A stretch of 64,000 bases of DNA, from positions 620,001 through 684,000 of the forward strand of contig NC_087388.1 of the NCBI RefSeq assembly GCF_963675165.1. Reading direction: 5' to 3'. The stretch comes from Halichondria panicea. Taxonomy: Eukaryota > Porifera > Demospongiae > Suberitida > Halichondriidae. The notes under the pieces were generated by a model. The model had not been told where the DNA came from. It saw nothing but the letters and a program-made list of their open reading frames with translations, and searched no databases. The translations under genes and the position numbers were made by a program. Position 1 is the stretch's first letter. Every line of letters begins with the position of its first letter. Below, one piece after another: positions 1 through 64,000 of the stretch.

Positions 1-499
1 GAGTTTTGACTCCTCCAGTTCTTGTAGCAGGTGACTGTTGGTTGCCACTAGTGACCTGGGTGGTGTGAACAAGTCAGTTACCATTAGGCATGAATAATTA
101 AATTAATTGTGGGTATTTAAAAAACATGAGCTCTGAATGAAGAACGTAATTATGTACAGCTGTAATCATGGCAGTGGTATAATTGCTGTTACTATATGTA
201 TAATAGGGACTAATAGGCCTAGATGCTATATAGAACTTTCTTTACAATCACTTTACTATAACTCAAGATAGCCTACATAATAATTATAGTGGGAAAGAAC
301 TAGAGAGAGAGTGGGGAAATAAAGGGCAGAAAGTAAGAGATAGTGGGTACAGTATACATACATAGTTTATCACCTGTGACTCTCCTGAAGCATGACAGCC
401 AGCTGGTGGAGCTGCGTCATGGTGTCAGCCTCAGCCACACCCCTCTCAGCAGCAGCCTCTAATTCAGCTCTCAAATCATCCTTCTCAACCTCAAGGGAC

Positions 500-535
<36 letters not shown>

Positions 536-3500
536 GGGGGGGGGGGTGATCGATATTAGCATTAATTGACAAAAATAATGTTGACGCACGTATTTGTTGT
601 TTGAAGGTATCTAGGCGACTGGTGGGTGGAGCCTGATCCAGTGTCGTTCTCAGAGAAGCATTTTCCTCCTTCAGAGTGGCAATGATTTCATGGAGGGAAG
701 TCTGTGGGGAAGAAGCATAGTTGCATGTACTGCATACGAGGATCACTTATCTATTGAGACCACTCAGTACTGTCCCTACAATGCTATCACTATTAAATTG
801 ACCTCCCTAAAGAGACCACCTCTCTATTAAATTGAGACCACTCAAATACTTAATTCAACTATTGAAAAGATACCCGGCCCATAGAAACTATTCTAGTACA
901 ACAACACAGGAAGATCCAACAATGGAGTGCTGCAATTACACACATGACACTATAATATAATTATTATTGTCAATATGGCAGAGTACGTCATTAACACAAT
1001 TTTTGCTGGTACTGTAAATGTACAGTTTAATACCCTCAACATCACGTAGCCCATAAATATATTATGTATGAGTATCGTTATTATATATACCAAGACCCCC
1101 CCGCCCACTCACAGCCTCCCTGACAGTCTCTCCCAGCTGATGTCGTAACTCCTCCCTCGACCTCTTGTGCCCTGACACCTCCTCCGATAATTTAGTACGG
1201 CTCTCCTCAAAATGCTGACTCAGCACATTAGAGTCGGCCTGGCTTTGCTGCAACTGACCCTATGTGAAAAATAACTTCTAAAAAAATTCTCAAAATTACT
1301 TTTCCATACCTTTAATTGAGTAATTTCCGCATCCTTTTCTTGCAAGTTTGTAGTAACATTGTCCAGCTGTTGTTGAAGATCTCTGACGCTTTCCTCAAGT
1401 TTACCTTGCCTCTCCTGTTCATCCCGTGGGCGTGTGTGGTGTGAGGTGTGTGGGCGTATGGAGGGTGGGGGGATGTGAGCTCGGAGCCAGTCACTAAATT
1501 TATCTGTTGTATATAAACGAAAAATTACACAAATGAACCAAAAAGCAATACAATAAGCTTTATGGTATAAAAATCGATGCCCCTGAAAAATGCACCAATA
1601 TATGTTAATTATTAAGCTGGTACATACACATGCCCATCAATGACTAAACCACCTTTGAACTCTGAGTCTCTCTGCAGCGGACCAAGATCTCCGTCAACAA
1701 ACCTGAGGGGGTGGGTGGGTTACAGGTAACCATAGCAACTAATGTACGTGTGAGTGTGAGGCTGACCATTGCATAAATCCGAGCAAATCTTCTAGAGCAG
1801 CGGGCACTCCATCATCACTATGGTAACGACCCACCTTTACAATCTCAGCATCATCTGTAAACGGTTAATAAATTAATTTTCTTTTTAACCATTTAACTTA
1901 ATTACCATTGGTAATACTGCTCTGCTCCGGTTCACTAAGAGAGCGTGGAGTGGGTGTCAGTGTGAAGTGGCCCACCCCCCTTTTATCTCCGCTGTGTGTG
2001 GGCAGGCTGTGATGGTGTGAGGGGGTGTGGAGCTGACGAGCTTGGTCCCTCTTAGAGATCAGATCCAACAGTTCATCAGTGTCGTTGTCTAAACCTGTAC
2101 ACACAAACACATGATATGAGCATCACACGTACAAGCATCACATGACACAAACACATGATATGAGCATCACACGTACAAGTATCATATGACACAAACACAT
2201 GATATAAGCATCACACGTACAAGTATCACATGACACAAACACATGATATAAGCATCACACGTACAAGCATCACATGACACAAACACATGATATGAGCATC
2301 ACACGTACAAGTATCACATGACACACACACTGTTAGGCTACAGCAGTAACGACTGACACAATAATAGAGTGTGGCTACCATACACGCTGCAATACTTCAC
2401 TTGAGCGTGGAAGGACTAGCTACAACTAAGCTGCAAACGTACTAACTTGACTCACAGCTGGGTCTGGGGGCCAGTGACTTGACCAGCTCTTTCCTTGAAG
2501 ACAAACTGCACACACAGATATCAGTAGTAGACGTTGATATAATTATATACATACAGTGAAACCTGCTTAGGCTGGTGACTTAGTACATAAGCAGGTCACC
2601 CTCCATAATACAGCTAGGTTAATGGGCCCCAAACTGCACACACACACACAACTGTCAGTAGTAGACATTGATACAGCAGCCTCTACTCTAGTACACACAC
2701 TCACTGTTTGCCACTGCGTGATGACGCTACAGGTGTGCTAGATGGAAGGCTTCTGTCAAACAAGTGAGCCTGTGGGTGGGGGGGGGGTGGGTGGGCAGTC
2801 GGCTTAGAAACAAACAAGACTATAAATTGATTCGTAGAACGAAAGGTGCTAGTTATTTGGGCTCACCTGATCAGAGTTGAAATGTAGTAAGGCGGCTCTT
2901 CTCTCAGCATCCCTCACACCACGGTCATCTGTGAGAAGACAATAACTTTGAGTGGCCATAACTCCACTTCTGTTGACCCGATTTCAATAATTTTGTGATA
3001 TTCTGAAAGCTTAGAGTGAGCTCTTTCAAATGGTATGTTCAGCTCAAATTTTTCGATCGGACCCAAATTTGACATTTTCCCCCACCTATATATAGCCCAT
3101 GCTTTTTTATCAAAATCAGCCTCGAAAATGACCTTTGATTTTAATACACCATCTGAAAGAACATATTTTAGGCTACCAGAAAATCATAAAATCAGTGACA
3201 TTGGACCATCCTAAGACAAGTTATGGCCTCTCAAAGATGCTACCATTGCTACTCTCACCTAGCTTCCTGAGGTTGACCAGCATGTGGACCATAAAGAGTC
3301 TGTAGTCTGTCTCGTTCTTTGTAACTGGGTTTAGGCGAAGGTCCAAATCCTGCCAAAGACATTTATTACCATTTCACTCACAATACATTAATAATTAAAA
3401 AGTGGTCTCTCAAAATTATTGATGAAGGTCAACCTTCTTGTTGGTACAGTGAGCGGTACGTAAAAGTAAATAATGGGCATACACTTGCCTTTAGTTTCTT

Positions 3501-4398
3501 GTTGTGTCTGAGTCTGAACAGCTCTGTCAGTGATCCAATGTTGTTGTAGTAGCTGAAAGCTGTTGTCAAGGAAACAGATTATTTACTATAATTATAGCTG
3601 CTAAGTACGTGCAGCAATGACATAAGAATATGGATGTACCCAGAAAAATGTCTAAAGTGGCGGATATTTTCAACCCTCAATCTCAATCAATTTGCCTTTT
3701 TTATAGCCTGACATCATCTAGGTCTAAGAGGTGGTTAGTACCGACCACCACCATGTACCGACTAGTGTGCTTGATCATCTAGGTCTAAGAGGTGGTTAGT
3801 ACCGATGTGTGGTAAACTAGGTCTAAGAGGTGGTTAGTACCGACCACCACCATGTACCGACTAGTGTGCTTGATAGAGTAAAGTGTAGGATACATGTTGA
3901 GGGATTCCAGATGCTTCAGATGCTCAAGTCCCTAGATACGAGTTGCATAAGATGAAAATAATGCATACAGGAGCATAATAAAAACTGCATTTTGATAGCA
4001 TTAGTTTTCCCTATACAAACTTTAGACTCTGTCCCACACACACCCACATACCGCCCCTATCTCCACCTCCGCCCCCACACCTCACCTCCAGCGACTCAAG
4101 GGCGTTCCTCGAAAGGTCAAGATGTTTGAGGCGGACAAACCCAGCCAGCGATCTGCTGAGGTGAGTTATTTTCTCGTAATAGGACCCAGGCAGGGAGATG
4201 GACCTCACGTCATCTGCAGACGTAATAATTACATACGATAAGTACATACAAGGCCTTAAGGCAGACCATTACTTATACGTACGTACCTAGGGTATCTTTT
4301 TGCAGGTTGAGATGCTCTCTTATCCACTTCTCTGTGATGCAGAGGACGCCATTGCTGTCAGTCTTAGTAGTGTTTCTAGCTCTGTCGTTTCCAGCCAT
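1..4398 (-). CDS. CEP72: Centrosomal protein CEP72/LRRC36 family, 3' end cut by window edge
   Basis: The start codon is at 4398. Reading leftwards, exons are about 4287-4398, 4086-4213, 3894-3931, 3489-3552, 3259-3349, 2867-2928, 2705-2769, 2456-2505, 1906-2094, 1767-1854, ~1640-1701, ~1310-1417, ~1113-1260, ~607-700, 374-500 and 1-58; phases agree through exon 11, and later boundaries are approximate. The N-terminal half is a short leucine-rich repeat unit: segments reading SISLPGSYYEKITHL, LKHLDLSRNALESLE, YYNNIGSLTELFRL and LDLRLNPVTKNETDYRLFMV follow the human CEP72 pattern closely. The C-terminal half is coiled coil and ends with MLQESHRSLVATNSHLLQEL-like sequence, again as in CEP72. In vertebrates CEP72 is a centrosome and centriolar-satellite protein that helps recruit gamma-tubulin complexes. 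The intron after the fourth exon has a GC donor (AAG|GCAAGT). The last residues lie outside the window. Confidence 0.85.
2100..2326. repeat. 44-bp minisatellite, about 5 copies
   Basis: A 44-bp unit beginning acacaaacacatgatatgag is repeated head to tail about five times with a few substitutions. It lies in a CEP72 intron, directly upstream of the exon at 1906-2094 in the sense of transcription. Confidence 0.9.
2940..3240 (+). repeat. Dispersed ~290-bp repeat, copy 1
   Basis: The block running from about 'ggccataact' to 'agttatggcctc' recurs at 22797-23090 and 33300-33590 with clear similarity. Shared landmarks are 'gaaagcttagagtgagctct' and 'gacccaaatttga'. The ends are a ~10-bp inverted pair (ggccataact / agttatggcc), which suggests a small non-autonomous DNA element. 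All three copies sit in introns of minus-strand genes, in the same orientation. Confidence 0.75.
3714..3874. repeat. Local tandem repeat, 61-bp unit with one truncated copy
   Basis: The phrase 'ctaggtctaagaggtggtta' occurs three times (near 3717, 3778 and 3819). The first and third units are ~60 bp and nearly identical; the middle one is cut short at about 42 bp. It lies in a CEP72 intron. Confidence 0.85.
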
Positions 4399-4626
4399 GC
4401 TTTTGCATTTCAAAGCTTCTGATCTGGGGAGGTTCAGGGTTCGCTAATAACCAATTTTCAATTTTCACCGAGCGCCATTTACCATAACACCATTTTACCT
4501 AGTTCTCCTCAACTATAAAGAAGGTAATTCTGTGATACTGTATTTTGATTACAATGTATACTCTCCCCTCTCTATGTCACATGCACAGTGAGCTCTACAA
4601 TACATATCCACGAGTTTATATCACCC
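4399..4626. promoter_or_regulatory. Divergent promoter region between CEP72 and PDP
   Basis: Only 228 bp separate the divergent start codons of CEP72 (-) and the pyruvate dehydrogenase phosphatase gene (+). Both promoters and 5' UTRs must therefore lie in or across this stretch. No TATA box could be assigned with confidence. Confidence 0.5.
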
Positions 4627-6043
4627 ATGGTTTCCATGTGGTGTCTCAGAGTGAAGTCAATCCGTCGTCGTCCGATGACTCTCCTCGGGGCAGCTGCTGC
4701 TACCAGTTTCTTCGTTGGCGTTGCTCTATTCAAATCATGGACTCCAGGTGACTACTAGACTCCCACCACACCTACAGACGTACATGTAGACCCTTATAAA
4801 ATTGTTCGTATTAACATTTATTTATTTATTTATTTTCTGTACAGCTCATGTGCAGTGTGTAGCCTCTTGTGCTTCAGTGGGTGTGTATCAGATACTGCAA
4901 AAGAACGAAGCTTCCAAGAAATTGAAAAACCACCGAGTGAAAAGATTTGACGTAAACTTTCTTGGTTCCAACTCACCAATTGAAGATCGATTTGTGGTCG
5001 GTGCTAGTAATAACCTAGGAGCTACTCTCTTCTCAGTAATTGACGGTCACAAAGGAACCCATTGCTCACACTACCTCCAACACCACATGTTACAACACGT
5101 ATCTACGGCTCTACACAAAACAGGAGATGTTAAAGATAAAGACGACTTGAGAATTATACTGAATATGAACAGTACACCTTTTGTCGTTAACTCACAAGCT
5201 GAAGTCGAGCTCCAACCCAAAGACGGTTTCGATGGAAATCTAATTAAAGGATGTTTACAGAAATCTTTAAGTTTATTGGATGATTCGTTTTGCAATGCAG
5301 CTCTTGAAGACATTAAACTCATCCAAAAAGGACACTCCCTATCTCCTGACATGAAACAGCGTGTAATGACGGCCATTGAGGGGGCGTGTGCTATCACAGC
5401 TGTCGTGAGAAAAGACGACATTTTCGTCGCTAATACGGGAGATTGTAGAGTAGTGATTGGGCGAGAAACGGCCGGTAAAACTTGGACAGCTGTTCCACTT
5501 TCAGACGACCAAAATGCTCAGAACAAAGCTGAAGTGAAGCGGCTCCAAGACGCACATCCGGGGGAGACGGTGATAATTGAGAATCGTGTTCTGGGCAGTT
5601 TAATGCCTTTCAGAACATTTGGCGATGCTGACTTCAAGTGGGAGAAAAAATACTTGCAAGGTTTGATGACCACCTGGATAAACTACGAGACGCCACCGTA
5701 CGTAACAGCTGAGCCTGTGGTCACCCACTGTAAAATCGAAGAGAGTGATCGTTTCCTGATAATTGGATCGGATGGTTTGTGGGAAAGAGTGTCTAACGAA
5801 GAAGCTGTAAACGTTGTTGCAAGGACTCAGGGGGAAAAGAAGTTTTCAAAGAAACGGTCGTTTTTTGGTTCGATATTTGGAGAGTCAAGGGACGATGAGT
5901 GTTGCCGTGACAATGCCGCTACTCAGCTATTGTGGCATGTGTTAGGAGGTAGTGATACTGAAGTGTCTCAGCTACTCAATGTAGACCCGAGGGTTAGCCG
6001 AATGTATCGTGATGACATCACTATTATTGTTGTGTACTTCTAA
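4627..6043 (+). CDS. PDP: Pyruvate dehydrogenase phosphatase catalytic subunit (PP2C family, mitochondrial)
   Basis: Two exons, 4627-4747 and 4845-6043, join in frame (G|CT). The protein is about 439 residues. PDP removes phosphate from the E1-alpha subunit of the pyruvate dehydrogenase complex in the mitochondrial matrix and so reactivates it. The first exon gives an Arg-rich, Ala-rich N-terminus followed by a hydrophobic stretch, as expected for a mitochondrial presequence; ATG 4627 is chosen because it supplies this and keeps the phase. PP2C metal-binding motifs are intact: SNSPIEDRF, VIDGHKG, VANTGDCR, IGSDGLWE and MYRDDITIIVV. PDP-specific segments (LMPFRTFGDADFKW, TPPYVTAEPVVT) set it apart from other PP2Cs. 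It is divergent from CEP72 and 231 bp upstream of the TEFM-like gene. Confidence 0.93.
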
Positions 6044-6274
6044 AATTTAATCATTTCTATCATTTTGTGTATTATCAATACATCAAACTCTGATTCAAAT
6101 TATTGACATGTTACTATTGTGATCTTTGCCACCACTATTAAAATGGTGATAAAGCTGCTGTCAGATTACTCGGCATAAAACTATGTAGATCTACACCTAG
6201 TGTACCTATAAGAAGAGATCAGTATGGATTCAGGAAGAGACTACATCAACTGTTAGATTTACATTGAATTGAAA

Positions 6275-8194
6275 ATGAATTTAGTAAAAACGATGAACAA
6301 TATCAAAGGAGTAGTCCATCTGTTGAATATCGAGTCTCGACAAGTGTTACTAAGTAAACCTGGTATAGGACCAAAGAGAGTCGAGAAGATCCTTACCCTG
6401 AGGAGCGATTGCATGAAAGATGGCGGATCAATGAGTCTAAGAGATGCAATGGATGCGAAGGCGATCACTCCTAGTCTATTGGCAAAGCTAACGGGAGATG
6501 AAAATGCACCATTTGTGATCAAATACGTAGAACTGTATTGCCAGAGCTTCCATGATGTCTGTCAGGTTGGTAGATCTAGTAACAAATGTTGATCAAGGAC
6601 CAAGTACCGTTAATGCTTGCACGGTTACGTATTGCTAAATGCCACAGTGGATTTACCGTCTATAATTACTATATATAGTGCTCCTATACTGAGGTAGTCC
6701 GTACCTAGTGTTCTCCTAGTGTTTCCATACAGGCACCTAATAGTGACAGGGCTGCATGAGGTATACCTAGTGTTCTCCTAGTGTTTCCATACAGGCACCT
6801 AATAGTGACAGGGCTGCATGAGGTATACCTAGTGTTCTCCTAGTGTTTCCATACAGGCACCTAATAGTGACAGGGCTGCATGAGGTATACCTAGTGTTCT
6901 CCTAGTGTTTCCATACAGGAACCTAATAGTGACAGGGCTGCATGAGGTATACCTAGTGTTCTCCTAGTGTTTCCATACAGGAACCTAATAGTGACAGGGC
7001 TGCATGAGGTATACCTAGTGTTCTCCTAATAAATTATTCAATAGTGCTTCCATACATGTACAGGGTTAGGGAGGGGGTTAGGTACTAGAATATTTTGCAA
7101 ATGTGATTAAAAATAAAATCACAAAAACCTAAACTGGTACTGCATGCATGGTATGACACAAGATCCCTGTCAGAACGCAATAGTTAGATCACAAAGGGTC
7201 ACTCATTCGCAAATGTTTTTCACACCCAACATATTCTAGTAATACGGTATAATGTATACTGCAGTCCAAGAAAAAGCAGGGAAATTATTTTGGGAGCCAG
7301 TAAATCATGTGAGAAGAAGAGAAGTACCACACAATTTTGTGTTGACCCATCTACAGTACGTAAGCCAGAACAAAAGTCAACACTAAAATACCAATATTAT
7401 TACACAGGTACATTTACAATGTTATAGCCAGCCTCTCACCTGCCCATGCAATCCAAGTTGAGGGTTACTCACCTGTAACCACAGTTTAAGCTTGCACAAC
7501 CACTGTTGCAAAGATTCTGCAAAACCCTGTATAGTGTTTCCTTACATGCAGATACCTAGTAATCTCCTATCTCTGGATCTGGGCATACACAATGCTGCAT
7601 ACGTTCTCATGGATACTGACTACACTGTACGAGAGTGGAAAAGACTGGACCTGGGCATGCCCTCTCCTTATAATCCAGAGGAATGCTTCAGAAAGGTCAG
7701 CTTTCAGCGGCAGTTTTGCATGCAATAAAGATTCAAAAATATTTTTTTTGCAGGTGAAAGAATCCCTGGGGCAGTTTCCACCAGCTGATCTGTATGTGAT
7801 AGAGGAACAAAGTCACAGAAACCCATCTAATCGAGGTTTTCTAAACATCAGTGTGCAACTGAGAGTCTTAGAGGCCATGGTTTTGGCAGTATCCAAGCTC
7901 ACAAGCTTGTCCCCAGTCCATTCTCTGTCTCCAAACCGTGTCTCACGATACTTTGGTACCAACGGGAAAAGTGGGGCTGCTGCCAAGAAGAAGATGTCTA
8001 TCGAGTTTGCTACCAAAATGATTGAAACTCTCAATCCAATGAAGACCCCTCTTGGAAATACAATAAAAGTGCCACAGGATTTAGTCAAATATTTTGAAAA
8101 GGAGAAAAAGAAGGACGACCTCAGCGATTGTTTACTCCAGGCTGCAGCTGTTGTTGATTGGTGTAAAATGACACAAAAACTTAACTATAATTAG
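6275..8194 (+). CDS. TEFM: TEFM-like mitochondrial protein: helix-hairpin-helix plus RuvC/Ydc2-like domain
   Basis: Three exons, 6275-6565, 7552-7695 and 7754-8194, join in phase 0 and give 291 residues. An in-frame stop just upstream supports ATG 6275, although a distal 5' exon with a clearer presequence is possible. Residues ~15-50 hold a ComEA-type helix-hairpin-helix (SKPGIGPKRVEKIL). Residues ~100-285 form an RNase H/RuvC-like domain whose order matches human TEFM (ADLYVIEEQ; LRVLEAMVLAV; SPNRVSRYFG; SDCLLQAAAVV). TEFM stimulates the mitochondrial RNA polymerase, and its human RuvC-like domain is a catalytically dead relative of yeast Cce1/Ydc2 resolvases. Here the usual acidic positions look intact: D ~106 (SLDLG), E ~162 (VIEE), and D ~266/267 and ~270 (KKDDLSDCLLQ). 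It could therefore be an active resolvase rather than, or as well as, an elongation factor. Intron 1 holds a 62-bp minisatellite. Confidence 0.8.
6700..7030. repeat. 62-bp minisatellite, about 5 copies
   Basis: A 62-bp unit containing 'cctagtgttctcctagtg' and 'gtgacagggctgcatgaggt' is repeated about five times with near identity inside intron 1 of the TEFM-like gene. The low divergence implies recent expansion or homogenisation. Confidence 0.92.
7079..7249. mobile_element. Diverged inverted-repeat element of the TACCGTATTACTAG family
   Basis: It shares 'cagaacgcaatagttagatc', 'acaaagggtca' and the right end 'attctagtaatacggta' with the fuller copies at 34508-34711 and 56614-56832. The left terminus is degraded. 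It lies in intron 1 of the TEFM-like gene. Confidence 0.65.
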
Positions 8195-8815
8195 ATAGTT
8201 TCAAGAGTGGCATATATACGCACTCCTGGTTGTACATTTGACAATAACAGTTAATTTTGTTGCTTTTTTTGTTATTTTTGGCTGAGTTGAGAGGTGCTCT
8301 GCACAGAAAATTGTTTGTTAATACCTCTGCAAACGAATACATACGCAAAGCATGCACATTTTTATTTCTTTATGTCTGAGTTGAGCATTCAAAACTTTTT
8401 TTCTTTAATAGTGTACATGTAAAAAAAACCTGTGGGGGGCACAATAGACGTTTATGAGCTGAAGAATGCAATTAGTGTTGATTACTACTTGGTTTACTTC
8501 CGTAGTAGTTTTAGCCACACCCACTTTACATGTAATTACATTGTGTACTGAATGCAGGTGTCATTCACAAAATCTAAATAAGCAAAACCTGGGTACGTAA
8601 CAAATTATTAAAACACACTTTTTCAAATTGAATGAAAGATAACAAAACTAACATGGATGTACACATTTTCACTCTTGATTGAGAGTTAAATAGCTTAATT
8701 AGTGTGTCATTCGCAAAATAATGTACACACTCAAAACCTGGGTATACAGACGAGCACATCCAGCTGCTTCTGCACACATATAAAACGTTTTCAAATTGAA
8801 TGCAAAATAACAAAA
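8195..8815. other. Intergenic, convergent 3' ends with decayed copies of the DDD-gene 3' flank
   Basis: No gene is seen here. Two decayed tandem stretches (about 8560-8670 and 8700-8815) each carry a 'gtgtcattc...caaaa' motif and a 'ttcaaattgaatg...aacaaaactaa' motif. The same signals precede the stop region of the DDD genes at 24840-24940 and 28130-28245, so they appear to be duplicated 3' flank of that family. Confidence 0.5.
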
Positions 8816-9898
8816 CTAAATGTGTTTGTATGGATGTACACATCCTGCAGTATGGGGTAACACACAAGCATTAGAGTAGCCACTTTGTCTATCTTTGTAC
8901 CCGCCTGATCTCCACTCCTGCATTAAACTGTTTTCTCTGAACTCTTCTATTGGAACTATTTTCTCAATGTCTTTTGTTATTAAATCAATGATCTCCCTCG
9001 TTTCAAAGTGCCTTGGATAGGATCTGTGTTGAGTGTTCCGAGTGATGAATTCCACAGGGAACACCATTTGATTGTGGTAGGCCATGTCACCCATTAAACA
9101 GATATACCACTGAGAGAACCACCAACTAGTGTTATCAAACCGATTCCAATGATGCAAAACAGGTTCCAAAACAGTCTCAGCAGCTTTGTGGTGGAAGGCA
9201 TTAATCATACCGTCAAAAAAGACGGCTGTAACATACTCTTCCATAGGCTCTTGGAAACAACCATTTCTGATTTTGAATCGAATTGTCCGGTCGACTGATC
9301 GCCATTCTTCAGTATCGATTGCCGCTATTGGAGGCCGCAAACGAAACAAAAAATCTTCAAATGATCTCCAAGGATTTTTGTTATGATCTTGTACATCGTT
9401 ATACAGCTCTATTTTAGCATCATCATCCATGAAAATGTAATACATGTACTTTTTATCTCCTTGCACTGTGGTATTGTACAGTATCCCTCTGCCGGTAGTC
9501 CAGGTGGTAGATGGATGAAAGATATGGGTAACGTGGGAACTGTACGTACTGGCGGTGGTGCATCTCTCCTTGTATCCTAGCACCAGCAAGTCACACTGAC
9601 AATCTAAAGAGTTGCCAAATATATCAATTGATAATAAATCTTCAGGAACACAGCTTTCAGTCATGATCATGTAGAGAAATTTCTTGTGGAAATCAACACC
9701 ACTGTCTAAATTGCAATCTGTAGCTTTGTGTCTGGCGATATTGGACCTTGAGTAATGAGGGATTAGCTCCACTGGCAACACAAATAACTTGTCTAGGAGG
9801 CAGTAATGTCGTAGTATATACAATACTAGTATTATATCCACCATTAGAGCAGCAACAAAACAGCAGGAAGTTCTTATTTTAGGGACGAATAGCTTCAT
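8816..9898 (-). CDS. Type II membrane protein with DDD motif, family copy 1 (putative glycosyltransferase-like)
   Basis: One uninterrupted ORF of 360 residues. There is a short basic N-terminus, one transmembrane segment at about residues 12-33 (CFVAALMVDIILVLYILRHY), and a Cys-containing lumenal or extracellular domain. The segment YYIFMDDDAKIELY resembles the metal-binding DXD motif on a beta strand in GT-A glycosyltransferases. A type II topology and ~350-residue length also suit a Golgi enzyme. Other family-conserved features are PWRSFEDFLFRLRPPIAA, NRFDNTSWWFSQWYICLMGD and a C-terminal Cys/His-rich tail (GCVHPYKHI). I do not recognise a named family, so function is inferred only from topology and the DDD motif. 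Four relatives occur in this window (11657, 14718, 24938, 28245). Confidence 0.8.
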   Translation of the reverse strand: MKLFVPKIRTSCCFVAALMVDIILVLYILRHYCLLDKLFVLPVELIPHYSRSNIARHKATDCNLDSGVDFHKKFLYMIMTESCVPEDLLSIDIFGNSLDCQCDLLVLGYKERCTTASTYSSHVTHIFHPSTTWTTGRGILYNTTVQGDKKYMYYIFMDDDAKIELYNDVQDHNKNPWRSFEDFLFRLRPPIAAIDTEEWRSVDRTIRFKIRNGCFQEPMEEYVTAVFFDGMINAFHHKAAETVLEPVLHHWNRFDNTSWWFSQWYICLMGDMAYHNQMVFPVEFITRNTQHRSYPRHFETREIIDLITKDIEKIVPIEEFRENSLMQEWRSGGYKDRQSGYSNACVLPHTAGCVHPYKHI

Positions 9899-11656
9899 TC
9901 TTGAGAACGACTTTTCTCAGATGCCTCACCTAAAAAAATGTTATTATTATATAGGCCAATTAAATTTCGTATGCATGTGTGCATTATTGCGCAGAGCACA
10001 ATAATGCGGCCTAGATTCGAAGTGACCAGTACACATTGTACAATGTACACACTTTACATGTACAGATAAATATGCTCCTCTTCCATAACACTTTATAGCA
10101 TATTGAGCAAAAAAATTTTAGCACCCCTCCTGTCAAGAGAGACAGAGCGATACCGGCTGCCTTAGTGATGGCCCACTCTACCCAACTGAATTCTCCTGTG
10201 ACCATACCCTCAATACCGTCAATGCAGTCAGAGATTCCTTCTCCAATGAGGAACATTCCGAACTGTGACGCAACCATATGTTGCATTAGCACACTTATAT
10301 TACTTGATAGAACCGATACTTGTACGATATTAATTAGGTATGGTAAGCTAAGAATCAATGCTTTGGGACCACCAGAATGCCTTGGATTGCTTATATACAA
10401 TCAGGATTGGAATCATGTAAAGAGGAGATGAGAAAATTGGGCATTGAATGGTTAAGTCAATAGTTTGGGTCGAATAAATCATGCTCCCACTTGGACACTG
10501 CGTTCTCCTGGCCCCGCTGGCCGCAGGATGAATCTCTACAGCTAGGAGAGAAAATAACATTTTCAATAGCCACATGTACTATCGATAGCTAATTATAGAG
10601 ACTAGCTGCATGTTCTTGTCTTTCTCAGTTGTTCTCCATTACTATGACTGAAAGCTGTGAAGAATACTATTGTCACTTTGATCAGATGTATTTGGCAGAC
10701 AGTGCATGGGGTGCATGATTATGCTTGGGTTCTCATTTCGAGGTTACGCTGTACCTCATGCTGCCTCTCTAAAGTCTTCCCCATTGTTGTAGCTAGCAAT
10801 GGGAAATTGAAGAGAGGCAACTTCATGACTCACACCGCCACACCTCCATGCACCCTGTGATGACACTTGATACTAAGCTTGATACTATAAGCGAAACCAG
10901 GAGCCCATAATTGAGAGCTCCTGGCGAAACTCATAAGTGTAGAGTCTACTACTCAGTACTGGGTGATTGATACACCATTCTCCATGAGTTCATAATTATT
11001 GGAGCTGTTCTCTAAGTCATCAGTTTATAATTCATATAATTTATAATCATAATTATTATCTCTGGCACACATATTAAAAATACAAAATTAATAAAATAGT
11101 TTCAATGAAAGCACCGCAGGTGCTGATGCCTCGGTGGAGATGTCAAAGCTACATAACATAAAGCTGCTACTAATAGCTTTTATGCAAAACAATTAAATTT
11201 TGCTGCATTGCAAAAACTCAGCGAGTGGGTAATGATCGACCATGATTGTTGTTAAAACGATCGATGCCAAAAGTTCAAGTCTAAAATTAATAGCTGCCAT
11301 CAGCAGAGCCTTGCAGCTCTCTTCTCACTCTTGCAGCTACCAATAGCTAGCGTTCTAGTGCAGAGCTAACTACTAAGTAGAGTAGCAACACTCGGTAAAC
11401 AAGTTTGGCTACGTGCTCTTCTAAAAAGGCTGCAATGGCATTCCAAGTAAGCAAAACTAGGCATAACTCGAGAATGAAACATTATTTTGCAAATCCACTA
11501 ATTAAAATCCAAGTAAACATGACTAGAAGCCTATAGAAACTCTTACTTGCACTTGATTCATCCTTGAGCAGCTGTAGCAGTCTACACAGACACACTACCG
11601 TATACCTCGCTTGCGCATGCGCACCGAGGCATAATTAATTACGTTTGAATGCAAAA
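9899..11656. other. Spacer between DDD copies 1 and 2; first ~1.2 kb is a duplicated block
   Basis: About 9955-11100 is repeated with high identity at 13560-14700, and part of it (about 10390-10540) recurs at 16310-16470. The remainder, 11100-11640, is unique within the window, and I see no gene in it. Confidence 0.8.
10060..10400 (-). pseudogene. Orphan coding fragment with an EGISDCIDGIEGM motif
   Basis: An open frame reads through FLIGEGISDCIDGIEGM, GEFSWVEWAITKAAGIALSL and LLTGG. The segment reminds me of a recurrent hydrophobic stretch in large uncharacterised animal proteins, but that is memory and not a match. The duplicate at 13690-13960 carries a 5-bp insertion and a 2-bp deletion that break the frame, so the coding meaning is probably lost. 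It could instead be an unrecognised exon. Confidence 0.35.
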
Positions 11657-12766
11657 CTAAATATGCTTATATGGATGTACACATCCTGGAGTATGTGGTG
11701 ACATACAAGCAGCAGCAGCATTAAAATAGCCACTTTTTCTACCATTGTGCTGGACTGACCTCCTAGACCTCCACTCCAGTATTAAATTGTTTTCACTGAA
11801 TTCTATTGGAACTATTTTCTCAATGTCTTGTGCTATTAAATACATGATATCTTTCGTTTCAAACTGCTTTGGATAGGATCTGTGTTGAGTGTTCCGAGTG
11901 ATGAATTCCACAGGGAACACCATTTGATTGTGGTAGGCCATGTCACCCATTAAACAGATATACCACTGAGAGAACCACCAACTAGTGTTATCAAACCGAT
12001 TCCAATGATGCAAAACAGGTTCCAAAACAGTCTCAGCAGCTTTGTGGTGGAAGGCATTAATCAAACCGTCAAAAAAGAAGGCTGTAACATACTCTTCCAT
12101 AGGCTCTTGGAAACAACCATTTCTGATTTCGAATCGAATTGTCCGGTCGACTGATCGCCATTCTTCAGTATCGATTGCCGCTATTGGAGGCCGCAAACGA
12201 AACAAAAAATCTTCAAACGTCCTCCAAGGATTTCTGTTCTGATCTTGAACATCGTTGTATAGCTCTATTTTAGCATCATCATCCATGAAAATGTAATACA
12301 TGTACTTCTTATCTCCTTGCACTGTGGTATTGTATAGCATCCCTCTGCCAGTAGTCCAGGTGGTAGATGGATGAAAGATATGGGTAACATGGGAACTGTA
12401 CGTACTGGAGGTGTTGCATCTCTCCTTGTATCCTAGCACCAGCAAGTCACACTGACAATCTAAAGAGTTGCCAAATATATCAATTGATAATAAATCTTCA
12501 GGAACACAGCTTTCAGTCATGATCATGTAGAGAAATTTCTTGTGGAAATCAACACCACTGTCTAAATTGCAATCTGTAGCTTTGTGTTTGGCGATATTGG
12601 ACCTTGAGTAATGAGGGATTAGCTCCACTGGCAGCACAAATAACTTGTCTAGGAGGCAGTAATGTCGTAGTGTATACAATACTAGTATTATATCCACCAT
12701 TAGAGCAGCAACGAAACAGCAGGAAGATCTTATTTTAGGGACAAATAGCTTCATTCTTGAGAACAA
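11657..12766 (-). CDS. Type II membrane protein with DDD motif, family copy 2
   Basis: Intact single-exon ORF of 369 residues with the same plan as copy 1: one N-terminal membrane anchor, FMDDDAKIELY, WWFSQWYICLMGD and the C-terminal GCVHPYKHI. It differs mainly near the C-terminus, where it has a longer Ser/Ala-containing tail (NAAAACMSPHTPGCVHP) shared with copy 3, and in the FFFDGLINAFHHK segment, where copies 1, 4 and 5 have VFFDGMINAFHHK or HHR. The frame starts at MFSRMKLF; the internal MKLF is the start used by copy 1. An inverted-repeat element (12813-13554) lies just upstream of its 5' end. Confidence 0.8.
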   Translation of the reverse strand: MFSRMKLFVPKIRSSCCFVAALMVDIILVLYTLRHYCLLDKLFVLPVELIPHYSRSNIAKHKATDCNLDSGVDFHKKFLYMIMTESCVPEDLLSIDIFGNSLDCQCDLLVLGYKERCNTSSTYSSHVTHIFHPSTTWTTGRGMLYNTTVQGDKKYMYYIFMDDDAKIELYNDVQDQNRNPWRTFEDFLFRLRPPIAAIDTEEWRSVDRTIRFEIRNGCFQEPMEEYVTAFFFDGLINAFHHKAAETVLEPVLHHWNRFDNTSWWFSQWYICLMGDMAYHNQMVFPVEFITRNTQHRSYPKQFETKDIMYLIAQDIEKIVPIEFSENNLILEWRSRRSVQHNGRKSGYFNAAAACMSPHTPGCVHPYKHI

Positions 12767-12812
12767 CGGCTAATCACTTTTCTCAGATGTGCCTCACCTA
12801 AAAAAATGTTAT

Positions 12813-13554
12813 TACAGGGTTTTGCAGAGTCTTGCAACATGAACTTTTAATCGGTCTGCACATGCGCAGAGATCTACCTTTGATCTCACCGCAGACTATT
12901 AGCTAAGGGTCAGTGCATGCATAGATAGTATCTATGGTGCATGTGTGTGTGGAAATGAGTAAGGCAGCCTCAAAACTCTCTTTTCACATAATTATAACAG
13001 TGGAGGGTGATGTGTACAGAAATGATATTACGATTTAATTAATTGGTGAGCCAGAGTACTCCAGCGTGGAAGTGTCTGAACCCCAAATTAATTTATTATA
13101 GTGATCTTGTGAGTGCAGCATGAGTTCAATACATCAGCAGGAGTTAAAATTTGCAGAGGTCGCCATAGCCTGGTGTATTAAACTTCGAGCTTGCAACCAG
13201 TGGTGCCAGCTCTAACTCGTGGATGTTGTAGAATGTAGCAGAGTTCACTGTAGTGGGATTGACATCGTGGTCAAAACAATACATCCATGCATGAGTTCAA
13301 ACCAATAGGAACTTGGTAGAAGAGGAAGCTTTAAATCAGCCTTGTAGGACCAATGACAGTGACAACACCATCCCAAGATAGACTTCTGGGGGCTGCCCAC
13401 TTTTGATTTTACTGCTTGCCTCAGCTAGCTATACATAGTGATACAAGTCCTGGACTTCACTTTAGAATCCATTTTTACTGATCATGGTGGCAGATCTCTA
13501 CGCATGCGCAGACTGGTTAAAAGTTCATGTTGCAAGACTCTGCAAAACCCTGTA
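12813..13554. mobile_element. 742-bp element with ~60-bp terminal inverted repeats, flanked by TTAT
   Basis: The left end 'tacagggttttgcagagtct' and the right end are inverted copies over roughly 60 bp, including the 'catgcgcagagatct' part. The element is flanked on both sides by TTAT (12809-12812 and 13555-13558). The paralogous block at 9930-9960 has the same flanks joined without the element, so that site is empty. No transposase ORF is visible inside, so it is non-autonomous. A lone piece of the terminus occurs at 7503-7533. Confidence 0.85.
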
Positions 13555-13558
13555 TTAT

Positions 13559-14700
13559 CGGCCAATTAATTAAATTTCGTAGGCATGCATGTGTGCATTA
13601 TTGCGCAGAGCACAATAATGCGGCCTAGATTCGAAGTGACCAGTACACATTGTACAATGTACACACTTTACATGTAGATCTACAGATAAATATATTGAGC
13701 AAAAAAATTTTAGCACCCCTCCTGTCAAGAGAGACAGAGCGATACCGGCTGCCTTAGCTTAGTGATGGCCCACTCTGCCCAACTGAATTCTCCTGTGACC
13801 ATACCCTCAATACCGTCAATGCAGTCAGAGATTCCTTCTCCAATGAGGAACATTCCGAACTGTGACGCAACCACGTTGCATTAGCACACTTATATTACTT
13901 GATAGAACCGATACTTGTACGATATTAATTAGGTATGGTAAGCTAAAAATCAATGCTTTGGGACCACCACCAAAATGCCTTGGATTGCTTATATACAATC
14001 AGGATTGGAATCATGTAAAGAGGAGATGAGAAAATTGGGCATTGAATGGTTAAGTCAATAGTTTGGGTCAAATTAATCATGCTACCACTTGGACACTGCG
14101 TTCTCCCGGCCCCGCTGGCCGCGGGATGAATCTCTACAGCTAGGAGAGAAAATAACAATTTCTACAATAGCCACATGTCTATTATCAATAGCTAATTACA
14201 CATACTAGCTGCATGTTCTTGTCTTTCTCTGTTGTTCTCCATTACTATGACTGAAAGCTGTGAAGAATACTATTGATCAGATGTATTCATGGGGTGCATG
14301 ATTATGCTTGGGTTCTCATTTCGAGGTTACGCTGTACCTCATGCTGCCTCTCTAAAGTCTTCCCCATTGTTGTAGCTAGCAATGGGAAATTGAAGAGAGG
14401 CAACTTCATGACTCACACCGCCACACCGCCATGCACCCTGTGATGACACTTGATACTAAGCTTGATACTATAAGCGAAACCAGGAGCCCATAATTAAGAG
14501 CTCCTGGCGAAACTCATAAGTGTAGAGTCTACTACTCAGTACTGGGTGATTGATACACCATTCTCCATGAGTTTATAATTATTGGAGCTGTTCTCTAAGT
14601 CACCAGTTTATAATTCATATAATTTATAATCATAATTATTATCTCTGGCACACATATTAAAAATACAAAATTAATAACAACGAAAATAGTTTCAATTAAT
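13559..14700. repeat. Segmental duplicate of 9955-11100
   Basis: This block matches 9955-11100 along its length with scattered substitutions and small indels. Together with the neighbouring DDD genes it shows that a unit of gene plus upstream flank was duplicated in tandem. Confidence 0.9.
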
Positions 14701-14717
14701 TACGTTTTAATGCAAAA

Positions 14718-15871
14718 CTAAATATGCTTATATGGATGTACACATCCTGGAGTATGTGGTGACATACAAGCAGCAGCAGCATTAAAATAGCCACTTTTTC
14801 TACCATTGTGCTGGACTGACCTCCTAGACCTCCACTCCAGTATTAAATTGTTTTCACTGAATTCTATTGGAACTATTTTCTCAATGTCTTGTGCTATTAA
14901 ATACATGATATCTTTCGTTTCAAACTGCTTTGGATAGGATCTGTGTTGAGTGTTCCGAGTGATGAATTCCACAGGGAACACCATTTGATTGTGGTAGGCC
15001 ATGTCACCCATTAAACAGATATACCACTGAGAGAACCACCAACTAGTGTTATCAAACCGATTCCAATGATGCAAAACAGGTTCCAAAACAGTCTCAGCAG
15101 CTTTGTGGTGGAAGGCATTAATCAAACCGTCAAAAAAGAAGGCTGTAACATACTCTTCCATAGGCTCTTGGAAACAACCATTTCTGATTTCAAATCGAAT
15201 TGTCCGGTCGACTGATCGCCATTCTTCAGTATCGATTGCCGCTATTGGAGGCCGCAAACGAAACAAAAAATCTTCAAACGTCCTCCAAGGATTTCTGTTC
15301 TGATCTTGAACATCGTTGTATAGCTCTATTTTAGCATCATCATCCATGAAAATGTAATACATGTACTTCTTATCTCCTTGCACTGTGGTATTGTATAGCA
15401 TCCCTCTGCCAGTAGTCTAGTCCAGGTGGTAGATGGATGAAAGATATGGGTAACATGGGAACTGTACGTACTGGAGGTGGTGCATCTCTCCTTGTATCCT
15501 AGCACCAGCAAGTCACACTGACAATCTAAAGAGTTGCCAAATATATCAATTGATAATAAATCTTCAGGAACACAGCTTTCAGTCATGATCATGTAGAGAA
15601 ATTTCTTGTGGAAATCAACACCACTGTCTAAATTGCAATCTGTAGCTTTGTGTCTGGCGATATTAGACCTTGAGTAATGGGGGATTAGCTCCACTGGCAG
15701 CAAAAATAACTTGTCCAGGATGCAGTAATGTCGTAGTGTATACAATACTAGTATTGTAGCCACCATTAGAGCAGCAACAAAACAGCAGGAAGATCTCATT
15801 CTGTGGGCTAGCTTCATTCTTGATAATGGGTTGATTCTTCTAAGACCCCACGAAATGTACTGTGTTAGCAT
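14718..15871 (-). pseudogene. Type II membrane DDD-family copy 3, frameshifted
   Basis: Nearly identical to copy 2 over most of its length but broken by a tandem duplication of TAGTC (15413-15417 and 15418-15422). That shifts the frame between the N-terminal part (15871 to about 15410) and the rest (to 14718). The break falls just before the DDD motif, so the truncated product would keep only the anchor and ~110 further native residues. The N-terminus differs from the other copies (MLTQYISWGLRRINPLSRMK). No other damage is obvious, so inactivation looks recent. Confidence 0.85.
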
Positions 15872-16566
15872 TCCTACAAGGATCCATTACTTCTATTGCA
15901 GAGATATAGCAGGCCAGTGTTTCAAAATATACACTCACTCGATCAACAACAGAGTGCATGTACAGGTCTGGTAAGGGGCAGAGTTTTTGCGGAAGTACCT
16001 GTCACGCGATATTCTTGGCTTCCCAGAATATCACGTGACAGGCGGCGAGTTGCCTCAAAATCAGGGCGGCCTCTGCGTTGCCAGTCCACTTTCTTTCCAA
16101 GACGATTCCTTACCAAATCATGCCTCTGGCCGTTTCAGAACATTCTAGAAAACATGCCTAAAAAACAAAACAAAACATGCATTTAGCACCATGTATATAC
16201 GTTGCTTGAATACACCCTTGATAGCTTTAAGAATCGATGCTTTGGGACGAATAATATAAATGCAGAGTAGCTTTAATACACAACCATAATGTTGCAAAAC
16301 ATGGATTACAATCAGGATGGGAATCATGTAAAGAGGTTAAAACAAGCAATTAGTGAGAAATGAGAATTGAGTATTGAATGATTCTGAGTCAATAGTTTGG
16401 GTTGAATAAATCGTGCTCCCATCTGGACACTGCGTCCTCCCGGCTTTGCTGGCCGCGGGATGAACCTCTACAGCAGAAAAATGACAGTAGTAAAAAATTT
16501 CCTGGCACACAGTGAATCAACTATGGCAGCACACATTATAATAATCAACTATAGATGGCTAATAAC
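15872..16566. other. Upstream flank of copy 3; diverged third duplicate block
   Basis: No gene is seen. About 16240-16470 is a diverged relative of 10390-10540 and 13980-14130 ('gaatcatgtaaagagg', 'ggacactgcg', 'ctggccgcgggatgaa'). The stretch 16000-16050 contains a short inverted pair around 'cacgcgatattcttggctt / agaatatcacgtgac'. Confidence 0.6.
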
Positions 16567-17606
16567 TTACAGGCTGTTCTTGTCTCTCTCGAATGTAGAC
16601 TCTTCGCTGTTAAAGAAACGACAGGAAATGAAATCTCAAATCTGAGTAGCTATGATATATAATTTGTACCTTTCAGCACTGGAGAGGCTAATAGATCTAA
16701 GACCACTTCGTCTGCAGATAATAAAATTTAGTATAATTGTTTGCAAAATTACTCACTTGTAGGTTGTTATTTCACTGTCCCTGACGATCCCCAAACAATA
16801 GGCCATTGCAGTGAGCTTAATCCTCCGTAGTTTGTGGAATCTCAATGCGACTATCTCACTTCGACTGTACGTAATGCGCTCTGCAATGGGAGCTGCAAAA
16901 GGACACATAGTTACCATAGAGATTTTTTACTACAGACAAATTCCAAATCTAATTACATGTAGCATGCTGTCAGAGTGGAGTGAGTACATGTAGCACTTAC
17001 TCAATGGTCGCATGAACCCCTCATTGTGTATAAACACGTCATCATCATCCTCTTCATCGTTAGGGGTCAGTGGTGGAGTGAGCTGCATATCGCATGCAGA
17101 GAGAATCCATATAATCACCAATTGTACGCTACAATGATTTTATAATATCTACAGGGATTAGCTAGGTTACATACCAGTGCATCGACAGTTGTGTTCATTT
17201 GATGAACCAACGCCACTAGATCAGCGAGTGTCTTAACCTGAGAGGAAATCAAACAAGTGCAAATTGATGTTAGTTTAGGCAAGAAACAGGTTGAATTCGA
17301 TATTCGAATATCTGTGGTTCACACTAGCAGTACCTCTTCTACAGTGCAGCAGCTTTTCATATTCAGCCTTTCCATGGCTGGCTGCAGCAGAGCCTCTAGG
17401 TCGTGTACATTGCATACTCCAGAGCTAACTTTAGCCAGAGGTCCAATGACTTCCACCAGAACCAGTCGAAGCTCCTTACTGAGAACTCTATCACACAGAA
17501 TCGTGCGAATGTGAATCAGAAGGATGTCACAAGCAACCCGGACTGGGGGCTTTGGCATCAGCGTGTGTGGGAGCGACTTCAGAAACTTTAACATGACTAG
17601 CTCCAT
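16567..17606 (-). CDS. Small helical protein with candidate eIF4E-binding motif
   Basis: Six exons (17334-17606, 17175-17237, 17001-17092, 16757-16892, 16670-16711, 16567-16606) join in consistent phase into ~215 residues. An in-frame stop lies just before ATG 17606. Residues 1-110 look alpha-helical and repeat-like. An acidic linker (NDEEDDDDVF) follows, then ITYSRSEIVALRFHKLRR. The Y-x4-I-V-x-L-R pattern resembles the canonical eIF4E-binding motif Y-x4-L-phi of 4E-T, eIF4G and Mextli. A MIF4G-like N-terminus plus such a motif would suit a Mextli-type translation factor, but I cannot confirm the fold. The Ser-rich end (SISLSSAESEESTFERDK) may be phosphorylated. No name is assigned. Confidence 0.55.
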
Positions 17607-17870
17607 CTTCGCTAGCTTTCACCAGCACATGCAACAGTACGTACGTACTCGTACTATATACTGTACCTGTTAAAAAGCCACGTGGCTTGTGCACTTGACA
17701 GGTTTCAATAAAAGGGGGGTGGGGCTGCTGCTGTTCCAATGAATATCTTGTGGGAGTGTACATGAGGATGTTGATTGGTCATTATCATGTTACAAATAAC
17801 AGAGGCAATTAAATCTAGGCAAGGTAAGAAAATAGTAGTCTCTAAATCAATGTTCTCGTTCTCGGCATAT

Positions 17871-18829
17871 TTATTTCTCCTCTTCAGAAGAACGTCCGGT
17901 GAGTGAGTGACCGATCACAGAGAGTCCGAGGCCCATGCTGGCTCCACCCACTACACCGCCCAATCCTCCCAGCCCTGCGGCCCCAGCAGCTCCTCCGATG
18001 AGTGCAAAGCCATACGAGAATTTGTCCAATCGAACTTGTCGTTTGTTGTAGCGGAGACGATACGATCTGTCAAACACTTGTTCTTCAGTGTTCCCTCTTG
18101 TTCGCATCATTGTCATTACAGCCGCGAAAACCATACCAATTCCCTGCAGGGGGTAACACAGCAGGGGGTAGACAAAGCAGGGGGTAGACAAAGCAGGGGT
18201 AACACAGCAGGGGGTAGACACAGCAGGGGGTAGATTAATCAGGGGGTAACACACACTATAGGAATGGTTTAGAACTGATGCTCACAACGTCAAGTAATGT
18301 TGAGAGCAAGTACACAAGCAATAAGCTACTAATAAAATGTCAGCAAGCACTTGGTAAGATAGCTCAGCTAGTAATTAAAAGTACATATATATATGTACTT
18401 GTAACCATCACATTTTATCAAGAGCCTTTTGAAATGGGGTCCTAATGCATATACCTATTGTTGGTGAAGTCCAACAGCAATTTTCGATATAATTATAGGC
18501 TCAAAAACACAGCAGCTGTTAAAAAAATTACTGAGCAATTTACATACGGCAAGAAGGGTATAGAATCACAATTGAGCATTCCTACTCACCATTCCTTTAG
18601 CACATATGCCGGCCATTCTTCTCATCATCTCTGCAGGGGACCGCACACCACGAAAGAACAGCACAGGAGGTCCCACAACCAAAGCAAGGAAAGAGCCCAT
18701 ATTGGCCCCTCTGAGGATGGTGTGGCGATACAGCTCCAGGCTTGGGTGGGAGATGTTCTCGTCTGCATCTGGTTCGGATGGTGTCTCCATAGGAGGTGGA
18801 GGGACGGGGGGAGAGGGGTCAGAGGACAT
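17871..18829 (-). CDS. Small multi-pass membrane protein of unknown function
   Basis: Two exons, 18590-18829 and 17871-18143, give about 170 residues. The N-terminus is Pro/acidic. Hydrophobic segments follow at about residues 45-60 (FLALVVGPPVLFF), 75-90 (GIGMVFAAVMTMM) and a Gly/Ala-rich C-terminal stretch. Between them is a charged loop (RSYRLRYNKRQVRLDKFS). The layout recalls small conserved eukaryotic membrane-protein families with no known function, but I cannot name one. The intron is partly filled by a short tandem repeat. Confidence 0.6.
18144..18250. repeat. Short tandem repeat of a 'cagggggta' phrase
   Basis: Units of ~17-20 bp ('cagggggtaacacag' and 'cagggggtagacaaag' variants) are repeated about six times, starting exactly at the 3' splice site of the preceding minus-strand intron. 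Confidence 0.8.
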
Positions 18830-19228
18830 TGTGTCTGTATGGAAGGTATAAGGGCACACGGTAGTATTATATGTAGTTACGTACATGGATATGGCCATGG
18901 AAGTATACGGGTGTGGTAGGAATTTTGAAATTTTTCTAGCTCAATATGTACGTGTGTGGGGCAAGGTAAACAGGTAGATCTAACAGAGGTATATACATCT
19001 AGGTACGTGTCTAATTATGCTGAGCTTACCAGGTACGTACTAGGTGGTAGGAAAATAAAGTGAACAGATCAGAGAGACCACAGGTACTAGGTACGTACAG
19101 AGTTTGTTGATTGGGGATATAGATCTAATTGTTTCTGGCTTCCTGCTGATCCACCCACTTTTGGTTGATTTTAAAATGCAATAACATGACAGTCAATTTA
19201 TTTAGTGGGGTATGAAGATCACAAAGAA
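18830..19228. other. Divergent intergenic region
   Basis: The 399 bp between the divergent small membrane protein gene (-) and the kinase gene (+) contain repeated 'aggtacgtac' words but no recognisable core promoter. Confidence 0.4.
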
Positions 19229-20707
19229 ATGGGAGCAATTTGTGGATGCAAGAGAAGCAATGTCGTGCAGCCAAGTAGTTCAGTCAAGACCAACCATTCT
19301 AGTTCTGCAGCAAGCAAGCATTTCGGAGGAGCTTTGATTCTCGATCTCACAGACTCTGGTAGTTTATCCAAGCACTCTTTAGCTGATACAAACTACAATA
19401 ACAATAATGCAAGCAGCTCAGAGCAAGTACAGCAAGCTGCTGGAGCAATGCTCAATGAAGACAGTGTGCTGAAGAAATACAATTTGCAAACTGTTATCGG
19501 AGAAGGATCTTTTTCGAAAGTGTTTAGAATTGAGAACAGACAGACCGGTGAATACTTTGCCCTCAAGATAACTGACAAGGCAAAGTCGCTTGAATCTGGT
19601 ATGCCATGCTATAAGAGAGAGCTTGCAATCCTGAAAAGAGCAAGACATCAAAACATCATCACTTTGCACGAAGTTTTCCATTCTAATTCTAAACTATATC
19701 TCATTCTGGAACTTGCTTCGGGAGGCAATCTATTTGACAGGATTAGTTCCAGCGGTGCTTACAACGAACCTCTTGCTCAGCGCACACTCAGTATGATCAC
19801 CAATGCTCTCTCCTACCTTCATCGTGTGGGCGTTACACATCGAGACTTAAAACTGGAAAACCTACTCTACAAAAACTCAAGAAAAGACTCTAAAATTCTC
19901 ATATCGGATTTCGGATTGAGTCACATGACGGAGGGAGATGCTAGTCGAAATGTCATGTGGACTACATGTGGTAGTGAAGAGTACATAGCTCCTGAGGTAC
20001 TGGATGGTCTGGAGTATTCTAACGCCATTGATAACTGGGCTCTTGGAGTCATCACGTATGCTGTACTGTGCGCTTACATGCCCTTCACTGACCAGAACAG
20101 GGCAAGACTACACCAGAAGATACTGTCTGGAATGGTGTCCTTCAGAGAACAGGTGAGTCAGTTTTTTTAGTCTCATGAATCAGATCTAGGCCAGGTTAGT
20201 GTCAATGGGGGATGTGTTATTGTTGTTGATCTGATCTCCCATGGGAGATTGCCACTTGATGTGGTTGTCACCAGTAGTGATAAGATCACTAGGGCCATGC
20301 ATGGTTGGTTACTGGTTTATAGGCAGATTCAGGAGTGCATGAAGAGTTTATAAGTCCAGATTGGGTACCTACCTACTTGTACTTGTGTTGTACAGTTAAA
20401 AATAAAATTATTGAGTCTTCAAATGAGCCGTATTTCACAATGACTTCACTTATTGTATGTCATTATGCAATGTTTGTTTAGGTGACAGTAGCCAAGTAGC
20501 TTTTAAAATCAAAGACACAATTGCGGTTAAAAGCACTTGTGCAAAGTTATCTGTTTTTGATGAATGATAGAATGATTTTCTCCTGTGCAGCCATGGACAG
20601 AAGTGTCACCCCTGGGCAAAGAGTTTATTTGCAAGCTACTGGAGGTGAACCCTGACCTCAGACTAACAGCCTCACAAGCATTGGAACACCCATGGCTGTA
20701 TGAATAA
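19229..20707 (+). CDS. PSKH1: PSKH1-like serine/threonine protein kinase (CaMK group)
   Basis: Two exons, 19229-20152 and 20591-20707, join in phase 0 (346 residues). ATG 19229 is chosen over the open upstream frame because it gives MGAICGCKRSN, a fit to N-myristoylation at Gly2 with nearby cysteines for palmitoylation, as in human PSKH1. The kinase domain is complete: glycine loop GEGSFSKV, ATP-binding lysine in FALKI, HRDLKLEN, DFG, and IAPEV in place of APE. CaMK-group features include ELASGGNLFDRI and the C-lobe ending ASQALEHPW. The long basic/Ser-rich tail of vertebrate PSKH1 is absent, because the protein stops four residues after the HPW motif. Membrane-linked signalling is likely but inferred. 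Confidence 0.85.
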
Positions 20708-21627
20708 GACCGAACATTCTGATTCATGCTTTTTAACCCATCAATTTAATTCTAAGAAATCACTTAATTAATTATTGTAATCAGACTGTCATATCTCTCA
20801 CCACTCTCACTGAACAGGTTTCACATGCTTTCATATCACCACCACTACTGAAACAAACAGTTTTCAATTACGTGAGTATTGAAGCCAAAGTCATTCTACA
20901 CTGGTTAATTGTATAACAGCTGTGCAGTCAAAGAGGCAAATGTTGGTTACAGAAACATAGTGATGATAATGCATGGCAACAGATAACACATTTAGAATGT
21001 ATAAGGGAGCAAATAGTCTGATGCTGAGTACGTAAGTATGACACTGACAATCAGAGCATACGATTCATTTCCTCCTAAACTTGGCTCCAGTTGCAGCAGC
21101 CTTTGGTTTCTTTTTCAGTGGGCCTTTCAGTTTGCCGGTATCCTCCCTCTGAGCATGGGGGAGCAAATATCACCAGTAATAGATAGAGCTAGACACAGAC
21201 TTGTACACTTTACACTGAGAGGGACTGTACACACTTTCTTTAGTAAGTATTTTGATGAAGTATAACGATGTAAGCATACTGTATACACACAATGCTTGCT
21301 ACTGTATTCCCATGATTACGGTATTGACTCTATTGTTGTGTCTATGGAGACACCACTACATACACCCACTCACATACATCCACTCACATACACTTAATGA
21401 TACACATGCAGTCATGCAAAAAAGGACGCTAACTTTTGGCATAAAATTATTCGCATTATAAAGGGTTGGCATCGAGTCAAGTCTAATTAATACAACGGAC
21501 GTTTGAAACACAAGTTAGGGCTTTTCAAACAGAGCTACGAAAACAAGACTGCACTTTTTTTTTTAAATAGACAATTTGGACTGGATTATTGACACACCAT
21601 AATAAAAATTATTGTTACGTTATAATA
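20708..21627. other. Convergent intergenic region (kinase 3' end and FEN1 3' end)
   Basis: No gene or clear repeat is seen. The region should hold the 3' UTRs of both convergent genes. Confidence 0.5.
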
Positions 21628-24600
21628 CTAGATGCATACTTTTCTTTTTTGACCGACTGGTGAGGCCAGAGGTGTGAAGAAGCTGTCCAGTCGCCCCTGT
21701 GTGGATGATGATTTACTCTTGACCAGTTTAGCCGCTCCCTTCCGAATACGATCCTCACTGGGACAAATAAAAGAATAGACACTCCTTACTACAACATACG
21801 CAAGAATACATTCCAGAGCTACCTGCGTACAGTGCAGAACATGTACAGTGATGCTGTGTATAGTGAGTGCTTACAATGGCAATATATATACTTACGCAAA
21901 TCCTTTCTCCTCGGCTAGAAACTTGACCAGTCCTGCCTCGTCAGGGAGGCTCCACTTCAACTGCAGGGAAGTGTAACAGCTGTAAATAAATAAAGTGCTC
22001 GTGCATGGCAGGCAAAGTATCAGCTATAAGAACTAACTTATATAAAGGTTAAGGAACTGGCTCTAAAAGGTTAAGAGTATGAGGTTTTGGGGAGTGGGTA
22101 TACAGTGTCACTGTGTATATAACTGATACTGGTGGTAATGTTGGGAGTGAAGGTATTGGATTACATTACCTCAATAGACTTTGGGTCCATCACTTCAGGT
22201 TCCTTAAACAGACGCCTGGCTTCCTATAGACAACAAAAACAAAAACACCATTTTCAACTTCTCACGTATGGTAGCAAAGTTATTCAAAGTCAATAGAAGC
22301 ATATACACTAACAGTATCTACATGTATGTAGATGATAATTACCTGATAAAGCCAGTTCTCAGGAATGTTCAGTTTCTGGAAAGTGAAAGGTTTGTAAGAC
22401 TGAATTGAAGTTGTTTGAAAACGTATAATAATTTTTCCCACTGCCTACACTGACATTGTTTGAAAACTTATAACTTTTCATACTCCATAGACAATAGATA
22501 ACAGCACTCTAACTCTGTGGTAGCAATTAGCTGTATGAAACAGGAGCTGACAACACTGGTTTCCTAGCCAGCCTCCTCCTACAAATAACCACAATGTAAT
22601 TTAAACTTCCTCACCTTCCCCTTTTCGATAATCTCTTCAATATTCTTGTGGTCTCGGATGAGAGTGATGGCTTTGGCAGGCCCCACCCCCTTAACAGAGT
22701 CACAGTAGTCACACCCGAGTAAGATGCACAGGTCAATAAACTGTAAGTGAAGGAGGTGATCAGACTATGCAATTGGAGGAGCATAAAACTAGAAAGGTCA
22801 TATTTAGAGTTTTGGTGATCCGATTTCAATGATTTTCTGATTTTCTGAAAGCTTAGAGTGAGCTCTTTCAGATGGTATGTTCAACTCGCAATTTTTGATC
22901 GGACCCAAATTTGATATTTTCCCCAACCTATATAATTATAGCCTATGCTTTTTTGTCAAAATCAGCCTCAAAAATAACCTTTGATTTTAATACACCATCT
23001 GAAAGACCTCTTCATAAGCTTTCAGGGAATCATAAAATCATTGCAATTGGACCATCCTGAGGCAAGTTATGGCCTCTCAAAGATATGCTACACTAGCATA
23101 GCGGGGGAGTATGAGACAGTTCCAATTATATGTACTTGTTCAGTAATTTGTTAACTCACTTCTTGCTGAGTGACTCCTAATTCAGCCAGTAGCTTCTCCA
23201 AGTGGATCTCTCTAACTGGCATCTTCCTATGGAAGTTAAAAAGTATCTATTCACATAATCAGTCTAGCACTGTACAACTATTATACTAATTATTATCTAT
23301 GTACGTACGTATATTTAAGAGTCCCTCTACTCACTTTGCTTCGCTGGCTGTCAGGTGGCGCAACATGACGCTGGAGCCAAATGTGAGACAGTCCATATCC
23401 TCGGTAGCAGTGGCGTACACCAGGCCGGCCTTCACCATGGACGCACACTGGGCCTCGGCTTCACAAGGGGCCTATGAGAGGTGGGGGGTATGAGGTATGT
23501 AATGATCTCACAGGGGTCTATAACGAGGTGGGGGGTATGTGGAGGGTGGGGGGTACATAATGACCTCACCGCAACAAAGGGTACTCCCATTAGTGTCAGC
23601 AACCTCTTACACTCCTCCACATGTTTAGGAGTCACTTTCACCTGATAACACAGAACAGAATACCATTGTCATGATCACTTAATATCGTATGCAACAGTAC
23701 AACTGTACATCACAGATAGTGTTAGCATAGTGCATATATCTACCACAACTCACTAGTCGTTTCTGAAATTTCTCTATTTGTTCTTGATCACCTGAGTATA
23801 GAGATACAAGCATAAATTCACTCCTTTCCTCTTCAATACTATAAATTGCCTTTATCAGTGGCCGTAACTAAGCCTTTCTCAGCTTCTGCTCTTTTCTCAG
23901 ATCTCTTGAGAAGCTCTCCTGATTTCATTTCTGGTGGCTTGCCATCAAACACATAGCTACAGAGAAGGAATAGGGGGGGGGCATTGAACACGATGTCATA
24001 TTGAGAGTATAGCATCAAACACTACATGCAGTCATGACTAACACACCGTATAACAGGTATTTCAAGGGTATAAATGTTTGTGGTTTTCACTGATGGTATA
24101 CCTTTTTATACCCACGAATTTATTATCGCATGCATGCATATGAAAACCTTTGTAACAATCATTCTGTGAAAGTTTATACCCTCGAAGTATACCCGCTATA
24201 TGGTACTGTCAGTTACTATAACACAAGAGTCATATAAATATTACATTGTAAAGGACTTGAACTCTTACACTGGTTTGATGCCGTTCTCGAGCATTCTGAT
24301 AGTTCGATAGAAGAACCCAATCAAATGGCTGTAAAATGAATGATATGTATGACACAATTTATATACACACAAACCACCAATCCATCCTGACACACCCCCT
24401 AATATGAACAACGCCCCTCAAGGCTCAACTGTTTGGAATCAATACACACACTGACCTAGTTGTATCTCCGTCACTGTCTGTGAGCTGAGATCCATCCATC
24501 CTCACTGCAATCAGAAACTGGTACAAGCTCATAGACGCATCCACTGCGACCTTACGACCTACAATTTAACAATGGAAATTAAAATGGAGGCCATTTTTAA

Positions 24601-24698
24601 TGAGTAGCTAGCTTACCAAAATATGTCTTGATCTCTCCATCTTTCATAGCTGAAGGAGCATAATCTCCAATTAGTTTCATTAAGCCGTGAATACCCAT
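21628..24698 (-). CDS. FEN1: Flap endonuclease 1
   Basis: Thirteen exons, about 24617-24698, 24456-24558, 24270-24328, 23873-23956, 23753-23793, 23570-23641, 23338-23470, 23161-23228, 22616-22741, 22343-22378, 22171-22224, 21897-21961 and 21628-21759, give a protein near the usual ~380 residues. FEN1 cuts 5' flaps during Okazaki-fragment maturation and long-patch base excision repair in the nucleus. The start [15 protein letters not shown] is the required free N-terminus. Active-site residues are present: [30 protein letters not shown] and GCDYCDS. The C-terminus has a PCNA-binding box (QGRLDSFF) followed by a basic KRK. Two introns contain inserted repeats (22797-23090 and 24044-24206). Confidence 0.95.
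22797..23090 (+). repeat. Dispersed ~290-bp repeat, copy 2
   Basis: Same family as 2940-3240 and 33300-33590, in a FEN1 intron. It shares 'gaaagcttagagtgagctct', 'gacccaaatttga' and the terminal 'agttatggcctctcaaagat'. Confidence 0.8.
24044..24206. mobile_element. ~160-bp inverted-repeat element with 'accgtataacaggta / tacccgctatatggta' ends
   Basis: The left end 'accgtataacaggtatttca' and the inverted right end form imperfect terminal repeats of ~30 bp that include 'agggtataaa'. It lies in a FEN1 intron. Related end sequence ('atagcgggtaatt') occurs at 34263-34280 and 63278-63292. Confidence 0.7.
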
Positions 24699-24937
24699 TC
24701 TCGATCTTCTTCCTTCCTTCTTGTTCACGCAAAATTTAGGGTCACGTGAGCAAATAGGGGTGAGGCTCGCTGCAAAAATGGGAGGGTGCTAGACATTCCG
24801 CAAAAAATTGATTACGCTGATAGGCTACCACAGTGCCAATGCTGATGAAACAAAGATAAAAACATGTTTTCATCAAGTGCACACATAATGAATATGGCTT
24901 AAAGCACACAATTATGTCTGAATGCAAAATAACAAAA
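24699..24937. other. FEN1 upstream region / 3' flank of DDD copy 4
   Basis: These 239 bp include the putative FEN1 promoter ('ttagggtcacgtgagcaaat'). The part next to FEN1 is duplicated at 27975-28050, behind the orphan FEN1 exon. Confidence 0.5.
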
Positions 24938-26002
24938 CTAAATGTGTTTGTATGGATGTACACATCCTGCAGTATGGGGTAACACACAAGCATTAGAGTA
25001 GCCACTTTGTCTATCTTTGTACCCGCCTGATCTCCACTCCTGCATTAAATTGTTTTCTCTGAACTCTTCTATTGGAACTATTTTCTCAATGTCTTGTGTT
25101 ATTAAATCAATGATCTCCCTCGTTTCAAAGTGCCTTGGATAGGATCTGTGTTGAGTGTTCCGAGTGATGAATTCCACAGGGAACACCATTTGATTGTGGT
25201 AGGCCATGTCACCCATTAAACAGATATACCACTGAGAGAACCACCAACTAGCATTATCAAACCGATTCCAATGATGCAAAACAGGTTCCATAACAGTCTC
25301 AGCAGCTCTGTGGTGGAAGGCATTAATCATACCGTCAAAAAAGACGGCTGTAACATACTCTTCCATAGGCTCTTGGAAACAACCATTTCTGATTTTGAAT
25401 CGAATTGTCCGGTCGACTGATCGCCATTCTTCAGTATCGATTGCCGCTATTGGAGGCCGCAAACGAAACAAAAAATCTTCAAATGATCTCCAAGGATTTT
25501 TGTTATGATCTTGTACATCGTTATACAGCTTTATTTTAGCATCATCATCCATGAAAATGTAATACATGTACTTTTTATCTCCTTGCACTGTGGTATTGTA
25601 CAGTATCCCTCTGCCAGTAGTCCAGGTGGTAGATGGATGAAAGATATGGGTAACATGGGAACTGTACGTACTGGCGGTGGTGCATCTCTCCTTGTATCCT
25701 AGCACCAGCAAGTCACACTGACAATCTAAAGAGTTGCCAAATATATCAATTGATAATAAATCTTCAGGAACACAGCTTTCGGTCATGATCATGTAGAGAA
25801 ATTTCTTGTGGAAATCAACACCACTGTCTAAATTGCAATCTGTAGCTCTGTGTCTGGCGATATTGGACCTTGAGTAATGGGGAATTAGCTCCACTGGCAG
25901 CACAAATAACTTGTCTAGGATGCAGTAATGTCGTAGTGTATACAATACTAGTATTGTATCCACCAATAAAGCAGCAACAACATAGCTCATTTTGAGCTTC
26001 AT
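24938..26002 (-). CDS. Type II membrane protein with DDD motif, family copy 4
   Basis: Intact single-exon ORF of 354 residues. The anchor is slightly altered (SYVVAALLVDTILVLYTLRHY) after a shortened N-terminus (MKLKM). FMDDDAKIKLY, WWFSQWYICLMGD and GCVHPYKHI are kept. It differs from copy 1 at few positions (for example HHRAAETVMEP for HHKAAETVLEP). It lies directly upstream of FEN1 in the same orientation, and this junction was duplicated together with part of FEN1 to create the 28-kb copy. Confidence 0.8.
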   Translation of the reverse strand: MKLKMSYVVAALLVDTILVLYTLRHYCILDKLFVLPVELIPHYSRSNIARHRATDCNLDSGVDFHKKFLYMIMTESCVPEDLLSIDIFGNSLDCQCDLLVLGYKERCTTASTYSSHVTHIFHPSTTWTTGRGILYNTTVQGDKKYMYYIFMDDDAKIKLYNDVQDHNKNPWRSFEDFLFRLRPPIAAIDTEEWRSVDRTIRFKIRNGCFQEPMEEYVTAVFFDGMINAFHHRAAETVMEPVLHHWNRFDNASWWFSQWYICLMGDMAYHNQMVFPVEFITRNTQHRSYPRHFETREIIDLITQDIEKIVPIEEFRENNLMQEWRSGGYKDRQSGYSNACVLPHTAGCVHPYKHI

Positions 26003-26574
26003 TCTTGAGAATAGCTAAAATCGCCTCTCTTTGTTTCAATCCAGCAGATACCCCCACTTATTCGCTTAACACTTTCTGTGTGCGCATGTGTACTCAATTG
26101 TTGAGTTTTTTTTTTTTTTTTCTTTTTTTTTTTTTGCCTTTATGGCGAAACGAGTAGGTAAGGTAAGTACAAACGGGTAGACAGATATAAATCGAAATCT
26201 AAGTAAGGTAAAGATATGAAGAACAAACATATAGTAAGTTTAGGTATGCCCATCAAGCACAGGTGATAGAGTTGGTGACCTGTGAATGAGCATGGAAGCA
26301 TTCCCTCGCCAAAGTACGCATGCGCACACAGAAAGCCGACCGAGATATGGACACAACTACATGTAAACACCTCTTCGGCAGAGTCAGCTTGGCTTAGTGG
26401 CGGGGCAATGCGTCTATGCATGCTGATTCACAGAGCCCCCACTCTGCCTCCTGCTCTAGATGGACTCACTTAGTCATACTTTTATCTATTAATAAAATTT
26501 ATTTTAATTTATTCTGCCCCCACTTTGCCCTGACTCACTTTGTCATCACAAAGTGTTAGCGAATAAGGGGAAGC
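26003..26574. other. Non-coding spacer upstream of DDD copy 4
   Basis: It contains a T-rich run at 26105-26134 and low-complexity 'taaggtaag' words. I see no gene. 'tggcttagtgg' at 26390 looks like a tRNA A box, but no convincing B box follows. Confidence 0.4.
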
Positions 26575-27023
26575 TGTAGTTGCATGAGCGAAGTATGTCC
26601 AGATGTGGGTATTGAACCAACCTTACAGCCTGTGATGTCAGGGTCTTCAATCCATACCCACCTACCTATCGCCGCTCCACCATGGCCCAGAGCTACAGAA
26701 GAAACGAGATGGAGAAGAAGAGAGCCACGAACAGCATGTAAGAGAAATAGAACATGCATCGTTTACGCCTTTTGGTTTTCTCTGCTGCTGGAGGTATGAG
26801 TCCGGCTGCAGCGATTGTTTACAAGAAACTAGCTTCCATGCTGGCAGAGAAACATGACAAAACATACAGCACAACTCTGAATTGGATGAGATGTAGGCTA
26901 AATTTCTCCCTCATAAGAGCAGCGATTATGTGCATCAGAGGCTCTAGGAAGTCATTCACCACCACCACACCATGGAAGGCCTTAGACACTGGCACTATTG
27001 ACTTAGCAACCCAAGAAGGCTGA
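26575..27023 (+). pseudogene. Degenerate 3' end of a retroelement polyprotein
   Basis: Broken frames read DVGIEPTLQPV (near 26605), then RREPRTACKRN-type sequence, then from 26754 VFSAAGGMSPAAAIVYKKLA, SMLAEK, LNWMRCRLNFSL and AAIMCIRGSR. This order recalls the C-terminal part of reverse-transcriptase-bearing ORFs that are abundant in cnidarian and sponge genomes (LVFS..GGMG....YKRLA; WLRCRLSFSLLRS.I.C.RG). In-frame stops and a missing middle part show it is dead. The exact element class is not determined. Confidence 0.6.
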
Positions 27024-27144
27024 TCTGAAATGGTATAGATCTAGTCTATACATGTGCTTTCACTCAGGAACTTTATATGGTTCACTGTTTCACATGTCCT
27101 TTTGTCATTTGTCATTTGTCATTTTGTCATTTCTTAACATAAAG

Positions 27145-27661
27145 GGAAGCTACAACGCCCACCTTTTTAATTGTCTGCACCATATTGGATCTTTATACAG
27201 CTATACACAGCTATACAACCACTATACTGTATAACTGTATAAGTGGTGCTGAGAATTTCTATATACAGCTACACACAACTATACAACCACTATATTGTAT
27301 AACTGTATAGTGGTGAGAATTTATACTAACTATACTCAAAATTACAATATTAGGTATAACTGTATAGTGGTATACGCAATGTATTATAAGGTGGTATAAT
27401 TATACAGTTATACCAAATATACAGCTTTCTACTAAGTGTGATGTAAAATTATACACTATACAACTATACAACTACACAACTATACTTTTTATCAACTATA
27501 CACTTTATACTAGATTATACAGTATATTATACAGTATAGCTGGTATAATAGCAAGCAAATACTGGTGTATAACTGTATAAAGTATAACTGGTATAAAGAT
27601 CCAATACTGCACAGCTCTCCGCTGCGGTGTAGCAATTAAAAAGGTGGGCGTTGTAGCTTCC
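27145..27661. mobile_element. 517-bp foldback element with AT-rich palindromic core
   Basis: The left end 'ggaagctacaacgcccacct' through 'tttttaattg' is the inverted copy of the right end 'caattaaaaaggtgggcgtt'-'gtagcttcc'. The arms continue inward with 'ggatctttatacagc' against 'gtataaagatcc'. The core, 27190-27590, is made of repeated 'actatacaac'/'gtataactgtata' palindromes. The right arm is itself the upstream flank of the homeobox gene (compare 29400-29425), so the structure could have arisen by inverted duplication and not by transposition. Confidence 0.75.
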
Positions 27662-27793
27662 TGGTTGTTAGTGAGGGAGGAGCTCATTATCCTGCAGCTA
27701 GTACAAGTAACATTCGTCTGTCATTTTTGTGTTATTTATGTTCTGCAACTAGATCTACAAGATCTCATTCAGCTCTCATAAAGTTTCAATGCG

Positions 27794-27907
27794 ATGGAAT
27801 CTCAAGACAATCTTAAAACAACTCTAAAAATTTGCAAAGATGCAAGTTCAGAGACGCCATCACCCAGACCTCTTCCGTCAGAGCAGAGTCAAGTAAATAT
27901 GTCTTGA
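27794..27907 (+). pseudogene. Truncated duplicate of homeobox gene 1 first exon
   Basis: 27662-27893 copies the upstream flank and first ~100 coding bases at 29425-29650. The frame starts MESQDNLKTT like the real gene, has a 9-bp insertion, and runs into the FEN1-derived segment, where it stops (TGA 27905-27907). It has no homeodomain. Confidence 0.85.
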
Positions 27908-27974
27908 TCTCTCCATCTTTCATAGCTGAAGGAGCATAATCTCCAATTAGTTTCATTAGGCCATGAACACCCAT
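27895..27974 (-). pseudogene. Orphan duplicate of FEN1 exon 1 with upstream flank
   Basis: 27895-28050 copies FEN1 exon 1 and its upstream region (24617-24775). The frame begins [15 protein letters not shown] as in FEN1 but has no further exons. Beyond the last FEN1 base it reads into antisense homeobox-exon sequence. The FEN1 promoter seems to have come along, so it may still be transcribed. Confidence 0.85.
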
Positions 27975-28244
27975 TCTTGATCTCTTCTTCCTTCCTTCTT
28001 GTTCACTTTCCTTGCAAAATTTAGGGTCACGTGAGCAAATAGGGGTGGAGCTCGTAGAGTCCGCAAAAAAAGGTGGGCGTTGCGCAATAGTCTGGGGTGG
28101 TGTCACTGGTGCTGGGTGCCAGTGTGTCATTCGCCAAAAAATACTTAACTACCCAGGTAATTATGACTTCAGTTTCAAATTGAAGATAACAAAACTACAC
28201 ATGTTTTCCTCAAGTGCATTATGTCTGAATGAAAGGTAATAAAA

Positions 28245-29318
28245 CTAAATGTGTTTGTATGGATGTACACATCCTGCAGTATGGGGTAACACACAAGCAT
28301 TAGAGTAGCCACTTTGTCTATCTTTGTACCGGCCTGACCTCCACTCCTGCATTAAATTGTTTCCTCTGAACTCTTCTATTGGAACTATTTTCTCAATGTC
28401 TTGTGTTATTAAATCAATGATCTCCCTCGTTTCAAACTTCCTTGGATAGGATCTGTGTTGAGTGTTCCGAGTGATGAATTCCACAGGGAACACCATTTGA
28501 TTGTGGTAGGCCATGTCACCCATTAAACAGATATACCATTGAGAGAACCACCAACTAGCATTATCAAACCGATTCCAATGATGCAAAACAGGTTCCAAAA
28601 CAGTCTCAGCAGCTTTGTGGTGGAAGGCATTAATCATACCGTCAAAAAAGACGGCTGTAACATACTCCTCCATAGGCTCTTGGAAACAACCATTTCTGAT
28701 TTTGAATCGAATTGTCCGGTCGACTGATCGCCATTCTTCAGTATCGATTGCCGCTATTGGAGGCCGCAAACGAAACAAAAAATCTTCAAATGATCTCCAA
28801 GGATTTTTGTTATGATCTTGTACATCGTTATACAGCTTTATTTTAGCATCATCATCCATGAAAATGTAATACATGTACTTCTTATCTCCTTGCACTGTGG
28901 TATTGTATAGCATCCCTCTGCCAGTAGTCCAGGTGGTAGATGGATGAAAGATATGGGTAACGTGGGAACTGTACGTACTGGAGGTGTTGCATCTCTCCTT
29001 GTATCCTAGCACCAGCAAGTCACACTGACAATCTAAAGAGTTGCCAAATACATCAATTGATAATAAATCTTCAGATACACAGCTTTCAGTCATGATCATG
29101 TAGAGAAATTTCTTGTGGAAATCAACACCACTGTCTAAATTGCAATCTGTAGCTTTGTGTTTGGCGATATTAGACCTTGAGTAATGAGGGATTAGCTCCA
29201 CTGGCAACACAAATAACTTGTCTAGGAGGCAGTAATGTCGTAGTATATACAATACTAGTATTATATCCACCATTAGAGCAGCAACAAAACAGCAGAAAGT
29301 TCTCATTCTGAGCTTCAT
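28245..29318 (-). CDS. Type II membrane protein with DDD motif, family copy 5
   Basis: Intact single-exon ORF of 357 residues. The anchor is CFVAALMVDIILVLYILRHY; FMDDDAKIKLY, WWFSQWYICLMGD and GCVHPYKHI are kept. It appears mosaic: the N-terminal part resembles copies 1 and 2 (ARHK/AKHK region, RCNTSS as in copy 2), while the C-terminal part matches copies 1 and 4, which suggests gene conversion. It sits between the orphan FEN1 exon and the homeobox gene promoter. Confidence 0.8.
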   Translation of the reverse strand: MKLRMRTFCCFVAALMVDIILVLYILRHYCLLDKLFVLPVELIPHYSRSNIAKHKATDCNLDSGVDFHKKFLYMIMTESCVSEDLLSIDVFGNSLDCQCDLLVLGYKERCNTSSTYSSHVTHIFHPSTTWTTGRGMLYNTTVQGDKKYMYYIFMDDDAKIKLYNDVQDHNKNPWRSFEDFLFRLRPPIAAIDTEEWRSVDRTIRFKIRNGCFQEPMEEYVTAVFFDGMINAFHHKAAETVLEPVLHHWNRFDNASWWFSQWYICLMGDMAYHNQMVFPVEFITRNTQHRSYPRKFETREIIDLITQDIEKIVPIEEFRGNNLMQEWRSGRYKDRQSGYSNACVLPHTAGCVHPYKHI

Positions 29319-29557
29319 TCTTGAGAATAGCTAGAATCACCTCTCTTTGCTCCTATTCGCAAACACTTTCTGTGTGCGCATGCGTACTCAACGGTAGACA
29401 AAGGTGGGCGTTGTAGCTTCCTGGTTGTTAGTGAGGGAGGAGCTCATTATCCTGCAGCTATACTGGTACAAGTACATTCGTCTGTCGTTTTTGTGTTATT
29501 TATGTTCTGCAACTAGATCTACAAGATCTCATTCAGCTCTCATAAAGTTTCAATGCG

Positions 29558-30957
29558 ATGGAATCTCAAGACAATCTTAAAACAACTTGCAAAGATGTAA
29601 GTTCAGAGACGCCATCACCCAGACCTCCTCCATCAGAGCAGAGCCAAGTCAAGATGGAAAGCAGCATGTCCTGCGAGACAGACTCTTCAGCGACTATTGG
29701 CATTGTTTCCCAGCTAGGAAAGAGACCTCGGAACCCTGCAGTGTTGATTCTATGGATAGAGGAGCACTCGCACAACCCTTATCCTACCAAGTCTGAGAAG
29801 ACCATGTTGGCACACTATGCCGGAATGACCGAAAAACAGCTCAATGACTGGTTTGCGAATGCTAGAAGGAATATAAAGAAGGTTGGGTACCCTTCTTGGA
29901 AGGAGAGACACTCTACTTACTCTGCATGTTTTTCTATTCCCGGTGTTCTACAGAACAACAACTCAGGTAAACCAATAAAATTATAATTATAGCTAGCTGC
30001 AGACTTAGTAAATACCTATGGAAAATACTGCAGGGATCTTGCTATTATATTACTTATTTCGATACAGGTTCCTCCGGCTCTTGTACTCATGGAAATCCCA
30101 TGCCTGTCGAATCTTCTATCTCCTCTGAGGCTGCCAATCATTCAAGCGCTGGCCCAAAATCGTCGAGTGCGAGGAAGCTACAATTTGGGCATAAAATCAA
30201 AGAGGAGACAACGACCATCAGTACCAACATGTGCAACCGCCATGGTTTCCATCCGTACTACGTTCCAGCCCACTCATCGGTCATGACCATTCCAGCTCGT
30301 TCCCAAAATGGAGCCAGCACTCTTCGATCCATTCCTGTACCCATCAACCCAGCAGCAGCAACCTACTACAAACTATCGCAGCAGCACCCGTCAGCACCAA
30401 GAGAAATCAACTTTCCAGTTGTGAAGCGACCCAATATACAATCTCTTTATGTTTCCTCGAGCAGTTCTAATCTCGTACAACATCAGTTCAACAGCTCACC
30501 TGTTGAATTGCCGCCATCATGGACAAGCGCTCCCTCTTCAATTGGCTCTGAGCCTCCGTCAAAACTTCTCTACCCTGCCGATACCAAGCAGCCTCAATCA
30601 CCACCGTTGGCAAATCCATCACTACTACCACATTCAATTAGTTCTCTGTGTGATTCAGGTACTACCTGTACAGTTGTTGTGGAGAGTACTACGGCACCGA
30701 CCAGTAACCCCCCCACTACGGCACCGACCAGTAACCCCCCACGGCCACTACACCCCCCCACTACGCAATCACCCGCTGTTGCTACACCTGAGTCCACTTG
30801 GGGGGAGCAGAGTCTACCACCAACACGAGCAGCAGCCACCAACCAACATCAACAACTATATAACGAATTCTCACTGTCGTCTGTTCCGACCGCCCAAGAG
30901 TTGGGAAGCAGCTGGGCTTCGTCTTCCATGTTCCAACCTACTCAAGCGTTTAACTAA
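29558..30957 (+). CDS. TALE-class homeobox protein, Iroquois-like (gene 1)
   Basis: Two exons, 29558-29966 and 30068-30957, join G|GT and give 432 residues. The homeodomain is at about residues 53-118: LILWIEEHSHNPYPTKSEK contains the three-residue loop extension (PYP), and LNDWFANARRNIKK is helix 3 with the DNA-contacting WFANARR. YPTK-EK and the Trp soon after the domain (YPSWKERH) favour Irx/Mohawk-type TALE over Meis, Pbx or TGIF. The rest is Ser/Pro/Thr/Gln-rich with no second domain; a short TTAPTSNPP repeat is present near residue 350. No Iro box was found. A nuclear transcription factor is expected. A related gene (35942-37748) lies 5 kb away on the other strand. Confidence 0.85.
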
Positions 30958-31361
30958 CTAGAGAAATTGTTTAAATGTTATTATCCGGCTGACCTCGTGC
31001 AATGGTGACTCCACAGAACAAGTAGAACACATTTCGTACCAATCATTCACACCCGAAATACATTATCTGATTTGTTCATAAACCATAATTATTTATGCGT
31101 TGTTTTATTACAAGATATGTTGTACTGATATAAATATTGTGTCTTTGCTGATCGAAGCTTGCAATAAATACCTCCCGTATTTAGAACTTCATATAATTTA
31201 AATAATTATAATTACAGCAATAAAATAACATTTAAACACAAAAAAGCAACTCTATTTTATATTTAAAGCAACTCTATTATATTTTTTTACAACACATGCA
31301 ATTGACAAACACAGTCTCTACAGCAGATACTGGGAGAGGCCACACAAAGATGGAGCTAGGG
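30958..31361. other. Convergent 3' flank of homeobox gene 1 and PIP4P
   Basis: AT-rich 3' UTR-like sequence with an AATAAA near 31163. No gene is seen. Confidence 0.5.
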
Positions 31362-32739
31362 TTAATGTTCAATCTCACTTCTGGTCATACAACAGTAGAA
31401 AACACCTCGAATGATAACAGCTAGTCCTGACAAGTAGAGACCTACAAAAAGAATGAAGTCAAATGTGATAGTACAGTTTATGTGAGAAAATATGCTGGAA
31501 GCATGCCACCAGTGCATGTAATAGTGAGCCAATAGCAATATCAAAGGGCACACAAACAAGCAATAAGACTTACCAACCCAAAGAACATAGATTCCTGAAT
31601 AGCCAGACATTAAGATATAGAGAGAGAGAAAAAAACATGTGTGAAAACAGGCAAAGATACTTGTACAGCCAACAATAATGACAACATTACAGCAATTAAA
31701 GATTTCTCTTACCTCCATTACTACTGGCCCAGTAAGAAAACCCAGCCTGCAAGAGAGAGGGGAAAAAAAGCAGTGTCAAAAATGAGCCAGTATACATCAA
31801 TTTTAATCACTGGGGGCACATACATTTAGTAGCTAATTACAGTATGCACAAGGGGCTTATGGTATGCAGCAATACTACTAATTTCATGGTTGAATAAACA
31901 CCGCCCCCACACCTGTAGAAATGCAATGTCAGCGTTTTAAGGGCTCAGTACATGTAAAGTGCCCCAAATAACCACACAGCAGACTGCCCAAGGGGGGGTG
32001 TAGTATATAACACTGGCGCTACTATCACAAGTAGTTTGTACAAGCTTCTGATACATTTTTTTTTATTCATTTTTAGTTGCAAAGGACTGCCTAATGGACA
32101 CAAGCCTTTAATTAAGATACGTGTATGGCTAACTATAGCACTGGGACAAAACAATACCGTACTACTGATGTTATGTACATAGCAACAAGGCACGGTTCAC
32201 TGAACTAATCATTCTGTACACATCAAGGTACAGACTTATAATCGAGACAGTGTGACCGTACATGTACTGATAACAACACAGCTGATAGTAACTAACTTAC
32301 TGTGAGAGCAGTAGCCACGATCAGCAGAATAATACCAGTGATTATGCATGCAAATGCTCGGTATCGCATCCAAGGTATACTCAGGTAGGACCTACACGTG
32401 TGTGTGTGTGTGTGTGTGTGTGGGGGGGGGGCAGTGAGCGTTGAGGCATATACAATGTTACAATGTACAGCTCATTGCATCATAACACATGTACAATCAA
32501 GGTGACCTATGAACGATTTGAGACACACTTCGTCTGGAGTGCTCTAAGCCAGATACCCTAACCACCTCGATGTACAGTGTGTAATTATTATGGTAGAGTG
32601 TGTAGCTAAAGCCAAATATGTACATGTACATGAAAGGGAAGGGTCAAAAGTAGTCGCTTCCTTTATTTTGTAAACTTACCTGGCTCTACAGTGAGGACAT
32701 CTTGCAACAGCAGCATTGGCAGGCCACTTTGAGCGTGTA

Positions 32740-32833
<94 letters not shown>

Positions 32834-35360
32834 GGGGGGGGGGGGGTAAACATAATATAATACATGTAACAATATACACTGCTTTGCTATTGAGCAATAG
32901 TGGTGGATATACTCACTAACAAGACTACACACATTTGAGGCCACATTAGCGCTACAACACCCTGTAGGTTGTAGGGATGCAAGGACCTCCCATAGGTCAC
33001 TCACAACCACTTTTACAGTAAATATGAACACTCAATAAATAAACAGAAGATCAAATTAGATTAAAAAATAAAGCAGGGTCAGTTTTAGAATGAGACTATG
33101 AAATCTCCCAGTATCCCTTATATGGAAGTGGTACAATACCCAGTAAAATAGTAGCACTCACGAGAATGGCCTTGTGACATCGTCCACACACCACTCTCAT
33201 TCGGTCCGTGTTGATTGGTCGGATGTCAATGGTTCCCACTCCAATGGTGCGCTTACTACATGGGAAGAGAATGAATGATGTAATAGCATAGCTTTACTTT
33301 GATCGACCATAACCCTAGTTCTGGTGATCCAATCTCAGTAATTTTATTATTTCTGAAAGCTTAGAGTGAGCTCTTTCAAACGATGTATTCAGCTCATAAT
33401 TTTAAATGGACCCAAATTTGACAATTTCCCTCTAATATTAATAGCCCACGCTTTTTTGTCGAAAATAGGCCCAAAAATGAACTTTAATTTTAATATACGA
33501 CCTCTTTGTAAGCTTTCATAAAACCATAAAATCAATGAATTCAGACAACCACAAGGCAAGTTACGGCCTCTCAAAGATACAACGACGTTTGGATCGCATA
33601 CAAGGGTTAACCGGCTCTCTGAAGTACGGTTACCTCGATATACCGGCCATTTGGTTTGGCACGGATTGCTAGCTGTTTACTGCACATTAGACATAATAGT
33701 ACAGTTGTGTATGTCCTATGTCATAACTTTCATAACTTAATAATAATTTTGATAACCAAATGGCCGGTATATTGAGGTGGCCGTACTTCAGAGAGCTGGA
33801 ATAGCAAGAGTCTACTGTGTCAAAGTTTAAAAAGTAATTTCCTTTCAGACTAATGTCATAAGGGAAGCTGTGAATAATGTATGGACTAGGGAAGCTGTGA
33901 ATAACATAAATGGCCTGTACAGTACGTACAACTCGACTAACCAGTTCTCTCTTGGACAGACGACTCTAGAGGCCGTGTTGGAGCAGGTTAGGAGGCAATT
34001 GCAGGGACACCTCACATATTTCTTGCCATTGGGGGGAGGGGCAATGGGCTGTATGGAATAAAATCACATAGTTGATTTCTCTCAGCACTGCCAGTGTATG
34101 ATGTTTTGAAAGTGATTGCTATTAAGAGTGGAGGCTTGATATTCACACTCACAAAGAGTTAACATACTAGCCATCCAGCACTATCAAAACACAGTGAGAA
34201 ATCACCAAAAAGTGATGGGATCGATGACCTATATTTACACGTATGCTTATTGGATATCTAATAGCGTACCATATAGCGGGTAATTTTCGTGGGGTAAAAA
34301 ATTTACTGTTTTCGCCGAAATTTTTTTCTTACAATAACTTAAGCGTGGAAACCGGAATGCAAATGCAGTACAGACAATGAAAGCAGCTTTACGGTAGTTT
34401 GAAATTGCCGAAAAGAATACTTGCACGTATGCTTACTGATACGTACCCCTACATGTAGAGTGTTGTTACTAAAAGTAACTGGTGGTGTAATTAATAATCA
34501 TACAATATACCGTATTACTAGAATGTTTTGTGAGCATCAAACATTTGCGAACTTTGCGAGGGTTGATCAATTCGCAACCATAAAATCTAAATTATTATTA
34601 CACACGATCCTTGCCAGAACGCAATAGTTAGATCGCAAAGGGTCAAATGTTCTGCTGATTTGGCTCATTCGCAAAGGTTTTTCACCCGCAAAATATTCTA
34701 GTAATACGGTAATTATCTTACTGTGGCTTCTCGGCAGTTTCCACACTTGACGACTCGTGTTTGTGATCCTGAGCCAACGTGAATGACGTGCTGACACACA
34801 CGACACTGTACGAACATGGTCTGCCCCCCACTACTACCCCCCACAGAGTATGGGGGCGGCTGAACTGCCCCGCCCACTTGAGGGACTCCAGAGTTGAGAC
34901 CAACGTTGTACGGTACTGTAGAATGAAAAGAAGTATATTGAATGTAACCGTGACAAACATTATTTTATTGACAATAACAACAGACAATCAAGTTGGATAC
35001 ACAGCATCGGATGTTGATTATAGTAGGCGTGGCAAGAAGGGGTTCAGGTTAGCTACGGTAAAGTTATAATTATCTAGGACATTCAGTGTATCCGACATCA
35101 TCCCATTATTGTGTGTGGGGGGGAGCTAGCTGTCGGTATGTTCAGTATCTTCATGACCTAGACTGCACACTAACATTCAACCCTTGATACTAACACACCC
35201 TTAGGATCAGGAGTGGTGTTAACAGCTACAGTTCAAGTACAGAACCTATGTACTTATTTTTAATAGTCATACCAGGGGCTACAGGCTCCTCATAGGGAGG
35301 TGGCTGCTCTATTGGGGCGACAGGAGAGGGACCCGTCAGTAGTGGCTTAGTCTCATCCAT
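31362..35360 (-). CDS. PIP4P: PIP4P/TMEM55: type I phosphatidylinositol 4,5-bisphosphate 4-phosphatase
   Basis: Nine exons (35273-35360, 34722-34915, 33942-34048, 33162-33255, 32680-32726, 32301-32391, 31713-31746, 31574-31594, 31362-31441) give about 250 residues, the family length. The start MDETKPLL followed by a Pro-rich PPYEEP segment matches the vertebrate N-terminus. The cytosolic zinc-ribbon-like part keeps [44 protein letters not shown] and ARCPHC in order. Two C-terminal membrane segments follow ([30 protein letters not shown]). In vertebrates it resides on late endosomes/lysosomes, converts PI(4,5)P2 to PI5P, and influences lysosome positioning. Introns hold several repeats, one inverted-repeat element ending about 10 bp from a splice donor. 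Confidence 0.9.
32399..32430. repeat. (TG)n plus G-run next to a 3' splice site
   Basis: On the coding (minus) strand this is a C-run followed by (CA)n, ending a few bases before the acceptor of the PIP4P exon 32301-32391. Confidence 0.85.
32741..32847. repeat. (TG)n microsatellite plus G-run
   Basis: About 45 TG units followed by a run of G. On the coding strand it is a C-run plus (CA)n upstream of the acceptor of PIP4P exon 32680-32726. Confidence 0.95.
33300..33590 (+). repeat. Dispersed ~290-bp repeat, copy 3
   Basis: Same family as 2940-3240 and 22797-23090, more diverged, in a PIP4P intron. Confidence 0.75.
33611..33799. mobile_element. 189-bp inverted-repeat element with ~45-bp termini
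   Basis: The left end 'ccggctctctgaagtacggt' through 'ataccggccatttggtt' pairs with the inverted right end at ~90% identity by eye. Non-coding; lies in a PIP4P intron. Confidence 0.85.
34508..34711. mobile_element. 204-bp inverted-repeat element, reference copy of the TACCGTATTACTAG family
   Basis: The termini 'taccgtattactagaatgtt' and the inverse of 'aatattctagtaatacggta' pair over ~24 bp. The inner sequence 'cagaacgcaatagttagatc' is shared with 7079-7249 and 56614-56832. It ends about 10 bp from the splice donor of PIP4P exon 34722-34915. Confidence 0.85.
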
Positions 35361-35941
35361 CTCTCTCAGAGAGGGCCGGCCAGGGAGGGGGTACGGTATA
35401 AAGGAGCTTGAAGATACACTATTTAGGCTGACTGAGCAAAGGACAATCATGTGACTGTGTATCAAATTTCAAAATAGGTAAAGATCGTTAAATAGCCCCA
35501 CCCACACTTCTTCCTTTGTTATTTTTTATCACCGCCCTCAAATGAAACTTGGTGTACGAGATTAGGAACAGGGTCGATATTCATAGAATTGAAATTTAAT
35601 AAGCAATTTCAATAATAATTTTATTTATTATTAAACAGAGAAGTGAAGAAACAGTGAATGATGATGATATAATGATGATCTGTTAACTAATTATAATTAT
35701 TGTGAGACCACAGTAAATAATGCACACAGAGACTACGCAAAGAAAGAGCATGGGTAGCAAATAAAATATTATTATATATAAAAGATACAGAAATTTCAAT
35801 ACACACACACACTAAAACCATAGAACTTATAAGGATCGTGAAAACAGTAAAAAGAGAGAGAGAGAAATATGATACAAACGTAATGAGTGTCCAGTGGGGT
35901 GCAGTTTATTGCCTGGCTAACAAAAATGAAACCTGTTTCAT
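35361..35941. other. Intergenic between PIP4P 5' end and homeobox gene 2 3' end
   Basis: AT-rich. It should include the PIP4P promoter and the homeobox gene 2 3' UTR. No other feature is seen. Confidence 0.4.
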
Positions 35942-37748
35942 TTATTCTGTGTGCGAATGGTAGAGGGTTTTGGGACTTTCTTGGAGCACTGTAAGGAGAG
36001 AGAGAGAAATGGTCAAAAATGAACATGAACCACAATACCAAACAAATAGCCATAGACAGTGACATTTTACCACAACATCCCGTTATAATCATACCACAAA
36101 AATATACTGCAACACATTAATTTTATGCATGCAGCCATTGGTTGAAGGTTTTTAACAGCCAGTGCTTGGGCATATTTCAGCTGTTTATCAGTGAGTGCAT
36201 GCATGGGCACAGTCAGACTAATTGTCTACAGGTCAAGTGAATAAGTTAATTGTGTCTGCATAGGCAGGACCATTATTAGCCACCAGATAGTGAAGTACTA
36301 CACTAGATAGTGAACTGTGCCACAATAGCCTGAAACCTATTCAGCTGAACACAACAAAAGACCAAGCATGAATGCCTTCTATCAGCTGCTAAATGGACAA
36401 AAGCTCTTAGATCAAGTAACATATGCATTACAAAAAGCACTGCAGCATATGGGATTATTTTTTACGACTTTTATAGACTATAATTATGTATACATTTATG
36501 GGTTAGGTGTGAACTTACTAGTTGGTTCAGACGAGGCACATTCTGGTAGGATTTGTGAGTCTGGCGAGTGTTGCTGTTGGAGGCAATTGTAAGAGCCATC
36601 ATTCATGTCCAGGGATGTCTGACTTCGTAGCGGGTCGCTCGAGTAAACTTGTGCAGTGAGTGGAGAGTGAAGTGGAGCAATGTTTTGGCTGCTTTGTCTT
36701 TGTAGCGGTAGACTCGACAGTGCAGAGGTGGTGTGCAGTACTTGTGATGCAGATGAGGGCAACATGGCAGGCCAGTTTGGATTCGGTACTCCGATGAGAG
36801 GTTGTGCAAAAGTGGAGCGTTGCTGCGGTGCACCGTATAGACTTGAAGAACTGATAGTGCTGCAATAAGCCGTGGAAGAATCGGGGGAATATACATTGTT
36901 GATTGTAGGTTGTTGTCCGTTGCCGAGTAGTGATTGCCCTCGGATGGCGCTAAGGTTTGACAAACTGGCAGCTGATGTTTGGTTGGACGAGTAGGTTGAA
37001 TTGAGTGCTTGTGGGTAGAGATAAGAGCTTGCACCATACGAACCTACAATAGAAAATTAATCATGACGATGAGCATCTGTTCGGAAATTGCTCAGAACAT
37101 GAAAAATAGAGCCATCAAAATCATATTAACATGGACACTAACATTGATTGTTTGTTCTTCAACATGCAAAACAGATAATTTCAAAACAGCATGCTCCCAT
37201 GATAAACACACAACAGTTATTCTTTTACCTGACACACTTCCATGATAGCCACTGTCAGAGCTAGCCATTGATACAGTTCTTGCAGACTGAGATGGAGTGG
37301 AGAAGAGGTCCACAGTGAAGGTCGAGCGTCCCTCCAGCCAAATCTTCATGCCTATCTTCTTGATTCGTCTTCTTGCATTAGCAAACCAAGTGGAGAGTTG
37401 GGTCAAATTCATGCCAGAGTAATAGCCTAGATATTGTTTCTCAGCTTTCGTGGGGTAAGGATTGGACTGGTGCTCCTCAATCCATTTTACCTGTAGAGGG
37501 AGAATTGCAAAACTTAAACACAAGGTCTCCTTCATACAGCTACAGTGCAGTGAAGACACAACAACAGTCTAGGCCACTTTGGTTATTGCTAGGGAATACA
37601 GAAGCGTGACAACTGCATGGAGGTAGATTGCACTCACCAAGATAGCAGTATTCCTCATTCTGGTTCTGCAGTCGACTGGACGGTATGAGTGGTAACCTGC
37701 TGGGGCTCTGTGTAGCTTCTCAAGACGGCTAAGAGATGGATCGTTCAT
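35942..37748 (-). CDS. TALE-class homeobox protein, Iroquois-like (gene 2)
   Basis: Four exons (37638-37748, 37229-37490, 36519-37043, 35942-35988) with consistent phases give 314 residues. The homeodomain is split by an intron (RTRMRNTAIL | VKWIEEHQ): NPYPTKAEK carries the PYP loop extension, and LTQLSTWFANARRRIKKIG is almost the Irx helix-3 sequence (LTQVSTWFANARRRLKK), followed by MKIW as in Irx KMTW. The last exon is supported by a GTAAGT donor and a long CT-rich acceptor; reading through that donor instead would add six residues and stop at 36496. The remainder is Ser/Gln/Pro-rich. It shares with gene 1 a phase-1 intron after the homeodomain. Confidence 0.85.
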
Positions 37749-38345
37749 TCTATGTTGCTAATAGCGTGTTTGATGACTACAAGACTACAAGCTAGGCTAT
37801 TTATACTACTTGCTCAAGTACAAAATACCACAAGCAACGCCCACTCAATTTCTAGATAATTATTGCGGTTTTGTGAGCTGCACAAATTGCTATAGACTTA
37901 TAAGAGAGGGCTAGCATAGATTGTGCATTGTATGCAACTTTAACATTAGCTCCAAATGAACATTAAATTAGCTGCAAATGTACAAATTCTGCAGTTCAGC
38001 TGATTATGTACAGGATAATGTAAGTCATGTGTGCGAACAGATTGTTGTGTAGTTAAAGAAAGACTCATATTAAATAGCCCTAAAGAGCATGCACTGAATT
38101 TAAACAATGGTGTCTCGATAGTGACTGGTCTATTCATGAAAATATAGAAATTTGCTGAAATATAGGCAATGGGACTCAAAAACACAATGAGTGAATACGC
38201 ACAAACAGTGCATACAGAAAAAAAAAGTAAAAAAAAAATGGAATGAAAATAACAAAGTTTATTCTGATTTGCTCATAGCTGACAGACAAATTTGAAAAAT
38301 GTAATAATCAACAATAAAAAAATTTTAGCATGAATCATAAAAACG
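37749..38345. other. Intergenic between homeobox gene 2 promoter and receptor 3' end
   Basis: AT-rich with A-runs at 38218-38238. It should contain the homeobox gene 2 promoter and the receptor gene 3' UTR. No feature is recognised. Confidence 0.4.
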
Positions 38346-58276
<19,931 letters not shown>

Positions 58277-59378
58277 ATTATGATGATCTGCCACAAATGA
58301 ACTGGATCTAGTGCAGCAACTTCTCACAATCACCACGACAACCAGCACTACTGCCTGCAAAAAACAGAAAAAAATAATTATGAGCTATTTGAAGATAACT
58401 TACTTACAAAGCGTACAGGTTTGCTTAAAAGTTCTGACTATAACTATGTAGCAGTAGTTGCTTTTTATATTCTAACAGTGACCGATCAATCAACCGGAAA
58501 CACCTCCAAGCAATTCCCAGAGAACAGCAAATAGTACTAATACTTCTAGAGAGCAAATGTTTTTCAGTGTAATTACTGTGTACCAGGAAAAGCTGAGCTG
58601 TTTAATAGTAGCACTGTAATACCAGGTATAGCTAGGTAATGAATAAATTGAGGAAACCTAATAATAGCTGGCTAGGCAATTACCTTAAAGCCTTATAGCG
58701 TATATCAGGAGTAGATACATTATATAAGTGGGAGGGTGGGCCACAACTATATAAGGCTTCTTCCCCGCAATGTTACTATGTACACATAGCGCGCACACAC
58801 ACCCCCACACACACACACACCCCCACACACACACACACTAGTAGCTGGTAACCCATTCTTAATTTAATTCACTGAACTGAACCGTAGATCATTACTTCAC
58901 TTCCTAGTAAATTAACATACCACAAAATACTTTACAAACGCATTCGTCACTTTCATAATGTATATGGGTCGCAAACCCTGGCCATTTTAATGAGACCCTC
59001 AGAAGCTACATGCACAATATAAGTTACAGCAAGAACAGCCACCACTGAGAGAAACATTCTTCAATGAACTTGTCAATAGCATCCATTGGGGGAGAGCAGA
59101 GCCTGTGGTTCATAGGCAGAGCCAAAACTCACTCTAACAGGAGTAGTTGGTAGTAAGCTGTGTGTCCCCCTCTGGCGAGCTTAGTCCATTAGTAAAGGCC
59201 GTCCTTTCTCCAGTAAAAATCAATAGTACTTTGTACTGTACTGCACTGGGCCTGGGGTAGCTAGGAGTGAGTCACTTGAGGGGCTTCAGTACAGTTGGGG
59301 AGTCCCCTCACAATACATAGGGGTTCCATAATTATGTTCGGCGCATGCGCAAACACACGTGGCATACAAAGCAGAGAC
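58277..59378. other. Divergent intergenic region, receptor and WDR89
   Basis: 1.1 kb between head-to-head genes, with CA/CCCCA simple repeats at 58794-58840. An open frame upstream of 58276 to a possible acceptor near 58357 hints at a further 5' exon of the receptor. No core promoter is identified. Confidence 0.4.
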
Positions 59379-61871
59379 ATGGCTCTGACTAGCAAGAGTA
59401 AACCTACCTTTCCCAAGCTGACTCTAAAGAGCTCAGTGGAGTTTGACTCGGGGAGAAGAGAGATCTATGTGTTGTGTATCACTGGTACCAACAAGTAAGT
59501 CTGCAGATGAAGGGCTTGACACATTCACAACTCTAACCAAGAGGCTGTAATTATATATAAAACGCAGTGTCTCCTCACCCGGTACCGGCTTCTGTCTGTA
59601 GTTACTAGAGAGCCGGAACGATCATGTGCCAATCCACTTTAAGGTGCGGGGGAGATTGCCTCCTGCTGCGAGTGTGTCGTTCTGTGTACCTGTCAAATCG
59701 TTCATTAAATGCCTAGCATATGCTTACATCAACAAGAACAAGAGCGTTGATGTATCAATAATTCAACGCTGCAGAGCATAGTTGACCTAATTTTATTATT
59801 TTTCTTCATACAGAGATCTGGATGGTACGATTGCAGCTTCAGGTATGACCTTGTGTTATCAGTCATAATAATATTATATCTAGCAGTCACATACGTACGT
59901 AGCAGCTTCTAATACTAACCAACATATTAAGCTGAAGTGTTGGTATGGTTTCCCCAGGTTCTAACAATTGTATTAACGTGTACACGAACAGAGGCAGTGG
60001 ACTGGAAGTTGCCTACCAAATAGAAGGTAACACTGAATTGAAGCACAAGGAGACAGCATGGATTGACAGATTGAGAGCTCTTTCTTGATTCTAAGAGAAT
60101 GGTGGTGCATGGCCGTTTTTAGTTGGTGGAGTGATTTGTCTGCCGATAACAAAAACGAAATTTATTTCTGCAATGTACATCTATTGATTGACTTATCGTT
60201 TTGTTTGTCTGTGTAGCGTCAGGTAGAGGGGAGGGTGTGGTCAGTGGTCTGGAGTGGGCGGACAGGCAGTTGTGTGCGTCCTCCACTGATGGACATGTCA
60301 GGTGATCCAAACAGTATAACCATAGTTGTTTGACTTGTTTCTCAGTAACAATTACCACGTGTAGTAAACATGTATAATTATGTGATTTTATCACTTAGAT
60401 TATGGGATACAAGAAAGTCCAGCAAAACTCCCACTAGTACATTTCAAGGTAATTCAATAATTATAGTCCACTATGGCGTGGATTTATTACACAAATGCCT
60501 CAGGCTATAACCACGAGCCCTTCAATTGTGTGAGCTCTGATATGAGTGGGTCGTTAATTGCAGCTGGCTCTGATTTGGTGGGGGAAGATGCAGCTATATA
60601 TATCTGGTATGTGGACACATTATTTTATTGGCTTTCATTCTGGTGACTTTATAGGGACTTACGAATGGGGAGAGATCCGATTGGTCAGTTTACCGAGTCA
60701 CATAGCGACGACATTGTAGCGGTACGTACTAATCATTATGTCATAGGATCAGAGAGTCCATTAGCATCCATCGTGTATGCGATCACCAGTTACAGTCACA
60801 AGTTGAATGAATCATATCCCCCATACAGGTACAGTTCAAGCCAGACTCCACCTACTCCCTTGCCTCAGGCTCTACAGTAAGACCATCAAAGAAATGGTTT
60901 CACTATTAAATTCTCCCTGCATGTTGTTATGTATGGTTGATGTTGATTTGAATTTGATGTTTTAAGTTATGTTGATTTAAAATTGGAATTGTTTCCCTCT
61001 ATTCAGGATGGGCTGGTGTGTCTGTTTGACTTGCATACAATGGAGGAGGAAGAAGCTGTCATCTCTGTCAAGAACTCAGAGGCCTCCGTATGCAAGGTTG
61101 GCTTCTGCGGACTTAACCACCTGTACTGTCTGACCCACGAGGGAGGATGTGTGGTCTGGGAGAATGCAGAGGTGTGTGGGGTACTGTCAGCTCCCCCTTT
61201 TTTCCCATTCTCCCCTACTCTTTCCCTTTCTCCCCCATCAATATCCCTCACTCTCTTCCCCTTCTTTTCCATGTTCATTTCTCTTTCTTTAGGTGGAACC
61301 ACTTTATACTGATCGTAATGTGAAGAACACCATTCAGGTAATCTCACAATTATTATTATTGGTAACATTTGTAAGACCACCACCACCCCCCCCCCCCCCC
61401 TTGCACAGGACGAGTTTGGAGTGGATATTGACTACCTAGTGGACTATCATTACCAGTCATCGTCAGACGAGCTCTTCCTAGTGGGCGGGGACAATAGGTA
61501 CGTTATAGTTTTAACATGACCCAATTTTAAATATCATAATTGGTACGAGATTCTAAACAAGGTTGCTGTGTTACTATCCTCGTTCCATACAATAACGAAA
61601 CCCCTCCCCCTGTGTAGTGGTGGAGTGAGAGTGCTCCACTGTGAGGACATGAAGTCTCCCAAACCCGTTGGCCTATTTATTGGCGGTCACACGGCAACAG
61701 TTCGAGCTCTCTACTGGGACAGCACAGTAAGCAACAGTCCCACTACGCCCCCTCAGTCATTTAGCTTTTTCTTTTTTCTTTTCTACACGCTGCTTTAATT
61801 GTGTCCAGGTGGATGGCGAGACTCTGGTGACTGGGGGAGAGGATGGGCTAGTGTGTCTGTGGACGTTGTAA
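59379..61871 (+). CDS. WDR89: WD40-repeat protein WDR89
   Basis: Thirteen short exons (59379-59494, 59814-59842, 59958-60026, 60217-60301, 60399-60448, 60504-60606, 60655-60721, 60829-60876, 61007-61171, 61293-61337, 61409-61497, 61618-61726, 61809-61871) join in phase to ~345 residues. The order of diagnostic segments matches human WDR89: ASSTDGHVRLWDTR, GSDLVGEDAAIYIWDLRM, ESHSDDIVAVQFKPD, SGSTDGLVCLFDL, LYCLTHEGG, GGHTATVRALYWD and VTGGEDGLVCLW. It should fold as one beta-propeller. The human protein has no well-established function, although propellers of this kind act as scaffolds. The basic C-terminal tail of human WDR89 is missing, since the stop follows the last WD unit. Two acceptors use C-rich tracts. 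Confidence 0.9.
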
Positions 61872-62331
61872 TCATAGTTGAGTCGAACTTGTTCTTTTTT
61901 TATATATATTTCTGTGTGTATATCATGCAACATCACTTAATGGTTGATCTGCAATGCACATATGTGTGTATAGTTTGTGTATCATTATCATCGAAAATTA
62001 TCCTGGAAAAATATTTGTTTGTTTGCAAATGCTAAGTGTATAAAATGCAGTTCCTTTGGAAAGTGTACGGCATTACACACCTCTGGCTCTGATTGGTATG
62101 TGACACTTCACAAGGGAATTATTGTATGCTTGTTAATTATAATTATAGTCTTGAAGTTTATCTGTTGTGCATTTTAGTGAAATGTGATGGTATGTATGTA
62201 TACAGTGTATAGATATTATTTATGCTCCACAAACCATTGCATTGCTGCATGCATTCACAGTGATAGCTAAACTACTAAATCTGATCCTTGCAGCTCCATT
62301 CACAGTGATAGCTAAGCTACTAACTATCAAG
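61872..62331. other. Intergenic WDR89 to CAP gene
   Basis: 3' UTR-like and promoter sequence. 'attcacagtgatagctaa' occurs twice (near 62255 and 62299), a short direct repeat immediately upstream of the CAP start codon. Confidence 0.5.
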
Positions 62332-63706
62332 ATGTTGTCTGTTGCCCTCTCTCTCTGTCTCCTGTTTGCTGCAGTGTGTGGCCAGACTAAACTCTCTGGA
62401 GCAGACAAGCAAGAGCTACTGGAGGCACACAACCACTTCAGGAGCAAAGTCAACCCCATTGCAACCAACATGGAGATGATGGTAACTATGACTTCAACAG
62501 AATAGAGCCAATTCTACAGATGATTAATGCGTGCTATTGTTGACAACAACTTATTTTTTCTCAGGTTTGGAATAACGAACTAGCTACAGTGGCCCAAACA
62601 TATGCAGAGCAGTGTGTGTTTGAGCACAATACTGACAGGGTGTCACAACAAAACACCTTCACTAGTGTGGGAGAAAATATTCTGCTCTCCCAAGAGAACC
62701 CAGTCAACAACTACACAGGACTGGTTGGCGAATGGCAAAACCAGGGAGCTGATTACGACTATCCAATGAATACCTGTTCTGTATCTGCAGTGTGCGGAGC
62801 TTATACCCAGGTGTGTCTGTGGCAGTCCAACTTTAATAGTGGAGTTTATGATTATATTTTGCTGCATGTAATGTAATGACAGAGGAGGTCCGACACGAGT
62901 ACCTCGATTAGGTTAAAATTGAGTTAATTAGTCACACGCAACAATGACTTTACTGTTGAATTTTGCATGTGACCAAGCCTAATCGAGGTACTCGTGTCGT
63001 ACCTCCTCTGATGTAATGAGTGGTCAGTAGGCTGCGTATATAATCATGTTATAATTATATAGCTACTGTTGCTGACTCCACCTCCACCCCCCCCCCAGGT
63101 GGTGTGGGCTAATTCGAACAATGTCGGCTGTGGTGTGTATCGCTGTAATAATAGTACGATTGGTCTCTTACTCGTCTGCAACTATGGACCAGCGTAAGCA
63201 ATTGTCTTAATGTCACGATTGTTATGTAGTCTGTACATGTAGTCAGTCAATGGCTGGTTGTTTAGCTACTGCTGTATAGCGGGTAATTCCCAGGGGTCAA
63301 AACATTCACTATTACAGTAATTATTTACCACTTTATAGGGGCAACTTTATTGGTCAGAGTCCCTTCATGACAGGAAATCAATCGTGCTCTGCCTGCCCTC
63401 CGAATAGCACCTACTGTGAGAGCAACCTGTGCAGTAAGTGTACATGAGATTGTCCAATACAAGTACTAACCTACTGTACACTTAAGTTCTTTAAATTCTT
63501 AACATTTTTGCTGATTGATAATATTATGTGTCAAGATTATTTCTCCAGCTGCTTCGCCTCCTACCCCCACCATGGATCCAACCACCACCATGGTAACAGT
63601 TTCCATGGAATCGACTACCACAGACTCGTCTGCCATCATAACTGCTGGCCCCTCTATAGTGGTCGTCATGGCTGCATTGTATGCCACCCTCAAGCTAGTT
63701 ATGTGA
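62332..63706 (+). CDS. Secreted CAP/CRISP-superfamily protein, probable GPI anchor
   Basis: Five exons (62332-62481, 62565-62810, 63099-63193, 63339-63433, 63549-63706) give 247 residues. A signal peptide (MLSVALSLCLLFAAVCGQ) precedes a CAP domain: LLEAHNHFRSKVNP, VWNNELATVAQTYAEQC, VGENILLS, CGAYTQVVWANSNNVGCGVY and VCNYGPAGNF. The usual CAP-cavity histidine in GHYTQ is alanine here. A short Cys-rich hinge follows (SCSACPPNSTYCESNLC), then a Thr/Ser/Pro-rich stalk and a hydrophobic end (AGPSIVVVMAALYATLKLVM) of the kind that signals GPI attachment. Family members bind lipids or proteins outside the cell; the role here is unknown. Intron 2 holds a 131-bp inverted-repeat element with 9-bp target duplications. 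Confidence 0.88.
62880..63010. mobile_element. 131-bp inverted-repeat element with 9-bp target-site duplication (Mutator-like pattern)
   Basis: The left end 'cagaggaggtccgacacgag' continues 'tacctcgattagg' and pairs with the inverted right end over ~35 bp. The perfect direct repeat ATGTAATGA flanks it at 62871-62879 and 63011-63019. A 9-bp duplication is typical of Mutator/MULE elements. Non-coding, hence non-autonomous. Confidence 0.88.
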
Positions 63707-64000
63707 ACTTGTCAGTTGAACATTTACAAAACATTAAGTTAACTGTATAGTATTATACATGTTTAGGATCTAGAATACAGTGTTGAAGATCATTGTGAGA
63801 CTTTTTAGGTGCCAATATCATGTAGGTTGTGCCTTATGGAGCTCCACTTGTTAATAGTGTAGCGACACTTAAAGCGCCACTATATTTGTGGCGCGGTTTG
63901 CATAATATAATTATAGCCTCAAGCTGTGAATTATAACTAAATGTTATTGAACGTGGGGGAGGGGGGAGATTCGTATGGAAATACACAGTGTGCCTTGTGG
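63707..64000. other. 3' flank of the CAP gene
   Basis: No gene is seen before the window ends. A short inverted pair 'agcgacacttaaagcgccac / gtggcgcggt' lies at 63861-63898. Confidence 0.4.

Follow-up and report, generated by a model that had tools for sequence, protein, structure and literature searches.

The window analysed here is a stretch of 64,000 nucleotides from the sponge Halichondria panicea (NCBI RefSeq assembly GCF_963675165.1, contig NC_087388.1, positions 620,001 to 684,000 of the forward strand), and coordinates refer to this window unless a genome contig is given. At 6275-8194 on the forward strand lies a gene whose product resembles the mitochondrial transcription elongation factor TEFM and is termed the TEFM-like protein below. 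Three exons can be joined in frame, from an ATG at 6275 to a stop codon at 8192-8194, to encode 291 amino acids with no internal stop; both introns (2/2) are of the GT-AG type and both junctions (2/2) are in phase 0. The initial annotation was right both in the coordinates of the gene and in the placing of the acids D106, E162, D266, D267 and D270 (Table 1). An alternative first exon upstream of the ATG was considered and rejected, as there is an in-frame stop before 6257 and no AG from this stop to the ATG; a different first exon may however be joined via a splice acceptor deeper in exon 1. Intron 1 holds a tandem repeat (6702-7028) with a 62-base unit present in 5.3 copies at 99% matches.

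The gene is preceded on the same strand by that of a PP2C phosphatase (4790-6043), which ends approximately 230 bases upstream and has as its best solved relative the mitochondrial pyruvate dehydrogenase phosphatase 1 (E 9.2e-46). The two are probably adjoining genes for mitochondrial proteins.

Table 1. Features of the TEFM-like gene in the window. Ala, change in PF09159 score on substitution by alanine; human TEFM residues are those of the HMMER alignment, fowlpox resolvase residues those of the weak match described in the text.
Feature	Coordinates	Strand	Remarks
Exon 1	6275..6565	+	Residues 1-97, possible helix-hairpin-helix region; ATG-opened frame, GT donor after 6565, phase 0
HhH-like motif LLSKPGIGPKRVEKIL	6344..6391	+	Residues 24-39; fits by eye
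Exon 2	7552..7695	+	Residues 98-145, start of RNase H domain; AG precedes 7552 and GT follows 7695, phase 0
D106, proposed first catalytic Asp (SLDLG)	7576..7578	+	Ala -6.2 bits; fowlpox D7; human TEFM V
N111, proposed pocket Asn	7591..7593	+	Ala -5.2 bits; fowlpox N12; human TEFM R
Exon 3	7754..8194	+	Residues 146-291 and stop; AG precedes 7754, phase 0; ends with the stop TAG
E162, proposed catalytic Glu (VIEE)	7802..7804	+	Ala -6.3 bits; fowlpox E60; human TEFM E
Q164, proposed pocket Gln	7808..7810	+	Ala -5.5 bits; fowlpox Q62; human TEFM T
R167, Arg after catalytic Glu	7817..7819	+	Ala -5.3 bits; human TEFM L
D266/D267/D270 (KKDDLSD), proposed third and fourth catalytic acids	8114..8128	+	Ala -3.9/-4.6/-5.0 bits; human TEFM E/E/D

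When the whole TEFM-like protein was compared with Pfam, one domain was matched, PF09159 (mitochondrial resolvase Ydc2 / RNA splicing MRS1; Ydc2-catalyt), with 47.3 bits and an E value of 2.7e-12 (cut-off 23) from residue 103 onwards, and no other domain was detected at E 1 or better. A phmmer search of the PDB with the whole protein returned five sequences at E 10 or better, the top four of which are TEFM (best E 1.9e-5, residues 100-279), while the fifth is the unrelated DabA (E 0.31). TEFM is therefore the closest solved structure by sequence, which supports the initial annotation on this point. Ydc2 and Cce1 are absent from the PDB matches at E 10, so the link to these two enzymes comes through the Pfam profile. 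No family was found in PHROGs or NCBIfam at E 1, and no relatives were confirmed in viral contigs (queried with exon 3 and with a two-row alignment) or, for the domain, in prokaryote genome contigs, both being collections that are not meant for animal genomes.

Residues 98-291 score 49.8 bits on PF09159. For a fair comparison with human TEFM, which had been cut to the aligned stretch, the TEFM-like protein was trimmed to residues 100-279, and over this same stretch it scores 43.3 bits against 14.9 bits for human TEFM, which is below the cut-off. Judged by these scores, the protein resembles TEFM in pairwise comparison, and on the profile it resembles a resolvase. The profile evidence should be read with the knowledge that the family takes in Mrs1, which does not cut, and that it is partly circular if the seed holds invertebrate TEFM relatives.

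The initial annotation had proposed a helix-hairpin-helix (HhH) followed by an RNase H/RuvC fold. The second part of this is borne out by the match of the RuvC-type domain to TEFM, and the first is a fit by eye to a motif that scores 12.6 bits on Pfam HHH and 13.1 bits on HHH_5, both below the respective cut-offs of 24 and 27. This possible HhH stretch precedes the RuvC-type domain, in the order described for TEFM. When residues 1-97 were used to query the PDB, TEFM was not recovered, and the best match was a family-X DNA polymerase at E 2.1. Residues 1-19 have no acid, the first 18 residues have a net charge of +2 and the best helical moment is 0.40, so by charge and helical moment no clear presequence is seen at the N-terminus.

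An alanine scan was performed in silico on residues 98-291, in which all 21 Asp and Glu residues were replaced singly and the sequence rescored on PF09159 from its starting value of 49.8 bits. The motifs SLDLG, VIEE and KKDDLSD place the candidate acids at D106, at E162 and E163, and at D266, D267 and D270, respectively. In addition to the losses given in Table 1, replacement of E185 cost 6.2 bits and that of D157 2.3 bits, and for the 14 other acids of the domain, including E163, the score changed by 0.6 bits or less. Six further residues near the pocket were also replaced; besides N111, Q164 and R167 (Table 1), K264 lost 3.7 bits, H110 lost 1.3 bits and K265 none. Altogether nine of the 12 residues tested in or beside the pocket contribute strongly to the score on the resolvase profile, and all five proposed catalytic acids are among them. 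As these five make up all but one of the six strongly scoring acids out of 21, and given the E value of 2.7e-12, the PF09159 match is not considered to be due to chance.

The sixth of these acids, E185, is taken as a structural residue since it sits in the motif EAM, which human TEFM also keeps. E163 was ruled out as the catalytic Glu, as its replacement shifts the score by +0.1. The claim that acids stand at the expected places is supported, in that D106, E162, D266, D267 and D270 are rewarded by the Ydc2/Mrs1 profile; E163 earns nothing. When checked by sequence, the acids were found within the active-site motifs and not outside them, and their presence in the TEFM-like protein is a confirmed observation. 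Single-sequence AlphaFold2 gave a mean pLDDT of 46.7 for the whole protein and 45.7 for residues 98-291, both too poor for use, and the model of residues 98-291 has a helix in place of the expected first strands; with these models unusable, the clustering of the acids is argued from homology.

Human TEFM (PDB 5OLA, 5OL8, 8U8U, 9MNA) has the RuvC-type RNase H domain in common with the TEFM-like protein, and 42 of 177 aligned residues are identical (23.7%). Both proteins contain TVxxW, PxADxYVxE, EAMxxA and DxLLQAxA. They differ at D106, N111, Q164, R167, K264, D266 and D267, where in the HMMER alignment human TEFM has the residues given in Table 1 and, at 264, R. The V at position 106 agrees with the earlier remark that the first Asp is missing in human TEFM. 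The human Glu is placed under E163 by MAFFT and under E162 by HMMER, and the latter placement is preferred on the basis of the alanine scan and the fowlpox alignment described below. Human TEFM is identical at two of the nine pocket positions (106, 111, 162, 164, 167, 264, 266, 267 and 270), which were picked for their profile score or fowlpox counterpart and not blindly, their neighbours E163, H110 and K265 being without such a score; among 13 compared positions three are identical (162, 185 and 270). Comparison of 2/9 in the pocket with 42/177 across the domain suggests that the human TEFM pocket has drifted like the rest of the domain. When the human-type residues at 106, 111, 163, 164, 266 and 267 were combined in the TEFM-like protein, its PF09159 score fell from 49.8 to 31.5 bits (-18.3). 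The core of human TEFM has been called a pseudonuclease (PMC9950373). Such a degenerate nuclease site, which is a property of human TEFM and not part of its definition, was not seen in the TEFM-like protein, in which D106, E162, D266, D267 and D270 are all present.

The fungal mitochondrial resolvases Ydc2 and Cce1 are described as junction resolvases (PMC7078210), and the TEFM-like protein scores above the cut-off of their family, PF09159, with its acids at the rewarded positions. Yeast Mrs1 is named in the same Pfam family, and is reported to be a splicing cofactor in which DNA cleavage was lost and binding kept (PMC2813881). In a phmmer search of the PDB the poxvirus A22-type resolvase of fowlpox (PDB 6P7B) was matched at E 0.22 by the N-terminal part of the domain and at E 0.51 by a longer query, and was not listed with the whole protein. 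As a homology claim this match is graded as chance level, because the unrelated DabA reaches E 0.31. The weak alignment nevertheless pairs D106, N111, E162 and Q164 with fowlpox residues of the same kind (Table 1), and a 67-residue piece of the fowlpox protein itself matches PF09159 at E 1.2e-4 and 22.3 bits (cut-off 23). The metal site of the fowlpox enzyme is reported to consist of D7, E60, D132 and D135, and its N12A, Q62A and K129A mutants to have greatly reduced junction cleavage (PMC6962361). Its last acid pair, D132/D135, compares with either D266/D270 or D267/D270 in the TEFM-like protein, the first of which has the spacing of D145/D149 in phage bIL67 RuvC. Each subunit of MOC1 and of phage bIL67 RuvC is described as holding the active-site Mg2+ by means of four acids, and RuvC, Ydc2 and MOC1 are reported to be homodimeric (PMC7078210, PMC3864405).

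The whole genome was searched as a 131 Mb assembly of 39 contigs. As befits an animal, it yields Wnt matches in three regions (10 at exon level, on contigs 3, 6 and 12), Wnt genes not being known outside animals, and 26 matches to the model of the fibrillar-collagen domain. Exon 3, PF09159 and the human TEFM domain, when used as queries, each found a single locus, which is the TEFM-like gene itself; the one match to PF09159 that was detected lies in its exon 3 and scores 31.3 bits. The TEFM-like gene is thus the single detected copy, where it should be noted that the human domain query reaches an E value of only 0.082 even at this locus, so that a second gene, if divergent, could have escaped detection. 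PF02075, the RuvC family, had no match in the genome at E 1. The poxvirus A22 resolvase family gave one short match (locus L014, G000:C4:4958340-4958537, minus strand; 25.1 bits, E 0.0014), which has five stops in its frame and may be a decayed piece or chance. Matches to a POLRMT-type polymerase (PF00940) were found on contig 10 (loci L006-L013, G000:C10:1508441-1520198, minus strand), where the same part of the profile is covered twice, by profile positions 157-325 at 1509.9 kb and by 157-274 and 275-324 at 1514.6-1515.3 kb; this gene may thus have been duplicated in tandem.

On the similarities in sequence described above, we lean towards reading the gene as a homologue, most likely an orthologue, of animal TEFM that would still encode a working RuvC/Cce1-type nuclease. 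What we infer in this reading extends to the activity, dimerisation, substrate, mitochondrial location, orthology and direction of evolution of the protein. Since the acids and the N, Q, R and K beside them are in place, the simplest reading would be that branched DNA is its substrate for cutting. The relationship to TEFM would point it to the mitochondrion, and the HhH-like region may add DNA binding. According to published descriptions, human TEFM dimerises with itself into a sliding clamp whose core is a pseudonuclease (PMC9950373, PMC11001877), and such a clamp could be the remnant of an enzyme of this kind after loss of its metal site. In vertebrate TEFM, then, the metal site would have been lost and the dimeric clamp retained. 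A published suggestion that the recombination from which double Holliday junctions arise may be absent from mammalian mitochondria (PMC8455175) counts against this reading. The interpretation offered in the initial annotation, that of a still active mitochondrial resolvase and elongation factor or of a resolvase from which TEFM lost activity, is partly supported.

The principal alternative is that the TEFM-like protein is an elongation factor only, whose pocket is a structural or a metal- or nucleic-acid-binding relic that cuts no DNA. This would fit with TEFM being the closest solved structure and with the HhH-like then RuvC-type order described for it, and the account of Mrs1 shows that a member of the family can bind without cutting (PMC2813881). 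A relic would be expected to drift, and yet nine of the 12 residues tested in or beside the pocket are strongly rewarded despite the identity to human TEFM of just 42 in 177 residues, which makes this explanation unlikely. Conversely, the protein could be an active resolvase and not the TEFM orthologue, that is, an animal Cce1/Ydc2 that is kin to TEFM via an older duplication and unconnected with transcription. The Ydc2 profile score of 43.3 bits, which is far above the 14.9 bits of human TEFM for the same residues, is in favour of this. Against it, the human domain query finds one locus in the genome, which is a weak test given its E value there; we regard this explanation as rather improbable.

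The protein could also be an active nuclease whose substrate is not the Holliday junction but, for instance, R-loops, forks or the RNA of the polymerase during transcription. The fowlpox resolvase is reported to bind and cut many branched DNAs (PMC6962361) and unprocessed transcripts are reported to build up in Tefm knockout mice (PMC9950373), both of which are in keeping with this; the description of Ydc2 and Cce1, in the matched family, as junction resolvases (PMC7078210) is against it, and we consider it very unlikely.

The preferred reading of a TEFM homologue that is still a nuclease may be taken further, to a bifunctional Holliday-junction resolvase of animal mitochondria that clamps the mitochondrial RNA polymerase and also resolves mtDNA junctions or stalled forks. 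In this scheme elongation would have arisen by recruitment of a recombination enzyme, and cutting would have been lost towards the vertebrates. We put this forward tentatively and think it somewhat doubtful.

By an account of 2015, no animal mtDNA resolvase had been identified, and a search of the C. elegans genome by its authors was without success (PMC4334201); in mammals, the mitochondrial resolvase is described as still missing in a source from 2022 (PMC9127837). The TEFM-like protein, in which the resolvase residues are present, is a specific and testable candidate for a mitochondrial resolvase in an animal, and if the reading is true, the vertebrate elongation factor TEFM would descend from a nuclease. 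Among the matches listed in a search of literature titles and abstracts there was none on a catalytically intact TEFM, which is no proof of novelty.

Downstream of the TEFM-like gene, open frames are found on the minus strand at five places (8816-9916, 11660-12769, 14721-15886, which has two frames, 24941-26014 and 28248-29330). The one copy that was tested, 8819-9916, had no Pfam match at E 0.01. The five places resemble copies of one gene, as judged for most of them on the first 60 residues, and have stretches in common such as LRHYC.LDKL or YMYYIFMDDDAKIELYNDVQD.
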